From Turicibacter bilis (lineage in GTDB: Bacteria > Bacillota_I > Bacilli_A > MOL361 > Turicibacteraceae), in contig NZ_CP071249.1 in assembly GCF_024499055.1 (NCBI RefSeq), positions 930,001 to 994,000 of the forward strand: a DNA stretch of 64,000 nucleotides, read 5' to 3'. Of the stretch, positions 1 to 64,000 are shown one piece after another. Each line of letters begins with the position of its first letter. The stretch's first letter is position 1. The position numbers and the translations under genes are program-made. A model generated the notes under the pieces. It ran no database searches. It had not been told where the DNA came from and saw nothing but the letters and a program-made list of their open reading frames with translations.

Positions 1-4
1 TGCT

Positions 5-1165
5 TTAAAAATATTGAATATGAACAACTTTTCCAACTTTAATTAAAATTTCTTCTAGCTCCTCAATAACTCGTAATTTAATGCTCAATTCTTTAGGAAA
101 ATCAGGATTTTGATGAGCCGCATTAATGGCCCTACCAATCAGTAATTGAATATGCGTACATTCCTCATACAATAACTTCGCTAAACGTGCTGCTCCATGT
201 CCTTCTTCAAGTTTTTCAAATCTCGAATTCATTTGCACATCTTTTAAAATCTCGACGGCTCCTTTAATCGTCAATACGCCTTCTGTGACTAAATCAATCC
301 CACGAATGGAAGCAATCGGTGGAAAACGTGGATCAATATAATCAAAACTCGTCTGTATCTCTTCACCAATTTCTCGTGCCACAATATTAGCGGCTGTTCC
401 TCCACAAATAATTTTCTTCCCGCTACTTTTCATGAGTGTTTTGACAACCTGTTGATCTTCTAATTTCACCTGTGGCGGTCCAGCAAATAAGGTTGCCCAT
501 TTGGGTTTCATAACTTTTAAAGTCGCCACCGTTGTGTCATCCCCCGGTTGACCGACATATAAATCAGAACACACGTCAAGCAATAAATTCGTGATTTCAC
601 GAGCTGTCTTTTCTTCATCAATGACTGACTGTAAAAAACAAGACACTTCTGGCCAACTCCATCCTAAATTTAAAATCGTCCCAACGCCTGCATGAATCAC
701 ACCATCACTTGTTAACACCAGTGTATCGCCTTCTTGTAAAACAAATTGACTTTCTTTAATTGTTCGCCCATTAATACAACGCTCTGTACTTTCTAAAGGT
801 TTTACCCCTCCATCTCGAATAAAAAACACACTAGGATTATCGATCTCTACCACATAGACATTATTAGAGACGTCAATTTTAACGATAGTTAAGGTCGAAT
901 AGGCAAGCTTTCTCACTTGACAAACCGGGAGGGTATGAACCATTGTATCAACCACCTCATCAATCGAAAGTCCCGCTTTAAGCATCGTAATTGCAATTTT
1001 TGAACTCAACGTTGCTAGAATATTTGCTTTAACTCCACTTCCTAGTCCATCCGATAAAACTGCAATCACACAATCAGTCGTTCGAAAAAATTCAACTTTA
1101 TCTCCACAAAGTTCTTCTCCTACCTTATTTAAACTACGACAAGCAAAATCGACAAAGTAATTCAT
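5..1165 (-). CDS. SpoIIE-type PP2C serine phosphatase linked to sensory hydrogenase
   Basis: This is a soluble protein of about 386 residues with a PP2C/SpoIIE phosphatase domain in its first ~220 residues. Metal-binding signatures are visible: SDGLGSG near residue 40, LTSDG near 150 and PGDDTT near 208. It lacks the ten membrane segments of true SpoIIE. The C-terminal ~150 residues are a separate domain I do not recognise. It follows the hydrogenase gene after 3 bp. The ATG at 1165 is preferred over the adjacent GTG because GAGGT lies 7 bases upstream, inside the end of the hydrogenase gene. Such phosphatases usually act on SpoIIAA-like anti-sigma antagonists; the actual target here is unknown. 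Confidence 0.88.
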   Translation of the reverse strand: MNYFVDFACRSLNKVGEELCGDKVEFFRTTDCVIAVLSDGLGSGVKANILATLSSKIAITMLKAGLSIDEVVDTMVHTLPVCQVRKLAYSTLTIVKIDVSNNVYVVEIDNPSVFFIRDGGVKPLESTERCINGRTIKESQFVLQEGDTLVLTSDGVIHAGVGTILNLGWSWPEVSCFLQSVIDEEKTAREITNLLLDVCSDLYVGQPGDDTTVATLKVMKPKWATLFAGPPQVKLEDQQVVKTLMKSSGKKIICGGTAANIVAREIGEEIQTSFDYIDPRFPPIASIRGIDLVTEGVLTIKGAVEILKDVQMNSRFEKLEEGHGAARLAKLLYEECTHIQLLIGRAINAAHQNPDFPKELSIKLRVIEELEEILIKVGKVVHIQYF

Positions 1166-1168
1166 CAC

Positions 1169-2866
1169 TTATACCTCATTTTCTTGGATTAATTCTTTTA
1201 GTCGGGTTAAGGTTACTTTCGTCTCAGCTGTTGTCTCTCCTAGTAAGCTAGCGATTTCTTGTGCTACAATCATCTGTTTATTAATGACTTGTTGAGCCAT
1301 ATCAATCGCATTAATTTTTAACCGCTGTAAATGTTCTTCATGACGAATTTCTTCAGTTAAATCATGTAAAATACAAAGCATTACCTCTTGGTGCTCGATT
1401 CGAATAATACTCTCAATTACGGTTGTTTGATTATTATTAAGTGTCAAACGTAACCCTACTAAATCTTGTTTTGACTCCATCACTTCTAAAAAAGGCTCCT
1501 CCTCTAAAAAGACGGAAATGGGCAGCTCAATCGCTTGATCTTTCGTAATATCAAAAAAACGTTGTGCGGCCGGGTTCATATCAACAATCGTTAATTCATG
1601 ATTGACTACTAAAATAATGCTTGGCGTCACATCAAAAATAACATGTGAGTATGTCTCTGCCTTATGCTTCATATAAGGTAAGCACATTGATGGTTCAGCC
1701 ATATGATTATAAACAGCAATCGCCTTCTGCCGACATGTTTTATACCCGCACGAACCACAATTCAGCTCATCAGCAGATGAATATTTGCCTATATGATTTA
1801 AGATCTGTTCAATTTCTTTTTCACTTGGCTGAAGGATGGGGGCATATTTATTTTTAAATATTCGACCTACGTTAACGTGAAGCGGGTAGGTTTGTGAAGC
1901 AGGAATTTGATTTGGATCATTAAGTTCCCGATATTTTTTAATTCTCATTTTACGTTTGAAAATATTAACTTCCTTATCACCAATCGCAGGTCCTCCGATA
2001 CAACTATGGTGGCAAGCACTCATCTCAAAAAAACAATTTTCAAATTCTCTACGCTCAATTCCTTCTAAGACTTTAATACAATCTTCAATGCCATCTACTG
2101 GAACAATCTCAATGTTTTTCTTTCGTTTAGTAAAGCAACTACTCATTCCCCCAACTATAGGATACGTTCGTTGACTTTGTTCCGTGGCATCTAAGTTCAT
2201 CGATTCAACTTGATCAAAATCGAGATGTTCTTCAGAAATCCACTGAATGAGCTCCTCGATTGTAAGGACCGCATCAATAAACTCATCTTCTTCTCCTTCA
2301 ATCTTTTTTGCTAGACATGGACCAATAAAAACCACCTTCGTTTCATGACCATATTTTTGTTTTAATAATCTAGCATGCACCATTAATGGAGTTAAAACAG
2401 GAATAAGTAATGGAATGAGCTTAGGAAAATGTTTTTCAATCAATAAGTTAACTGAAGCGCAGCAACTTGTAATACAACAAGTCTCTTCCATTTCCTCTTG
2501 AATCTTTTGATAAGCATTGGTGACCGCTAAGGCACCGACAGCTGTTTCCTCAACATAAAAACAACCTAACTTCTTTAATGCACCACAAATCTTTTGGGCT
2601 GAAACATCAAATACACCAAAACAAGTCGGTGCTAAAGAAATAGCGACCTTTTCCCCCTTATTTAAATAAGACTTAACTTTCTCAAGTTCCGTTTCAACCT
2701 TTTTTACATTTTTAGGACAAGCCTTTAAACATAATCCACATGCTATACAACGCTCTTCCATAATGATAGCTTGCTCATCTTTTATTTTAATTGATTGAAC
2801 AGGACATGCTCTCACACAGGCATAACAGTTCTTACAATTAGTTGACTCAAAATTAATCACACTCAT
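1169..2866 (-). CDS. PAS-containing sensory-type [FeFe] hydrogenase
   Basis: Domains in order: two 4Fe-4S ferredoxin motifs (Cys 11-21 and 40-50), an H-cluster domain with TSCC (133-136), GPCxxKK (182-187) and EMxxCxxxCIGG (281-292), a further four-Cys Fe-S motif (Cys 370, 373, 378, 395), a PAS domain (about 408-505) and a helical C-terminus. All four H-cluster cysteines (C135, C184, C285, C289) are present. The loops depart from the catalytic consensus: Ala follows TSCC where catalytic enzymes have Pro, and GPC replaces MPC. Together with the PAS domain and the adjacent PP2C gene this matches HydS-type sensory hydrogenases (hfs-like operons). It probably senses H2 or redox state and signals to the phosphatase. 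There is no kinase or GGDEF output domain. Confidence 0.88.
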   Translation of the reverse strand: MSVINFESTNCKNCYACVRACPVQSIKIKDEQAIIMEERCIACGLCLKACPKNVKKVETELEKVKSYLNKGEKVAISLAPTCFGVFDVSAQKICGALKKLGCFYVEETAVGALAVTNAYQKIQEEMEETCCITSCCASVNLLIEKHFPKLIPLLIPVLTPLMVHARLLKQKYGHETKVVFIGPCLAKKIEGEEDEFIDAVLTIEELIQWISEEHLDFDQVESMNLDATEQSQRTYPIVGGMSSCFTKRKKNIEIVPVDGIEDCIKVLEGIERREFENCFFEMSACHHSCIGGPAIGDKEVNIFKRKMRIKKYRELNDPNQIPASQTYPLHVNVGRIFKNKYAPILQPSEKEIEQILNHIGKYSSADELNCGSCGYKTCRQKAIAVYNHMAEPSMCLPYMKHKAETYSHVIFDVTPSIILVVNHELTIVDMNPAAQRFFDITKDQAIELPISVFLEEEPFLEVMESKQDLVGLRLTLNNNQTTVIESIIRIEHQEVMLCILHDLTEEIRHEEHLQRLKINAIDMAQQVINKQMIVAQEIASLLGETTAETKVTLTRLKELIQENEV

Positions 2867-2867
2867 C

Positions 2868-3125
2868 TTACTCTTCCTCCATTACAAGAGGAAGAATAAC
2901 AGACTTAAAAATATGTTGAACTTGATCCGGTGATACACCTATCACTTCCCCTGTTGGTAACACCAATGAAACAGCCTCTGTACAATGACCTAAACAAAAT
3001 GCAGCTCTTAGTTCAATACATGTTTCTAAACCCGCAGATTTAATGAGTTGTTGTAACAGTTGAATCACCTCATATGATCCTTTTAAATGACAGGAACTCC
3101 CGACACAGATTTTTATAGATTTCAT
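2868..3125 (-). CDS. Thioredoxin-like [2Fe-2S] ferredoxin protein
   Basis: 85 residues with a NuoE/HydC-like 2Fe-2S fold. The Cys pattern is CxxxxC near the N-terminus (C7, C12) and CxxxC near residues 44-48. It is the first gene of the three-gene hydrogenase/phosphatase cluster; its stop is one base before the hydrogenase start, so translation is probably coupled. An AAGGAGG ribosome site lies 10 bases before the ATG. By analogy with HydC/HndA proteins it probably passes electrons to or from the sensory hydrogenase; the partner is inferred. Confidence 0.85.
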   Translation of the reverse strand: MKSIKICVGSSCHLKGSYEVIQLLQQLIKSAGLETCIELRAAFCLGHCTEAVSLVLPTGEVIGVSPDQVQHIFKSVILPLVMEEE

Positions 3126-3219
3126 CTTATGACGTCCTCCTTATTTGTGTATAACTACCTCTTTAAAAATATATGACTATCTCTTCAACAATCATGCTCA
3201 TTCATTACATTTTTTATTG

Positions 3220-3268
3220 AAAAAGCTAGCTTTGGTTACCTCTCGCAAACCTCGCTAGCTTTTTTTTA
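3220..3268. terminator. 11-bp hairpin in leader of hydrogenase cluster
   Basis: AAAAAGCTAGC (3220-3230) pairs with GCTAGCTTTTT (3254-3264), with an inner GGTT/AACC pairing. The longer T-run is on the plus strand (about 8 Ts) although no plus-strand gene precedes it. On the minus strand only five Ts follow, so it may be a leaky terminator or attenuator ahead of the hydrogenase genes. Confidence 0.6.
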
Positions 3269-3270
3269 TT

Positions 3271-3414
3271 TTTCTGACAAATCCACCTTATTTCCGAACA
3301 TTTCGACAATCCTTTTAAACTATTTCCCGACAACTTTTTCTACCCTCTAATTATCGACAAACAATTTCCCGACACGTTTTTTATCGAGCCTAAAACATCA
3401 CCTATTTCCCGACA
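3271..3414. repeat. Cluster of TGTCG-type (Spo0A-box-like) repeats
   Basis: ATTTCCCGACA occurs exactly three times, at 3322-3332, 3364-3374 and 3404-3414 (spacings 42 and 40 bp). On the minus strand these read TGTCGGGAAAT. Interspersed relatives on the same strand are ATTGTCGAAA (3301-3310), TTTGTCGATA (3352-3361) and TTTGTCAGAA near 3271. Several are close to the Spo0A box TTTGTCRAAW. They lie upstream of the hydrogenase cluster and just downstream of the carboxypeptidase terminator. Confidence 0.6.
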
Positions 3415-3437
3415 TTTTTTTCAGTTAAATTGGAAAT

Positions 3438-3461
3438 AAAAAAAGTGCAAATCTGCACTTT
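3438..3461 (-). terminator. Rho-independent terminator of carboxypeptidase gene
   Basis: AAAGTGCA/TGCACTTT hairpin with a four-base loop; on the minus strand it is followed by a run of seven Ts, just beyond the stop codon of the VanY-like gene. Confidence 0.85.
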
Positions 3462-3480
3462 AAACTGGGGATAAATCAAT

Positions 3481-5205
3481 CTATAATTGATATTTTTCTT
3501 GATCACTTAATTCCCTATTTTCTTGAATCGCTTGTTGTCTATCCTCATCTGATGATGAATCATCGGTAGAGGAATCTTCATTTAATTCAGAATCCGTTGA
3601 ACCAGACTGACTAGCATTACTTTTATCGGGCAACACTTCTTGATCTGATTCATCAAGGTGATCAGTCGATTCCTCTTCATCTATATCATCCGCCTCATTA
3701 GAGTCCTCTAGAGAAGAGTCTGAATGTGAAGGCTCTTGCTCTATTGTCCCTTCTTCTGGAGTCTGAACTTCATCTGATACGGCATCTAATAAACCATAGT
3801 TTAAAATATAGTCTTCTAACGTCCAATTGTTTTCAAAAATTTCAGTTGCTACTTCAACTCCAACATAACGAAGATGATACGGTTCATAGAAATAGCCAAC
3901 TTCTGATTCACGATTTTCGGGATAACGAATAATAAATCCATACTCATGCGCATGTGCTAATACCCATTTCCCTTCCTCAGTATCAGCAAACTCTAGTGAT
4001 AGCTCGTTATTAATCGATGGAGTCGTGATGTCAATGGCTAGTCCGGTTTGATGTTCACTATGTCCTGGTCGACTATTGAATTTATCAGCATACTCAAGTC
4101 CCATTTCATAGACGTCTTGATTGTATAAACTCTTCTGCACACTATACGAAATATAACCTGTTCTTAGTGTTAATTCATATCCCGCTTCTTGAGCTTTAGA
4201 AAATAATAATTCCGTCGCATCAGCAGCGTCACGACGTAAATAATTCGTATTCACTTGAGAATACGGTGTGACTGGTACATCCACAGGAACAAAATCTGTC
4301 GGTGCATAAAATTCATCTAAACGATAATTTTGATTCACTAAAACAAGTAAGCTGTTCGTATTTGGTGTTTCAACGATGTCTTGATAAAATTTAGATTTTA
4401 CGTTCGGATACTTAGCATATTGCAATGCATAAGTCACCGAATAATTTTCATCTTGACTTAACACTTCATCGTAGATGGCAAAACTTGAAGAATCAAAGCT
4501 ACTTGCCGCCATCAACTCAAAAGCTTGATCTGGATTTAAAGTCGTTTCCATTAATGATTTCAAATCTGATAAGCCAAATTGATAAAACAATGCCTCAACT
4601 TCTTGTGATTCATACCCTTTAGATTTTAAATTGGGTAGCACAACCGTTTGATATTCATCAATAGCTGAGATAACTTCATCAAGTTTTAAATATGGATTTT
4701 GCTTTTCATAATTAACATAACTAAATAAAGTCATCAAATCACTTTCTGTTTCTTTAGCATAGTTTAATAGACGATTTAACGCTACGATATCAACTGATTC
4801 CACATACGTATTAAAATCAGGATCAGAGAACCAGGCCTTTATGGTCTCCTCTTCATATCCTTGCTGAAGCAAAGTTGGAAAAAAGACATGATCTAAAAAT
4901 GTCGCTAAATAAACCACTTCACTCGATTCAAGAGTTGGATAATACTCCGCTAACTTCACATAAGCGTCATAACAATCATAATTAAATCCTTTAATCGTTA
5001 GATAATCTACAATATCTTCGCTTTTTCGATCATCCTCGATTAAATCTTGAACAAGATCAGGTTGTTCATTTATTAGGCTCTCAATCAGTGTTCGATCATA
5101 ACCAAGTCGTCTTAACACCATTTCATCACTCATCATATAGGAGTAAAATAATAGACCTGACCCAAGCAAAGCGACAATACCAATAGGAACTAATACTTTT
5201 TGCAT
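3481..5205 (-). CDS. VanY-type D-alanyl-D-alanine carboxypeptidase (M15B), membrane anchored
   Basis: 574 residues. One N-terminal membrane segment (about 5-25) anchors the protein outside the cell. It is followed by a ~280-residue helical region of unknown role and then the M15B peptidase domain (about 300-465). The zinc signature SEHQTGLAID and the later EPYHLRYVG carry the expected ligands. The C-terminal ~90 residues are a low-complexity Ser/Glu/Asp-rich tail. It should trim the terminal D-Ala of peptidoglycan stem peptides. GGGGTG precedes the ATG. It is monocistronic, with its own terminator, and sits next to coat genes; a sporulation role is possible but not shown. Confidence 0.9.
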   Translation of the reverse strand: MQKVLVPIGIVALLGSGLLFYSYMMSDEMVLRRLGYDRTLIESLINEQPDLVQDLIEDDRKSEDIVDYLTIKGFNYDCYDAYVKLAEYYPTLESSEVVYLATFLDHVFFPTLLQQGYEEETIKAWFSDPDFNTYVESVDIVALNRLLNYAKETESDLMTLFSYVNYEKQNPYLKLDEVISAIDEYQTVVLPNLKSKGYESQEVEALFYQFGLSDLKSLMETTLNPDQAFELMAASSFDSSSFAIYDEVLSQDENYSVTYALQYAKYPNVKSKFYQDIVETPNTNSLLVLVNQNYRLDEFYAPTDFVPVDVPVTPYSQVNTNYLRRDAADATELLFSKAQEAGYELTLRTGYISYSVQKSLYNQDVYEMGLEYADKFNSRPGHSEHQTGLAIDITTPSINNELSLEFADTEEGKWVLAHAHEYGFIIRYPENRESEVGYFYEPYHLRYVGVEVATEIFENNWTLEDYILNYGLLDAVSDEVQTPEEGTIEQEPSHSDSSLEDSNEADDIDEEESTDHLDESDQEVLPDKSNASQSGSTDSELNEDSSTDDSSSDEDRQQAIQENRELSDQEKYQL

Positions 5206-5321
5206 CTAACAAGCACCCCTTTCCACATCATGTTTAGTATGTACCATCTTTTAAAAAATAAACCTAAAATTTAACAATTAAAATAGATAAATTAAATATC
5301 AAATTTGGGGATTTTAAATAG

Positions 5322-5348
5322 ACATCTGTCTGAAATAGGCATAAATTA
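5322..5348 (+). promoter_or_regulatory. Candidate sigma-K promoter of first CotZ-like gene
   Basis: AC (5322-5323), exactly 16 bases, then CATAAATTA (5340-5348), matching the mother-cell sigma-K pattern mACm-N16-CATAnnnTA. It ends 24 bases before the start codon. Confidence 0.7.
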
Positions 5349-5372
5349 GTAGTGTATCTAGGAGGTGAGGAT

Positions 5373-5864
5373 ATGAGTTGTGAATGTAGTACTCCATCAA
5401 CAAACAATAACTCAAATGCAAATAGATCAGCAAATTGTGTAGCTGACACAGTCAGATTCATTAATCGATTACAACAAGCGGTTGTTCCAACTGAAATTGG
5501 TTGCTCTCGTTGTAATACGCCTGTATTAGGCGAAACTTCTAAGGCTAATACACGGCCATTTATTTTATATCTTCCAAATGGTGAACCCTTTAGACTAGCC
5601 GTATTAACAGATAGTCCAAATGAACCAATTCCAGTCTTTCGGGTCGAAGATGTTAATGGAAATTGTGCTACCTTAAGAGCTTTAACAACAAGAAGAACTT
5701 GTTGTATGAATGACCGTGATATGCTTAATGAATTTAATTCAAATAATCCAGAGTCAGAATTCATTCCGACACGTTCTTGTGTCACTGTCAACTTAAATGA
5801 TTTTATTGCTATTCAGTGTTTAGATGATGTATTCTTAAAATTAGAGATTTGTGATTGTATTTAA
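5373..5864 (+). CDS. CotY/CotZ-family spore coat protein
   Basis: 163 residues, cysteine-rich. It shares with CotZ the N-terminal CVADTVRFINRLQ segment, a central FRVEDVNGNCATLRAL block and the C-terminal CVTVNLNDFIAIQCL block. Such proteins form disulfide-linked crust or outer-coat layers. The ATG at 5373 is chosen because GGAGGTGAGG lies immediately upstream; a GTG 21 bases earlier has no ribosome site. A paralog follows on the same strand, each with its own promoter and terminator. Mother-cell expression late in sporulation is inferred from the sigma-K-like promoter. Confidence 0.9.
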   Translation: MSCECSTPSTNNNSNANRSANCVADTVRFINRLQQAVVPTEIGCSRCNTPVLGETSKANTRPFILYLPNGEPFRLAVLTDSPNEPIPVFRVEDVNGNCATLRALTTRRTCCMNDRDMLNEFNSNNPESEFIPTRSCVTVNLNDFIAIQCLDDVFLKLEICDCI

Positions 5865-5891
5865 AAAAAAGAGGATTAATCCTCTTTTTTT
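5865..5891. terminator. Terminator between the two CotZ-like genes
   Basis: A-run, GAGGATTAATCCTC palindrome, then seven Ts, directly after the stop codon. Confidence 0.85.
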
Positions 5892-5913
5892 AATATTTAG
5901 GGAAACTCACTAT

Positions 5914-5940
5914 ACGGCCTATCGCAGTGAGCATAAATTA
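5914..5940 (+). promoter_or_regulatory. Candidate sigma-K promoter of second CotZ-like gene
   Basis: AC (5914-5915), 16 bases, then CATAAATTA (5932-5940). The geometry and the -10 sequence are identical to the promoter of the first coat gene, although the spacer is unrelated. Confidence 0.7.
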
Positions 5941-5963
5941 TAAAGTGTAAGGGGGTGAACCGT

Positions 5964-6446
5964 GTGAGTTGTAGTTATTATCATACTATTCATTGTGAAA
6001 CTAGTCCTTCTTGTGTTGAGAAAAATTGTATAGCAGACACATTAAAATTAATTGATCGATTACAACGTCAATGCCAATCTAAAGAAAAGGAAAGTCTTTG
6101 TACACGCTGTGATAAGCCATTTCTAGGACATCGTTCAACAGCTAATACTCGACCAATTATTCTATATTTAAAAAATGGCGATCCATTTGAAATTATCTAT
6201 TGTGAAGAGAATACTTCTGCCTCTCATCTCATTTTTCGAGTTGAAGAAGTCAAAGGGAATTGTGCAGTTTTAAGATTATTAATTCCAATTTGTCCATATC
6301 ATAATGAGAAAATAAACTTATATTCACCTTCTACATCTAAACTCTATAAAGTTACCCAAACATGCGTAACCATTAATTTAGATGATATCAGTGCTATTCA
6401 ATGTCTTGATGACGTTCATTTAAACTTAAAAGGGTGTCAATATTAG
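5964..6446 (+). CDS. CotY/CotZ-family spore coat protein, second copy
   Basis: 160 residues, a diverged paralog of the preceding coat protein. The blocks CIADTLKLIDRLQ, CTRCDKPFLG, NTRPIILYLKNG, FRVEEVKGNCAVLRLL and CVTINLDDISAIQCLDDV all align. The GTG at 5964 is taken as start because it gives the same Val/Met-Ser-Cys opening as the paralog and lies 6 bases after GGGGGTG; the GTG at 5955 overlaps that ribosome site. It is cysteine-rich, as expected for disulfide cross-linked coat layers. Confidence 0.88.
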   Translation: MSCSYYHTIHCETSPSCVEKNCIADTLKLIDRLQRQCQSKEKESLCTRCDKPFLGHRSTANTRPIILYLKNGDPFEIIYCEENTSASHLIFRVEEVKGNCAVLRLLIPICPYHNEKINLYSPSTSKLYKVTQTCVTINLDDISAIQCLDDVHLNLKGCQY

Positions 6447-6456
6447 TTTAATAAGT

Positions 6457-6485
6457 GAAAGAAGCCAACTAACTGGCTTCTTTTT
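6457..6485. terminator. Bidirectional terminator between convergent coat genes
   Basis: GAAGCCA/TGGCTTC hairpin followed by five Ts on the plus strand and preceded by A-rich sequence, between the CotZ-like gene and the convergent CotO-like gene. Confidence 0.75.
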
Positions 6486-7335
6486 ATAAATGTAAAATTC
6501 TAATTCCTTCAATGTCTGCCAATGAAATAGTTTCAACGTCGTCCATCAAATTATCAATGGTGATGTGCCGATCATCTACAATTTCAATCATTCCCGATTT
6601 TAAACTTCCATCTTTTTTTACAATTTGAACAATTGGAGCTTTCATCATTGAAGGTCGATTGGTTAAATCTTGAATAAACATTAAAATCTCTTGTTGTTTT
6701 TCATCTAACTGCAATTCAGAACCATTTTGTTCAGCACCTTCGCTATTCATAACATGAACAACATCCTGATTACTTTCATTGACATCATTTATCATCACCT
6801 CATTATCCTCTGCTTCATGAATAACACTTTCTTCTGTAATCGAATGGCTATCTTCTTCAGCTAGAGTGTTTTCTTCAGATAAGTCGCTCATCTTTTCTTC
6901 TGCCAGAACACCTTCTTCATAGAAGGGGCTAATTTCTTCTTCAACCAAAGTATCTTGTTCATCTGAAGCATTTATCTCTTTTTCATTAAAGAATGATGTT
7001 TGTGGATGCTCTCCATAATCGACTAAAATATTAACAGTTTCATACGGACAACTCTCTTCTTCATAAGAAGCAATCGCTTCTGACTCATCAACTAATGGAG
7101 ATGTTGGCACTATACTTGGTCGCTCTTCAACAACTTCACGGATGGTCACATTGGATGGAATTAATGATTTAAAATTACTTTCACTCATCTGATCAAAATT
7201 ATGAACGTAATTATCCGCTACAATATCTTTTGGCTTTGGCGTTGGTGTTTTAAAAAAGCTTTGTTCGTTCACAAAACATCCTTTATACGTTGTATCAACA
7301 AATAAAAGTGGCTCTTTTTCAAATGATTTTGCCAT
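6484..7335 (-). CDS. Probable CotO-like spore coat protein
   Basis: 283 residues. The N-terminus has a PLLFVDTTYKG-type opening, the middle ~130 residues are very acidic and low in complexity, and the C-terminal ~70 residues form a small domain (TNRPSMMKAPIVQIV ... ISLADIEGIRIL). This layout resembles CotO, which also opens with a PLLYIV-like motif and ends in a short beta-rich domain. The assignment rests on recollection of CotO and on the coat neighbours. The ATG at 7335 follows GGGAGG; an upstream start adds nine residues without a ribosome site. A sigma-K-like promoter supports late mother-cell expression. Confidence 0.6.
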   Translation of the reverse strand: MAKSFEKEPLLFVDTTYKGCFVNEQSFFKTPTPKPKDIVADNYVHNFDQMSESNFKSLIPSNVTIREVVEERPSIVPTSPLVDESEAIASYEEESCPYETVNILVDYGEHPQTSFFNEKEINASDEQDTLVEEEISPFYEEGVLAEEKMSDLSEENTLAEEDSHSITEESVIHEAEDNEVMINDVNESNQDVVHVMNSEGAEQNGSELQLDEKQQEILMFIQDLTNRPSMMKAPIVQIVKKDGSLKSGMIEIVDDRHITIDNLMDDVETISLADIEGIRILHL

Positions 7336-7366
7336 TAAACTAACCTCCCTTACCTTCGTCATACTA

Positions 7367-7393
7367 TAATCTATGCAATCACTCGTCAGAAGT
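7367..7393 (-). promoter_or_regulatory. Candidate sigma-K promoter of CotO-like gene
   Basis: Read on the minus strand: AC (7393-7392), 16 bases, then CATAGATTA (7375-7367), about 31 bases before the start codon. It has the same AC-N16-CATAnnnTA pattern as both CotZ-like genes. Confidence 0.68.
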
Positions 7394-7530
7394 CACTACC
7401 AGCTTTTTTTAATTCTAGAGTAGACTTAAAGTAATGAATTTGATTTTATCAAAACATTTCCCTTCAATTACTTATCAATTCCACGATTATCTGATAGAAT
7501 AAAATTATCCTTATGTGATAGGTGATAAAC

Positions 7531-8811
7531 TTGAGAACTATTTTAAATAAATTTCGGATTTTATTATATAATCCCATTATCGTGTACTTGATTTTAATTA
7601 TCGGAATTGGAATTGTAGCTATCCAATCTGCCATTCCACTTGCTAAAATCAACTATCCTAACCTTCCGGCTAACTATGCGACGAAGCAATTAATGTTCGT
7701 TAGTCTAGGTGCATTTGTCGCTATTTTAGTTGTCATCATTGGTGTGGATCGAATTCGCGCCCTTCGTTGGTGGATTTATGGTTTTTGGATGATTCCTTTA
7801 TTAGGTTTATTCATTTATAAAAAATTTCATATCCCCATTCCATTGGTAAAAGAAGCAACAAATGGCGCTGTTTCTTGGTATAATTTACCCGGTATTGGAA
7901 CCATCCAGCCCTCTGAATTTATGAAAATTGGAATTGTGCTAGTTGTCGCTGATATTATTCAAACGCATAATGAGCGATATCCACATCTGACACGAACATT
8001 TAAAACAGATTTACATTTGTTAGTTAAAATTATGGCAGCTGTCTTACCGCCAGCTTTCCTTATCTTTGAACAACCCGATTCAGGAATTACGATGATTATT
8101 TTATTCTTCGTTGCTCTGATGATTTTTGCATCCGGTATTCAATGGCGTTATATTTTAACTGTTGGTGGCTTTGTAGCGGTTATCGTTACTTTATTTATTT
8201 TATTAGTAGGCGTCTTTCCTGAGTTTCTAACGGAAACATTAAAGATTGACCTTTATAAATTAAGTCGTTTCTCTGGTTGGTTTGACCCCTTTGGAACGAT
8301 GGGAAATGAAGGAATGCAACTTGCTAAAGGGTTATTAGCCATTGGTTCTGGAAATTTAATTGGGAATGGATTCCAAAGTTCGTTAGTCTACTTCCCAGAA
8401 GCTCATACCGATTTTATCTTTGCGGTCATCGGGATGGACTTTGGACTCATTGGAACGTTAATTACCGTTATTTTATGTGGTTTATTTGATTATGAAATTT
8501 TAAATACCGCCACATTAAACCGTGGACATTATAACAGTTATGTTTGTATTGGAATTTTTGGTATGTTATTCTTCCAACAAATCGAAAATATTGGAATGAC
8601 GATTGGTCTTCTTCCGATCACAGGGGTAACATTACCATTTGTTAGTTATGGGGGGAGTTCTTCACTCTCTTACATGATTTTATTCGGTCTCGTCTTAGCT
8701 TCTTATATTGAAGGCATTAAGATTAAACATAACGAAGTCGATTATCATGAGCGTACGCTCTATTTAAAAACAAAAGCCTATATTAAAGACAATGTAAAAT
8801 TTGATGATTAA
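7531..8811 (+). CDS. FtsW/RodA/SpoVE-family peptidoglycan polymerase
   Basis: About 426 residues, polytopic (roughly ten membrane segments). It has the SEDS-family signatures QPSEFMKIG after the fourth segment and GGSSSLSYMILFG near the end. SEDS proteins polymerise lipid II glycan chains with a partner class B PBP. The position next to coat genes would suit a sporulation-specific SpoVE role, but a RodA role is equally possible. The start is uncertain: a TTG at 7531 follows AGGTGAT at good spacing, whereas the GTG at 7522 lies inside that ribosome site. It is monocistronic with a strong terminator. Confidence 0.88.
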   Translation: MRTILNKFRILLYNPIIVYLILIIGIGIVAIQSAIPLAKINYPNLPANYATKQLMFVSLGAFVAILVVIIGVDRIRALRWWIYGFWMIPLLGLFIYKKFHIPIPLVKEATNGAVSWYNLPGIGTIQPSEFMKIGIVLVVADIIQTHNERYPHLTRTFKTDLHLLVKIMAAVLPPAFLIFEQPDSGITMIILFFVALMIFASGIQWRYILTVGGFVAVIVTLFILLVGVFPEFLTETLKIDLYKLSRFSGWFDPFGTMGNEGMQLAKGLLAIGSGNLIGNGFQSSLVYFPEAHTDFIFAVIGMDFGLIGTLITVILCGLFDYEILNTATLNRGHYNSYVCIGIFGMLFFQQIENIGMTIGLLPITGVTLPFVSYGGSSSLSYMILFGLVLASYIEGIKIKHNEVDYHERTLYLKTKAYIKDNVKFDD

Positions 8812-8844
8812 AAAAGCTGAACCCTTTTGGGATTCAGCTTTTTT
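8812..8844. terminator. Terminator between rodA-like gene and addA
   Basis: AAAGCTGAACCC, TTTT loop, GGGATTCAGCTTTTTT. It is strong on the plus strand; the A-run on the other side lets it also serve convergent addA. Confidence 0.9.
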
Positions 8845-11800
8845 CTATTCATAAACAATATATTGTTGAACTTTTAAAAAGTATACATAACAGCTTACTT
8901 TTTTAGTAGGATAAATTTCTTTAATGGCTTTTGAGTAATACTTCATCTGCACCGCGTAGCGATCTTTTAGCTCTTCATATTGAGTATTAAAATCACGAAC
9001 ATAATCGGTTTTATAATCAATAATCCAAACGTAATCCTCAAATTCTGCTAATAAATCGATAACCCCTTGTAATAAAATTTGAGATTGTTCATGATCGGCA
9101 ACTTTAACAAGCGTCATGAATGGAACCTCTTTTTTCACACTTATTGCTTTCGTCAATTGTTCATAAAGAGGGTTCTTTGTGAAAGCTAATACTTGTTGTA
9201 AATCAATTTTATTAGCCATTGCCTCAGTCATCATTTCTTTTTCTATCACACGAGTTTTCATATCTTGCAAACTCTCAAGCGTATGATCGAGACTTATCGG
9301 CAAGTGTTGCATGAATTGATGTAGTGCAGTTCCCGCTTCTGGTCCACTCACTTGTTGTTCTTTCATAAATGATGGACGATCATAGGCGACTTGTGGCTTA
9401 ACTTCAGGAATCCCTTTAAACATCGGGGTGGTTTCTTCTTCTTTTCGTTGAGAGACGGATTGTTTCGCATTAATTTCAACAAGCGGTTGATAATCATATG
9501 AATGATCAAAAATCTTCTCAAAGTCAAGAGCCGGTGGTTGCATTTCAACCTGTTGGTTTTCAATTTCTTGTTCTTCTAGTTGCTCATGCTCGGTAATGAT
9601 ACGTAAACACCATGAACTTTGATCATCTAAGAAGAACGGCTTCGCTTCACAACACGTTTCGACGATTTCCTTTGAGTCTTTATGCTTTAAGACGGCCGGA
9701 ATCACCCAATCTGCATAATTTTTTGCACTTAAACGATGACTTGATGGTAGTAACCAAGATGAATCTTTAATCACTTCATTCATTGAAGCCAATTTCTTTT
9801 CAGTATCAAAGACCCCCGTAAAAATCAGTTTTGATTTTGCACGCGTCATGGCTACGTATAACAGACGCATCTCTTCAGCTAACATCTCTTTATGGATCAT
9901 CGACCCTACCACACTTTGAGCAATCGTCTTTTGCTTTAGTCGAAGCACAGGATCAATGTATTTTACAGCAACCCCATACTTTTTATGCACGAGATAATTT
10001 CCTAATTCATCTTGACGGTTAAATGTTTTATGAATTTGTGACACAAAGACAACTGGGAATTCTAATCCTTTTGATTTATGAATCGACATAATTCGAACGA
10101 CATTTTCATTCGCTGTCACCGTCTTTGCTTTTCCGAAATGCTTCCCAAGTGCTTGCATACGATCAATATAATTCACAAACCCATACAATCCTTTTTTCGT
10201 ACTATTTTCATACATTCGCGCTTTATCAACAAAGACATCAAGATTCGCTTTTCGTAAATAGCCATGTGGGAGTCCTAAAACGAATTCATAGTATAAGGTC
10301 TGCTCATAAATACGAATAATCAATTGAGATAACGATGTCGTTTTTGATTCAAAACGCCAACGTTCAATCGTCTGTACAAATTGAGCCACTTTTTGTTTTA
10401 ACAGTTCATCTTCTCCGGCCTGTCGGTAGTAAAGAACTAAATCATAAAATGAATTAGCTTTTGTTGCCACTTTAATCAATGACAATTCACGCTCAGTGAA
10501 GAAGAATAATGGGGAACGCATCAAACCAACGAGTGGAATATCTTGATATGGATTATCAATGACTTTTAAACAAGAGACTAAGTTAATAATCTCAATCGAG
10601 TCAAATAAATCGGTATTTTGTTCCGTAAAGAGTGGGATGTTATAAAGTCTGAAGACATCTTGGAAAATCGTCACACTACCAAGTGAACGCATTAAAATCA
10701 CAATATCTTGATACGTAATAGGACGATAACATCCTTTTTTACGATCATAAATTTCTTGTCCATTATTTACCCACTGTAAAATCAGACGGGCAATATGATG
10801 GGCTTCAATTTCGATCGCATTTAAGTCTGCTTCACTCTCTTCATCAAACTGTTTTTTATCAATTAAATGCACTTCACTTTTGTTAAATTCATCATTATTT
10901 TCACCGGTTACTCCAAGCTTTAACATGGCCGCTTCATCATACTCAATTTCTCCAACTGGTTCATCCATGAGTTGCTTAAAGATAAAGTTCGTCGCATCAA
11001 TGACTTGTTGATGTGAACGATAGTTTTTCATTAGGTCGATTTTATTTCCGGCCTCTTTATTACTTGAATAGGCTTGATACTTACCTTGAAAAATGCTCGG
11101 CTCTGCTAAACGGAAGCGATAAATTGATTGCTTCACATCTCCTACCATGAAGATCGGAATTTCAGGCTGGGCAACCTTTGCAATTGAGGTAATGATACAT
11201 TCTTGCATCGAGTTCGTATCTTGATACTCATCAATCATAATTTCTTTGAATTGATGATAAATATCCCTTGCAACATCGGTTGGTTGATCCTCTTGAACTA
11301 ATAAGTGAAGCGTGTTCCATTCTAAATCGGAGAAGTCAAGCATCTGACGTTCACGCTTCGCCTTCAGAAATCGTTCATGAAACTTCATCACAAGCGTTGA
11401 TAATGCGATGACTAAGTGTTCACTTTCATTAAAATGGCGGGCATGTGTTTCATTAGAGTACACGAAATACTTCTCTTCAAGTTTTCCTAAACGTTTTTTA
11501 AAAGCATCTCGTGCATTTTTACTCTGTTCATGAGCTTCTTTATCATATTGTTTTGCATTAAAACGAGGGAAGGTAGCTAATTTCGTATTTTTAAAGGCTT
11601 CACGCAAATCAGCATAAGCTGATTGTTGGCTTTCTTTTAAACGAGTTGCATAAGCGACGTCTTGGTCATAAACTTCTGTCCGATATTTATGATCAATTCC
11701 CATGACTTCAGCATCTTTCGCAAATTCACGTGCCTTTTCTAAATCTAAAAGGGCTTCATCAATCGAAGGCGCAATTAGTTTTCCAATTTCCTGATAATAG

Positions 11801-12447
11801 CGCCATGACTGTAAATCATGTCCATCCCACTCATATAAAGAGCGTAAATTCATGAGCCACTGATGCATCTGTGGATTAGAACGAGCCAACTCATAAACTT
11901 TCAGTAACATCGTTTTTAACGCCTCGTCATCGCGATCACTATTAAAGCTCTCACTTAAACAAAGGTAATTCTCATCCTCAATTTCCGCCAGTTCATCAAA
12001 TAATTCTTCGATGACATCATCTTGTAAAATACCCACTTCAATGTCATCTGCAATTTTGAACACTGGATCGAGTTGAAGTAAGTAATAGTAACGACGAATT
12101 AATTTATTACAAAAGGCATGAAAGGTCGAAATATTGGCTGCTGAAATTTTATTTAATTGAGCCGAAAGAACTAAATTCCCTGGTTGTTTAGCAAGTTCTT
12201 GCTCAATACGAGCACGGATACGCTGCTTCATTTCAGCTGCTGCTGCTTCTGTGAAGGTTAAGACGAGTAATTCATCGATGTTAATATGATCAATTAAAAT
12301 TTTTTGAATTATTCGTTCAACTAAGACGGCTGTTTTTCCTGATCCTGCTCCAGCAGAGATTAATAAATCATGTCCTTTCTCATAGATAGCTTGCCATTGT
12401 TCATCATTCCATATTGTATCATCCGGCTTTTTAGGAATATTACTCAT
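8845..12447 (-). CDS. addA: AddA, ATP-dependent helicase/nuclease subunit A
   Basis: 1200 residues, typical for the family. UvrD-type helicase motifs are in order: AGAGSGKT (Walker A, near 33), IDEYQDTN (Walker B), GDVKQSIYRFR, HKSKGLEFPVVF and YVAMTRAKSKL. The C-terminal RecB-like nuclease shows GVIDLL and IDYKTD. With AddB it processes double-strand ends to a 3' overhang for RecA loading. Its start overlaps the end of addB by 8 bp, so the two are translationally coupled. Confidence 0.97.
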   Translation of the reverse strand: MSNIPKKPDDTIWNDEQWQAIYEKGHDLLISAGAGSGKTAVLVERIIQKILIDHINIDELLVLTFTEAAAAEMKQRIRARIEQELAKQPGNLVLSAQLNKISAANISTFHAFCNKLIRRYYYLLQLDPVFKIADDIEVGILQDDVIEELFDELAEIEDENYLCLSESFNSDRDDEALKTMLLKVYELARSNPQMHQWLMNLRSLYEWDGHDLQSWRYYQEIGKLIAPSIDEALLDLEKAREFAKDAEVMGIDHKYRTEVYDQDVAYATRLKESQQSAYADLREAFKNTKLATFPRFNAKQYDKEAHEQSKNARDAFKKRLGKLEEKYFVYSNETHARHFNESEHLVIALSTLVMKFHERFLKAKRERQMLDFSDLEWNTLHLLVQEDQPTDVARDIYHQFKEIMIDEYQDTNSMQECIITSIAKVAQPEIPIFMVGDVKQSIYRFRLAEPSIFQGKYQAYSSNKEAGNKIDLMKNYRSHQQVIDATNFIFKQLMDEPVGEIEYDEAAMLKLGVTGENNDEFNKSEVHLIDKKQFDEESEADLNAIEIEAHHIARLILQWVNNGQEIYDRKKGCYRPITYQDIVILMRSLGSVTIFQDVFRLYNIPLFTEQNTDLFDSIEIINLVSCLKVIDNPYQDIPLVGLMRSPLFFFTERELSLIKVATKANSFYDLVLYYRQAGEDELLKQKVAQFVQTIERWRFESKTTSLSQLIIRIYEQTLYYEFVLGLPHGYLRKANLDVFVDKARMYENSTKKGLYGFVNYIDRMQALGKHFGKAKTVTANENVVRIMSIHKSKGLEFPVVFVSQIHKTFNRQDELGNYLVHKKYGVAVKYIDPVLRLKQKTIAQSVVGSMIHKEMLAEEMRLLYVAMTRAKSKLIFTGVFDTEKKLASMNEVIKDSSWLLPSSHRLSAKNYADWVIPAVLKHKDSKEIVETCCEAKPFFLDDQSSWCLRIITEHEQLEEQEIENQQVEMQPPALDFEKIFDHSYDYQPLVEINAKQSVSQRKEEETTPMFKGIPEVKPQVAYDRPSFMKEQQVSGPEAGTALHQFMQHLPISLDHTLESLQDMKTRVIEKEMMTEAMANKIDLQQVLAFTKNPLYEQLTKAISVKKEVPFMTLVKVADHEQSQILLQGVIDLLAEFEDYVWIIDYKTDYVRDFNTQYEELKDRYAVQMKYYSKAIKEIYPTKKVSCYVYFLKVQQYIVYE

Positions 12448-15400
12448 CTCCGTCTCCTCCTTCCTCTAATTTACATTTCATCGCTTCCATCGCAAGATCA
12501 GCTTTCATTTTAGGTAACAGTCGGGATTCGTTTCCTAAGAAATCGGGATCAAATTGACAGATTCCTCGATACTGACAATAATCACAGGCTGTACTTTTTC
12601 CGTACTTCATTGGATTAATATTTAATTGGCCTTGCGTAATTCTTGTGGCTGACTCCTCAATCATTTGATTTGTGTATCTACGAAGCATCTGTAATGACTC
12701 CCCCGTTAACGTTGCATTTCCTCTTGCTGAGAAGCTTCCATCTTTCTTGAGTGTAATCGGCACAATATCACTTTTTGACTGCTCACTTAAACGCTGGTCA
12801 CTTAAATGAACGACTTCATAATCTTCTGGTAAATAACCATTCATCTTATATTTTTCATGCTGCATTTGCTCAACTTTTTGTTCATACGCTTCTTGCCGTA
12901 ATAAATCATCAACATCATGACTAATAAATGGGCGATGCACATGGAAGTATAATAATCCTCCAATCTCAGCTGGCATGTCGATTAACTGTAGAGCATTTGA
13001 AACAACGATATCTAAATACGTCAGTAACTGTAAACTGAGTCCATAATACACTTTATCAAGCTCTAAATCCTTTTCACTCGATTTATAATCAATGATTCGT
13101 AAATACGCGTGATCACCTTTTTCATTTTTCGCCACATCGACACGGTCAATAATTCCCTTTAACGATAACTTAAAACCATTAGGTAACTCGCGTGATTTTA
13201 AGTGAATTCCCGTTGTTTGTTGCGTATCAAAGGGTAATTCAAAGAATAGTGGCTTAAATGCACTATGATTCCCTTGATATTTTAGTCCAAGTAACGTCTT
13301 ATAGACGACTTGGGTTAAACGTTCCGTTAGTTTCATCATTCGTTTACTTTGACGTAAAATTTTATATAATAATTGCTCACTTAATTCATCGGATACCATT
13401 TTTGATAACGTCAAACATTCATCAGGTGTTAAATCCGCAAAGGTACGATTCTCTTTCTTAATCAACTCCGCAATCCGTTTTAAGGCCTCATGATAAAGCT
13501 CTCCAATATGCGGTAAATCAAGCTTATATTGTTCACGTTCTTTTAATTTTAACCCATAACGGAGATAATGAGCGAACTCACATTGGTTAAATAGCTCTAA
13601 GCGTGAAACACTAGCAACAATTTCATCACTGTATAATTGCTTCGTAATCTGTGCATCTAAATTTGTCACTTCATTTTGATAATTTAAAATTTGCATGATC
13701 ATTTGGTAGACAATAGGCTGCGTTTCTTGATAATAATCTAATAACGGTTCATAGTAAGAACGACGATTCGGATATTGCTTTAACGTCGCAATTAAATGAG
13801 CCACCGTTTGTGAATGGGTTGTTAAATGCTCATACACTTCCTCTTCCCATTCACGTCCAACATGATCTTCAGGAGCATCTGGGAATAAACTTCTTAAATG
13901 CGCATAAATATACGATGGTAAAAATTCTTTTCCCTCATCGTTACTACTTGCATACGATAACGTTAATGATTCTTTGGGCGACGTAAACACGGTATATAAA
14001 ATAAATTGCTCATCGATTTGCGTTTGAACAAGGCTTGGCGCTAGTTCAATTCCAAATGCTTTCAATGATTCACGTTCTGTTTCACTTAATAAACTACTTT
14101 CCGTCATCGATTTTGGAATTTGTCCTTCGTTAACTCCTAAGACAAAGGCATGCTTAATGCCATATTGTCCAGGTGTCGTTAAATCACTCACGAGCTGATA
14201 ACGGGCACGACGAAGCTCCCCAATCGACACTTGATCCAGACGTGGTGGAACAGTTGCATACGCCATCTCTTCAATCCCAGACTTAAAGACATTCACGAAG
14301 TCTTCTAAGCTAACGGCTTCTTCTTGACCAATTTCAACCAGTTGTTCAAAAAGAGAAAGCAATTGATTCCAAACCTGACCGTGCTGTTTATATAGCTTCA
14401 AGTCTTGTAACTCTTGAGCACTTTCCTCGAATAATGCCAGTTTTTGTGGAACTTGACACTCTTCTAGGAAACTAAACGTAGCGATCGCATAATCCTTGTA
14501 CGTTTTAGCTTTCTTTAACTTCGATTCAAAGGAAGAAATCAGTGTACTGACTTCTTTACGAATTCGATTCACTTTTTGTTCTAATTCAAGGTCGGCATCC
14601 GTTTTAACATACCCACGTCCAAGACCTTGATAACGTTCATAGACCCAATCTTCTGATGTTTGCCAATCTGATTTTTTTAAGTTTCGAGCTAAGCAGTAGT
14701 TTTCTAATAAATCAACTTGTCGTTGATAAGCTTGATACAACTCATAAAAAGACTGTCCTTTTTTTAATCCTTCGACATTCATTAGCAAACCGGTCTTGAT
14801 CACCGTAAACAACGATTCGTGACGCCATTGATTTAGGATAACATCAAATAAATGATAAATCATCGTCATTAACGGATGGTATAACATGGACTCTTTATAG
14901 TCTAAGAACATTGGAATTTCAAATTTCGTAAAGATGGCCGCAATTAATTCATCATAAGCAGCCGCGTCTCCTGTATAAATGGCGATATCACTATAAGTAC
15001 ACCCACCATCATGAACTAAGTGATGAATTCGTTTCGCGACTTCCTCAACTTCGATTCGACGATTGGCGGCTGTAAAGAAAGAAATCCCCTCTTCATTTGA
15101 GGGAACAAGTGGAACTTGTAAAAAATGTTTCTCTAAGTGATTTAGTGCACTTGCCTTAAAGAATCGAGACTGTTCATGTGCGGTTAACTCACATATTTCA
15201 TAAGTTAATCCTCGTTCTTCTGCCCCATTTTGTAAACGAGTGAGTGTACGCCCTGACATTTCAAACACTTGACTTTCTGAGTTTAAATCGTGTGTTAAAA
15301 CAACGGTCACTGATTTAGCATATTTCATGAGTTGGAATAAAATTAATTCCTCTTGCTTATTAAAAATATGATAACCATCGACGTAAAAATCACTATTTGC

Positions 15401-15997
15401 CACCGTTTGGCTGTTGGCAATTTGCTCACTTAAAAGCGTATAATAATCTTCACTCATTAAATATTTATTAAAAGAGACTTGTTGAAATGTTTCGTATAAA
15501 ACCGCCAAGTCATTAATTTTTTTCGTTGATTGTAATGACCAATTTAGATCTTCATGTGGTTGATTCACACATTGAAATAACTGCGATGGACTAACACAAT
15601 AGTTTTTAAACTCCGCAATCATTTCACTGACTTTATTGATAAAACCGGGCTTGTTTGCATAAAACGGGAATACTGTTAAGTCTTCCTTTTTTTCGTTCAT
15701 TACTTTTTGAAGTAAAATAGCCAGTCCCACTTGATCCAAATGATAACGACTTAATCCCCCAGTTTCTTGTAAAATACGATAAGCAAAGCGGCTAAAACTT
15801 AATCCTTGAACACGCATTAAACTCGGATGCTCACTTTGCTTCAGTAACTGATACTCCATATGAAATGACATCTGATCGGGAACGATGACATAGATAGGAT
15901 CCCCTTGTGGTACACTGTCACAAGCCTGTTTAATTTCATCTAAAATAACACGAGTTTTTCCTACCCCAGATCGTCCCACAATGAAACGAATACTCAT
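12440..15997 (-). CDS. addB: AddB, ATP-dependent nuclease subunit B
   Basis: 1185 residues. It has an N-terminal P-loop GRSGVGKT (8-15), an inactive helicase core and a C-terminal nuclease domain with IDYKSSEKD. The Fe-S cluster cysteines are recognisable: one in LFNQCEFAHYLRYG and three in the terminal CDYCQYRGIC. It pairs with AddA in recombinational repair. AGGTGAGAGT precedes the ATG. It is the first gene of the addBA operon. Confidence 0.97.
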   Translation of the reverse strand: MSIRFIVGRSGVGKTRVILDEIKQACDSVPQGDPIYVIVPDQMSFHMEYQLLKQSEHPSLMRVQGLSFSRFAYRILQETGGLSRYHLDQVGLAILLQKVMNEKKEDLTVFPFYANKPGFINKVSEMIAEFKNYCVSPSQLFQCVNQPHEDLNWSLQSTKKINDLAVLYETFQQVSFNKYLMSEDYYTLLSEQIANSQTVANSDFYVDGYHIFNKQEELILFQLMKYAKSVTVVLTHDLNSESQVFEMSGRTLTRLQNGAEERGLTYEICELTAHEQSRFFKASALNHLEKHFLQVPLVPSNEEGISFFTAANRRIEVEEVAKRIHHLVHDGGCTYSDIAIYTGDAAAYDELIAAIFTKFEIPMFLDYKESMLYHPLMTMIYHLFDVILNQWRHESLFTVIKTGLLMNVEGLKKGQSFYELYQAYQRQVDLLENYCLARNLKKSDWQTSEDWVYERYQGLGRGYVKTDADLELEQKVNRIRKEVSTLISSFESKLKKAKTYKDYAIATFSFLEECQVPQKLALFEESAQELQDLKLYKQHGQVWNQLLSLFEQLVEIGQEEAVSLEDFVNVFKSGIEEMAYATVPPRLDQVSIGELRRARYQLVSDLTTPGQYGIKHAFVLGVNEGQIPKSMTESSLLSETERESLKAFGIELAPSLVQTQIDEQFILYTVFTSPKESLTLSYASSNDEGKEFLPSYIYAHLRSLFPDAPEDHVGREWEEEVYEHLTTHSQTVAHLIATLKQYPNRRSYYEPLLDYYQETQPIVYQMIMQILNYQNEVTNLDAQITKQLYSDEIVASVSRLELFNQCEFAHYLRYGLKLKEREQYKLDLPHIGELYHEALKRIAELIKKENRTFADLTPDECLTLSKMVSDELSEQLLYKILRQSKRMMKLTERLTQVVYKTLLGLKYQGNHSAFKPLFFELPFDTQQTTGIHLKSRELPNGFKLSLKGIIDRVDVAKNEKGDHAYLRIIDYKSSEKDLELDKVYYGLSLQLLTYLDIVVSNALQLIDMPAEIGGLLYFHVHRPFISHDVDDLLRQEAYEQKVEQMQHEKYKMNGYLPEDYEVVHLSDQRLSEQSKSDIVPITLKKDGSFSARGNATLTGESLQMLRRYTNQMIEESATRITQGQLNINPMKYGKSTACDYCQYRGICQFDPDFLGNESRLLPKMKADLAMEAMKCKLEEGGDGDE

Positions 15998-16100
15998 ACT
16001 CTCACCTCTTTATCCTTTAGTGTAATATGGTTGATTTTCATGTATGCTAAACGATGAAATCTATTGTTATTATACCATGTTCTAAAGGTGCTAAAAAAAT

Positions 16101-16130
16101 GAAAAAAAAGACAACTCATCAGAAGTTGTC
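16101..16130 (-). terminator. Terminator of HU gene
   Basis: On the minus strand GACAACTT...AAGTTGTC-type hairpin (7+ bp) followed by eight Ts, just after the HU stop codon. Confidence 0.85.
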
Positions 16131-16148
16131 TTGTCAATCATCTATCAA

Positions 16149-16421
16149 TTATTTTAAAGCGTCTTTTAAAGCTTTTCCAGGTTTGAAAGCTGGGTATTTG
16201 CTAGCTTCGATTTCAATAGTTTCTCCAGTATGTAAGTTACGTCCTTGACGTGCAGCACGTTCGCGAACTTCGAATGTACCGAATCCTACTAAAGCTACTT
16301 TGTCATCTTGTTGTAACGCTTCAGTTACTGTTTCGATATAAGCACTTAAAAATTTATCTGCATCTTTTTTTGTTAACTCAGCTTTTTCAGCGATTTTATC
16401 TACTAATTGAGAACGGTTCAT
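16149..16421 (-). CDS. hup: HU family DNA-binding protein
   Basis: 90 residues, the full usual length of HU. It has the opening MNRSQLVDKIAEKA, the GFGTFEVRERAARQGRN beta-arm motif and the family ending PAFKPGKALKDALK. The ATG at 16421 is chosen by family alignment and by an AGGAGGT upstream; a longer reading frame adds 23 residues unlike HU. It is a nucleoid architectural protein that bends DNA. It is transcribed alone from the promoter at 16462-16490. Confidence 0.96.
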   Translation of the reverse strand: MNRSQLVDKIAEKAELTKKDADKFLSAYIETVTEALQQDDKVALVGFGTFEVRERAARQGRNLHTGETIEIEASKYPAFKPGKALKDALK

Positions 16422-16461
16422 AAGTTTTAAATACCTCCTAAGATGTTTCATTGCAAGTAAA

Positions 16462-16490
16462 AGTTTACCACACCCCCTATAGGGTTGCAA
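16462..16490 (-). promoter_or_regulatory. Sigma-A promoter of HU gene with palindromic spacer
   Basis: On the minus strand TTGCAA (16490-16485), 17 bases, TAAACT (16467-16462). The spacer holds the perfect palindrome CCCTATAGGG (16475-16484), which could be an operator. Confidence 0.65.
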
Positions 16491-16591
16491 ACATTTATTT
16501 GCATATTTTGTTGATATAACACTATTTTATCCTATTATGTAATAATTCCGTAAGCTTTAAACAACTAAGCAAAATTTTTCAAAATAATAAT

Positions 16592-16628
16592 AAAAATTCT
16601 CTCATCAACAGGCTGATGAGAGAATTTT
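16592..16628 (-). terminator. Terminator of spoIVA
   Basis: AAAATTCTCTCATCA / TGATGAGAGAATTTT hairpin of 15 bp immediately after the spoIVA stop; a T-rich stretch follows on the minus strand. Confidence 0.85.
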
Positions 16629-16636
16629 CGCATACA

Positions 16637-18112
16637 TTATAGCATGATCGCAATTAATCCGCCATTACCTTGGTTGACAATTTTAATTAATGTTTCTTGA
16701 AGTTTCATGCGAGCATTTTCTGGCATTGCATATAGTTTAGCAGAAATTCCATCACGAACGATGTCACTTAAGCAACGTCCAAAGACTTCAGTTGACCAAA
16801 TTGATAATGGATTTTCATCCGCATCTTTTAAGATGTAGTCGATTAAATCTTTACTTTGTTGTTCAGTTCCAATAATTGGTTCAAAAACAGATTCAACATC
16901 AACACGAATCATATGAATAGATGGTGCAATCGCTTTTAAGCGTACGCCATAGCGAGCCCCTTGTTTAACGACTGTTGGCTCACTTAAAGTCATATCTTCA
17001 ATAGCTGGTGTGGCAATCCCATATCCAAGTTGTTTTACCATTTGTAAAGCACCCGCGATTGGTTCGTATTCTTTTTTAATATTTGCATAATCTTGTAATA
17101 AATACATTAAATCTGCTTTATCTTTAATTGGTCCAACTAATTCAGTTAAGATTTGATCGTATAACTGATTAGGAACTTTAATTTCTAATTCAGCTAACCC
17201 CACCCCAGCATCAAGGGCACTAATATAGCAATCTTCAACGATATCTTCTGCTTTTAACTCTTCAGCTAAGTAGTTGATATCACGAAGCTTATAAAACTCA
17301 TTTGTACTTTGATTAATTAATTTTAAGAAACGAGCTTTTAACCAGTTGTCATCACTTAAAGCATCCACCCAACTTGGCAATTTGATATCTAATTCTGAAA
17401 CTGGGAATTCATATAATGCTTCAGTTAACACACTATAGATATCTTTTTTCGTCATATTTTCAACACTTAATGGAATAACTGGAACCCCATATTCATCTTG
17501 TAATTGTCCACGTAACTCCGCCACATCTTCTGTTTTTGGATGCGTCGTATTCAAGATGACGATAAATGGTTTATTAATCGCTTTTAATTGCTCGATAACT
17601 AATTGCTCAGCTTCTAAGTAATCCTCACGATCAAAGTTTCCAATCGATCCATCAGTTGTCATTACAATTCCAATATGTGAGTGATCTTCAATCACTTTTT
17701 GTGTTCCAATTGCTGCGGCTTCAACAAATGGAATTGGTTCTTCATACCATGGTGTATTAACCATGCGTGGTCCTTCTTCTGTTTCATAACCAACCGCACT
17801 CGGAATCACGTATCCCACACAGTCAATTAAGCGAATATTTGCTGATACTTCTCCTTCAACCGTTACATTTACGGCTTGTGCTGGAACGAATTTTGGTTCC
17901 GTTGTCATAATTGTTTTTCCATTCGCACTTTGAGGTAATTCATCAATCATACGTTTTTTTACGTTTTCATCTTCAACTAATGGAATAACAAGTGTTTCCA
18001 TGAATTTTTTGATGAACGTAGATTTTCCCGTACGAACTGCTCCTACTACACCTAAATAGAATTCTCCATTAGTGCGGGCAAAGACGTCTCTCATCAGTTC
18101 ATTAGTTTCCAT
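16637..18112 (-). CDS. spoIVA: SpoIVA, spore coat morphogenetic ATPase
   Basis: 491 residues, the length of B. subtilis SpoIVA. The Walker A sequence GAVRTGKST and the highly conserved ELPQSANGKTIMTTEPKFVP block are present. SpoIVA hydrolyses ATP and polymerises on the forespore outer membrane as the coat basement layer. The ATG at 18112 is used because TGGAGGT lies 7 bases upstream; the longer frame starts inside that ribosome site. It is monocistronic with a sigma-E-type promoter at 18151-18180. Confidence 0.97.
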   Translation of the reverse strand: METNELMRDVFARTNGEFYLGVVGAVRTGKSTFIKKFMETLVIPLVEDENVKKRMIDELPQSANGKTIMTTEPKFVPAQAVNVTVEGEVSANIRLIDCVGYVIPSAVGYETEEGPRMVNTPWYEEPIPFVEAAAIGTQKVIEDHSHIGIVMTTDGSIGNFDREDYLEAEQLVIEQLKAINKPFIVILNTTHPKTEDVAELRGQLQDEYGVPVIPLSVENMTKKDIYSVLTEALYEFPVSELDIKLPSWVDALSDDNWLKARFLKLINQSTNEFYKLRDINYLAEELKAEDIVEDCYISALDAGVGLAELEIKVPNQLYDQILTELVGPIKDKADLMYLLQDYANIKKEYEPIAGALQMVKQLGYGIATPAIEDMTLSEPTVVKQGARYGVRLKAIAPSIHMIRVDVESVFEPIIGTEQQSKDLIDYILKDADENPLSIWSTEVFGRCLSDIVRDGISAKLYAMPENARMKLQETLIKIVNQGNGGLIAIML

Positions 18113-18150
18113 ATCGTAAACCTCCATTTTCACTTATATTTGTCAATATC

Positions 18151-18180
18151 AATGTATGATGCTTATCCTCTACTTTATGA
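18151..18180 (-). promoter_or_regulatory. Candidate sigma-E promoter of spoIVA
   Basis: On the minus strand TCATAAA (18180-18174), 15 bases, CATACATT (18158-18151). The -10 matches the sigma-E consensus CATACAnT at every position. spoIVA is sigma-E dependent in B. subtilis. Confidence 0.72.
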
Positions 18181-18378
18181 GAGAATTTAAATAAAACTTT
18201 TAAAAACTTTTCTACTGTACTGCGATTGAATGAATTTTTATGATTCACTCTAACCTAATTTGATTGTGAATTAGGCTGCAGGCCTGCGTTTTCTTCGAAT
18301 TATATGCATCACTGTGTGTCAGATATGATAACTTTTAATGAATTTTATATTCTTGATTATCTTTTACTTTATTCAAAC

Positions 18379-18411
18379 AAAAAAAGGACTTAGCGTAGCT
18401 AAGTTCTTTTC
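18379..18411 (-). terminator. Terminator of spoVIF
   Basis: ACTTAGC/GCTAAGT hairpin with a three-base loop; on the minus strand followed by seven Ts. The rest of 18181-18449 is AT-rich; a 7-bp CCTAATT/AATTAGG hairpin next to CAGGCCTG near 18255-18290 is unexplained. Confidence 0.8.
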
Positions 18412-18449
18412 TCAATCAATACCATCTTAATTAAAACCATTGATGATGG

Positions 18450-18698
18450 TTACATCATCATTTTTAATAATTCATTCATATCAGTTGGAACTTCCCCATT
18501 AATAATCATTTTTGTTAATTGATCTTCAACTGATTTATCTACTTTACGTCCTACCATTGCCCCAACACTTTGAATCAAAGCACGAACTTGCTCTTCATTT
18601 TTCAAATCCATTGTAGAAGCTTGGTCGGCAATATTAAAAAGATCCGCTTGATTCACATTTACATCTTTCCCAAATCGTCCAAAAAGATTATCAAACAT
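18450..18698 (-). CDS. spoVIF: SpoVIF-family stage VI sporulation protein
   Basis: 82 residues starting MFDNLFGRFGKDVNV. Conserved features seen in SpoVIF are an N-terminal MFDN/VFDN, the LFNIADQAST...LKNEEQVRALIQSVGAMVGRKV stretch and the ending around MIINGEVPTDMNELLKM. SpoVIF is needed for late mother-cell coat gene expression and resistance. The ATG at 18698 follows GGAGG by 8 bases; an upstream in-frame start is not supported. It has its own sigma-K-like promoter and terminator. Confidence 0.85.
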   Translation of the reverse strand: MFDNLFGRFGKDVNVNQADLFNIADQASTMDLKNEEQVRALIQSVGAMVGRKVDKSVEDQLTKMIINGEVPTDMNELLKMMM

Positions 18699-18730
18699 AA
18701 TTAAAACCTCCTCATGTCTCATGTTCAATA

Positions 18731-18759
18731 TAACATATGACACCAGGAGGTAATTTGTA
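18731..18759 (-). promoter_or_regulatory. Candidate sigma-K promoter of spoVIF
   Basis: On the minus strand TACA (18759-18756), 16 bases, CATATGTTA (18739-18731), matching AC-N16-CATAnnnTA. Confidence 0.6.
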
Positions 18760-18813
18760 CCTATTAGGCAAATAATTTATATTTTTTGTCCAATCCTAAA
18801 AGTTTTTTTATCA

Positions 18814-19821
18814 TTAATAAAACTCAGGTTTCATCTCACGAGTCATTAATTGAGCAATTGCAACACGTGGATCTAATTTATTGAAAATAACCTCATAAAC
18901 CGTTTCAACAATTGGCATTTCAATCTGTAAAGCTTGTGCCATTTCATATGTCGCTTGACAAGTTCGTACTCCTTCAACGACCATCGTCATACTATCGATC
19001 GCCTCTTGAAGATTTGAACCACTTCCGATTTTATATCCAGCCTGCCAGTTTCGGCTATGAACAGACGTACATGTTACGATTAAGTCGCCTAAACCACTTA
19101 AACCACTGAATGTTTCTTCTTTTGCTCCAACAGCTGCTCCAAGACGTTTAATCTCAACTAAGCCACGTGTGATTAAAGCGGCTTTCGGATTATCTCCATA
19201 TCCAAGTCCCGCAATGATTCCAGCAGCAAGTGCAATCACATTTTTAATTGACCCACCAATTTCAACACCGATTAAATCATCGACACGATAAACGCGGAAA
19301 TATTCATTATTAAACATTTTTTGAATTTCATTTGCTTTATCTGCTACTGTTGCCGCACAAGTAACGGTTGTCAGCGCACGCTCAATCACTTCTTCAGCAT
19401 GAGAAGGTCCCGATAAGGCAACAAACGCCTCTAAGTAAGTTTGATCAATTTCTTCAGCTACAATTTCAGATACACGCTTATGCGTTCCAGGTTCAATCCC
19501 TTTACTTGCATTAATAATCATGACAGCGTGATCTAACTGCTCATTAATCGTTTTTAAGACATCACGAATCACTTTCGTTGGAACAGAAAGTAAAATTATT
19601 TGTGCATCTTTTAATGCTTCTGTTAAATTTGTTGTTGCAACTAGTCCAACTGGTAACTGAACATCTGCAAAGAAACGTGAATTACGATGATTTTGATTAA
19701 TATCATCCACAATTTCTTGATTTAAGTCATATAATTTTACATTATTTTGATTATCACATAAAACTTGTGCTAATGCTGTTCCCCAACTCCCAGCACCCAC
19801 TACTGTTACATTCTTAGCCAT
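18814..19821 (-). CDS. gpsA: Glycerol-3-phosphate dehydrogenase [NAD(P)+]
   Basis: 335 residues. The N-terminal Rossmann motif GAGSWGTALAQ and the GpsA signatures INASKGIE, LSGPSHAEEV and GLSGLGDLIVTC are present. It reduces dihydroxyacetone phosphate to sn-glycerol-3-phosphate for phospholipid synthesis. It lies 26 bp after der, so the pair is probably one der-gpsA operon, the same order as in Bacillus, where spoIVA follows. Confidence 0.97.
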   Translation of the reverse strand: MAKNVTVVGAGSWGTALAQVLCDNQNNVKLYDLNQEIVDDINQNHRNSRFFADVQLPVGLVATTNLTEALKDAQIILLSVPTKVIRDVLKTINEQLDHAVMIINASKGIEPGTHKRVSEIVAEEIDQTYLEAFVALSGPSHAEEVIERALTTVTCAATVADKANEIQKMFNNEYFRVYRVDDLIGVEIGGSIKNVIALAAGIIAGLGYGDNPKAALITRGLVEIKRLGAAVGAKEETFSGLSGLGDLIVTCTSVHSRNWQAGYKIGSGSNLQEAIDSMTMVVEGVRTCQATYEMAQALQIEMPIVETVYEVIFNKLDPRVAIAQLMTREMKPEFY

Positions 19822-19847
19822 TATAAATCCTCCTCATTAACCTATCA

Positions 19848-21158
19848 TTAATCACGATTTCTTGCAATGATATGAATTGGTGTTCCTTCGAATCCAAATG
19901 CCTGACGTAAGCAGTTCTCTAAATAACGTTTATATGAGAAGTGTAATAATTCAGGATCATTTACGAAAATAACAAATGTTGGTGGTTGTGTTGAAACTTG
20001 TGTCGCATAGTAAACACGTAAACGTTGTCCATTATGAGTTGGCGTTGGATTCATTGCCACTGCATCCATAATGACATCATTTAAGACATGTGTTACGACA
20101 CGTTTCTTATGGTTTTCAGCCGCTAAATTTAATGGTTCAAATAAGGTATGTAAACGACGTTTTGTTAAAGCAGATAAGAAGACAATTGGGGCATAGTCTA
20201 AGAACGCCATGTCAGTACGAATTAAATCTTCCCATTCTTTCATCGTTTTATCAGTTTTCTCAATTGCATCCCATTTATTTACTACAATCACAACTGCTTT
20301 TCCAGCTTCATGTGCATATCCTGCCACACGCTTGTCTTGCTCGATTAACCCTTTAGAGGCATCAATTACAATTAAACAAACATCACTTCGATCAATAGCA
20401 CTTAAAGCGCGAAGAACACTATATTTTTCAGTTGTTTCATATACTTTACCACGCTTACGCATACCAGCAGTATCGATAACTACATATTTTTGTCCATCTT
20501 TAGTGAACTCTGTATCGATTGCATCACGTGTTGTTCCAGCAATATCACTAACAATAACACGTTCTTCACCAAGAAGCGCATTTGTTAACGAAGATTTCCC
20601 AACGTTTGGACGTCCGATTAAACAGAATTTTGTGACATCTTCATCATATTCCATTCCTTTTTTCTCAGGCATGTTTAACACAATTTGATCTAACATGTCC
20701 CCGAATCCAATCCCATGAACAGCTGATGTTGCAATTGGATCACCTAAACCTAATGAATAGAATTCATAAATTTGCTCCTTAAAGTTTACGTCATCCACTT
20801 TATTAACAACTAAAACGACTGGTTTATTTGTCTTATATAACATATTTGCCACTTCTTGATCCGCTTGTGTGATTCCATCACGAGCATTTGTAACAAATAC
20901 GATAACATCGGCTTCATCCATTGCGATTTCCGCTTGATGCTTAATTTGTTTCATAAATGGTTCATCACCAATTTCAATACCACCCGTATCAATAACATTG
21001 AATTTACGTGTTAACCATTCTCCACTACTGTAAATACGGTCACGAGTAATCCCTGGCTCATCTTCTACGATTGACACACGTGATCCTACGATACGATTAA
21101 AAATTGTAGACTTTCCAACGTTCGGACGTCCTACGATTGCTACTACAGGTAATACCAT
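19848..21158 (-). CDS. der: Ribosome biogenesis GTPase Der (EngA)
   Basis: 436 residues with two tandem G domains ([12 protein letters not shown] near 10 and [12 protein letters not shown] near 180) and a C-terminal KH-like domain. It is an essential GTPase in 50S assembly. The ATG at 21158 is taken from family alignment ([10 protein letters not shown]) and from GAAGGTGG four bases upstream. First gene of the der-gpsA unit. Confidence 0.97.
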
Positions 21159-21249
21159 GTTGCCACCTTCTTTCATCTTTACACAAAAAATAAGTCGTTA
21201 ATATTATAGTAGTTTTTGACGGCATTAGTCAAATTTTCAATCATGAATA

Positions 21250-21276
21250 TAAAAAGGGGGAAATTCCCCCTTTTTA
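21250..21276 (-). terminator. Terminator of the cmk-S1 operon
   Basis: AAAAAGGGGGAATTTCCCCCTTTTT-type hairpin, nearly perfect, beyond the stop of the S1 protein gene and before der. Confidence 0.9.
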
Positions 21277-21296
21277 TAACTGAAACTTGGAATTTA

Positions 21297-22973
21297 TTAT
21301 AGTAAGTTTTTTAAAGCATCCCCAAATAAATCCCCTAATGTTTCATTTTCTACTGTTTCTTGTTGTTGCATATATTTATTGAATTCTTCGCGCTCTGCAT
21401 CTTCTTTAATACGACGAATACTTAATTCTAGTTTAAAATTATTTGGTTCAAAACGAACCACTTTTACGTCAACATCTTGTCCAATTGATAACGCATCTTC
21501 TACACGAGAGATACGTTTTTCAGTGATTTGATTCATTGGTAAGAAGCCAACAACATCTTCAGCAACTGCCACGAAAGCACCACGATCATTCGCTGATTCT
21601 ACTTTCCCAGTGATCACATCTCCAGATTTAAATGTTACTTCTGTCCAAGGATTTGATTTTACTTGACGTAAAGATAATCCTAAGCGATGTTTTTTAGCAT
21701 CTAATGAAATAATTTTCACTTCAACTTCATCCCCAACAGCAACTAATGACGCTAATTTCACATTAGGATTCCATGAAGTTTCTGTATAATGACATAAACC
21801 TTCAATGTATGGAGCAACTTTAATGAATGCCCCTAAGTCCGTGATATTCGTCACTTGACCTTTAATTACATCTCCAACGTTATGTCCGAAGGCTACCCAT
21901 GGATCTTGTTCAACTTTTTTGATTGATAAAGCTAAACGCTGATTTTGGCTATCAATTGAAAGAACACGTACAGATACACGTTTTCCTTCAGATACAATAT
22001 CTTCAAGCTTCACTTTATGATCCCAAGATAATTCAGAAAGGTGAACTAATCCTTCTACGCCTGGTGCTACCTCAACAAATGCTCCAAAATCCATTAAACG
22101 AACAACTTCACCTTCAACAATATCCCCTACCTGATAGGCTGAAACGAATTGTTCAAATGGAGTTGGTAAAATAGCTTTGATTGATAATTGAAGTTTTGTT
22201 CCTTCAATTTTAATCACCTTAGCTGTCACTGCTTGATTTACAGCTAACACATCTTCAACTTTTTCTACTGGTAAGTGACAAATCTCAGAAATATGTACTA
22301 ATCCTTCTAAAGCCCCAAAGCGAACGAATGCCCCGTATTTTTCAATACGGACAACTGTCCCTTCAACCACTTCTCCAACTGTTAATGTTGAGAATTGGTC
22401 TTCTCGTTGTGCTTTTAATTGCTCAGCCACAACGATTTTGCGAGATACTTTAATTTTTTTATTACGAGCATTGAACTCAACAATACGTACTGAAACGGTT
22501 TGTCCTACATATTGTTCTAAATCAGAAACATATGTAACGTCAATCATATTCGCTGGTAAAAAAGCTTCCATTCCGATGTTTACAATTAATCCACCTTTTA
22601 CAGCGCGTTCAACTTTTGCTTCTAATGTTTCCCCTTTTTCAAACGCTACTTTTAAGTCTTGGAAACGTTGATACTCAAGTAAAGCACGACGAGATAATAA
22701 GATTTGCTCATCGTCTACTTTTTTAATCATCGCTTTGATTTTATCTCCAACTTTAATAACTTCTTTAGCTGAATCAACTTTATCTAATGTTAATTCACTT
22801 AAATAAATTGTTCCTTCGGTTGCCCCATGGATATCAACAGTTACTTCTTGATTTGTTACACGAACAACTTCACCTTCGATCACATCATTTACTGATGGTA
22901 AATCAAAGTTTTCCATTGCTAATACGTCACCCATTGTCATTTCTTCATGGTTGAAACCATCGAATTGTTTCAT
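21297..22973 (-). CDS. rpsA: Six-domain S1 RNA-binding protein (RpsA-like)
   Basis: 558 residues. I count six S1 repeats starting near residues 28, 115, 202, 287, 372 and 457; repeats 3-5 have the most canonical RNA-binding faces (KYGAFVRFGALEGLVHIS, DFGAFVEVAPGVEGLVHLS, DLGAFIKVAPYIEGL). Bacillus YpfD has four repeats and about 380 residues, so this is the longer, proteobacteria-like form. The family link is bS1/YpfD downstream of cmk, as in many bacteria. Its start overlaps the cmk stop by one base. Confidence 0.9.
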   Translation of the reverse strand: MKQFDGFNHEEMTMGDVLAMENFDLPSVNDVIEGEVVRVTNQEVTVDIHGATEGTIYLSELTLDKVDSAKEVIKVGDKIKAMIKKVDDEQILLSRRALLEYQRFQDLKVAFEKGETLEAKVERAVKGGLIVNIGMEAFLPANMIDVTYVSDLEQYVGQTVSVRIVEFNARNKKIKVSRKIVVAEQLKAQREDQFSTLTVGEVVEGTVVRIEKYGAFVRFGALEGLVHISEICHLPVEKVEDVLAVNQAVTAKVIKIEGTKLQLSIKAILPTPFEQFVSAYQVGDIVEGEVVRLMDFGAFVEVAPGVEGLVHLSELSWDHKVKLEDIVSEGKRVSVRVLSIDSQNQRLALSIKKVEQDPWVAFGHNVGDVIKGQVTNITDLGAFIKVAPYIEGLCHYTETSWNPNVKLASLVAVGDEVEVKIISLDAKKHRLGLSLRQVKSNPWTEVTFKSGDVITGKVESANDRGAFVAVAEDVVGFLPMNQITEKRISRVEDALSIGQDVDVKVVRFEPNNFKLELSIRRIKEDAEREEFNKYMQQQETVENETLGDLFGDALKNLL

Positions 22974-23638
22974 TACTTTTCCCCACCTTTTACAATATTT
23001 ATAATTGCATCGATCACTTCATCAATTGTTAAATCTGAAGTATCTACGACTATCGCATCTTCAGCCTTAATTAATGGTGAATGTTTACGTGTTGAATCTA
23101 ATTCATCACGCGTTTGAATTTCTTGTTTTAAAGTTTCTAAATCGCATGGAATGTTACGTCTTAAATTTTCATCATAACGACGTTGTGCACGAACTTCCAC
23201 AGAAGCAGTCATAAAGATTTTATAATCTGCATCTGGTAATACGTTTGTCCCAATATCGCGTCCATCCATGACCACATTATCTGTTTTAGCATACTCAATT
23301 TGGCGACGTTTTAATTCATCACGAACAAATTTATGAGCTGAAACAGCTGAAACATTTTGTGATACAATCGGTTGTCGAATTGCATCCGTCACATCTTCTC
23401 CATCTAAGAATACTTTTTTATCATTCGTTAAACGAATACTTGTATCTTGAAGCATTTTTGCAATTGTTTCTTCATCTTCAACATCAATATTTTGATTTAA
23501 TGCTTTTAGCGTTACTGCACGATACATCGCACCTGTATCAATGTATACATACCCTAACATTTGAGCTACTTTTTGAGCAATTGTGCTTTTTCCTGCTGCT
23601 GCTGGTCCATCAATTGCAATTACTTTAGAACGAACCAT
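22973..23638 (-). CDS. cmk: Cytidylate kinase
   Basis: 221 residues with the P-loop IDGPAAAGKST, the NMP-binding YIDTGAMYRAVT motif and the VMDGRDIGT motif. It phosphorylates CMP and dCMP. AGGTGATAAT precedes the ATG. It is the first gene of a cmk-S1 operon. Confidence 0.97.
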   Translation of the reverse strand: MVRSKVIAIDGPAAAGKSTIAQKVAQMLGYVYIDTGAMYRAVTLKALNQNIDVEDEETIAKMLQDTSIRLTNDKKVFLDGEDVTDAIRQPIVSQNVSAVSAHKFVRDELKRRQIEYAKTDNVVMDGRDIGTNVLPDADYKIFMTASVEVRAQRRYDENLRRNIPCDLETLKQEIQTRDELDSTRKHSPLIKAEDAIVVDTSDLTIDEVIDAIINIVKGGEK

Positions 23639-23738
23639 ATTATCACCTCGACTGTAATTATTTTATCACATTATTTCATTTATAAACAACAACAAAATAG
23701 GGTTCTCACCCCAATTATTCATAATATTTACAAAAAAT

Positions 23739-23780
23739 AAACTAAACAAAAATCGAATTAAATTCGATTCTGTTTAGTTT
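23739..23780 (-). terminator. Terminator of tail-anchored protein gene
   Basis: Hairpin AAACTAAACA / TGTTTAGTTT enclosing an inner AATCGAATT / AATTCGATT stem, just after the stop of the 23792 gene; AT-rich but long. Confidence 0.7.
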
Positions 23781-23791
23781 AATCAAATTAC

Positions 23792-24784
23792 TTATTTAGA
23801 TTGTAACACTAAATAGATTATAATCGCTAAAACAACTATTCCTGTCATTAAAATATACATATTTAATGCATTAACTTTATTGTGTTTAATAGGTTGAGTA
23901 ACGACTTCATCCATCATTGTTGCTTCGTCCACTGCTAATTGTTCTTTCTTTTGTTCAGAATAAAAAACTTCTAAACTTGCTTGCTTATGTTCAACTGCTA
24001 TTACTTTCTCCGTCTCTAATGATTGAGTATTTTGTTTCAATTGATCAATGGTTTCATTTAAATCTGTTGTTAACGGTTGAATCATCGGTCGCTCAAATTC
24101 TTCCCACTCACAATCATCTAAATCAACATCTGAATTAAAGATTAATTCAATATTTTTATTAAAAACATCATCTTGATAATTAGAACTTGATTTTTGCTCA
24201 TTTTCAATAATTTCACTAAAAATAGAGCTAATACATTCACTATCAGATTGTAACTTTCGTAAACGGCCGTAATCATGTTGAACAAGGGCATCTAAATAAT
24301 CCAAATCTGCGTCCGCATCAAGTGCTAATTCTTCAAATGAATCTTCAAACAGTGATAAACTAGACGGTTCTAATTTAGCATCGCTTGACTCCTCAACTAA
24401 TGACTCCACTTGAACAGAAAGTAATTCTTGTTCTAATTGCTCCCATTCACTGAAATCTTCACTTTTAATCATTTGGGTAATTTTTGAATAGGTACGGGCT
24501 CCATATTTATCGTGTAACGCATGAATAATGTCATTTGAACGTTGACTTAATTGCGTCGTAAATTCATTTACCTCATCTTGACCAATCGATGAAAACATCT
24601 CATTCGCATCTAGAGTTGATGTCATCACCTCATGTAGACGAGAAGAAGGCGTTTCAAGTGGTTCATCTAATTCTGATTCAAAGTTAGATTCAATCGAATG
24701 AGATGGCGTTTTATCTTTTTCAGGATGACTAAAGTACAATCTTCGTAATTCAGCATAATCCGCCTTTTGTTCCACCTCACTCAC
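23792..24784 (-). CDS. Unknown acidic, C-terminally tail-anchored protein
   Basis: 330 residues; I do not recognise the family. The first ~300 residues are strongly acidic and probably cytoplasmic, with no signal peptide and no Cys-rich or nucleotide-binding motif. A single hydrophobic segment (about 308-327) ends three residues from the C-terminus, the layout of a tail-anchored protein. A predicted helical segment near 85-135 holds a recognisable HDKYGARTYSKI stretch. The start is ambiguous: GTG at 24784 abuts the GGAGT ribosome site, and a second GTG nine bases later has better spacing. Monocistronic, between cmk and ferredoxin. Confidence 0.75.
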   Translation of the reverse strand: MSEVEQKADYAELRRLYFSHPEKDKTPSHSIESNFESELDEPLETPSSRLHEVMTSTLDANEMFSSIGQDEVNEFTTQLSQRSNDIIHALHDKYGARTYSKITQMIKSEDFSEWEQLEQELLSVQVESLVEESSDAKLEPSSLSLFEDSFEELALDADADLDYLDALVQHDYGRLRKLQSDSECISSIFSEIIENEQKSSSNYQDDVFNKNIELIFNSDVDLDDCEWEEFERPMIQPLTTDLNETIDQLKQNTQSLETEKVIAVEHKQASLEVFYSEQKKEQLAVDEATMMDEVVTQPIKHNKVNALNMYILMTGIVVLAIIIYLVLQSK

Positions 24785-24913
24785 ACTCCTTTTTCCTAAA
24801 CAATTTTTATATCATGCACCGACATTTAATATCGATTTATTTACTATTTTGTAAAAAAAACAAATAAGACTAGGTAATTATATCATAATTTTATTTTATT
24901 TAGAGTATTAAAT

Positions 24914-24943
24914 TTGAATTTTTTTGTCTTTTTAGTTTATAAT
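24914..24943 (+). promoter_or_regulatory. Sigma-A promoter of ferredoxin gene
   Basis: TTGAAT (24914-24919), 18 bases, consensus TATAAT (24938-24943). Confidence 0.7.
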
Positions 24944-24950
24944 AAGTCAT

Positions 24951-24968
24951 GTAATTCAACTGAATTAC
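24951..24968. promoter_or_regulatory. Perfect inverted repeat at the ferredoxin transcription start
   Basis: GTAATTCA-AC-TGAATTAC, 8-bp arms and a 2-bp centre, beginning 7 bases after the -10 box. The placement over the expected start site suggests a repressor operator. Confidence 0.55.
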
Positions 24969-25008
24969 ACGATATCAAACTATCATTCCTGTGAAGGGGG
25001 ACAAAACA

Positions 25009-25242
25009 ATGGCTAAATTCACAATTGTTTCAAAAGATGAGTGCATCGCTTGTGGTGCATGTGGTGCTGTAGCTCCAGACGTATTCGGATACGATGATGA
25101 AGGATACGCAGAAAACGTATTTTCAGGAGATAACAACACTGGTACTGTTGCAATCGAAGCTAGCTTAGAAGCTGATGTTATTGATGCTGCAGAAGGATGC
25201 CCAACTGAAGCAATCAAAGTTCAAGACTCACCTTTTAACTAA
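25009..25242 (+). CDS. fer: 4Fe-4S ferredoxin
   Basis: 77 residues, Bacillus Fer type. The cluster ligands are in [15 protein letters not shown] plus a distal Cys in [11 protein letters not shown]. The protein is very acidic, as expected for a low-potential electron carrier. The ATG at 25009 follows AAGGGGG; an in-frame GTG 18 bases upstream overlaps that site. Monocistronic with its own promoter, operator-like palindrome and terminator. Electron partners cannot be read from the window, but the hydrogenase-like and RnfD-like proteins are candidates in the same genome. Confidence 0.95.
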
Positions 25243-25290
25243 TATTACCAAATCACACATTATTATGTAGGATTTTTTTATGTTTTATTC

Positions 25291-25330
25291 AAAAAAAGAG
25301 CGATTAGTGATCACTAATCGCTCTTTTTTT
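25291..25330. terminator. Bidirectional terminator of ferredoxin and rluB
   Basis: AAAAAAAGAGCGATTAGTGA / TCACTAATCGCTCTTTTTTT, a perfect 20-bp palindrome between two convergent genes. Confidence 0.93.
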
Positions 25331-26096
25331 AGAATTGACGCATTTTTGTAAAGCGTAATTTCGGTTTTTCTTTTTTATCATTTGCCATCGAAATTAATGT
25401 TTTAACTTCATGTGGCGTTAATGGACGGAATTCTCCCGCCGCAAGTCCAGCTACATCAATGTTTCCAAATTGCTCACGACGTAGCTTCTTAACAGGGAAT
25501 CCAATTGCATCAAACATCTTTTTAACTTGATGGTAGCGGCCTTCATGAATCACTAATCGAACTAATGAGGATTGATTTTTCTTATCCACTGACACTAATT
25601 GAGCTGTTGCTGGTTTCGTTTGATATCCATCAATTTTAACTCCACGAGCTAATGGCTTTAAACTTTCTTGTGTCACGATTCCTTTAACACGTGCTAAATA
25701 AACTTTATCGATTTCTCCACTTGGATGCATCATTTTATTTGCAAAATCACCATCATTAGTCATTAATAAAACACCTGCTGTATCGTAATCTAAACGACCA
25801 ACCGGATAAACACGTTCTGATACTTTATCTTGGAAGAAGTCTACAACCGTACGACGATTCTTCTCATCTGATACCGTACTTACAAATCCACGTGGTTTAT
25901 GTAAAACATAGTAAACTTTTTTCTCACGTTGTAGCGGGATGCCTTCTACTTCGATTTTTTCCTTTCCAGTTACTTTAACACCTAATTCGCGAACTACTTT
26001 ATCATTAACAGTTACTTTTCCTTCTAAGATTAGTTGCTCTGCCTTACGACGTGATGCAACTCCAGCATGGGCAATAACTTTCTGTAATCGTTCCAT
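25329..26096 (-). CDS. rluB: 23S rRNA pseudouridine synthase RluB-type
   Basis: 255 residues: an N-terminal S4 domain (MERLQKVIAHAGVASRRKAEQLI) and an RsuA/RluB catalytic domain with the active-site GRLDYDTAG motif (catalytic Asp) and VGR upstream. Modifies U in 23S rRNA. GGAGG precedes the ATG. In Bacillus rluB lies next to scpB and spmAB/dacB; the same neighbourhood is kept here. Confidence 0.93.
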   Translation of the reverse strand: MERLQKVIAHAGVASRRKAEQLILEGKVTVNDKVVRELGVKVTGKEKIEVEGIPLQREKKVYYVLHKPRGFVSTVSDEKNRRTVVDFFQDKVSERVYPVGRLDYDTAGVLLMTNDGDFANKMMHPSGEIDKVYLARVKGIVTQESLKPLARGVKIDGYQTKPATAQLVSVDKKNQSSLVRLVIHEGRYHQVKKMFDAIGFPVKKLRREQFGNIDVAGLAAGEFRPLTPHEVKTLISMANDKKEKPKLRFTKMRQF

Positions 26097-26228
26097 GTAA
26101 AAAATCCTCCAATCAGAGATGATACTAAATTCGACAAGAATTTGTATTTAACCATCATTTTACCTTTATTATAAGTAAAAATCAATGTTTAATCCAATCG
26201 AGGTGTTATTTCATATGTGATTTAACTC

Positions 26229-26747
26229 TTAAAAGAAAAGTGAGACTGCTAAAATAGCAGCAAAAAATCCGATTAAATCAGCTGTTAACCCTAGTTTAAG
26301 GGCATGTTTCATTTCACTTAGTCCCACTGCAGCGAAATAAACCGTAATAATATAAATCGTTGTATCTGTACTTCCTTGCATGATTGAAGCTAAACGACCA
26401 ACTGTTGAATCTGGACCATAAATAGAGATTAAATCCGTTGTTACACTTAAAGCAGCTGATCCTGAAAGTGGCCTAAGAATCATAAGAGGTAACACATGAG
26501 CATCCACATGAATCGCTGTTAAGACAGGATTTAGAAACTGTGCAATGGCATCAACAATCCCTGAGGCAAGAAACACTTTAATCGCTACAATCATTCCAAC
26601 AATATTCGGAACGAGAGATACTGTCGTTCTCATCCCCTCTTTAGCCCCTTCAACGAAGTGATCAAACGCATTTGTTTTATTAACAAACGCCATCATGAAA
26701 ACAGAAAGTAAAAATACAGGTAAAACATAGACACTAATCGCTCCCAC
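26229..26747 (-). CDS. spmB: Spore maturation protein SpmB
   Basis: About 172 residues, several membrane segments, with the conserved FVEGAKEG motif and a NucA/nucleoside-recognition-like fold. Needed with SpmA for spore core dehydration. A GTG start at 26747 is preferred because AGAAGGTGA, which contains the spmA stop, lies 4 bases before it; the longest frame starts at 26789 inside spmA. Third gene of the dacB-spmA-spmB operon. Confidence 0.92.
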   Translation of the reverse strand: MGAISVYVLPVFLLSVFMMAFVNKTNAFDHFVEGAKEGMRTTVSLVPNIVGMIVAIKVFLASGIVDAIAQFLNPVLTAIHVDAHVLPLMILRPLSGSAALSVTTDLISIYGPDSTVGRLASIMQGSTDTTIYIITVYFAAVGLSEMKHALKLGLTADLIGFFAAILAVSLFF

Positions 26748-26751
26748 CGCA

Positions 26752-27378
26752 TCACCTTCTTTCATAGCGCTTAGCAATCGTTTTATCACCAGACGAAGGA
26801 ATTCGTTTCATTCGACTATAAACGTTATGAATGATTAGCCCACCAATCGTCGTGATTCCTGAAGCAAATAGAATAGGTAAAAACACTTCACTCGGATTAG
26901 TTGAATGATACATATGCCTCACCCCAATGATAGTAGTTGGAATAATTGTAAATCCTGCTGTATTCATGACAAGAAGTGTATACATTTCAAAACTAGGTTT
27001 GCTTGGATCGGGATTGGTCGCTTGTAATTCTTTCATTGCTTTAAGACCTGTTGGCGTGGCGGCACTTCCTAATCCTAATAAATTACTTACCATATTTGTC
27101 GTTAAATATTTTAAAGCTGGATGATCCGCTCGAAGTTTTGGATATAAAAAGCGTGTCACTGGAGCCAATACCTTGCAAAGGACATCAAGCATCTTCGAAT
27201 GATTAGCCACTTGTAACACGCCCGTCCAAAACACCATAATCCCTGCTAGGTAAATGACTAAATTAATAGCTTCTTGTGCTCCAGATAAAATCGCGTTATT
27301 GACTTCACTTGTTGTTCCATAAAAAAAACTATAGATAATACCGACTGTAAAAAGTCCCATCCATATTTTATGTATCAT
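26752..27378 (-). CDS. spmA: Spore maturation protein SpmA
   Basis: 208 residues, polytopic, with the family landmarks NNAILSGAQEAINLVIYLAG and NLLGLGSAATPTGLKAM. Acts in spore core dehydration. The ATG at 27378 overlaps the dacB stop as TAATG; a longer frame within dacB is less likely. AGGGGCGGTGAG provides the ribosome site. Confidence 0.95.
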   Translation of the reverse strand: MIHKIWMGLFTVGIIYSFFYGTTSEVNNAILSGAQEAINLVIYLAGIMVFWTGVLQVANHSKMLDVLCKVLAPVTRFLYPKLRADHPALKYLTTNMVSNLLGLGSAATPTGLKAMKELQATNPDPSKPSFEMYTLLVMNTAGFTIIPTTIIGVRHMYHSTNPSEVFLPILFASGITTIGGLIIHNVYSRMKRIPSSGDKTIAKRYERR

Positions 27379-28481
27379 TAGAAGCTCACCGCCCCTGTAA
27401 ACCAATTCATTAATTTATCAAACCAAGATTGGCTTTCAACTTTTGGTGTAATAGCCTTATAAACAGGAATCTCTTGTTGAATTTCTCCATTAATTAAAAC
27501 TTGCAGTACCCCAACTTCATTGTCCTTTGCTTTTTTATATAATGATAAATTAGTTGTCACTTTTTCACTTCCATCTTTTTTAACAATCACATTGACCATT
27601 TTTTCAACATATAACTTATCACTTAATGTTTGATTCGAGACTTGAATTTCCCCTGGTTCAATAATGGTCTGTACCTGATAATTATCAAATCCATAATTAA
27701 ATAAATTCATATGATCGTTCCAATCATCTCCTGCTTTTAATGTTACTACAACTAATTCCATATCATCTTTACGTGCAGATGTCACAAGCGTTCGTCTAGC
27801 TTGTTTGGTAAACCCTGTTTTTCCCCCAATGGCATACTCATAATAACCAGTTACCAATTTATGTTTATTATGCCAAACATAAGTCATCCCATTTTTAGTA
27901 GTTGCCTTATGTGTTTCTGTTCCTGTAATTTCTCTAAAAATTGGATTATTCATCGCATATTGCATGATGAGTGCCATATCTCTAGCCGTCGATAAATTAT
28001 AAGTGGTCTCATCTAACCCGGAAGGGTTTTGGAATACACTATTTGTCATTCCGATTTCTTTTGCCTTGTCGTTCATCATCTTAACAAAACTTGCTTCATC
28101 GCCCCCAACAAATTCCGCAATTGCCATTGCGGCATCATTCCCAGATCGAAGCATGAGACCATATAGTAAATCAATTAGTTTCACTTGATCGCCTAACGTT
28201 AAATACAAAGCTGAACCCACTTGGCGTGTGACATTATCAGATATTTCTACCCATTCATCCAGATTTGCATTTTCAATCGCAACAATGGTTGTTAAGATTT
28301 TCGTAATACTTGCAATATACATTTGATCATCTGGACACTTTTCATATAACACACGCCCTGTCGATTGTTCCATCAGAATCCCACATTGCGAACTAATCTC
28401 CATTGCCGATACCCCGTTCGAATCGTTCGCTAATAAGACAACGAATATCGCAATAGTCAATAGTATCTTAATTTTTTTCAT
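27378..28481 (-). CDS. dacB: Sporulation D-alanyl-D-alanine carboxypeptidase DacB
   Basis: 367 residues, class C low-molecular-weight PBP. Signal peptide at 1-25; active-site motifs SITK, SGN and KTG are in order, followed by a C-terminal beta domain. The operon order dacB-spmA-spmB identifies it as PBP5*, which trims cortex peptidoglycan cross-linking. A sigma-E-type promoter precedes it. A second family member, dacF, is at 35872-37041. Confidence 0.93.
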   Translation of the reverse strand: MKKIKILLTIAIFVVLLANDSNGVSAMEISSQCGILMEQSTGRVLYEKCPDDQMYIASITKILTTIVAIENANLDEWVEISDNVTRQVGSALYLTLGDQVKLIDLLYGLMLRSGNDAAMAIAEFVGGDEASFVKMMNDKAKEIGMTNSVFQNPSGLDETTYNLSTARDMALIMQYAMNNPIFREITGTETHKATTKNGMTYVWHNKHKLVTGYYEYAIGGKTGFTKQARRTLVTSARKDDMELVVVTLKAGDDWNDHMNLFNYGFDNYQVQTIIEPGEIQVSNQTLSDKLYVEKMVNVIVKKDGSEKVTTNLSLYKKAKDNEVGVLQVLINGEIQQEIPVYKAITPKVESQSWFDKLMNWFTGAVSF

Positions 28482-28513
28482 TTTCTGCTCACCTCAGTCC
28501 TGTAACTATTACA

Positions 28514-28541
28514 ACTGTATGATGAATGTCCGTAAAATATC
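28514..28541 (-). promoter_or_regulatory. Candidate sigma-E promoter of dacB-spmA-spmB
   Basis: On the minus strand GATATT (28541-28536), 14 bases, CATACAGT (28521-28514). The -10 fits CATACAnT fully. dacB is sigma-E controlled in B. subtilis. Confidence 0.72.
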
Positions 28542-28607
28542 AGTGAATAAAAGCACCTGTTATGACAGATTTTTAAACATCTACACGATTTGTATACGAC
28601 TTCTAAC

Positions 28608-28644
28608 AAAAAAAACTACCCCATCTATTGATAAGGTAGCTTTA
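28608..28644 (-). terminator. Terminator of small basic protein gene
   Basis: GCTACC...GGTAG-type hairpin followed on the minus strand by seven Ts after the stop codon at 28656. Confidence 0.7.
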
Positions 28645-28655
28645 GCTCTCAATGC

Positions 28656-28799
28656 TTAATTATATGTTTTTTTCGGTTTTTTACCTTTTTTAAGTTTAGG
28701 TTTTGAATCATCAACTACTTCGGCTGCAATTTCTACATCCACTGTATTTTTAGCAGCTTTAGCTTTAGATACTTTTTTACTTTTCGGATCTTTTGGCAT
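28656..28799 (-). CDS. Small lysine-rich protein of unknown function
   Basis: 47 residues, about 30% lysine, with Lys/Pro-rich ends and a short acidic hydrophobic middle (VDVEIAAEVVDD). No family recognised. The ATG at 28799 follows AGGAGG at ideal spacing; a longer frame adds 16 residues without a ribosome site. It is flanked by spore genes and scpB and has a terminator. The charge suggests nucleic-acid or polyanion binding; a spore protein is possible. Confidence 0.7.
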   Translation of the reverse strand: MPKDPKSKKVSKAKAAKNTVDVEIAAEVVDDSKPKLKKGKKPKKTYN

Positions 28800-28862
28800 A
28801 CTAAAACCTCCTCTACTTAAAATAGGATACCTTTTTAGTATGTACAAAATGATAATGAGTAT

Positions 28863-29435
28863 TTATTCCTCCTCAGAGAAACTAAACAAATCTGATTCCT
28901 CATCTAAGTTAAAGTCTGGTGTAACGAATGGTAACTCTGGTAATTCCTCTAATGTCTTAATTCCAAAGTAATCTAAGAAGTCATCCGTTGTTCTAAATAA
29001 AATAGGACGCCCTGGACCTTCTAAACGTCCCGCTTCTTCAATAAGAGAGAACGTTAAAAGCTTTCTTAGAACATTATCACTACTTGCCCCACGAATATTT
29101 TCAATTTCATGACGGGTAATTGGTTGACGATAGGCAATAATCGCTAGAACCTCAAGTGCCGCATTCGATAATCCACGTTGATTTGGGTTTTGAATTAAAC
29201 GTTTTAAATAAATTGCATGATCTTTTTTAGTTGTCATTTTATAGACACCTGCAACTTCAATAATATCAATTCCACTACTAATACTTGCATATCGTTCTCT
29301 TAATTCAATCAATAATGATTTAATTTCAACTTCATTTACTTCTAAAACGTATTCTAATTGCTGTGTACTAATCCCTTCATCACCAACAGCAAATAATAAC
29401 CCTTCTAAAATACCTAAACGTTCTTGTTTAAACAA
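28863..29435 (-). CDS. scpB: Segregation and condensation protein B
   Basis: About 190 residues, two winged-helix domains, with the conserved NAALEVLAIIAYRQPITRHEIE and GRPILFRTTDDFLDYFG segments. It is a kleisin-associated subunit of the SMC-ScpAB condensin. The start lies inside the end of scpA; a TTG at 29435 follows AAGGTGA at good spacing, while ATG 29441 and GTG 29444 lie within that site. An acidic tail of about 25 residues ends the protein. Confidence 0.94.
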   Translation of the reverse strand: MFKQERLGILEGLLFAVGDEGISTQQLEYVLEVNEVEIKSLLIELRERYASISSGIDIIEVAGVYKMTTKKDHAIYLKRLIQNPNQRGLSNAALEVLAIIAYRQPITRHEIENIRGASSDNVLRKLLTFSLIEEAGRLEGPGRPILFRTTDDFLDYFGIKTLEELPELPFVTPDFNLDEESDLFSFSEEE

Positions 29436-30162
29436 TTTCATCACCTTCTAAACTAGAAATATAAATATCCTCATAATAATTTTGTTGAGAAATACTGATT
29501 TGATTTCCTTTTACCAGTTCAAGTAGTGCTAAAAAGGTTACAACGATATATTCTTTATCAAAACGATCAAACAAACTTATAAATGCAACGCGTTTCTTAT
29601 ATTTTAACTGTTGACCTAATGATCGCATTCGTTCTTCTACGGAAATATTTTGTGGTACAATTCTTGTCTTCAATGGTTTGGCTAATTTATGACGACGTAG
29701 TAATTTCTCAAAAGCTGAAATTAATTGTTCTACTTGAAGGTTTTGTGGAAGCTTAGCTTCTTGATCAATATAATCAGAAAAATCAATCGGTGGTTTCGTA
29801 AAGAACTGTCCACGTTCTTCTTCTAACTCTCGTAACTCTTTCGTCACTTCTTTATACTGTTGATATTCAACTAATCGTTGAATCAAAGCTTCTCTTGAAT
29901 CCTCTTCATATTCATCTTCTATTTCAACGACCTGTTTCGGTAATAAGCTCTTACTCTTTATCTCAATTAAAGTTGCGGCCATTACTAAATATTCTGACGC
30001 AATCTCAAGCTTCAAATCTTCCATGGCATGAATATAATCTAAGTACTGCTGCGTAATCTCGGCAATTTTAATATCATAAATATTTACTTTGGCTTCTTTT
30101 AATAAGTGTAAAAGTAAATCAAGTGGCCCTTCAAACGCATCAATTCGTACTTCATAACTCAT
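29428..30162 (-). CDS. scpA: Segregation and condensation protein A
   Basis: 244 residues, kleisin family. The N-terminal FEGPLDLLLHLLKEAKVNIYDI motif and the C-terminal winged helix (FLALLELVKGNQISISQ) are typical. It bridges SMC heads with ScpB. Overlap with scpB indicates coupled translation. Confidence 0.96.
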   Translation of the reverse strand: MSYEVRIDAFEGPLDLLLHLLKEAKVNIYDIKIAEITQQYLDYIHAMEDLKLEIASEYLVMAATLIEIKSKSLLPKQVVEIEDEYEEDSREALIQRLVEYQQYKEVTKELRELEEERGQFFTKPPIDFSDYIDQEAKLPQNLQVEQLISAFEKLLRRHKLAKPLKTRIVPQNISVEERMRSLGQQLKYKKRVAFISLFDRFDKEYIVVTFLALLELVKGNQISISQQNYYEDIYISSLEGDEIV

Positions 30163-30319
30163 AACCCACCTACTTCCTACTTAATAACATTTCTTAATTG
30201 TAGCGAATTTTTAACATTTGTACAATAAGTCTAAGAAAAAAACATACTTCCTTTTATTGATGTTTAGTTCATGATATCCCTAACTTCTCTATTTATCTCA
30301 ATAAGCTAAAGAATTGAAA

Positions 30320-30366
30320 AAAAGTTCCTTCACTATCATACAATCATGAGTGATTAGGAACTTTCC
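30320..30366 (-). terminator. Terminator of spoVA operon
   Basis: AAAGTTCC / GGAACTTT stem with a long loop; on the minus strand it is followed by seven Ts, after the spoVAF stop. Confidence 0.75.
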
Positions 30367-30370
30367 TCTT

Positions 30371-31834
30371 TTATTCAGGTTGTGATTTTTGTTGTTCTTG
30401 CCTTTTATGCGTATTATATCGATAAGGAATTGGATAACGAATGACACTTTTTAATAAAGCTTTAAAGTTAAATGGAATCAGTGGGTATAAATATGGCTTA
30501 CCGAAACTTTTCATTGTTGCTAAGAAAATGAAGCCAATAACAATTGTTCCAATATAGCCCCACAATCCTAATAATGCTGTTCCGACAATAATAAATAACT
30601 TAAACATTTTATTAGCCAGTCCAAGTTCATAACTTGGTGTAACAAAAGCACCTAAAGCTCCAATAGCTACATAGAATAAAATTTCTGGTCCAAATAATCC
30701 TACATCAACAGCCACTTGACCAATTAAAATCGCAGATACGATCCCAAGAGCTGAGGAAATAGCCGTTGGCGTATGTATAGAGGCTAGACGTAAAAACTCC
30801 ATTCCAATTTCACCTGATATAACTTGAAGAACAATTGGGATATTCCCTTCTTCTTGTGGTCCTATAAAATTCAGAAAATCAGGTAAATATTCTGGATGAA
30901 GCACGAATAATAGCCATGTTGGCATTAGGAAGACTGATACAATAATCCCAGCATAACGAATAAGGCGTAAGAAGGTTCCCACAGCAGGCGTTTGACGATA
31001 CTCCTCCACACTTGTTAAGTGATCGAACAAAGTCACGGGTCCAATCATGACACTTGGTGACGTATCAACAATAATCGCAATCATTCCTTGATATAAATGC
31101 GCAGCTACAACATCTGGACGTTCTGTATATCGTACGAGCGGATACGGATTATAGACCTGTCCTGTGATAAATTCTTCTAATTCTTTATCAGTCATGGTCA
31201 ATCCATCGACTTTAACTTGCTCAATACGATGCTTTACCTCATCAACCATACCTTGATCTGCAATACCTTCAATATACATTAATACCACATCTGTTTTTGA
31301 TTGGTCGCCAACCTTCAAAATAACATTTCGAAGTTTCCCTGTTCGAATCCGACGACGCGTCAGAGCCGTATTGACAACTATATTTTCTGTGTAACCATCT
31401 CTAGATCCACGAACCGTTTTTTCTGTATCTGGTTCTGCTGGACCACGGCCTGGATAGCTACGAACATCCACAACAAAGGCTTGAGTTTCTTTATCAACTA
31501 TAATCGCAACTAATCCACTTAAAACAGAGGTACAAATATCATTGACTTTATCCGTAACCGTGACTTGCTGATGAACAAGTCGATTATGAATCGTTTGAAA
31601 AATATCATCGTTCGGATGTGGTAAACTATTTAATAACAATAACTGCGTCATTAAATCTACAACTAGTTCTGAATCAACTAGCCCTGTTACATAATACAGC
31701 TGAATTCGACGTTCCATTACGACAATCTCACGCTGACCAACATCAAAACTTTTTCCAATACCTAGCTTATCTTCTAATATCTTTTGCGTTTCATCGATAT
31801 TCTTTTCGACTGGTACATATGGGTCATAGGCCAT
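30371..31834 (-). CDS. spoVAF: SpoVAF, GerA-family spore protein
   Basis: 487 residues. The soluble N-terminal half and the C-terminal half with about five membrane segments follow the GerAA/SpoVAF layout; landmarks are YTENIVVNTALTRRRIR, YIEGIADQ and SVMIGPVTLFDHLTSVEEYRQ. SpoVAF acts with the germinant-receptor-like machinery for Ca-dipicolinate release. It is the last gene of the spoVA cluster, preceded by GGTGGG. Confidence 0.95.
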   Translation of the reverse strand: MAYDPYVPVEKNIDETQKILEDKLGIGKSFDVGQREIVVMERRIQLYYVTGLVDSELVVDLMTQLLLLNSLPHPNDDIFQTIHNRLVHQQVTVTDKVNDICTSVLSGLVAIIVDKETQAFVVDVRSYPGRGPAEPDTEKTVRGSRDGYTENIVVNTALTRRRIRTGKLRNVILKVGDQSKTDVVLMYIEGIADQGMVDEVKHRIEQVKVDGLTMTDKELEEFITGQVYNPYPLVRYTERPDVVAAHLYQGMIAIIVDTSPSVMIGPVTLFDHLTSVEEYRQTPAVGTFLRLIRYAGIIVSVFLMPTWLLFVLHPEYLPDFLNFIGPQEEGNIPIVLQVISGEIGMEFLRLASIHTPTAISSALGIVSAILIGQVAVDVGLFGPEILFYVAIGALGAFVTPSYELGLANKMFKLFIIVGTALLGLWGYIGTIVIGFIFLATMKSFGKPYLYPLIPFNFKALLKSVIRYPIPYRYNTHKRQEQQKSQPE

Positions 31835-31874
31835 AATATCCCACCTTTCCCTTAATAAATCTGCCCTTTATCTC

Positions 31875-32225
31875 TCAGCCTTTTGGTTTAAAAATCAAGG
31901 CAACTATAAATGCAAATAAAATGGCGGCTGTAATTCCGGCGGCTGTTAAATCGAACATTCCCATCCCGATTCCAATAAAACCTAACTGTTCTGATTTTTC
32001 CATGGCACCGTGAATGACTGAATGTCCAAAACTCATGATTGGAAGCTGAGCTCCAGCTCCAGCAAATTTAATTAATTTATCATATAATCCAAATACATCA
32101 AGCGCGGCTCCTACAACAACAAATCCACACGTAATATGTGCTGGCGTTAACTTAAAATAATCTAATATCAATTGTCCGATTGCACAAATAATACCACCGA
32201 CAATAAAGGCTTTTATAAATATCAT
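31875..32225 (-). CDS. spoVAE: SpoVAE (SpoVAEB) dipicolinate channel protein
   Basis: 116 residues, membrane protein with about four segments and the SpoVAC/AE signature [18 protein letters not shown]. Paralogous to SpoVAC. Part of the inner-membrane channel that moves Ca-dipicolinic acid. The ribosome site is weak, so it may depend on translation of spoVAD. Confidence 0.93.
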
Positions 32226-32271
32226 CTCTATAATCGCTTCTTTCTTATTAAAATTATCTTTAATCTTTTAC

Positions 32272-33276
32272 TTAATCTGCAGCACATAAAGCAACAGCAT
32301 GTGCAATACATGGAATTGTTTCTTTTTGCTGTAGAATTATTGGATTTAATAAAGCACCTGTTGCAACGACTAATACGTGTTTTAGCTTTTTCTCTTCTAA
32401 TAATTTTTTAATATGTCCATAAGTTACAACCGCACAGCAGCCACAACCACTACCACCAGCAAATACCGGTTGGTCATCAGAGAAAATCAACTTTCCGCAA
32501 TCATTATGTTGTTGACTAATATCGTATCCTTCACCTTTTAATATATCAATTAAAATTGGGCTTCCACACGTTGCTAAATCACCTGTCAAAATAAGATCAT
32601 AATATGAAGGATCAAGCCCTAAGTCTTGGAAATGTTGTTTAATCGTTTGAGCCGCGGCTGGCGCCATCGCTGATCCCATATCATTTGCGTCATTTTGCGC
32701 AGCATCAACGATAATTCCAACAGTTCCAGATTCAATACGAATTTTAGTTTTTTTATGACTTACTAACGCAACACCTGAACCAGTTACGGTATACTGAGCT
32801 GTATCCGGTTTAGGGCCACCGTATTCTGTTGGATTACGATACTGACGCTCTGCTGATGAATTATGGCTACTTGTTGCTGCTAATGCAATTTTAGCATTAT
32901 CACTATCAACAAAAATGGAACTTAATAATAAAGACTCCATTGATGTTGAACACGCTCCATAAATCCCAAAAAACGGAATATTCGTTTCTCTAAAGACATA
33001 GTGTGTTGGAACAATTTGATTCACAAGATCTCCAGCAAATGAAACAGATATATCACTTTCTTTAATTTTTGCTTTATTAATGACTTTTTGAATAGCACTT
33101 CTCATTAATTGTGATTCCGCTTGTTCCCATGATTTTTGACCACAGTAAGGTTCATCGTATAAAATATCAAAATCATCTTTTAATGGTCCCTGTGACTCTA
33201 ATGGACCAACTGCCGTTGCCGTCTCTAGTAAATAGACGTTATTATTAAATTTCCATGATTGACTTCCAACTTTCAT
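32272..33276 (-). CDS. spoVAD: SpoVAD dipicolinic-acid-binding protein
   Basis: 334 residues with a thiolase/ketosynthase-like fold: GACSTSMESLLLS around the pseudo-active Cys and GGSGCGCCAVVTYG near the C-terminus. SpoVAD binds dipicolinic acid on the spore inner membrane. The ATG at 33276 gives the usual MKVGxQSW opening and follows GGATGG; an ATG nine bases upstream has no room for a ribosome site. Confidence 0.95.
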   Translation of the reverse strand: MKVGSQSWKFNNNVYLLETATAVGPLESQGPLKDDFDILYDEPYCGQKSWEQAESQLMRSAIQKVINKAKIKESDISVSFAGDLVNQIVPTHYVFRETNIPFFGIYGACSTSMESLLLSSIFVDSDNAKIALAATSSHNSSAERQYRNPTEYGGPKPDTAQYTVTGSGVALVSHKKTKIRIESGTVGIIVDAAQNDANDMGSAMAPAAAQTIKQHFQDLGLDPSYYDLILTGDLATCGSPILIDILKGEGYDISQQHNDCGKLIFSDDQPVFAGGSGCGCCAVVTYGHIKKLLEEKKLKHVLVVATGALLNPIILQQKETIPCIAHAVALCAAD

Positions 33277-33315
33277 CGCTACCATCCTTTTCTTATGAAA
33301 TTCATTGATTAATCA

Positions 33316-33822
33316 TCATCGGATAATTAGAAGCCCCACTACCCTCATCATCTCCTCAAACTCTTTAAGTTGAGGGAAAATATTAAACTCTACTAAACAA
33401 TAGCGAATAATTCCAAACACATAAGCAGAAACAACAGCAAACACAATAACAGCCCCTGCTAGCTTAAAGAGGTTCGTTGCAATTCCAAGGACCACTCCTT
33501 CACTTCTACTTTCTAACGCCGCTGAAGTTAATGAGTTCGCAAATCCACTGATTGGAACGAAAGCTCCCGCTTTTGCAATTTGGCCAAACTCATCATAAAC
33601 ACCTAAACCGGTTAAAATAGCTGTAATCAAAATAACAGTTACTAACGTAAGTGTACTAGCGGTCTCACGAACAAACCCAAACCAATGAATATACATTTCG
33701 ATCAGTAATTGACCACCCAAGCAGATTAGGCCACCAAAGAAAAATGAAACAGCAGCGTTTTTTACATAATTGGGTTTTACTTCATGATTTTTTATGACTT
33801 CTTCATATTTTTTCGTTTTCAC
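33316..33822 (-). CDS. spoVAC: SpoVAC mechanosensitive dipicolinate channel
   Basis: 168 residues, about five membrane segments, with FGGLICLGGQLL and PISGFANSLTSAALE typical of SpoVAC. GTG start after GGTGACAAGAC. It is the first gene of this spoVA cluster; spoVAA and spoVAB, which precede it in B. subtilis, are not between it and sigF. Confidence 0.94.
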   Translation of the reverse strand: MKTKKYEEVIKNHEVKPNYVKNAAVSFFFGGLICLGGQLLIEMYIHWFGFVRETASTLTLVTVILITAILTGLGVYDEFGQIAKAGAFVPISGFANSLTSAALESRSEGVVLGIATNLFKLAGAVIVFAVVSAYVFGIIRYCLVEFNIFPQLKEFEEMMRVVGLLIIR

Positions 33823-33859
33823 GTCTTGTCACCACTCCTCAAAAATGAACTCTACACTT

Positions 33860-33888
33860 TAATATGACTTTTTTTCTAGAAATTATTA
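33860..33888 (-). promoter_or_regulatory. Candidate sigma-G promoter of spoVA operon
   Basis: On the minus strand TAATA (33888-33884), 17 bases, CATATTA (33866-33860). The -10 fits the forespore CATnHTA pattern fully; the -35 fits gHATR at four of five positions. Confidence 0.5.
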
Positions 33889-34087
33889 GCTAGTCACTCA
33901 AATTTCCTTATAAACTAACATTTCATATAAATAACTAATAAAAAAGATTGTTATCATTCGATGACAATCAAAAAATAATCATACAAACTCATTTTTTGAA
34001 ACATAAACACCTTCTATTTGTCATGCGTGATAATAATAGATAGACTTAAAATTAACATTGATGACAGGTATATACGAATAAAAACAA

Positions 34088-34147
34088 AAAAAGAGCGTAT
34101 CGCTCTATGACTATAAAACTTCAGTCATTTTGAGACACGCTCTTTTT
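34088..34147 (-). terminator. Terminator between sigF and spoVA
   Basis: AAAGAGCGT / ACGCTCTTT outer stem enclosing an ATGACT / AGTCAT inner stem; seven Ts follow on the minus strand. It separates spoIIA from spoVA transcription. Confidence 0.85.
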
Positions 34148-34856
34148 AAATCGTCATTTTTTCTTTTAATTCTTTTAGAATCTTCTTCTCCAAACGAGAA
34201 ACAGCTACTTGATTAATTTCTAAGCGTTTTGCTACTTCAGATTGCGTATATCCTAAGTCAAAGCGTAAATAAATGAGCATTTTCTCGATTGGATCTAAAC
34301 TTGAGACTAATTGCTTTAACACAATCTTTTGCTCAAGTTGCATCCCTTCTTGATGATTTGGAATTCGCTCAATCAGTGGCATATCTTCTTTTTCATAATT
34401 ATCTAAAGAAGCCACATTCATTGGAGCATTTAATGCCAAAATGATTTGCTCTTCTGTTAATTCTGTTGCTTCTGCGAGTTCTTTAATCGTAGGCTCTCGT
34501 TCTAATGACTTATTTAATTGATCTTTAACTTCTTGAATTTTATGGATATTACTTTTAATGCTACGGCTAATCTTAATCGGACTCTGTTCACGAATAAAGG
34601 CTTTAATTTCTCCAATAATTAGAGGAATAGCATAAGTAGATAATGTCGTATCATAAGAAGCATCGAACTGAATAATTGCCTTTAATAAGCCCATACATCC
34701 AATTTGAAATAAATCATCTTTCTCAACTTCTAAATGACCAAATTTATGAACAACCGACCAAACTAAATCCATATGATTCTTAACTAATATTAACTTTGCT
34801 TCTTCATCACCACTTTGAGCCTTTTTAATCAGCTCTTGAATTTCTTTTTTATTCAT
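34146..34856 (-). CDS. sigF: Forespore sigma factor F
   Basis: 236 residues with region 2 (VWSVVHKFGHLEVEKDDLFQIGCMGLLKAI), region 3 and region 4 (LGYTQSEVAKRLEINQVAVSRLEKKIL). Third gene of spoIIAA-spoIIAB-sigF, first compartment-specific sigma factor. Held inactive by SpoIIAB. Confidence 0.96.
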   Translation of the reverse strand: MNKKEIQELIKKAQSGDEEAKLILVKNHMDLVWSVVHKFGHLEVEKDDLFQIGCMGLLKAIIQFDASYDTTLSTYAIPLIIGEIKAFIREQSPIKISRSIKSNIHKIQEVKDQLNKSLEREPTIKELAEATELTEEQIILALNAPMNVASLDNYEKEDMPLIERIPNHQEGMQLEQKIVLKQLVSSLDPIEKMLIYLRFDLGYTQSEVAKRLEINQVAVSRLEKKILKELKEKMTI

Positions 34857-34902
34857 CTAACCATCCCTCATGCCTTGTCATTTAAGTATCATGTTTGTCA
34901 TG

Positions 34903-35343
34903 TTACTTCGTTGATGAATCTACTGGTAAAAATTCTTTTTCAAATGAAATGGTTGTTCCTATTCCTAGAACTGATTTAACTTCAAATTGATCACTAAATG
35001 ACTCCATGATCATAAATCCAAGTCCACTACGTTCCTCTTCTTGTTTCGTTGTATAAAGAGGCTGTTTAGCTAATTCGATATTTTCAATCCCTTTTCCAAA
35101 ATCTTGGATTGTCACACGCAAGCGTCGTCCCTCAAGACTTGCTTTCATATCGATGATTCCATTTTCATTATCTTCATAGCCATGAATAATGGCATTCGTA
35201 ACGCCTTCTGAGACAATCGTTTTAATTTCATTTAATTCTTGTGCATTTGGATCAAGCGGTGCAATAAAGCCAATAATGACAAGTCTTGCAAAACTTTCAT
35301 TAATACTTTTTGCAGGAAATTGTAAATGCATTTCATTATTCAT
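34903..35343 (-). CDS. spoIIAB: Anti-sigma F factor SpoIIAB
   Basis: 146 residues, GHKL serine kinase. The MxNEMHLxF opening, the N-box VTNAIIHGYEDN and the G-box GLGFMIMESFSD are clear. It binds sigma-F and phosphorylates SpoIIAA. The ATG at 35343 is chosen by alignment and by AGGGGG upstream; the stop of spoIIAA is one base away. Confidence 0.96.
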   Translation of the reverse strand: MNNEMHLQFPAKSINESFARLVIIGFIAPLDPNAQELNEIKTIVSEGVTNAIIHGYEDNENGIIDMKASLEGRRLRVTIQDFGKGIENIELAKQPLYTTKQEEERSGLGFMIMESFSDQFEVKSVLGIGTTISFEKEFLPVDSSTK

Positions 35344-35344
35344 A

Positions 35345-35698
35345 TTATGCAATCCCCCTAATTACAGACTCGAGATGCGAGTCATCATTAATTACTTTAA
35401 TAATTTGTGAAAGTCCTGATAATTCAAACACTTTCGCGACTAATGGTTTCATACCAATAACCATGACCGATCCATTGACAGCTTTTAATTGATTATATCG
35501 TCCTAAAATAATCCCAATTCCTGAACTATCCATAAAGTCCAAATGTTTAAGGTTAAAAACGATATGTTTAATCTGTGATTCACTCATCACAGTATTAAGT
35601 CGGCTACGTAATTGATCAGATGTATGATGATCTAACTCTCCATTTAAATTCACATATAACACTTGATTTTCAACATAAAGTGAGACAGTTATACTCAT
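35345..35698 (-). CDS. spoIIAA: Anti-sigma F factor antagonist SpoIIAA
   Basis: 117 residues, STAS domain. The phosphorylated serine lies in MDSSGIGIILG (about residue 58). Dephosphorylated SpoIIAA releases sigma-F. First gene of the spoIIA operon; a Spo0A-type box lies 63 bases upstream. Confidence 0.96.
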   Translation of the reverse strand: MSITVSLYVENQVLYVNLNGELDHHTSDQLRSRLNTVMSESQIKHIVFNLKHLDFMDSSGIGIILGRYNQLKAVNGSVMVIGMKPLVAKVFELSGLSQIIKVINDDSHLESVIRGIA

Positions 35699-35760
35699 AA
35701 TAATCCCCTTCCCGTGTCAGATTGATTTCATTTTAAATGAAAGTTTGAGTTTATATGTCA

Positions 35761-35770
35761 TTTTCGACAA
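35761..35770 (-). promoter_or_regulatory. Spo0A box upstream of spoIIA
   Basis: Minus-strand TTGTCGAAAA contains the core TGTCGAA. A weaker TTTGTCTTAA lies at about 35828-35837. Activation of spoIIA by Spo0A-P is established in B. subtilis. Confidence 0.6.
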
Positions 35771-35842
35771 TTATAGTGTTTTTATTTTTTTATACGTAAA
35801 TAAAGAAAGATTAAAATCACGACTCTATTTGTCTTAAAATTA

Positions 35843-35884
35843 AAAAAAAAGAGGAAAATGCATAAAACATGTTATGCATTTTCC
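35843..35884 (-). terminator. Terminator overlapping dacF stop
   Basis: GGAAAATGCATAA / TTATGCATTTTCC stem; nine Ts follow on the minus strand. The 5' arm lies within the last codons of dacF. Confidence 0.85.
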
Positions 35885-37041
35885 CCGAATAAGATTTGTG
35901 ACACTATATATCCTAAAAGTCCAATAAAACTATTTTTCTCTACTGGTTCTTTAACGGTTAGTGGAATTTCCTTATATGCTTTTCCGTTGTAGTAGTAAGT
36001 TAATATTCCAACTTGGTCACCCGGTTGAATCGGTAATTTAATTTCTTCATTTAAACTTAAATCATATTTTGATTCTTGTTCAGCATCTGTTTTCTTTTTA
36101 AGCACTGTTACTGGTTCAGATGTAACAATTTCAAAACTACGATTTTTAGCCAGCATATTATAACCATTTGAAACAACTTTTTGGCCTTCAAGTTTTTGTA
36201 CAAGTTCATATTGTCCATAAGCATACTCAATTAGGCGAGTCACCTCTTGATTACGAATATCGGATTTACTTGCCCCCATTACAACAGCAATAACGCGCAT
36301 CTCTCCACGGTTCGCTGTCGCCGTCAAACAGTAACCTGCTTCTTGCGTGTATCCTGTTTTTAGGCCATCTACACCATCTACATATTTTAGAAGCTTATTC
36401 GTATTAACAAGCCAAAATGGTGATTCTGTATCTTGACGAATATAATCTTCATAAAGTCCAGAGAATTCTATAATTTCAGGATAATCTTGTACTAAATGAC
36501 GTCCAATAATCGACATATCATAAGGAGTTGTCAAATGGCCTTCTTCTGTTAATCCTGTTGGATTTTTAAAGACTGTATCATTCATTCCTAACTCTTTGGC
36601 CTTTGCATTCATTTTTTCTACAAAGGCTTCTTCCGTACCCGCTACACGTTCCGCTAGCGCAGTCACTGCATCATTAGCTGAAGCAATAGCAATACTTTTA
36701 AACAAATCCCGCACTTGCATTTCTTCACCTGGTTTTAAATAGATTTGTGATCCACCTAAACTCGCTGCATGTTCACTTACGCGAATCACTTCATCCCATT
36801 GCATTGATCCATTATTAATTGCTTCAAGAATTATGTACATTGACATCATTTTCGTCATACTAGCTGGAGCAAGTTTTTCATGTGAATTTTTTTCGTACAA
36901 AATTTCTCCGGTTTCCGCTTCGATTAGAATGGCTGCTTTTCCATCCGTCACTAAGTCATCAGCTTGAACGATGGTCACATGAATAAAACAACTAACGATA
37001 AAACATGTAACTAGACTAATTAACACTTTTCTTATTTTCAT
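35872..37041 (-). CDS. dacF: D-alanyl-D-alanine carboxypeptidase DacF
   Basis: 389 residues with a signal peptide (1-22) and penicillin-binding motifs SMTK, SAND and KTG in order. Location directly upstream of spoIIAA identifies it as DacF, a forespore enzyme that trims cortex stem peptides. The ATG at 37041 follows AGAGGTG; the longer frame adds 13 residues without support. C-terminal membrane-binding helix (SFIGLLGYIVSQILFG). Confidence 0.94.
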   Translation of the reverse strand: MKIRKVLISLVTCFIVSCFIHVTIVQADDLVTDGKAAILIEAETGEILYEKNSHEKLAPASMTKMMSMYIILEAINNGSMQWDEVIRVSEHAASLGGSQIYLKPGEEMQVRDLFKSIAIASANDAVTALAERVAGTEEAFVEKMNAKAKELGMNDTVFKNPTGLTEEGHLTTPYDMSIIGRHLVQDYPEIIEFSGLYEDYIRQDTESPFWLVNTNKLLKYVDGVDGLKTGYTQEAGYCLTATANRGEMRVIAVVMGASKSDIRNQEVTRLIEYAYGQYELVQKLEGQKVVSNGYNMLAKNRSFEIVTSEPVTVLKKKTDAEQESKYDLSLNEEIKLPIQPGDQVGILTYYYNGKAYKEIPLTVKEPVEKNSFIGLLGYIVSQILFGENA

Positions 37042-37078
37042 TTTTGCACCTCTTTTTCTACCTGCAGCGTTACTACAC

Positions 37079-37106
37079 ATGTATGAAAAGAGGAATTAAA
37101 ATATGC
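37079..37106 (-). promoter_or_regulatory. Candidate sigma-F/G promoter of dacF
   Basis: On the minus strand GCATA (37106-37102), 16 bases, CATACAT (37085-37079). The -35 matches the forespore pattern fully; the -10 only partly. Confidence 0.5.
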
Positions 37107-37228
37107 AGTGTCTCTAGGAAGGCCGCTAATTTTTATTTTGTAACTTATGAAGAGATTAGCGGATAAAATAGAAAAACGAGGAACACTCACTCAATTTGTT
37201 TAAGTCCGTTGAATAACTGAATTAAATA

Positions 37229-37262
37229 GAAAAAGGAGTCGATAAGCTTTCGACTCCTTTAA
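37229..37262 (-). terminator. Terminator of pdp
   Basis: AAAGGAGTCGA / TCGACTCCTTT hairpin, 11 bp, followed by Ts on the minus strand; 60 bases beyond the pdp stop. Confidence 0.85.
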
Positions 37263-37322
37263 AACGAGATGAAAAAAACAAAAATAAACACACCTATTTT
37301 GTCAAACTAAAATTAGATTAAC

Positions 37323-38624
37323 CTAGGCAATAATATCATAAATTAAAGTAGGTGAACAAACTGAAGATGAAGAAATCTCATAAGCTTTTTTAATGTATTC
37401 AATAGCTTCTTGGGAATCTGCTTGATTTGTATGAACATAAGCTAAGACATCACCTTGATTGATGGCTTCCCCAACTTTTTTATTTAATACTACACCAACA
37501 CCCATATCAATGGTATCTTCTTTTGTCGCACGACCTGCTCCTAATTTCATAGCAGCAATTCCAATTGACAATGCGTCAATCTTCTCAACATATCCAGCTT
37601 CTGTTGCAGTGACTGGGATAACAGAAGACGCCGTTGGTAATAATTCAGGATTTTCAATTTGAGAAGTATCTCCACCTTGTGCCGCAACAAACTCTTTAAA
37701 CTTTTGTAAAGCTTCACCATTTTGTAATTTTTCTTTTAGTTGCGCATAAGCTTGCTCAGTATTAGCAGCTTTTTTGGCTAACACAACCATGTGACTGGCT
37801 AATTGTAAAACAAGCTCTTCTAAGTCTTTAGGACCATTTCCACTTAAGGTCTCAATCGCCTCTTTAACTTCAAGGGCATTTCCAATGGCAAATCCTAATG
37901 GTTGATTCATATCTGTTAAAAAGGCAACTGTTTCACGACCTGCATCACGTCCAATTTCAACCATTGCAGTGGCTAATTCTTTTGCATCATCTAATGTTTT
38001 CATGAAGGCCCCTGCTCCAAACTTAACATCTAAGACAATCGCATCTGCACCCGCTGCAATTTTCTTACTCATAATTGAAGAAGCAATTAAAGGAATTGAC
38101 TCAACAGTTCCAGTTACATCACGAAGAGCATATAAATATTTATCAGCTGGGGCTAAATTTCCTGTTTGACCAATAATCGCTAACTTAATATCATTGACTT
38201 GCTGAATAAACTGATCCATCTCAATTTCAATTTTCATTCCTGAGATTGATTCAAGTTTATCAAGTGTCCCACCAGTATGACCTAAACCACGACCACTCAT
38301 TTTCGCAACAGGTACGCCCATTGATGCAACAAGAGGACCTAAGATTAAAGACGTTTTATCTCCAACACCTCCTGTTGAATGTTTATCAACTTTAACTCCT
38401 TCAATAGCTGATAAATCAACAACATCTCCACTATTAACCATTGCTTGAGTTAATGCTAAACGTTCTGCTTTCGTCATATCATTAAAAACAATAGCCATTA
38501 ATAAAGCTGACATCTGATAATCCGGAATCTCTTTGTTTGTATATCCATTAATAATCCATTCAATTTCAGCGGTTGTTAACTCAATATTATGTCTCTTCTT
38601 AGAAATTAAATCTACCATTCTCAT
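37323..38624 (-). CDS. pdp: Pyrimidine-nucleoside phosphorylase
   Basis: 433 residues. The thymidine-phosphorylase family signatures [13 protein letters not shown] and [18 protein letters not shown] are present, and the length fits the Firmicute enzyme. It splits uridine, deoxyuridine and thymidine to base and (deoxy)ribose-1-phosphate. AGGTGATAATA precedes the ATG at 38624. It functionally complements deoC and deoD at 47-48 kb but is not linked to them. Confidence 0.95.
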
Positions 38625-38794
38625 TATTATCACCTATTTCTTTACACAGAATAAAATCCCCTTAAATTATACCCTAAAGTTATTCCTCTTGAAACTGCTT
38701 CAATAAAATATATGCTAAAAAATTTGTTTTATTGAATACTTAGACTGGCTCGTGGAAAAATAGAAATATAACCTTAACAAACTGAGGTGAAAAC

Positions 38795-39079
38795 ATGTTT
38801 CGACAACACAAAATTTTATGCGAAAATAAAGAAACAGTCATCTATCTTTTTCTTTATGATCAACAAATTGATTTAGATACGATGAAAAATATCTTCTCTC
38901 AAATTTCAAATATGACCCTTGAATCACGAATTATTGACTACTTCAACCAACATAATATTAAATGTCTTGGAAATCATGTGAGAATCGTCTATCAGTCAAC
39001 CATTGTTAAAGATTTATTCATCAATCAACATCGTAAGCCAAGATCTTACGCCACAAATGTAGTAAGTCTTTATCGATAA
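38795..39079 (+). CDS. Unknown 94-residue protein
   Basis: No family recognised. It is soluble and basic at the C-terminus, with a YLFLYDQQIDLDTM stretch and no membrane segment. GAGGTG lies 5 bases before the ATG and a good terminator follows, so it is likely real. It is divergent from pdp and lies just before the IS200-like element. Confidence 0.7.
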   Translation: MFRQHKILCENKETVIYLFLYDQQIDLDTMKNIFSQISNMTLESRIIDYFNQHNIKCLGNHVRIVYQSTIVKDLFINQHRKPRSYATNVVSLYR

Positions 39080-39099
39080 ACGAACATATCTTCCATTTA

Positions 39100-39131
39100 G
39101 AAGTGATAATCGAGCGATTATCACTTTTTAT
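39100..39131 (+). terminator. Terminator of the 38795 gene
   Basis: AAGTGATAATC, GAGC loop, GATTATCACTTTTTA hairpin. Confidence 0.85.
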
Positions 39132-39217
39132 TAAAGGCTTTAGCCTGTTGAGCTCGCGAAGCGTGCGAAACATAAAACCACCTGCTATGCGGGTGGGAAA
39201 TAAGGGTTATACCACTA

Positions 39218-39284
39218 AAAAATCACCTTTCTTCCTATAATAGAGTTGTTCAGGCTACTATTTTAGAAGAGAAAGGTGATTTTT
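39218..39284 (+). promoter_or_regulatory. Hairpin that hides the tnpA ribosome binding site
   Basis: AAAAATCACCTTTC (39218-39231) is perfectly complementary over 14 bp to GAAAGGTGATTTTT (39271-39284), which contains the Shine-Dalgarno sequence ending at the ATG. IS200 is known to limit its transposase translation this way. Confidence 0.8.
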
Positions 39285-39740
39285 ATGGCCAATAAGGCAA
39301 ATAGTTTATCTCACACAAAGTGGATGTGTAAGTATCACATTGTGTTTACTCCTAAGTATAGACGAAAAATAATTTATAATCAATATAAAACCAGTATAAG
39401 AGATATATTAAAACAATTATGTGCCTACAAAGGAGTAGAAATAATAGAAGGACATCTGATGCCAGATCATGTCCATATGTTAGTAAGTATCCCACCAAAA
39501 ATGAGTGTCTCAAGTTTCATGGGATATTTGAAGGGGAAAAGTGCATTGATGATTTTTGATAAACATGCAAATTTAAAATATAAATTTGGAAATAGACACT
39601 TTTGGGCCGAAGGATATTACGTAAGTACAGTTGGATTAAATGAAGCAACGATTAAGAAATATATACAGGAACAAGAAAGCCATGATATAGCCATGGATAA
39701 ATTAAGTGTAAAAGAATATGAAGACCCTTTTAAAGGGTAG
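39285..39740 (+). CDS. tnpA: IS200/IS605-family transposase TnpA
   Basis: 151 residues, Y1 HUH single-strand transposase: HVHMLVSI is the HUH motif and the catalytic Tyr lies in EGYYVSTVG. The full family length is present, so it may be active. The ATG at 39285 follows GAAAGGTG. Confidence 0.95.
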   Translation: MANKANSLSHTKWMCKYHIVFTPKYRRKIIYNQYKTSIRDILKQLCAYKGVEIIEGHLMPDHVHMLVSIPPKMSVSSFMGYLKGKSALMIFDKHANLKYKFGNRHFWAEGYYVSTVGLNEATIKKYIQEQESHDIAMDKLSVKEYEDPFKG

Positions 39741-39926
39741 CTAGCCATACGAAAACTCCTTTAGGAGTAAGCAAAAGCGGCAAAGGCAAGTAGCTTGAAC
39801 AAAGTGAAAGCTAGCGCCTTGAGACGCTAGCCGGTAACAAGGGCTTATAGCCCTAGTGAAAACCACCCGTTTGACGGGTGGTTTTTATTTTCAACTTCAG
39901 TAAGCGTTTTACTTCGTCTTAAGGAA

Positions 39927-39959
39927 CAAAAACTGTAAAGGTATTTCCTTCACAGTTTT
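39927..39959 (-). terminator. Terminator of the 39958 gene
   Basis: AAAACTGTGAAGG / CCTTTACAGTTTT-type stem overlapping the stop codon on the minus strand. Confidence 0.7.
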
Positions 39960-40155
39960 ATTTTTTACTATTCTTTTTTTCTTCATCTGATGTCATAGAT
40001 AAATCATTAAATATCAATTCTGACCCAAATTCATTTCCATATTCAAATGGAGTTAATAAATTTCCAAACATGCAGCGATTTATCTCATTTTGCCAAGCGT
40101 GAGAAAAAGCACTCGGATAATCCTGATTACTTTGAACAGAACGATTTTTTTTCAT
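39958..40155 (-). CDS. Unknown 65-residue protein
   Basis: No family recognised. Hydrophilic, Asn/Ser-rich, with one Cys. It follows the small membrane protein gene by 15 bp, so the two are probably co-transcribed. A GGAGT ribosome site precedes the ATG and a terminator overlaps the stop, which supports it as a real gene. Confidence 0.6.
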   Translation of the reverse strand: MKKNRSVQSNQDYPSAFSHAWQNEINRCMFGNLLTPFEYGNEFGSELIFNDLSMTSDEEKKNSKK

Positions 40156-40170
40156 GTCGATGACTCCTTT

Positions 40171-40416
40171 TTATAACAAAATAGTTGTCAAAATCACTAA
40201 GATTAAGATAATGATTAAGTAAATTAAGACAGCTCTTGCAAAATTACGCTTGTTAACATTAATCTTTCGACTAAAGCTCAAGTAAAGAAAGGCAATTAAA
40301 TTGATGACTGGAATCATTCCAAGTAAGATAAGAAAAAGCCATTCTTCTATTTTAACCACTGCTTGCAATGACTCCTTCTCTTGTCGAGGTTCCACGATTT
40401 TTATATCCTCCATCAT
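40171..40416 (-). CDS. Unknown small two-helix membrane protein
   Basis: 81 residues with two hydrophobic segments (about 28-47 and 62-80) joined by a basic loop RKINVNKRNFAR. No family recognised. The start is uncertain: the only good ribosome sequence, GGAGG, lies inside the first codons, so a GTG at 40395 may be used. First of a probable two-gene unit with the 39958 gene. Confidence 0.6.
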   Translation of the reverse strand: MMEDIKIVEPRQEKESLQAVVKIEEWLFLILLGMIPVINLIAFLYLSFSRKINVNKRNFARAVLIYLIIILILVILTTILL

Positions 40417-40479
40417 AAAAGATATTTATATTTTTTGAATAAAACATTTTTTTATACCTATTTATGTATTTTTCTGACA

Positions 40480-40519
40480 AAAAAAAGACTGTTTTGAAAA
40501 TCAAAACAGTCTTTTTTTT
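40480..40519. terminator. Terminator of plsC
   Basis: AAAAAAAGACTGTTTTGA / TCAAAACAGTCTTTTTTT perfect palindrome at the plsC stop; works on both strands. Confidence 0.9.
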
Positions 40520-41237
40520 ATGCCTTCATTGGCTCTTTAATAATTACTTCAACTTGTTCACAAATTTCATTCGTCGACAATGATTCATATGCTTCGTATG
40601 GAATTGGATCATGAATTTCCATATTAATTACTGTACGACGTGGCCAACGTTTAGATACTTCATAACTATTATAAATGGTTACTGGCACAATATCCGCCTT
40701 TGCTTTTTGAGCTAATTTAAAACTTCCTGCTTTAAAACTACCAACTTCAGCCTGAACCATACGTGTCCCTTCCGGGAAAATAACCATTAAATGTCCTTCC
40801 TTAACACTTTTCGCCGCTGCAGAAATGACTCTAACTGATTGTCTAACATCTGTACGATCCATGAATTGACATTGAATTAAACGCATTGAATCACTTAATA
40901 AGAAAATATTATCTAACTCTTTTTTCGCGACATAGCCATGTGGTTTTTTAATCGCTTTTAACATTGCGACAATATCTATATTACTTTGGTGATTTGCATA
41001 AATAACTCCATGCTTAACTTGGTCTAACTTTTCTAATCCTTTAGCATTCACTTTTACATTAAATAGTACTGGAATCGCCCATGAAACAACCCAACTAATA
41101 AATGAAAAACGCTCCTGTGCAGAATATTTTTCATCTTTTAATTGTTGAACACGAGCGTTCACACATAAAACAACAATAATAGCTAACACAATAATAACTA
41201 ATAAAATTCCTAATACAATCCATAAAAATTTTAACAA
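40518..41237 (-). CDS. plsC: 1-acyl-sn-glycerol-3-phosphate acyltransferase
   Basis: 239 residues: N-terminal membrane segment (5-27), the acyltransferase motif NHQSNID (HxxxxD), FPEGTR and VPVTIYNSY. Makes phosphatidic acid. One base separates it from the folA stop, so folA-plsC is an operon. Confidence 0.94.
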   Translation of the reverse strand: MLKFLWIVLGILLVIIVLAIIVVLCVNARVQQLKDEKYSAQERFSFISWVVSWAIPVLFNVKVNAKGLEKLDQVKHGVIYANHQSNIDIVAMLKAIKKPHGYVAKKELDNIFLLSDSMRLIQCQFMDRTDVRQSVRVISAAAKSVKEGHLMVIFPEGTRMVQAEVGSFKAGSFKLAQKAKADIVPVTIYNSYEVSKRWPRRTVINMEIHDPIPYEAYESLSTNEICEQVEVIIKEPMKA

Positions 41238-41238
41238 C

Positions 41239-41715
41239 TTAACTCATCCTTTCATAAACAGCAAATCGTAATTCACCACTTAAGTACTCTTTCATACACA
41301 CCCATTCGTTCCAATCAATCGTTGGAAAATAGGTATCTCCTTCAAATACTTGATCAATATGTGTGATATATAAGCGATCAGCATAAGGTAATATCTGTTC
41401 ATAAACCGAACGTCCCCCAATGATAAATAACTCTTTTTCTTTTGGATAATTCTGTATTATCGTTTTCCAATTCGCAAGTACCGTTACCTCTTCATAATCA
41501 TAGTTCGTTGTAGTTGTTAAAACATAATGATGTCGATTTGGTAACGGCTTATTTTGATACGATAAAATGGATTCAAACGTTTGACGTCCCATCAGGATAT
41601 CATGCCCCATCGTTGTTTGCTTAAAATAAGCAAGGTCTTCTTTATAATGCCAAGGCAATCGATTTTTTGACCCAATCAATTGATGACGGTCAAAGGCAAC
41701 AATCAATGAAATCAT
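41239..41715 (-). CDS. folA: Dihydrofolate reductase
   Basis: 158 residues with NRLPWHYKEDLAYFK, MGRQTFESI and the FIIGGRSVYEQ motif. Reduces dihydrofolate to tetrahydrofolate. No thyA is adjacent, unlike many Bacilli; plsC follows directly. Confidence 0.96.
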   Translation of the reverse strand: MISLIVAFDRHQLIGSKNRLPWHYKEDLAYFKQTTMGHDILMGRQTFESILSYQNKPLPNRHHYVLTTTTNYDYEEVTVLANWKTIIQNYPKEKELFIIGGRSVYEQILPYADRLYITHIDQVFEGDTYFPTIDWNEWVCMKEYLSGELRFAVYERMS

Positions 41716-41791
41716 AATGTTCTTTCCTCACTCATTCAATCTTATTGACTTCTACGTTCCGAACAGTATAAACGATGCACACTTAATGAAC

Positions 41792-42580
41792 CTATTTGTA
41801 AAATTTTTCAATAACTCCATAGAAGAAATGACGTTTTTGATTTTGACGATCTATTTGAAAACCAAGCTTCCCTAGCTGATGATTCCCATAACTCGATTTA
41901 ACAACGACACGCTCTTTAGCTACCCTTAATGCCTCTTGAACATGTTCTTCCGTCATCACATCATATGATACAATTGGCTTAATTATTTTAATACCATGTG
42001 AACTTTCTACTGATTGATTAAACATAAAATCAAAGTAAACAACATCCACTGACTCATCTGGACATTGTTTTAAATAATCCAAATTATCAGTATTAATAAT
42101 GGATACTTGATCAATTATTGCTTTCCACTCCAGCTTTTCATTAGTGGCATAATACTGTAATCCTTCCCTTACTAAAACAGATAGAGGGAAGCTTTTCTCA
42201 AGTGAGATCACTTTCCCAGTAGGTCCAACAATATAATTTGCAACTAATGTATCAGAAGCTAATCCCAACGTGCAATCTAAAAAAGTCATTCCTTCTTTAA
42301 GCTGACAAGCCGTCATTAAACTATCCGATTGCCCATTCTTAATTTGCTTAATTCGATGCATCGCCATATTCGGATGAAAGAAGACTTCCTCTTGTCCCTG
42401 TTCATAATAACTTAGTCCACGTTGGTTATTCACAACAAAAATATGAGGATCGACATGCTCAAGTAGATATTTAACGGTTTTTTTATTTCGTGCCATATAT
42501 GGAACTTGCAAAGATTCAGACAACTCTTTCGCCTTTATAATCAATTCTTCTGTTTCATCAAATGCTGTTGTAATAATCAT
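41792..42580 (-). CDS. Class I SAM-dependent methyltransferase (YpiP/RsmJ-like)
   Basis: 262 residues. The SAM-binding motif I is LDCTLGLASDTL and the acidic motif DVVYFDFMF follows; the HPNMAMHR segment is also noticeable. The arrangement resembles the RsmJ-like PF04445 group that includes B. subtilis YpiP, an uncharacterised methyltransferase. The substrate cannot be stated. The start at 42580 gives best spacing to AGCGGTG; two ATGs lie close together. Confidence 0.8.
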   Translation of the reverse strand: MIITTAFDETEELIIKAKELSESLQVPYMARNKKTVKYLLEHVDPHIFVVNNQRGLSYYEQGQEEVFFHPNMAMHRIKQIKNGQSDSLMTACQLKEGMTFLDCTLGLASDTLVANYIVGPTGKVISLEKSFPLSVLVREGLQYYATNEKLEWKAIIDQVSIINTDNLDYLKQCPDESVDVVYFDFMFNQSVESSHGIKIIKPIVSYDVMTEEHVQEALRVAKERVVVKSSYGNHQLGKLGFQIDRQNQKRHFFYGVIEKFYK

Positions 42581-42693
42581 CATGTCACCGCTTTTCATTA
42601 AACTCTATCTTAATATTTTGACAGATAATGCTTTGAAGTTCAAGCCGTTTTAAATAACTTCTTTTTATGTTTTTCAAACTAACTTACTTTTAT

Positions 42694-42729
42694 AAAAAAA
42701 GCCGCTACTACATTAGTAACGACTTTTTT
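42694..42729 (-). terminator. Terminator of ssb
   Basis: AAGTCGTTACTA / TAGTAGCGGCTT stem with G-U pairs, seven Ts following on the minus strand. Confidence 0.85.
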
Positions 42730-42742
42730 AGCTTCATTTAAT

Positions 42743-43126
42743 TTACATAGCTATTTCTTCAATTTGTACTTCCTGATTCTCTAATTCGCTTCTTTGATCA
42801 CCAGTTCGAGTCTGGATAAATGATACTTTTTCTGCAACCACCTCTACTGCACGTAATGATTTATGATTAGGAATTTCATATGTTTTATGAACCAAACGTC
42901 CTTTAACACCGATGATAGCACCTTTACCACAATATTCAACGACGCTCTTAGCAATCCCTTCCCATAACGTAATATTGATGAAGTCAGTGTCATATTCACC
43001 ACTGGCTGCATTTTTAAAGGAACGCGTTACGGCCAGTGTAACAGTCGAAACTTTTTTCCCTTCTTGAGTTTGAATCAATTCAGGTTGGCGTACAACACGC
43101 CCAACTAACACAACATTATTTAACAT
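42743..43126 (-). CDS. ssb: Single-stranded DNA-binding protein
   Basis: 127 residues with an OB fold (MLNNVVLVGRVVRQPE, FINITLWEGIAKS, VKGRLVHKTYE). The tail is short and ends in EEIAM without the DDDIPF-type tip, as in the short SsbB/YwpH paralogs used in competence. The ATG at 43126 follows AGGAGAT; the longer frame adds 19 unrelated residues. Confidence 0.92.
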   Translation of the reverse strand: MLNNVVLVGRVVRQPELIQTQEGKKVSTVTLAVTRSFKNAASGEYDTDFINITLWEGIAKSVVEYCGKGAIIGVKGRLVHKTYEIPNHKSLRAVEVVAEKVSFIQTRTGDQRSELENQEVQIEEIAM

Positions 43127-43274
43127 ATCAATAATCTCCTTTAACTTCTTTATTTGTGCGCACTTATCTATATATACGCCCATCTTTTATAACTTCCTTT
43201 TATATTTTTTCTTTTTTCAAAAGAAAACGTGTTCATGTAAGTTTTCATAACTGAACACAGAAAGGACACATTAT

Positions 43275-43295
43275 TTTGTCGAATTTTGATATAAT
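43275..43295 (+). promoter_or_regulatory. Extended -10 promoter overlapped by a Spo0A box
   Basis: TTTGTCGAAT (43275-43284) matches the Spo0A box TTTGTCRAAW at all ten positions and ends five bases before TATAAT (43290-43295), which carries the TGn extension. No good -35 hexamer is seen. The predicted start is about 43302. Confidence 0.6.
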
Positions 43296-43301
43296 TTCAA
43301 A

Positions 43302-43501
43302 TGTATTCATGAACACCCCCCCGTTCATGCAATACATTCCTTTCATTATTGTTTTTCATTCCATTTTTAATTTTTTACATCCCCTCATCAAACAAACGTA
43401 TTGGGTTATGAACTTAGCAAACTTTTTTCGCTAAGTACCAATGCAACCTTATACTATTCCCCTCTCGGAGAACTGGTGCCCCCCACCAGTTCTCCTTTTT
43501 T
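43302..43501 (+). ncRNA. Candidate C-rich small regulatory RNA
   Basis: A ~200-base transcript is bounded by the promoter above and a strong terminator. It has three stem-loops: 43300-43338 (CATGAAC/GTTCATG plus an AATGTATT/AATACATT extension, loop ACCCCCCC), 43412-43436 (ACTTAGC/GCTAAGT) and the terminator at 43467-43501 (12 bp, loop CCCCC, six Ts). Unpaired TCCCC motifs occur at 43380-43384 and 43458-43462. No ORF of credible length. C-rich loops that pair with Shine-Dalgarno sequences define sRNAs such as RsaE of staphylococci. Confidence 0.65.
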
Positions 43502-43521
43502 ATTTTCTTCATTATAGCTAT

Positions 43522-43554
43522 AAAGAAAAGCTCCCCAAAAGGGAGCTTTTCTTT
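43522..43554 (-). terminator. Terminator of M16 peptidase genes
   Basis: AAAGAAAAGCTCCC / GGGAGCTTTTCTTT stem immediately after the stop of the 43553 gene. Confidence 0.8.
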
Positions 43555-44842
43555 ATGCTTGTTTAGGTAAAAGTTTAAAGATACTCATACGATCTTCAAC
43601 AAAGTAATCTTTTGCTAATTGTTGTAAATCTTCAATTCTTAATTCATCTAAAATATCTAGAATTGAGAATAATTGAACTCCATTAAATGCATACTGAGTA
43701 AATTGGTTTGCAATAAATTCAACCGAGTTTAATGCTGATAAGAAACGTCCAACCTTTTTATTCTTAATACGTGTGAATTCAGTTTCATCAAATGTCATCG
43801 TTGGAATTGTTAATAATTTTTCTTTAATACTGTGTGCTAACTCATCAGGATAACGTGTATCTCCACCAACAATTGAGAAGCCAAATGATAATTCACAATT
43901 TGTTTCATATGAGAACGTATCATTAATATAGCCTTTATCTAACATCTCTTCATAGTACGTTGATGAGCTACCAAATATTAAATCAAAAATAATGTCTAAG
44001 GCCACTTCCTTTTTAAGCAAATCTTTACCATCTTGATCCGCACTTGCATCTTTAACTCCAACAAAAACTTTTGCTGTTCCAACTTCCATTTCTAACGTAC
44101 TTTCCGGACGAACAGCTTGAGGCTCTTCTTTTGGATATTCACGTGGAATTGGCTCTTCTTTTTTATAATCTTTTTTCGCTTGATTTTCACGGACTAATGC
44201 CATCATCTCTTCAACATCGAAATCTCCAATCACAAATAATAACATATTTGATGGATGATAAAACGTATTATAACATTCATATAATAATTCTGCTGTAATC
44301 GGTTGAATCGATTCGACTGTTCCAGCAATATCAATTTTTACTGGATGTTCTTTGAATAAATTTCCAATGATTTCATAGTAAGCACGGAAATCTGGATTAT
44401 CATCATACATCTTAATTTCCTGCGCAATAATCCCTTTTTCTTTTTCCACGGTTTGTTCGGTGAAATAAGGAGATTGTACAAAATCAATTAATGTTGTTAA
44501 GTTTTCTTTTAAGTCACTCGTACAAGAGAATAAATAGCATGTTCTTGTAAACGATGTGAAAGCATTAGATGAGGCACTATGTGCAGAGAATTTTTCAAAC
44601 ACGTCATAATCTTCTTTTTCAAACATTTTGTGCTCTAAAAAGTGCGCAATCCCATCAGGAACTAATTTCATCTCACTTTGCCCAATTGGAACGAAATGAT
44701 TATCAATTGATCCATACTTTGTTGTAAAGGTTGCAAATGACTTATTGAAACCTCGTTTAGGTAACATGTATACTTCTAAACCATTCTCTAATTGTTCATA
44801 ATATAACTTTTCTTGTAGTTGAGGGAATTCTTTAAACTCCAT
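43553..44842 (-). CDS. M16-family zinc peptidase, YmfH-like
   Basis: 429 residues with the inverted zinc motif HFLEH (in GIAHFLEHKMF) and the downstream Glu in EIKMYDDNPD, so it is the catalytic half of an M16 pair. The C-terminal half repeats the fold. With the preceding gene it matches the B. subtilis ymfF-ymfH pair, which some annotations link to EF-P modification; the substrate is unknown. Its ATG shares a base with the stop of the upstream gene. Confidence 0.9.
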   Translation of the reverse strand: MEFKEFPQLQEKLYYEQLENGLEVYMLPKRGFNKSFATFTTKYGSIDNHFVPIGQSEMKLVPDGIAHFLEHKMFEKEDYDVFEKFSAHSASSNAFTSFTRTCYLFSCTSDLKENLTTLIDFVQSPYFTEQTVEKEKGIIAQEIKMYDDNPDFRAYYEIIGNLFKEHPVKIDIAGTVESIQPITAELLYECYNTFYHPSNMLLFVIGDFDVEEMMALVRENQAKKDYKKEEPIPREYPKEEPQAVRPESTLEMEVGTAKVFVGVKDASADQDGKDLLKKEVALDIIFDLIFGSSSTYYEEMLDKGYINDTFSYETNCELSFGFSIVGGDTRYPDELAHSIKEKLLTIPTMTFDETEFTRIKNKKVGRFLSALNSVEFIANQFTQYAFNGVQLFSILDILDELRIEDLQQLAKDYFVEDRMSIFKLLPKQA

Positions 44843-46116
44843 TACTCAGTCACCTCTTTCCCTGTTAAGAAGAAGATTGTATCTTCTTTAATCTTTTTAG
44901 CAACTGAAACAATTTGTTCAGCTGTCACTAAATTCACTTGGTTTACCCATTCTTCTACTGTTAATGGAGTTGGTAATAATTTATTTAAAGCTTCATGCGC
45001 CATCATTCCTGAAGCTTGATCCATTGATTCTAATTTTGAATTAATTAATGACTTCTTAGCTAAATCAATTTCTTTATCTGTAAAATTACCTGCCACCATA
45101 TCTTTTAGTTGCTCATCAATAATTTTAAGGGCTTTTTCATAGTTTTGAGACTCAATTCCAGAGTAAACATACATCACACCTTTATAGTTATCTAAGCGAG
45201 ATGCGCAGTAATAACATAATGATGCTTTTTCACGAACATTCATAAAGAGTTTAGAGTGTGCGTATCCTCCGAACATACCATTGAATACAAGTAATGGTAA
45301 ATAATCTTCATCACCAATACGGGTATGGGTACGATATCCGATGTTTAATTTCCCTTGTGAAATATCTTGTTCTTCTTTAACGACCTTCACTTCTTCGATT
45401 TCTTTATCTTGATGATCAACGACTTGTAAATTTACTGAACGGTGCGCAAAATCGAAGTGATTTTTAAAGATTTCATAAACTTTATCATGATCAATATCTC
45501 CGACCACTGTAATATTCACTTGATTTTCATTTAACATCTGTTCATATGTTTCCATTAATGTTTGACCATTAATTTGTTCTAAATCATCCACATAACCAAT
45601 TGAATTAATACTGAAAGTTTCACCTTCACACATATTTTCAACAAGCTTTTGTAAGGCGTATGATACTTTATCATCATAAATCGATTCAATGTATTCTTTT
45701 AATAAGCGCTTTTCTATTTCAACCACTTGTTCTTTGAAACCACCATCAATCACTAATGGTTTTAAAATCACGTCTTTTAAAAGCTCAACCCCTTCTTCAA
45801 GCAACGGTTCACGATTTCCTAAGAACTTTTCATTCGCTAATGAAAGATAGAACTTAATATTATGGGTTTGCCCACGTTTTTCAACTGTTGTCGATAAAGA
45901 GGCTCCATATAAAGATTCTAAATACGTGTTAATTTCTTTTTTAGACGGATATTTTTCTGTTGCTGAACGTAAAACATAAGGAAGTAAAGAACGTTTCGTT
46001 ACTGTTTCACGATTAATTTCAGATTGAAATGAAACTGAAATTAAATTTGTCTTAAATTTATCCGTTTTAATTGTTGTTAAGGAATAACCTAAATCATCAA
46101 ATTGACGAACTTCCAT
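44842..46116 (-). CDS. M16-family peptidase-like protein, YmfF-like (non-catalytic)
   Basis: 424 residues with the M16 fold but without the HxxEH zinc motif at the expected site (near ATEKYPSKKEINTYLESLYGA), so it is probably the structural partner of the following gene. The C-terminal region has the typical YCASRLDNYKGVMYVYSGI block. The two genes overlap by one base and are coupled. Confidence 0.88.
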   Translation of the reverse strand: MEVRQFDDLGYSLTTIKTDKFKTNLISVSFQSEINRETVTKRSLLPYVLRSATEKYPSKKEINTYLESLYGASLSTTVEKRGQTHNIKFYLSLANEKFLGNREPLLEEGVELLKDVILKPLVIDGGFKEQVVEIEKRLLKEYIESIYDDKVSYALQKLVENMCEGETFSINSIGYVDDLEQINGQTLMETYEQMLNENQVNITVVGDIDHDKVYEIFKNHFDFAHRSVNLQVVDHQDKEIEEVKVVKEEQDISQGKLNIGYRTHTRIGDEDYLPLLVFNGMFGGYAHSKLFMNVREKASLCYYCASRLDNYKGVMYVYSGIESQNYEKALKIIDEQLKDMVAGNFTDKEIDLAKKSLINSKLESMDQASGMMAHEALNKLLPTPLTVEEWVNQVNLVTAEQIVSVAKKIKEDTIFFLTGKEVTE

Positions 46117-46213
46117 AAAGTCACCACCTATTTTCTATTTACTATCTTTTTTTGTGCACCTTCATTATAGGTTATTTTAAGGATTAAATCAAAAAAATTC
46201 CATATTTTTTCAT

Positions 46214-46930
46214 TTAATCCGTTAAATGTTGGGTGACATAATATGTTCGTACACCCTCTTGTTCAATTCCATAAACGCCAATACCGATTTTTGTAAACTG
46301 TTCATTCGTCATATTAGCATAATGAGTTGGTGATTGCTTCCAAGCTTCAAAAATTTCCGAGGCAACTAGTAATGGACTTTGAGATTTGAAAATATTTTCA
46401 CCACTAATCTGACAGGATATTTGATAGGTTTCTACCAGACTGGCGAATGTTAAATGTCCTTCATGACTAAAGTAATTATACTTAGCCATATCCTTCGATT
46501 TTAAACGGGCAGTTGTTGTTAATGACTCAGACTGTTCAACTGCCTTAAGCCCAAGTTGAAGGCGTAAATCATTGACTAACTCAATCACCTCTTGTTCAAT
46601 TGTAGTATCATAAAATCCTATCACATCATCTGTTGCTTCATTTTTATCAGGTATAGGTGGTTTTTTAGGAGTCGTTTCTTCAACTATTTTATGATCAGTC
46701 TCTTCATTTTGATCACTTGGCTTTTCAGGCTTTAAAAAAGTCCCATCCATTATGTGATTTGAAGATGACGGATTTTGATTGGAATGATTGATGATGATTG
46801 ATTTTTTGGCTTCAAATGTAAAAGTTACTTTATCTAATAAAGCTAACGTTGTTGATGACGTATTAGTCTGACATGCCCCTAGTAAAAGGGCACAAATCAT
46901 AAAATAAATTCTTATGATCTTTTTAAACAA
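46214..46930 (-). CDS. CAP-domain (SCP/YkwD-like) lipoprotein
   Basis: 238 residues. The N-terminal signal ends in the lipobox LLGAC (Cys 20), so it is membrane-attached outside the cell. A ~90-residue Ser/Pro/Glu-rich linker leads to a CAP domain (about 110-237) with YNYFSHEG, SGENIF and SPTHYANM motifs. The role of bacterial CAP proteins is unclear; many are sporulation- or surface-linked (YkwD, SafA-associated). Monocistronic. Confidence 0.88.
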   Translation of the reverse strand: MFKKIIRIYFMICALLLGACQTNTSSTTLALLDKVTFTFEAKKSIIINHSNQNPSSSNHIMDGTFLKPEKPSDQNEETDHKIVEETTPKKPPIPDKNEATDDVIGFYDTTIEQEVIELVNDLRLQLGLKAVEQSESLTTTARLKSKDMAKYNYFSHEGHLTFASLVETYQISCQISGENIFKSQSPLLVASEIFEAWKQSPTHYANMTNEQFTKIGIGVYGIEQEGVRTYYVTQHLTD

Positions 46931-47052
46931 ACTCCTTCACATCCTTTTTAATCCACCATTACTTTATTTAATATCAGTTAGAACTATAATTTTATACACA
47001 TTTTAACGATACATTCATGCGAAATCATCAATCCTTGCTACTTATTGAAGAT

Positions 47053-47084
47053 AAAAAAAGAACAGCCAAAACTGGTTGTTCTTT
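47053..47084 (-). terminator. Terminator of deoC-deoD
   Basis: AAAAGAACAACCAG / CTGGCTGTTCTTTT-type stem with seven Ts on the minus strand. Confidence 0.85.
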
Positions 47085-47095
47085 TGAAAGAAAAA

Positions 47096-47806
47096 TTATG
47101 CTAATTCTAATGCAATCTCCATCATTTGAGTAAATGTATTTTGACGCTCTTCTGCAGATGTTACTTCATGTGTTACTAATGAATCTGAAACCGTTAAGAT
47201 ACATAAGGCATTAACTCCAGCGTAAGCTGCATTCATGTATAAAGCAGCAGCTTCCATTTCAATTCCCATAACTCCCATTGCAGACCATTTTTTCCATGAA
47301 TCCTTTTGAGCATCATAGAATGTATCTGAAGATAAAATGTTACCTACTTTAACTTCAATTCCTTTTTCATTCGCAACATTCACTGCTTTATTTAATAGAT
47401 CCCAAGAAGCAATTGGTGCGTATGTTCCTGGTAATTCATATTGTGCAGCGTAATTTGAGTTTGTACAAGCACCCATTCCAATAATAACGTCACGGATTTT
47501 AACATCTTCGCGAATTGATCCACAAGATCCAATACGAATTAAGTTTTTCACTCCGTAGAAGTGGATTAATTCATAAGAATAAATTCCGATTGAGGGAATC
47601 CCCATTCCTGAACCCATAACAGAGATTTTTTTCCCTTTATATGTTCCAGTATATCCGAACATATTACGTACTGTATTAAATTGAACAACATCTTCTAAAA
47701 ATGTGTCCGCGATAAATTTCGCACGTAATGGATCTCCTGGTAATAAAACTGTTTCTGCGATAACACCTTGTTCAGAACATCCAATGTGTGGTGTTGGAAT
47801 TGCCAT
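47096..47806 (-). CDS. deoD: Purine-nucleoside phosphorylase
   Basis: 236 residues, hexameric DeoD type: MAIPTPHIG opening, [12 protein letters not shown] phosphate loop and [10 protein letters not shown]. It splits purine (deoxy)nucleosides. The ATG at 47806 follows GAGGAGTG, within which the alternative GTG lies. Second gene of a deoC-deoD unit. Confidence 0.96.
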
Positions 47807-47834
47807 AAACTTCACTCCTCTAATTAATGATATT

Positions 47835-48497
47835 TTAGTATGCTGTTGTGTTTTCTTTTCCTTGTACTAAAGCAACTCCGCCTGAAGTTCCGATACGGTT
47901 AGCTCCAGCTTCGACCATCGCTTTCATATCTTCAGATGTACGAACTCCACCTGATGCTTTAACACCTACTGTTTCACCAACAGTTTGACGCATTAAGCGA
48001 ACATCTTCAACTGTTGCTCCACCTGTAGAGAATCCTGTTGATGTTTTAACAAAGTGAGCTCCAGCTTTAACAGACATTTCACAAGCTTTGACTTTTTCTT
48101 CATCTGTTAACAAGCAAGTTTCAATGATTACTTTAACTAATGTTCCATTAGCAGCATCAACAACTGCTTTAATATCTTCATATACTAATTCCCAATTACC
48201 ATCTTTAGCAGCACCTACATTGATAACCATATCAATTTCAGTTGCACCGGCTTCAATTGCACATTTTGTTTCAAATGCTTTAACTTCTTTCATTGTTGCT
48301 CCTAAAGGGAATCCGATTACTGTACAAACTTTTACATCTGTTCCTTGTAATTCATCTGCACATAAAGAAACCCAAGTTGGATTAACACAAACTGAAGCGA
48401 AATCATGTTCTTTGGCTTCTTGACATAATGTTAAGATTTGTGCTTTTGTCGTTTCTGGTTTTAAAACTGTATGATCGATATACTTACTTGCTTTCAT
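47835..48497 (-). CDS. deoC: Deoxyribose-phosphate aldolase
   Basis: 220 residues with the Schiff-base Lys in [13 protein letters not shown] and VKASGGVRT. Cleaves deoxyribose-5-phosphate to acetaldehyde and glyceraldehyde-3-phosphate, completing deoxynucleoside salvage started by DeoD and Pdp. AGGAGG-type site upstream. The 48498-48810 stretch upstream is AT-rich and holds an ATAAC/GTTAT inverted repeat near 48656-48672 but nothing else I can name. Confidence 0.96.
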
Positions 48498-48810
48498 ATG
48501 GAGCCTCCTAATGACTATAAAATACCGCTATATAAGTCTTTATTATTATAGCTGAAGTCTTAAAGGTTATAGCGAAAAACAAAAAAATAGCCTTTTCATT
48601 TTTAGTTAATCCTTTTAACTCAACATAAAAATTTAAACAATTATTGGGACTATATAACAACTCGTTATTAATTCTACCAAAAACCTATTTATTTTAAAAC
48701 ATTTTTTCAAGAGATAATTGTACTTTTTGAAAGTTTTATGTCGTTTTTTACGTATCACTTACTTATAAAAAATAACCCTTACATCCTTCATTATCCTCTC
48801 TTTTATTTTA

Positions 48811-49887
48811 TTAACTTTTTAAATTATGAATATATCGAGTAACCGTACGAATCACTAAAAAGACTGGAATCGCAAAAAATACTCCCTTTAGACCAAAAAA
48901 ACTTCCTGAAAGCATCATTAAAATCATAATAAACAAAGGATGAATATCTAAATTACGTCCAATAATAAATGGCTGTAGAAAATTTCCTTCAACTGCTTGT
49001 AAAATAGCAAGAATAATAATGACAAGAATAACCTTATTCCAGGAAATAGAGAGCGCAAAAATAATCACAGGAATGGCACCAATAAAGGGTCCAATAAAAG
49101 GAATAAAATCAGTTAAACCAATTAAAAATCCGAAAAGTAAAGCATAATCAATTCCAGCAAACATTAATAAAATGGTCGCAATTAATGAGACACAAACCAT
49201 AATAAGTGCTAGCCCACGAATATAAGAACCTAACGAATCATCTAATAAGCTAGACAAAGAAGCAACATGTGATCGATATCGTTTCGGAACTAACTTTAAT
49301 AACCCATTCAAAATTTTTTCATAATCTTTCAAAAAATAAAACAACGCAATTGGAACAATAACAATAAACATTAATGACCCGACAATTGAAAAAATTAAGT
49401 TAAAAGTAAAACCAGTCACTTCACGAATATGCTCTGTTAACGTACTGACCCACGTATTATATTCACTAAAAAATATCTCACTTAAATTTAAACCCATTCG
49501 TTCATCAAAGATTAGTAATTGATTTTGAATAGCTGTTAAATAAATGGGTAAATTTAAAATCAAATCATGAATTTCTCTAATAATGGTTGGTAAAAACCAC
49601 GAAATAATTCCATATAAACTTCCAAATACAACGACATAAAATAAAAACACCGAAATTACTCGGGGTAAACGAATTCGATCAATCCACAAAATAAGCGGAT
49701 GAATAATATAAGCCAGTAAAAATGCAACAAAAAATGGAAATAAACTTCCCCAAATTTCACTCCAAATCCTTCCCCAAACGGGTGATGTTTGAATAAATAA
49801 AAATATGATCACTAAACTGACTAAACAGGCAATGGCATAAAGCAAATAACGAATCATCCGACTATGTTTATTAAAAAATTCATCCAT
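48811..49887 (-). CDS. AI-2E (PerM/YtvI) family permease
   Basis: 358 residues, about eight membrane segments, with the family sequence GLTDFIPFIGPFIGAIPVI and the C-terminal LQPFIIGRNLDIHPLFIM block. Family members are proposed exporters or Na+/H+ antiporters; the name does not prove autoinducer-2 transport. The ATG at 49887 follows GAGGTG by 6 bases. Confidence 0.9.
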   Translation of the reverse strand: MDEFFNKHSRMIRYLLYAIACLVSLVIIFLFIQTSPVWGRIWSEIWGSLFPFFVAFLLAYIIHPLILWIDRIRLPRVISVFLFYVVVFGSLYGIISWFLPTIIREIHDLILNLPIYLTAIQNQLLIFDERMGLNLSEIFFSEYNTWVSTLTEHIREVTGFTFNLIFSIVGSLMFIVIVPIALFYFLKDYEKILNGLLKLVPKRYRSHVASLSSLLDDSLGSYIRGLALIMVCVSLIATILLMFAGIDYALLFGFLIGLTDFIPFIGPFIGAIPVIIFALSISWNKVILVIIILAILQAVEGNFLQPFIIGRNLDIHPLFIMILMMLSGSFFGLKGVFFAIPVFLVIRTVTRYIHNLKS

Positions 49888-49973
49888 CTCTAACACCTCA
49901 TTATCTCAACTAATTGCTACTATTGTCTTTATATTATAAGTGTGTAGAATATGATTATGCTTATTTTAGATAT

Positions 49974-50001
49974 AAAAAAAGTCCTAACAAAGATTAGGAC
50001 C
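49974..50001 (-). terminator. Terminator of RnfD-like gene
   Basis: GTCCTAA / TTAGGAC stem with seven Ts following on the minus strand. Confidence 0.85.
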
Positions 50002-50003
50002 CA

Positions 50004-51062
50004 CTATGCAATTAAAAGTTGTTTTCGATAAATAACTTTTTTGATAAAATCAAACCCCAATGTGACAAGTTGCACCAGCATAACCACTAAATATGGCGCA
50101 AAGATAAAATGAATAAAGTAACTTAATAAGGCTGAGAAAATGCCACAAATAATAATATAAGCATATTTAAACATTAAATGTCTATCTAAAACAACAATAT
50201 CTGGTAAAATAAAAATTCCTGTTATTAACACCGAACCATTTAATAAGAACAAAATCGTTAACCAATTCGGTTGTTGAAAAATAACACCTAGCAAAATACT
50301 TACTAATCCGTAAACACCTAAATAAAGAAACGATACTTTATAATCAATGACTTGACGCTTCACTAAAAATAAGGCACTTAGTAATAAAGGAATAATGAGT
50401 GTAAAGCATAGACTGCCCTCAAAGATTCCAAAGATTACTGTTTGTAACGAGTAATATTCTGAAATAAAACCATCGAAGGACAATGGATGAAGCGCATTTG
50501 TTACTACCATATAGGGGGCTGATAGCATCGGGGGAAGTTCAGTTAATCCTAAATTATAATTAGTCATTTTAATTCCAAGTACTCCAATAAAATAACCAAT
50601 TAATGCAGGATGAAGATGATAAAACGTGTGACCCTTTTTTGTATTTTGTGAAAAAATAGTCATGACCATAATTGCCATACAAAAAACAGAAATAGGGGCA
50701 TCTAATGAAAACATCAAAATTAATAACGTGCTAAATAAAAATGTTGGACGCTTCAAAGGAAAAAATATTCCTTCTTTCACTGTGTGTGGATTCGTCCCAA
50801 CAATAAATGAAACTAATAGATCAATCAAGTAAGCATAGCCTAGAATTACTCCTAATTTGATAACATGAACCTTGAAAATTTCAAATGCTATGCTTTGTCC
50901 TAAATGACCAATCGTTGAATAATATCCAAATTCAACGAATAATCCCAACTGAATTAAGACAAACGTCACTAATAAAAAATGTTTGACTTGACGTTCTCCA
51001 TAAATTCGTCTAGCATGATACTCCTTTGCCTTTTGTTTAATCACTTCTTTAATTCGCTTCAT
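50004..51062 (-). CDS. Orphan RnfD/NqrB-related membrane protein
   Basis: 352 residues, about nine membrane segments after a basic N-terminus (1-26). The relationship to RnfD/NqrB is suggested by FYHLHPALIGYFIG (compare the NPA block) and FGIFEGSLCFTLIIPLLLSALFLV followed by VIDYKVSFLYL, the segment that in RnfD follows the flavin-linked Thr. No rnfA/B/C/E/G is adjacent. It may be a stand-alone paralog; cofactor binding is not demonstrable because the usual SGAT flavin site is not obvious. Confidence 0.6.
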   Translation of the reverse strand: MKRIKEVIKQKAKEYHARRIYGERQVKHFLLVTFVLIQLGLFVEFGYYSTIGHLGQSIAFEIFKVHVIKLGVILGYAYLIDLLVSFIVGTNPHTVKEGIFFPLKRPTFLFSTLLILMFSLDAPISVFCMAIMVMTIFSQNTKKGHTFYHLHPALIGYFIGVLGIKMTNYNLGLTELPPMLSAPYMVVTNALHPLSFDGFISEYYSLQTVIFGIFEGSLCFTLIIPLLLSALFLVKRQVIDYKVSFLYLGVYGLVSILLGVIFQQPNWLTILFLLNGSVLITGIFILPDIVVLDRHLMFKYAYIIICGIFSALLSYFIHFIFAPYLVVMLVQLVTLGFDFIKKVIYRKQLLIA

Positions 51063-51148
51063 TTTCGAATGGACTCACTCCCTCTTTTGAAATAATTCTA
51101 TTCTAACATGAGAACTTGATTTTTTGTTAAATGAAATAACTTTAATTT

Positions 51149-51179
51149 AAAAAGATTAGCTCATAGCTAATCTTTTTTA
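51149..51179 (-). terminator. Terminator of msrA
   Basis: AAAAAGATTAGCT / AGCTAATCTTTTT stem overlapping the end of msrA. Confidence 0.85.
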
Positions 51180-51692
51180 TTTTGATCGATACTCTTCTTT
51201 TAAATCTTCTTCTGGAATTCGATATAAATTGACATGACAATAACCTGTTGGATTTTTAGTTAAATAATCTTGATGATATTCCTCTGCATCATAAAAAGCT
51301 GTCTGCTTTTTAACTTCAACAACAATTTCATCTTCATACTTCAATTGTTCTTGATTAATAAATAATCGAATCACTTCTGCGTCTGCCTCATCTTCATAAT
51401 ATACACCCGTCCGATACTGTGTTCCTATATCTCCACCTTGTTTATTTAAAGAGGTCGGGTCGATGATGCAAAATAAATGTTCTAAAATTCGTTCTAATGA
51501 AATGATCGTTTCATCATAAAAAATCTCACAAGCCTCAACATGATGCGTTTTTCCTATGCAAACTTCTTTATAGGTTGGATCTGCCGTTAGACCATCCGTA
51601 TACCCAACTTTTGTTTTAATAATCCCTTTGATACGTTTAAAGTATGCTTCAACTCCCCAGAAGCATCCTCCAGCTAAAACAATTTGTTTCAT
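51177..51692 (-). CDS. msrA: Peptide-methionine (S)-S-oxide reductase
   Basis: 171 residues with the catalytic [11 protein letters not shown] motif (Cys 10) and [18 protein letters not shown]. Repairs oxidised methionine. It follows tcdA after 25 bp, possibly in one transcript. Confidence 0.95.
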
Positions 51693-51717
51693 ATTTTCTC
51701 ACATTCCTTCATACTTA

Positions 51718-52479
51718 TTAGTGCCCTTTACGACGAATTGGAATTGACTTCGTTAATTCACGAACCACATAACTTGCTGCAATTAATCCGGCCACACTTG
51801 GAACAAAAGCATTTGAAGCGGGTGGTAGTTGCTGTTTACGAACTTCACTATCTTCTTTTCCAACAACCTTTAACGTATCTTCTCGTCCAATGATTGGACT
51901 TTCTGTTGAATAGATAACTGGAACTTTTCCACTCACTTTTTCTTTCTTCAGCTTTGTACGAATTACCTTCGCTACTGGATCATAAGACGTTTGGTGAATG
52001 TCTGCAATCTCAAATTTTGTAGGATCTAGTTTATTGGCTGCCCCCATTGATGAAATAAATTTAATTTTACGACGTAGACATTGTTTAATTAAATGAATTT
52101 TAAATGTAATCGTATCTGAAGCATCAACAACAAAATCAATCTGATGTTCGAATAATCTTGGAGCAGTTTCTTCATTATAGAACATATGCATTTGAATAAC
52201 ATTACAATTTGGATTAATCTCTGCAATACGCTCTGCCATAACTTCTACCTTAGAACGACCAACTGTTTTTAATGTCGCATGAATTTGACGATTAACATTC
52301 GTAATATCAACGACATCTTTATCAATTAAAATTAATGTTCCAACGCCCGTACGTGCTAATGCTTCAGCAGCGAATGACCCAACACCTCCAATACCTAAAA
52401 TAGCAACTGTACTATTCTTTAAGATTTCTGTTCCTTCTGGTCCATAGACTAATTCATTTCTAGAAAATTGATGTAACAT
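51718..52479 (-). CDS. tcdA: tRNA threonylcarbamoyladenosine dehydratase
   Basis: 253 residues, ThiF/E1-like: GIGGVGSFAAEALARTGVG nucleotide loop and DIHQTSYDPVAKVIR near the middle, family ending SNAFVPSVAGLIAASYVV. Cyclises t6A37 in tRNA. Known as yrvM in B. subtilis, where it lies near the 6S RNA gene bsrA; the same adjacency is seen here. AAGGAGC precedes the ATG. A TATAAT on the minus strand (about 52525-52530) may be its promoter. Confidence 0.92.
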   Translation of the reverse strand: MLHQFSRNELVYGPEGTEILKNSTVAILGIGGVGSFAAEALARTGVGTLILIDKDVVDITNVNRQIHATLKTVGRSKVEVMAERIAEINPNCNVIQMHMFYNEETAPRLFEHQIDFVVDASDTITFKIHLIKQCLRRKIKFISSMGAANKLDPTKFEIADIHQTSYDPVAKVIRTKLKKEKVSGKVPVIYSTESPIIGREDTLKVVGKEDSEVRKQQLPPASNAFVPSVAGLIAASYVVRELTKSIPIRRKGH

Positions 52480-52639
52480 ATCTTTGAAGCTCCTTACTCT
52501 TTCTATTTAAAAGTTATAAACTGATTATACCTTTATTATGTCCAAAATGCTATGAAGAGCGTCTAAAATGAATAGAACTTTTTAATTTTTTTATTGTAAT
52601 AACGATTAAAATTACACAATCTGCTCATACTAGTACTGT

Positions 52640-52776
52640 CAAGAAGAGAAGTAAATTTGCAGTGAGTATTTGTTGCCGATATGATACCTATACGTCGGAT
52701 TAAGGTATGCAACATCAAGTCACTGTACGTCTGATAATTATATATGTGAGATAATCTATTATTATTGCTCTTCTTG
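52640..52776. other. Nested inverted-repeat element, possible structured RNA
   Basis: CAAGAAGAG (52640-52648) is perfectly complementary to CTCTTCTTG (52768-52776). Inside lie CAGTGA/TCACTG, then GTTGC/GCAAC next to ATACC/GGTAT, all nested without crossing. The strand and promoter are not clear. A 72-residue frame on the minus strand here looks like chance. Confidence 0.4.
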
Positions 52777-52838
52777 AACACGTATATTCTGAATTTCCTA
52801 TTTAGCGATTGTAACGAATATACACTCTCTCTTAGTTT

Positions 52839-53011
52839 CCCTAGATTGTGCGTAAGGTGATTAGTTGTTGAATCCGAACATTTCTGATAAGGGAATCTGG
52901 TGTTCTAATACGGTGTTGAATGCCCAACATTGTTGGGACTCCTAATGTATTAGACAGGATACCCACCTGCTACCAAGCGGGTTTTTATCCTAACACCTAC
53001 GGCAATTTGGG
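52839..53011 (+). ncRNA. ssrS: 6S RNA, copy 1
   Basis: Closing stem: CCCTAGATTG with CAATTTGGG, then GTA-A-GGTG-A-TTAG with CTAACACCTAC (bulged As). The central bubble carries CCGAACATTTCTGATAAGGG on the 5' side and the ACCTGCT/AGCGGGT hairpin on the 3' side; the apical arm is CTAATAC/GTATTAG and CCCAAC/GTTGGG. The layout matches Bacillus 6S-1, whose 5' half also reads GTTAGTTGT ... CTGATA, and the gene sits beside tcdA (yrvM) as in B. subtilis. 6S RNA binds sigma-A RNA polymerase as an open-promoter mimic. Confidence 0.82.
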
Positions 53012-53020
53012 CAATTAAGA

Positions 53021-53051
53021 AGAACACGGGTTCCGTACCCGTGTTTTTTTA
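53021..53051 (+). terminator. Terminator of 6S RNA copy 1
   Basis: AACACGGGT, TCCGT loop, ACCCGTGTT followed by Ts. Confidence 0.92.
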
Positions 53052-53324
53052 TTTTCTAAACTAATTTAAAATCTAAATATATAAGTTCAGATAAGTTTTT
53101 TACATGGTAAAAACTTTTACACTCCTAGCAAAGGAAGAATAGATTTCTTTCAGAAATCGACAGGGAACTCTCAACCTACTTCGGTTCGAAATGGCATAGG
53201 AAACCAGTATTAAATTTTATTACCAACTAACACTGATGTAGAGTTGTAAAATACATTTCTGTTTCTATATACAACCACTCCTATCAATCTGTTAGATTCA
53301 TATTAACTTCCAGATATCACCTGA

Positions 53325-53353
53325 TTGCTTTTAATTCATTCTCGTGTTAAGAT
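53325..53353 (+). promoter_or_regulatory. Promoter of 6S RNA copy 2
   Basis: TTGCTT (53325-53330), 17 bases, TAAGAT (53348-53353), with a TG extension before the -10. Confidence 0.65.
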
Positions 53354-53378
53354 AGCTTTCCCCATGAAAAAGGTTATT

Positions 53379-53556
53379 CCTGAATGGTACGTAAAGTGAC
53401 TAACTTTTTAAATCCGAACATTTCTAATAAGGGAATCTGATTCTCAAATTCGGTGTTGAATGCCTAGCTTTTTCTACCTAGGACTCCTAAAGAATTTGAT
53501 AAGATACCCACCTGCTACTTAGCGGGTTTATACTCTAGCACTTACGGCCATTTGGG
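53379..53556 (+). ncRNA. ssrS: 6S RNA, copy 2
   Basis: Closing stem CCTGAATGG/CCATTTGGG (9 bp) and GTA-A-AGTG/CACTTAC. Compared with copy 1 both sides changed together (GGTG/CACC to AGTG/CACT), which supports the pairing. Bubble sequence ATCCGAACATTTCTAATAAGGG and the ACCTGCT/AGCGGGT hairpin are kept; the apical loop is CCTAG/CTAGG. An outer AGGTTAT/ATAACCT pairing (53371-53377 with 53565-53571) lengthens the stem. No intrinsic terminator follows directly. Confidence 0.82.
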
Positions 53557-53670
53557 TATCATTCATAACCTGCCCATTAACTAAGACTTTCCAGAACCAA
53601 TCATATTGATTTTGTTGGCCCGACATGTTAGGATATGTATCCGGTCATGAGTGACCCGAATCCAAAACAT

Positions 53671-53851
53671 CCTGGACTGTACGTAAAGTGATTAGTTCTT
53701 TAAATCCGAACATTTCTAATAAGGGAATCTGATTCTCAAATTCGGTGTTGAATGCCTAGCTTTTTTTTCACCTAGGACTCCTAAAGAATTTGATAAGATA
53801 CCCACCTGCTAATTTAGCGGGTTTACATCCTAACACTTACGGCAATTTGGG
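53671..53851 (+). ncRNA. ssrS: 6S RNA, copy 3
   Basis: Closing stem CCTGGACTG with CAATTTGGG and GTAAAGTG/CACTTAC; bubble, 3' hairpin and apical arm nearly identical to copy 2, suggesting recent duplication. A TTGTTG-N16-TATGTA promoter-like sequence lies at about 53612-53639 and a GGTCA/TGACC hairpin at 53643-53656. No clear terminator follows. Confidence 0.82.
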
Positions 53852-53967
53852 TCATTATATTCATTTAGATTACCTATAGATTAGATATGATGAAGCCACC
53901 AATTAAACATGAATTTCGCTTAATGATCATACAATTTAGAGAAGTTTTTAAAATATTAAATTAATAG

Positions 53968-53996
53968 TTGATTAATATTCATGAACATGATAAAAT
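53968..53996 (+). promoter_or_regulatory. Promoter of structured RNA between 6S copies 3 and 4
   Basis: TTGATT (53968-53973), 17 bases, TAAAAT (53991-53996) with TG extension. The bases GAACATGATAAAAT are shared with the copy 4 promoter, so the two promoters are probably related. Confidence 0.65.
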
Positions 53997-54002
53997 TAAA
54001 AT

Positions 54003-54192
54003 CCAAATTGATTGAACTTTATTATTTGTTATGAATAAACACACACACATTTTAAACTAGTTTATCTAATATAACCATTCATCATGTCCCCTAAACATGA
54101 TAAAAAATGGCCCTAGATAATCTAACAATCTGCAATCAGATTGTCGATCAATTTGGTGCCATGATAAATCAATGAATCATGAGATTTATTAT
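54003..54192 (+). ncRNA. Unrecognised structured RNA within the 6S array
   Basis: The predicted start coincides with the first base of a closing stem CCAAATTGAT (54003-54012) / ATCAATTTGG (54147-54156). Inside are TTATCTA/TAGATAA (54062-54068/54114-54120) enclosing CCATT/AATGG and ATCATGT/ACATGAT with loop CCCCTAA, then ACAATCTG/CAGATTGT (54125-54144). An AT-rich hairpin ATAAATC/GATTTAT (54164-54189) may end it. The sequence does not resemble the neighbouring 6S copies. Confidence 0.55.
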
Positions 54193-54201
54193 TTCAGGTT
54201 A

Positions 54202-54230
54202 TTGTCTTTTTACCAAGAACATGATAAAAT
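54202..54230 (+). promoter_or_regulatory. Promoter of 6S RNA copy 4
   Basis: TTGTCT (54202-54207), 17 bases, TAAAAT (54225-54230), TG extension; predicted start about 54237, five bases before the closing stem. Confidence 0.72.
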
Positions 54231-54241
54231 CTAATCAAAAT

Positions 54242-54418
54242 CTGAGATATGCGTAAGGTGATTAGTTCTTTAAATCCGAACACTTTTGATAAGGGAATCC
54301 GATTCTCTAATACCGTGTTGAATGCCTAGCTTTTTCCACCTAGGACTCCTAACGTATTAGATACGATGCCCACCTGCTAATTTAGCGGGTTTATATCCTA
54401 ACACCTACGGTATTTTGG
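54242..54418 (+). ncRNA. ssrS: 6S RNA, copy 4
   Basis: Closing stem CTGAGATAT/GTATTTTGG and GTA-A-GGTG-A-TTAG/CTAACACCTAC; bubble AATCCGAACACTTTTGATAAGGG; 3' hairpin ACCTGCT/AGCGGGT; apical CTAATAC/GTATTAG as in copy 1 but the loop CCTAG/CTAGG as in copies 2-3. It has the clearest promoter and terminator of the set, so it is the most likely to be expressed on its own. Confidence 0.85.
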
Positions 54419-54450
54419 AGAAACACAAGCATTTGCTTGTGTTTTTTTAT
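54419..54450 (+). terminator. Terminator of 6S RNA copy 4
   Basis: AAACACAAGC, ATTT loop, GCTTGTGTTT followed by Ts. Confidence 0.92.
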
Positions 54451-54576
54451 TTCTCATAAAAAGGTAATAAAATGTAACCCTAGAATAGACACTGTAAAAA
54501 GAGGTTCTTTGTCAGATAGTGTTGCTGATTAATTTGTGACCTATTACAATGAAAAATTAAATTGAAATCCTAGTGG

Positions 54577-55110
54577 TTATGCTGCTAGGATTTTTGTTTT
54601 AGGTTTTGTTAGATTTTGAATCATGAGAATACAAGATTTAAAATGATAGAAACTGCGATATCCAAAGGCAATACGCTTAATGACTTTAATTTTATTATTA
54701 ATTCCTTCAATAAGAGCATTTTTGTAGTGAGTTGAGAGTGTATTTTTGATATAAGATTGATAAGTTTTAAAGGTTTGAAAAGCTGTTTGAAATTCAGGAG
54801 AAATAAGCGAATGTTCTGTTTCAAGCAAATGATTAAATCGTTCTAAGTTTTTCGTTTGAAGAGCGAAAAGTAAGTCTTGATAGAGATCATAAGTTGCTTT
54901 TAGTTCAGGAGATAAATCAAGTAGAAAGTTTAAGATATCAATTTCTCGCATCGGTTGTTTAAAGAAGTAAACTGATCGATAAGTTGTGGTATTAAGTAAA
55001 GAGTGAGATTTTAAAAATAGTCGCCAATAACGTTTGAATTTTCGATGGTGCTTTTTAAACTTTTTCATGAATCGGATACGAGTTTTATTCAGTGCACGAG
55101 AGATATTGTT
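54577..55110 (-). pseudogene. ISL3-family transposase, C-terminal fragment
   Basis: The ~163-residue open frame plus a few codons upstream (SRALNKTRIRFMKKFKKHH) matches the C-terminal part of ISL3 transposases, ending with NKIKVIKRIAFGYRSFYHFK. An in-frame TAG near 55120 and loss of the central catalytic region next to the IS21-like left end show it is dead. Confidence 0.8.
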
Positions 55111-55205
55111 TATAGTATTCTAATAATTAACAGGGATGCATTTGAAAAGTTAACATCTCTTTTGTAAAATTATCCATATCAACTAGAGATATGGAGGAGA
55201 TAGGA

Positions 55206-56774
55206 GTGCTAACTTTGGAGAAGAAAGAAAAAATGATTCGTTTATATCTAAAAGGTCTATCTTATACCGACATTGCTAAAGAGATAGGAATGACTCGACA
55301 AACGGTTAGTAAATATATTAAGCAATATGAGAAGGATCAACAAGAATTAGAATTAGCTACGACCGCTGAAGAAAAAGAACAGATTATTATCCGTTCATCT
55401 GCTAAGCCTAAGTACGATAGTAGTAAACGTCAACGTATTAAATTAACACCTGATGTTGAGTCAATGATTGATTCTTGCTTAGAAGAAAATAAACAAAAGA
55501 TTCAACAGGGGAAACGGAAACTCATCATGAAAAATACAGATATTTATGAATGGCTGATTTCGAAAAATATTGATATTAGCTATCGTTCAGTTTGTGCTTA
55601 TGTTTCTAAACAAGCCCAACGTTCAAAAGAGGCATTTATTAGGCAAGTTTATGAGCCTGGACAAGTGGCTGAATTTGATTGGGGAGATGTTACTCTTTAT
55701 ATTGAGGAATTGGGTGCTGAGCGACGATTTAAAATTGGAGTGTTTGACTTAAAATATAGTGATAAGAGATTTGCTTACCTTTATTCACATGAAAATACGG
55801 AAGCTTTTCTTGATATTCACACTCGCTTCTTTGAAGAAATCAAAGGGGTTCCGACTGAAATCGTCTATGACAATGCACGTGTTCAAGTGAAACATCTAGC
55901 TGGTAGAGAAAAACAACCCACTGAGGTGGTTAAAAAATTAATGAATTATTACGGTTATATTCCCCGATACACCAATCCTTACAGTGGTCATGAAAAAGGT
56001 CATGTGGAGCGTTCTGTTGAATTAATTCGACGAAAAGCTTATAGTAAGTCTCACCATTTCAAAACAATTGCAGATGCTGTTACTGCACTTTTAGAAGCAA
56101 CTCACCGTGAAAATCAAAAAATAAAACAACGAACGAACCAATCTGCAGAAACTGTATTTGCACAAGAACAGAAGAATTTACTTCCATATAGGTTACCCTT
56201 GGATACTTATTTAACCTCTACCTATAAAGTGAATAAATATAGTTTTATTCATGTCGATTCCAATTTTTATTCTGTTCCGGATTACTTAGTAGGAAAAGAG
56301 GTGACTGTCCGTAAAAACATTAACCAGATTAAAGTTTATTTCGATGATCGATTTTTATTTAAGGCTAACCGATTAATCGGACGTCACCAATATCATATAG
56401 ATATTCATCACTATTTAGCGACATTAAAAAAGAAGCCCGGGGCAATTGCGCATAGCTTGGCTCTCAAACAAGCTACTCCCTGGCTTCAAAACATATTCCA
56501 AACTTATTATAACACAAATCCACGAGACTTTATCTATCTATTAACAATAATTGAGCAGAACTCTCTTGAAACGGTTCAGTTTGCGATTGAATCTTTAAAA
56601 CGACAAGGGTTACCGATTCAAAATCATCACATCATCAATTACTTATTGAATTTAAACCCTAGTCAGTTCAATACCAAAGATTTAATTGAAGCCCCTATTG
56701 AACAAGCTTGTTATCATCAATTATCTGAAATTAGTTCAATGTATAGTCAAGGAGAAAACTCATGGATCAATTAA
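55206..56774 (+). CDS. istA: IS21-family transposase IstA
   Basis: About 522 residues. N-terminal helix-turn-helix (YLKGLSYTDIAKEIGMTRQTVSKYI), DDE integrase core with EFDWGDV and VYDNARVQVK plus a later Glu in GHVERSVE, and a C-terminal beta region. The GTG at 55206 follows GGAGG by 8 bases; an ATG 15 bases upstream overlaps that site. Intact, so possibly active. Confidence 0.93.
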   Translation: MLTLEKKEKMIRLYLKGLSYTDIAKEIGMTRQTVSKYIKQYEKDQQELELATTAEEKEQIIIRSSAKPKYDSSKRQRIKLTPDVESMIDSCLEENKQKIQQGKRKLIMKNTDIYEWLISKNIDISYRSVCAYVSKQAQRSKEAFIRQVYEPGQVAEFDWGDVTLYIEELGAERRFKIGVFDLKYSDKRFAYLYSHENTEAFLDIHTRFFEEIKGVPTEIVYDNARVQVKHLAGREKQPTEVVKKLMNYYGYIPRYTNPYSGHEKGHVERSVELIRRKAYSKSHHFKTIADAVTALLEATHRENQKIKQRTNQSAETVFAQEQKNLLPYRLPLDTYLTSTYKVNKYSFIHVDSNFYSVPDYLVGKEVTVRKNINQIKVYFDDRFLFKANRLIGRHQYHIDIHHYLATLKKKPGAIAHSLALKQATPWLQNIFQTYYNTNPRDFIYLLTIIEQNSLETVQFAIESLKRQGLPIQNHHIINYLLNLNPSQFNTKDLIEAPIEQACYHQLSEISSMYSQGENSWIN

Positions 56775-57514
56775 TTAAAACTTACACCAAACATTTACGC
56801 TTACCTTATATTCATCAAAATTTGTCTTTTCATTTAGAACAAGCTCGGTTAGAAAATCAATCCTATGAAGAGTTCTTACTGAATCTTTTTCAATATGAGG
56901 TTGAACTTAGACAACAGAATGGGGTTAATACGCGTATAAGAGCTGCTAAATTTCCATATCTAAAACATTTAGAGGAATTAGAGGTCGCTGCTTTACCATT
57001 AGAGGCTCAAAAACATTATCAAACATTAAAAAGCTTAGAATTTATTGAAAAGAAACAAAATGTCATACTAGCAGGTAACCCTGGAACTGGTAAAAGTCAT
57101 ACGGTCATTGGACTTGGAATTAAAGCCTGTCAAGCTGGATATCATGTGTATTTTGCGCATGTTCCGACTTTAATTATTGAGTTAAAAGAAGCAAAAAATG
57201 AACGTGTCCTACAACGTTTAAAAAAGAAGTTTGATAAATATCATCTCGTTATTTTAGATGAGCTTGGTTATATCTCGTTTGATAAAGAAGGCGCAGAGCT
57301 GCTCTTTAACTTTATCTCTACTCGATGTGAAAAAGCATCAACAATGTTTACGACTAACTTGCCCTTTTCAAGATGGAATGAAATCTTCCATGATCCGATT
57401 ATCACAGCGGCCATGGTTGATCGCATTACCCATCAATCTTATGTGATTAACATGAATGGAACAAGCTATCGTCTACAACAATCAAAAAAATTCTTAGAAA
57501 ATCATGAAAGTTAA
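56762..57514 (+). CDS. istB: IS21-family ATP-binding protein IstB
   Basis: 250 residues, AAA+ regulator with GNPGTGKSHT (Walker A), VILDELGYISF (Walker B) and TTNLPFSRW. Works with IstA in target capture. Overlaps istA by 13 bp; AAGGAG precedes the ATG. Confidence 0.95.
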   Translation: MDQLIKTYTKHLRLPYIHQNLSFHLEQARLENQSYEEFLLNLFQYEVELRQQNGVNTRIRAAKFPYLKHLEELEVAALPLEAQKHYQTLKSLEFIEKKQNVILAGNPGTGKSHTVIGLGIKACQAGYHVYFAHVPTLIIELKEAKNERVLQRLKKKFDKYHLVILDELGYISFDKEGAELLFNFISTRCEKASTMFTTNLPFSRWNEIFHDPIITAAMVDRITHQSYVINMNGTSYRLQQSKKFLENHES

Positions 57515-57550
57515 AAATTAAATTTCAATTAAGTTAACTTTTCACTTGCA

Positions 57551-58030
57551 ATATACACTTCCTTTGTGTATCGTTTAAAATAAGCTTGAAGGGAGCTTAA
57601 ACGACGATCTTCAATGATATCGATGATTTGTTTGGATTCAGCATCACAAAAGATAAAAGACATATGACCCATTCCCTAGCAGTGGAGGATTTATGCTTCG
57701 CATGCCAGGTGACCCTCAGCAGACTTAACCGATTTAAATTCATCAAAACAAAGATTTTCAGGTAAATAATTAAAGTTTAAGGTTTGAGATTCATAAAAGC
57801 TATGGATGATACGATTGACAGTTGAATGAGAGACCTGATGACGACGAGCGATATCACATTCAGAGATTTTATTTTGAGCCTCTAAAGCAATGGCATGTTT
57901 CGTGTTATAAGAAATATAACAGTTCTTTTCAACGATTGAAGTTTTTAGTGTAAAGGTAGATTGGCAATGCCCACAATAATAACGCTGTTTTTTGAGCTCT
58001 AAGTAGGTATCATGAAGGGAGACTTTTGGT
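57551..58030 (-). pseudogene. ISL3-family transposase, N-terminal/central fragment
   Basis: On the minus strand the frame runs KVSLHDTYLELKKQRYYC...CQSTFTLKTS through helix-turn-helix (ISECDIARRHQVSHSTVNRII) to CFDEFKSVKSAEG, where about 45 extra bases (roughly 57668-57712) with two in-frame stops interrupt it, then resumes MSFIFCDAESKQIIDIIEDRRLSSLQAYFKRY. The frame ends at the IS21-like right end. Confidence 0.75.
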
Positions 58031-58149
58031 TCTATAATATTTGGTGTTGCTGATTAAGCAGCACTTTTTTCATGGCATCAAAAAAAGAGACCTCAAGTCT
58101 CAATCCTGTTACAATGTTATCGGCTAAAACAATATTGAAAGGATAAGAT

Positions 58150-58404
58150 TTGATGTCTCACTCATATTTTACTAGAAAACTTTTAAATATTAAAGATAAA
58201 AACATTACATTCCTTGAAGATTCACTTGAAGAAGTTAAATTAAACGGAATTACTAGCTTTATTTTTAAAGGAACCCTCTCGTATCAACCGACTCATTGTC
58301 AAAAATGCGGAACTCTATTTGATTCAAAATTTAAGAAGCATGGATTTAAAACCTCTCGAATTGTCATTCCAAAAGTCTGGTTCTATAATATTTGGTGTGG
58401 GTGA
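58150..58404 (+). pseudogene. ISL3-family transposase, inverted N-terminal fragment
   Basis: 84 residues on the plus strand. Opening MMSHSYFTRKLLNIKDKNI and CQKCG zinc-binding region are the normal N-terminus of ISL3 transposases, through KTSRIVIPKV at 58377; beyond that the frame reads into the repeated end sequence. The minus fragment resumes at exactly the next codons, so this piece appears to be the same gene inverted, or a second copy. Confidence 0.7.
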
Positions 58405-58493
58405 CAGTCCTACAACTTTTCTTTTGTAAAAAAGAACCTTTTTATTTTGCCCTTTACAAGGGTACATTTTATCAACATTGAAGTACCTTATTT

Positions 58494-59429
58494 TTATTTT
58501 CTAGCAATTAATAAAAGATATTTAAAAAACTTTATTTTTTCCTTCAATGAAAGTTTCATTATAAAACGATAAAAAAGTGGATTCTTCTTCATTGAAATAT
58601 TTTGTTTTTTCCATTCATCTTTAAAATAAGAACGAACTTGTGCATCACATTCAAGCACAACCCGATAATAGTAAAGATGTAAGTATAAAAATAAATCAAG
58701 TTCCTGTTTATATTCAGGCTGTGCATTCAAAAGTTTTCGAACGTAATTTAATGACTTTGATACAGTATAAATAGAGGTCCCTTTTGTATTTGAAACACTG
58801 CTTGGTCTTAAATAATAATTATACAAAATATCTCGTATAACTGATACAGTTGGATTTGATAACGCTATTAAAAATAAACTTGCTAAGTCTTCACCATAAC
58901 GTAAATCTTTAGGTAACACTATCTGATTTTCCATTAGAAACTCTCGTTTAATTAATTTATTCCATAACGCTCCATTTAGAGCTCCATTTAACAAGCAACT
59001 GATTAAGCTTTCATTATTTAACTCTTCTAAATGCAAAGATGATGGTCGAATTTGTCCATCACTCCTTACAAATTGATAATCAAAACAAATTAAATCTGCA
59101 GTAGATTGACATGCTATCTCATTTAAGCGTTGTAAAGAATTTGGATTTAACCAGTCATCACTATCCATCCATAAAACATAATCTCCGCTGGCCACTTCTA
59201 ATCCTTTCTGTCTAGCAACTTGTACGCCTTGATTTGCTTGGCGAAGTAAAATCAGTTTTAATGCATGACTTTGTTGATAATCTTTAACCACCCTAGCTGT
59301 CTGATCACTTGATCCATCATCAACAATAATAACCTCAACTTCTTGATAGAACTGAGATTCAATTGAATCTAAACAAGTCGTAATATAATCTGCTACGTTA
59401 TAAGCAGGTATTATGATGCTAATCTTCAT
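58494..59429 (-). CDS. Family 2 glycosyltransferase
   Basis: 311 residues, GT-A fold at the N-terminus: IIPAYNVADYI, IVDDGSSDQTA and WMDSDDWLNP (DxD-like). Transfers a sugar from a nucleotide donor onto a growing surface polysaccharide; the sugar is unknown. Last gene of the operon read from the right, and the closest to the ISL3 remains, which may have removed genes beyond it. Confidence 0.9.
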   Translation of the reverse strand: MKISIIIPAYNVADYITTCLDSIESQFYQEVEVIIVDDGSSDQTARVVKDYQQSHALKLILLRQANQGVQVARQKGLEVASGDYVLWMDSDDWLNPNSLQRLNEIACQSTADLICFDYQFVRSDGQIRPSSLHLEELNNESLISCLLNGALNGALWNKLIKREFLMENQIVLPKDLRYGEDLASLFLIALSNPTVSVIRDILYNYYLRPSSVSNTKGTSIYTVSKSLNYVRKLLNAQPEYKQELDLFLYLHLYYYRVVLECDAQVRSYFKDEWKKQNISMKKNPLFYRFIMKLSLKEKIKFFKYLLLIARK

Positions 59430-59440
59430 ATTATCACTTC

Positions 59441-60532
59441 CTATAAAATAGATTCAATTTTATATAAAATTTCATCAATATCAAACTGGGCAGCTAGTTT
59501 TGCACTTTTTGCCTCCAGCATTGGGATTGAAAAACTTCCATCTAAAATTTGACTTAATACTTCCACCATTCCATCAGCACTACATTCACACATCAGTCCC
59601 GCTTCTCCATCATTTAAAATTTCTTGATTTCCAGTAATTTTTGTTGCAACAATAGCCTTATTTAAAACTAACGCCTCTAACAAAACAATAGGATAACCTT
59701 CTGTTCGTGAAGAAGACATAAAAATATTTGCTGATTTCATATAAGGATAAGGATTTTCTTGATAACCAAGTAATTTTACACAGTGAGATAACTGTAACGA
59801 ATCAATCAACTTTTCAAGTTCTACACGTTGAGGTCCTTCTCCAACAATCACTAAATCTACCTCAAAACGTTCAACTATCTTAGCAAAAGCTCGAATCAGT
59901 ATATCAAATCCTTTTTGAGGATTCAAACGACCAATTGTAACAATCGTCTGTCGCGGATAATTCACCTCAAAGGCTTCTGCTTTTTTTATAATTTGCTCCG
60001 GAATCACAGGATTAGGAATAACTCTTAAAGAGACATCAACCTGTTTAAACCGATCCTTAAATGCAGCAACTGAATCATTGGAAACAAAAATCAACTCATC
60101 AAAGTGACAATAACAACGTGCTTCATCTCCTGGATAAAACATATTTTTAGTCCAATGATTTTTATGCATATCTGTGTGAATCCATGCGATTTTTTTACTC
60201 GCCTTATTAGGAGAATGAGCAATTAAATTCGTAGCCATCCCCTCTAAAAAAGCAATTTCAACATCATATTGTTCTTTAATCTTTAAACGATAATACCACT
60301 TTCGAAAATACTTAATAATTCGGCTCTGTAACCAGTACATCCACCCTGAACCTTTCATTAAATACTGAACATTAATCCCTGCTGGAATTTGATCAAGATA
60401 AACGCCTTGATGCTGCAATACAATGAGCGTAATCTCGAACTTCTTTTGATCAAGGCGACCTAAAAGATCAATTAAGACCCTCTCAGCCCCTCCCCCTTTT
60501 AAATGGGGAATCATGAACATGACTTTCTTCAT
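59441..60532 (-). CDS. Family 4 glycosyltransferase
   Basis: 363 residues, GT-B fold: N-terminal MIPHLKGGGAERVL, and the C-terminal nucleotide-sugar domain with VTIGRLNPQKGFDILI and SSSRTEGYPIVLLEAL (E-x7-E). Cytoplasmic, acts on a lipid-linked oligosaccharide. 11-14 bp gaps to its neighbours. Confidence 0.92.
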   Translation of the reverse strand: MKKVMFMIPHLKGGGAERVLIDLLGRLDQKKFEITLIVLQHQGVYLDQIPAGINVQYLMKGSGWMYWLQSRIIKYFRKWYYRLKIKEQYDVEIAFLEGMATNLIAHSPNKASKKIAWIHTDMHKNHWTKNMFYPGDEARCYCHFDELIFVSNDSVAAFKDRFKQVDVSLRVIPNPVIPEQIIKKAEAFEVNYPRQTIVTIGRLNPQKGFDILIRAFAKIVERFEVDLVIVGEGPQRVELEKLIDSLQLSHCVKLLGYQENPYPYMKSANIFMSSSRTEGYPIVLLEALVLNKAIVATKITGNQEILNDGEAGLMCECSADGMVEVLSQILDGSFSIPMLEAKSAKLAAQFDIDEILYKIESIL

Positions 60533-60546
60533 TGTCTTCCTCCCTT

Positions 60547-61518
60547 CTAATTCGAGCGTCTGACACCTAGGTTTAATAATACTTTTAAAATCTTAATTTT
60601 AAGTATGAAATGCTTTCCTAACTTGTCTGTAAAATAACGATCCTTATCTTCTAAAAACAACGGATTGTTAATCCAATTTGGATAATATGACATTAAATAA
60701 GCATGATGTTGACGTAGTTTCTGATAAAGATGCCATGGATGTTTACCTTCTAACTTAATGATCTTCGGTAAATGCCTAAAGAAAATTCCACGAATGAAGT
60801 ATAGTTCAAACTGTTGTCTTTCAAAGGTTGTTAGTGAACGAGTTTTTCCATAAGCGGCTAATTGATTTCCAACTTCGTAAATATCATAAATTTTTGGACT
60901 CACTTGGGAAGACATAATCGATCCCACACGTTCCTTACGATAATAGTATAAAAAATCTTCGACATAAACAATCTTAGGTTGATTTAATAAATACTTATAG
61001 GTAAATACATTATCTTCATACCAAAGTCCAACTGGAAACTCAATATCAAACATCTTTATCCATTCGTGCTTATATAACTTATTCCACACCGTTGGATGAC
61101 CTAACATTGGATAGATTTCATTATGGTCAATCAAATCTTTTTTTTCTGTTTGATACACCTCTTTAATTTGAGAAACACATAAATCTGCTTGGGCATCAAT
61201 CATAGCCTCATATAAAACTTTAAGCATATTTACATGTACATAGTCATCCGAATCAACAAATGCAATATATTCACCCGTTGCGCGTTTTAATCCAAAATTT
61301 CTTGCATCTGATAATCCTCCGTTTGGCTTTGTAAATACTTTAATTGCTGGATATTTTTTCTTATAATCCTCTAAAATTGCCATTGAACCATCAGTACTTC
61401 CATCATTGACACATATAATTTCAATTTCTTTTAATGTTTGTGAAACCAAACTCTCTAAACACTCAACTAAATAATCTTCTACATTATAAACAGGTACAAT
61501 AACACTAACCTTAATCAT
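60547..61518 (-). CDS. Family 2 glycosyltransferase
   Basis: 323 residues, IVPVYNVEDYLVECLESL, CVNDGSTDGS and FVDSDDYVH signatures. It is close to the 58494 gene product in its N-terminal domain but not in its acceptor region. Twelve bases separate it from the upstream membrane-protein gene. Confidence 0.92.
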   Translation of the reverse strand: MIKVSVIVPVYNVEDYLVECLESLVSQTLKEIEIICVNDGSTDGSMAILEDYKKKYPAIKVFTKPNGGLSDARNFGLKRATGEYIAFVDSDDYVHVNMLKVLYEAMIDAQADLCVSQIKEVYQTEKKDLIDHNEIYPMLGHPTVWNKLYKHEWIKMFDIEFPVGLWYEDNVFTYKYLLNQPKIVYVEDFLYYYRKERVGSIMSSQVSPKIYDIYEVGNQLAAYGKTRSLTTFERQQFELYFIRGIFFRHLPKIIKLEGKHPWHLYQKLRQHHAYLMSYYPNWINNPLFLEDKDRYFTDKLGKHFILKIKILKVLLNLGVRRSN

Positions 61519-61530
61519 GAGAAACTCCTT

Positions 61531-63546
61531 TTATTTCGAGGCGTTTACCTCATAAACTTGATAACTATTATTTTCATAAATTAATTGACTAAATTCATTT
61601 AAATTTTGTTTCAAATCAGATGAAATCGGACTAGGTACAATTACTAAGTTTACTTGATTAGCCAAAAGAATATCTGAAATACATGAAATCTCTACATTTA
61701 GCTTTTCTAATTCTAAAGATCGTGTGATGATATCATATGCTTTTGCTAAATTGGGTTGTTCAGATTTTAGGTCTAATTCAAGTTCACGGTAATCTGGAAC
61801 CGTATAGACTAATATATGATTTCTTGATTGAAGACGAATTCTAAAATCATAACTTATAATACGTGTTTGCTGTGGTATTTTATCTTTTGTATAGTCATTT
61901 AAGAACTCATCTAATTCAAGCAAATCAATAGGTTGCTTATAAAGTAAATTATAAGTCTTAACTGAATTAATTGTATGAATTTTAGTATCTTCATGAAATA
62001 TCGTATCATTAATAAAAATCACACTACTAATCAAGAAAAATCCACTTAACATTATACGTCTATATTTAAAATCAGCTAATTGAGAAATAGCTAATGTAAC
62101 AGTAATATTCGAAATTACAAGTGCAATTGTACGGTCATACACAATACCTGTTAAGATTGAACTAATAAAGGGGGCAACAATAGGATTAAAAAATAGAATT
62201 AGTGTCGCCAATGGCATAAAGTATAAAATATGATGATCATCCTTTTTGTTAAATCCACATGCTAATAGAAGGACAATTATCATATTTACTAGTATTTGTC
62301 CCATATCAACCAACTTGATTGAAAAGCCGTTATAATAAATTTGAATGAACGCTTGATAAAAATCAACTAAAGTCACTGGTGCATTCATTTTCATAACTAT
62401 CATTATCACACTAGCCATAAAAATCCCAATAACTATTAAAAGACTCATAATTTTTAAAAATGAAAACCACCATTTAGCGTCACGTTGATTAAATCTATAA
62501 ACTAGACAATACAGAGCTAAAAGAAAGGTGATAGGAATTATACTCAATCCTCCAACAATATCATATAAAACTGAGCCTACATATAGTGCGACTGGAGATG
62601 ATAATACCAAGAAGAAATTAAAGTAATCCGCATACCTAAACCATACTAAGTATAAAAATAATAAAAGTAATATCATAACCGATATAAATAAAGCAGTTGA
62701 ATGAGTACTCAAATGGGCAGTCATTATTAAGACTGTGACTAACAATAAGCGTCGATTCGGATGCTTTAAATATATCATTATCAATAAAAGTAAATAACTT
62801 AAAATAAACAAACGATAATTTGCACCATAATAGCTAAACTCTAAGAAATTGAGATTAAAGACGCTTAAAAAGAACACAATCATAAATGAAAGAATACGAT
62901 ATTTCTTATGAAGTTTTGGAGTTAATAGTTCAATCCCATCTAAAACTACACACGGAAAAATCAGAAATGATAACAATGATGGTAACCAAATCATTAACAG
63001 TGTTGAATCCACACTAAATAATTTTGATAACATCGCCATCAACACATAATAACCTTGGTAATTGTACATCCAACTTAAATTTCCCGATTGGCCACTCCAA
63101 GGATCAATAACATTTAAAAAATCACTTTCTACATTCGTTCCAATCAAAGGAAGATAGAAGTTGAAATCCCAATATGTATCTAGACTTCGAAGTATTGTAT
63201 AAAGAAACGTAAACAATATAAAACAACAAATTATCAACCAATTATGTTTTTTAATAAATGATTGCTTTAAATAATTTATTAAGGCACACCACTCTCTGAT
63301 AATTAATACTACTAATGCTAATATAATGATCGAGGTTAAAATAGCCAATATCGTAGTTGAAAAATGTAGTAACATAAACGGCCATGCTATCAATTGATAA
63401 ATACCTAAGATGACAAAAAAACCAAGCGAAAGAGGATGAATTTTGTCAAATGCTACAATCGATACACTTTTATTAACCTTTAACCCTACCGCTATAGATG
63501 CCAATAATAAAAATATAAATAAAAAAACTATTACTATCAAAAACAT
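61531..63546 (-). CDS. Large polytopic membrane protein of polysaccharide locus
   Basis: 671 residues with about 14 membrane segments and a C-terminal soluble region of ~130 residues. The extracytoplasmic stretch DTYWDFNFYLPLIGTNVESDF after the third or fourth segment is reminiscent of GT-C-type glycosyltransferases or of DUF6541-like proteins. A Wzy-type polymerase is another option. Function is inferred only from the operon. Confidence 0.7.
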   Translation of the reverse strand: MFLIVIVFLFIFLLLASIAVGLKVNKSVSIVAFDKIHPLSLGFFVILGIYQLIAWPFMLLHFSTTILAILTSIIILALVVLIIREWCALINYLKQSFIKKHNWLIICCFILFTFLYTILRSLDTYWDFNFYLPLIGTNVESDFLNVIDPWSGQSGNLSWMYNYQGYYVLMAMLSKLFSVDSTLLMIWLPSLLSFLIFPCVVLDGIELLTPKLHKKYRILSFMIVFFLSVFNLNFLEFSYYGANYRLFILSYLLLLIMIYLKHPNRRLLLVTVLIMTAHLSTHSTALFISVMILLLLFLYLVWFRYADYFNFFLVLSSPVALYVGSVLYDIVGGLSIIPITFLLALYCLVYRFNQRDAKWWFSFLKIMSLLIVIGIFMASVIMIVMKMNAPVTLVDFYQAFIQIYYNGFSIKLVDMGQILVNMIIVLLLACGFNKKDDHHILYFMPLATLILFFNPIVAPFISSILTGIVYDRTIALVISNITVTLAISQLADFKYRRIMLSGFFLISSVIFINDTIFHEDTKIHTINSVKTYNLLYKQPIDLLELDEFLNDYTKDKIPQQTRIISYDFRIRLQSRNHILVYTVPDYRELELDLKSEQPNLAKAYDIITRSLELEKLNVEISCISDILLANQVNLVIVPSPISSDLKQNLNEFSQLIYENNSYQVYEVNASK

Positions 63547-63568
63547 ACCCCATTTCTTTGTTATATTA

Positions 63569-64000
63569 TTAATCCAAATAAGCTTCGATGGTTTTATCCA
63601 CCAATTCTACTAAATTTCCTTTTAAATGATAGGGTTTCGTTTTAAAGTTTTTTAATCTTCTAAAAACTTCTTTCATATTATCTCCATCGTGGTACACCAG
63701 TAAATAACCTAAATCTTCCAGCTTCTTTGCTAATTCAATTTGGTGATCATTAACATGCTCTCCATACTTAGATAACCTTGGCACTGCAATCGTCTTTTTT
63801 TGCTTTTTTAAGGATTGAATCATTGATCCAGCACCCGCATGCGTTACTATATAATCTGCTTGATCGTAAAACCTATCCATTTCATTATTAGAAATAAAGC
63901 CCAGCACTTTAACCTTGTCACTTGAATAATGATTATGTCCGCCTTGAACAATTATTTCTTGTTCATCAGCTAATTTTTCAACTGCACGGATCATACGTGA
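63569..64000 (-). CDS. PssE/Cps14G-like glycosyltransferase subunit, 5' end cut by window
   Basis: At least 143 residues of a GT28 C-terminal-type domain: GFISNNEMDRFYDQADYIVTHAGAGSMIQSL and VPRLSKYGEHVNDHQIELA. PssE-type proteins pair with a membrane PssD subunit. Codons continue upstream of the first Met at 63994 (Thr-Arg) and the family's VTVGTH opening is missing, so the start lies beyond the window. Confidence 0.85.
   Translation of the reverse strand, partial: SRMIRAVEKLADEQEIIVQGGHNHYSSDKVKVLGFISNNEMDRFYDQADYIVTHAGAGSMIQSLKKQKKTIAVPRLSKYGEHVNDHQIELAKKLEDLGYLLVYHDGDNMKEVFRRLKNFKTKPYHLKGNLVELVDKTIEAYLD

Follow-up and report, generated by a model that had tools for sequence, protein, structure and literature searches.

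Among the small RNAs of low-GC Gram-positive bacteria, several use C-rich unpaired stretches against Shine-Dalgarno (SD) regions. In Listeria monocytogenes, the LhrC family (LhrC1-5, Rli22 and Rli33-1), controlled by LisRK, carries UCCC motifs in loop A, in a single-stranded stretch and in the terminator loop, pairs with SD regions and is encoded in several copies under LisR (PMC8079631, PMC4132741). The streptococcal csRNAs, which are controlled by CiaRH, are also several C-rich sRNAs, some of them in tandem, with the promoter repeat TTTAAG-N5-TTTAAG of 11-bp period (PMC8186281). RsaE/RoxS and FsrA of Staphylococcus and Bacillus direct unpaired UCCC or C-rich motifs against SD sequences, according to the part of PMC4132741 that cites them.

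Here we describe a locus of Turicibacter bilis that is comparable to these systems in several respects. It lies in a window of 64,000 nt (G000:C1:930001-994000) of a 2.79-Mb genome (G000), which an initial annotation had read from its letters. The locus, called sRNA1, was compared among five Turicibacter species (G000-G004) and one sister genus of the same family (G006).

Results

A conserved C-rich RNA gene beside ssb

The sRNA1 gene (Table 1) is located between the divergent ssb gene and a convergent peptidase gene; the ssb side is constant in the six genomes and the gene on the other side is different in G006. The likely transcription start site, as judged from the sequence, is at 43301-43303. 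Read from the letters, two TCCCC motifs lie at 43380-43384 and 43458-43462, and the terminator stem-loop covers 43467-43495, with a C5 loop and T6 after it. The predicted fold (-48.0 kcal/mol, compared with -20.9 +/- 3.3 in 200 shuffles; z -8.3) leaves both TCCCC motifs single-stranded and puts the C runs into loops. Hence the C7 loop, the two unpaired TCCCC motifs and the C5 terminator loop of the initial annotation were all recovered in the letters and in the fold.

Table 1. Predicted features of the sRNA1 locus (window positions)
Feature	Coordinates	Strand	Evidence
ssb (single-stranded DNA-binding protein), divergent, outside the sRNA1 transcript	42743..43183	-	NCBIfam name; neighbour in 6/6 genomes
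Predicted operator of an activator, 11-bp direct repeat AACACA-N5-GACACA; 19 nt from its end to the -10	43254..43270	+	in 6/6 genomes
0A box TTTTGTCGAA, predicted Spo0A site, about -28 to -19	43274..43283	+	letters, alignment, motif statistics
Extended -10 TGATATAAT	43287..43295	+	invariant in 6/6 genomes
sRNA1 gene, predicted transcript of about 195-199 nt	43303..43501	+	fold, alignment, covariance model, covariation
5' hairpin with C7/C8 loop (C run 43316-43322)	43303..43335	+	12 pairs, 3 compensatory versus sister genus
Near-invariant linker, CU-rich and unpaired, containing ATTCC, CATTCC and ACATCCCCTCAT	43336..43398	+	alignment
Middle hairpin ACTTAGC/GCTAAGT	43412..43436	+	7 pairs, 4 compensatory
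Single-stranded invariant block, core TTATACTATTCCCCTCT	43447..43464	+	identical in 6/6 genomes
Intrinsic terminator, C5-C6 loop and T run	43467..43501	+	5/12 pairs compensatory

Among 40 relatives searched at the DNA level, the five Turicibacter genomes and G006 had homologues of equal layout. In the six-genome alignment, promoter and transcript are conserved and the DNA upstream of the operator is poorly so. Within the transcript, hardly any change is seen in the unpaired C-rich blocks, ACATTCCTTTCATTATTGTTTTTCATT, TTTTTACATCCCCTCAT and TTATACTATTCCCCTCT being identical across both genera, and the stems change yet stay paired: both sides have changed in 12 of 34 pairs (shuffle mean 3.9) and 97% of the alignment cells at pair positions pair, values that none of 500 shuffles equalled in either case. 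Conserved unpaired C-rich segments on covarying stems are the pattern expected of an RNA that exposes interaction motifs. Outside these two genera, the covariance model gave no credible homologue in 296 genomes of the class, three matches with E values of 0.003-0.006 being judged chance, and none was found in phages, plasmids or viral contigs. The sRNA1 strand had no Rfam match at the gathering or at a relaxed threshold, and Rfam searches of the window, the sRNA1 locus and the sRNA2 arrays (see below) gave no relevant family.

Synteny, covariation, invariant C-rich single strands, a transcription unit of its own and the lack of a conserved reading frame together strongly support the prediction that sRNA1 is a non-coding C-rich sRNA, and that it is a real RNA gene seems to us nearly certain. 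The non-coding transcript of about 200 bases that had been proposed initially is thus borne out as a predicted transcript: it is conserved in six genomes, covaries, has its own promoter and terminator and shares no ORF among them.

A predicted direct-repeat operator shared with spoVG and sRNA2

What controls this promoter? The extended -10 (TTTGATATAAT) is invariant in the six genomes and the -35 letters are weak. Upstream of it lies the direct repeat at 43254-43270, a feature absent from the initial description. Promoter and motif statistics were drawn from a 464-kb sample of G000, with gene starts called mechanically; the strict repeat occurs there three times, two of these occurrences being the sRNA1 promoter and spoVG. 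In the five Turicibacter genomes there are 61 matches against 21 with the reversed pattern, many of the 61 coming from sRNA2 arrays. The repeat precedes spoVG (identified by NCBIfam) in all five, with a -10 at 20 nt, as well as a PplA-like lipoprotein gene in two species, and the same operator with the same spacing stands before most copies of sRNA2, including that of G006.

Direct repeats of 11-bp period upstream of a -10 are found here as they are for regulons of OmpR-family response regulators, and the geometry would be that of an OmpR/PhoB-type regulator. An autoregulation check for the cognate regulator found nothing, since none of the seven PF00486 matches in G000 has a good repeat upstream, and NCBIfam gave no specific name to the OmpR-family response regulators of this genome. 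It is quite probable, from conservation and recurrence of the repeat, that the operator is functional. Through this shared element, the sRNA1 locus appears to be part of a small riboregulatory regulon with sRNA2 and spoVG. We rejected a sigma-H promoter at sRNA1: relative to the sigma-H consensus as generally known, the spacing from AAAGGA (-35-like) to GTCGAAT is about 3 nt too short.

sRNA2 and other non-coding RNAs

Reading the repeat matches uncovered a second C-rich RNA, sRNA2, whose layout comprises a hairpin TGTCTTGAAGAACAAGACA, a single strand CTACCCTAA, a hairpin with a TTCCCCC/TTCTCCCC loop, a single strand TTTTCATCCC...ATCATCCCC and a terminator. Rfam holds no family that matches it; 5 of its 22 pairs covary and the fold has a z of -6.0. 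The four complete Turicibacter genomes carry tandem arrays of 3-7 copies (three in G000, three in G001, seven in G003 and three in G004, which has a diverged fourth elsewhere), the draft G002 has at least two copies and G006 has one. The array of G000 is at L161 2087-2504 (G000:C1:289902-290503), others being at L162-L164, and in four genomes the arrays lie about 30-35 kb from spo0A. The diverged relative in G004 (L206 1501-1631, G004:C1:156566-156696) scores 38 bits and its promoter has no direct repeat. Homology between sRNA1 and sRNA2 through a shared TTTTCATYCC...CATCCCCT block was not significant against shuffles (p 0.16-0.26), and we therefore treat the two as distinct families that share an operator.

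Other RNA elements were noted on the way. The window contains four tandem 6S RNA genes on the plus strand (52835-53017, 53374-53562, 53666-53857 and 54236-54425; Rfam RF00013, 82-103 bits each), a high copy number on which we found no paper. In G000, AGACAGTTCATTCAGACCATCCTGTCTTTAAACAAAACTAGG lies upstream of queD/queE/folE-like genes (L161 ~2590-2640) and resembles a preQ1-I riboswitch; the region had no Rfam match at E<=1.

A predicted Spo0A site between operator and -10

All Turicibacteraceae genomes tested have spo0A, among them the five Turicibacter and G006. The perfect ten-base 0A box that had been reported directly before the extended -10 is indeed there, and its position, given initially as -27 to -18, becomes -28 to -19 with the start site at 43302. 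The box is conserved in the five Turicibacter, with TTGTCGAA identical while the preceding four bases vary; at this position G006 has ATCGACAAAC, an inverted 8/10 match, and no forward box. As G006 nevertheless keeps the repeat and the -10, the repeat is, in this alignment, the more constant of the two predicted control elements.

In G000 as a whole, TTTTGTCGAA is not in excess (31 occurrences, 43 for the reversed word). Its location is another matter, as 19 of 30 inspected sites fall between genes and the reversed control has 1 of 30 there (Fisher p 8e-7, which is optimistic, some of the controls being repeats of one element). A box 4-8 nt before TATAAT was found at 14 sites against 3 for the control in the six genomes, five of the 14 being the sRNA1 locus itself, and the 8-mer TTGTCGAA, on either strand, falls in 0.13% of the intergenic 19-nt windows of G000. 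In the five Turicibacter and in G006, the promoter of spo0A itself contains (A/T)TTTGTCGAA, near position -119 relative to the start codon. Upstream of spoIIE there is no good 0A box in four of five species. Taken as a predicted site, the Spo0A control put forward initially is supported by the box in all five Turicibacter, its intergenic enrichment, the spo0A promoters and the presence of spo0A; taken as the whole story it fails on G006. We lean towards direct binding of Spo0A at 43274-43283. On the sign of its effect we give repression even weight, going by geometry alone, since the box has the presumed activator on one side and the -10 on the other.

Perfect 0A boxes were also seen upstream of hpf, the gene of the ribosome hibernation factor (L086 1501, G000:C1:1474536), and between the divergent genes of an OmpR-type regulator and of spore photoproduct lyase (L092/L219, G000:C1:2433981). 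At a further place (L087 ~1500-1840, G000:C1:1607452), a 0A box is followed by TTTGTATAAC and by non-coding DNA that contains ACATCCCCCTATC and what may be a terminator; this could be a further RNA under the control of a box. As for SpoIIE, the Turicibacter proteins, of about 390-400 aa, match the C-terminal part of the family only (model positions 441-761; L210-L214).

Pairing of the C-rich segments with start regions

When compared with 380 start regions, the C-rich segments of sRNA1 favoured true start windows over shuffled windows, but dinucleotide shuffles of these segments paired at least as well. Composition suffices to give this pairing, and target specificity is not supported. In G000, AGGGGAATAG, the complement of the invariant CTATTCCCCT, stands directly before the start codon of three genes, encoding an SDR enzyme, a cysteine synthase and a NUDIX hydrolase; across genomes, the AGGGGAATAG and TGAGGGGATG complement patterns had matches at start codons that were not orthologous between species. 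The RsaE-type blocking of SD sites suggested by the initial annotation is plausible by composition; the pairing comparison lends it no target specificity, and the Rfam searches gave no homology to RsaE, LhrC or csRNA.

Discussion

Sequence comparison documents the sRNA1 gene with its structure and promoter, as well as the direct repeat and the 0A box. The model that we favour on balance is that of an sRNA resembling LhrC and the csRNAs, which a putative OmpR-type regulator activates at the repeat, which Spo0A~P represses and which pairs with ribosome-binding sites. An OmpR/PhoB-type response regulator would bind AACACA-N5-GACACA beside RNA polymerase and activate the extended -10 promoter. At the entry into sporulation or stationary phase, Spo0A~P would occupy the box between repeat and -10 and stop transcription of sRNA1. 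The exposed CCCC, UCCCC and CUAUUCCCCU stretches would pair with the G-rich SD regions of several mRNAs and block their translation, and the same operator would drive the multicopy C-rich sRNA2 and spoVG. Among these steps, an SD-type antisense action of sRNA1 seems likely.

The same RNA might also be made from a promoter that is driven only by the repeat activator and the extended -10, the 0A box being incidental and the TTTTG before TATAAT being kept for sigma contacts. The T-rich part of the box does merge into the -10 extension, the sRNA2 promoters have the repeat and no box at the corresponding position, and G006 keeps the repeat and the -10 but has no forward box. However, sigma-A does not need GTCGAA, which is invariant in five species though the four preceding bases vary; the motif is strongly intergenic and recurs in the spo0A promoter, and G006 has its inverted match at the very same place. 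We thus regard an incidental box as rather unlikely, and retain the 0A box as a probable Spo0A site.

As regards the RNA itself, intergenic elements are often leaders and ATG-led frames exist in it (41 aa in G000), so that one might imagine a leader or terminator element acting in cis, or a gene for a small protein, in place of a trans-acting sRNA. This is extremely improbable, since the downstream gene is convergent and not the same in G006, a strong terminator closes the transcript, C-run indels and an ATG-TAA in three species interrupt the frames, and the linkers are conserved at every base, which is not codon-like. Instead of pairing with mRNAs, the RNA could act through a bound protein, for which a ribosome-associated factor or an RNA-binding protein of the CsrA or SpoVG kind would be candidates. 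Its repeated C-rich loops and single-stranded segments would be well suited to titrating such a protein, the operator is common to spoVG, and SpoVG of Listeria binds several ncRNAs in vitro (PMC8079631). The invariant motifs nevertheless look like anti-SD sequences, a feature of sRNAs with demonstrated mRNA pairing (PMC4132741), and the loops have no GGA-type CsrA sites, which makes protein binding improbable beside antisense pairing. A further scheme, in which one response regulator, acting at one operator, co-induces two C-rich sRNA families (one of them amplified in tandem) together with SpoVG as their RNA-binding partner and Spo0A~P turns sRNA1 off, is doubtful; if it were true, the sporulation decision would gain a direct riboregulatory arm.

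Why would such a locus matter? Turicibacter is a common gut commensal, and both sRNA families are new to Rfam. If our reading of the promoter is right, the sRNA1 locus is a direct link between Spo0A, the switch of sporulation, and a C-rich sRNA, and the proposal that SpoVG is an RNA partner of Gram-positive sRNAs becomes testable through the operator that spoVG has in common with these RNAs. The copy number of sRNA2 (3, 3, 3 and 7 in complete genomes) offers a natural series for the amplification of sibling sRNAs. In the open-access literature, to which the search was confined, subscription papers being outside its scope, we found no paper on Turicibacter sRNAs and none on an sRNA under a 0A box or direct Spo0A control.

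At Spo0A-repressed promoters such as abrB of B. subtilis, the 0A box lies inside a sigma-A promoter and binding should block RNA polymerase. The sRNA1 box is likewise within a sigma-A promoter, but it stands between an upstream operator and an extended -10 and would control a non-coding RNA. With RsaE/RoxS and FsrA, sRNA1 has in common the unpaired UCCC or C-rich motifs; it differs from them in its control, and Rfam searches gave no match to them in sequence or structure. The csRNAs share with the Turicibacter RNAs the existence of several C-rich sRNAs, some in tandem, behind a promoter repeat of 11-bp period. The repeat itself is RACACA-N5-RACAYA and not the TTTAAG-N5-TTTAAG of CiaR, so only geometry is common, and the csRNA model reached only 20.6 bits, on the opposite strand, against a gathering threshold of 57.

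The resemblance to LhrC extends to the places of the C-rich/UCCC motifs (loop A, a single-stranded stretch and the loop of the terminator), to multicopy siblings under one response regulator, represented here by the sRNA2 arrays and sRNA1 with their shared operator and presumed regulator, and to SD pairing, which is proposed for sRNA1. It differs from LhrC in having no Rfam match, a greater length (about 195 nt), a third hairpin, longer C runs, an additional 0A box and a different bacterial lineage; the direct repeat differs as well, in a comparison for which PMC4132741 gives no LisR consensus. With an independent gene and conserved unpaired C-rich motifs, sRNA1 has the marks of the C-rich anti-SD sRNA class of low-GC Gram-positive bacteria. 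It is not a member of the LhrC or csRNA families by sequence and would be like them in its way of working, and the most unusual part of the system is the operator common to tandem sRNAs and spoVG.
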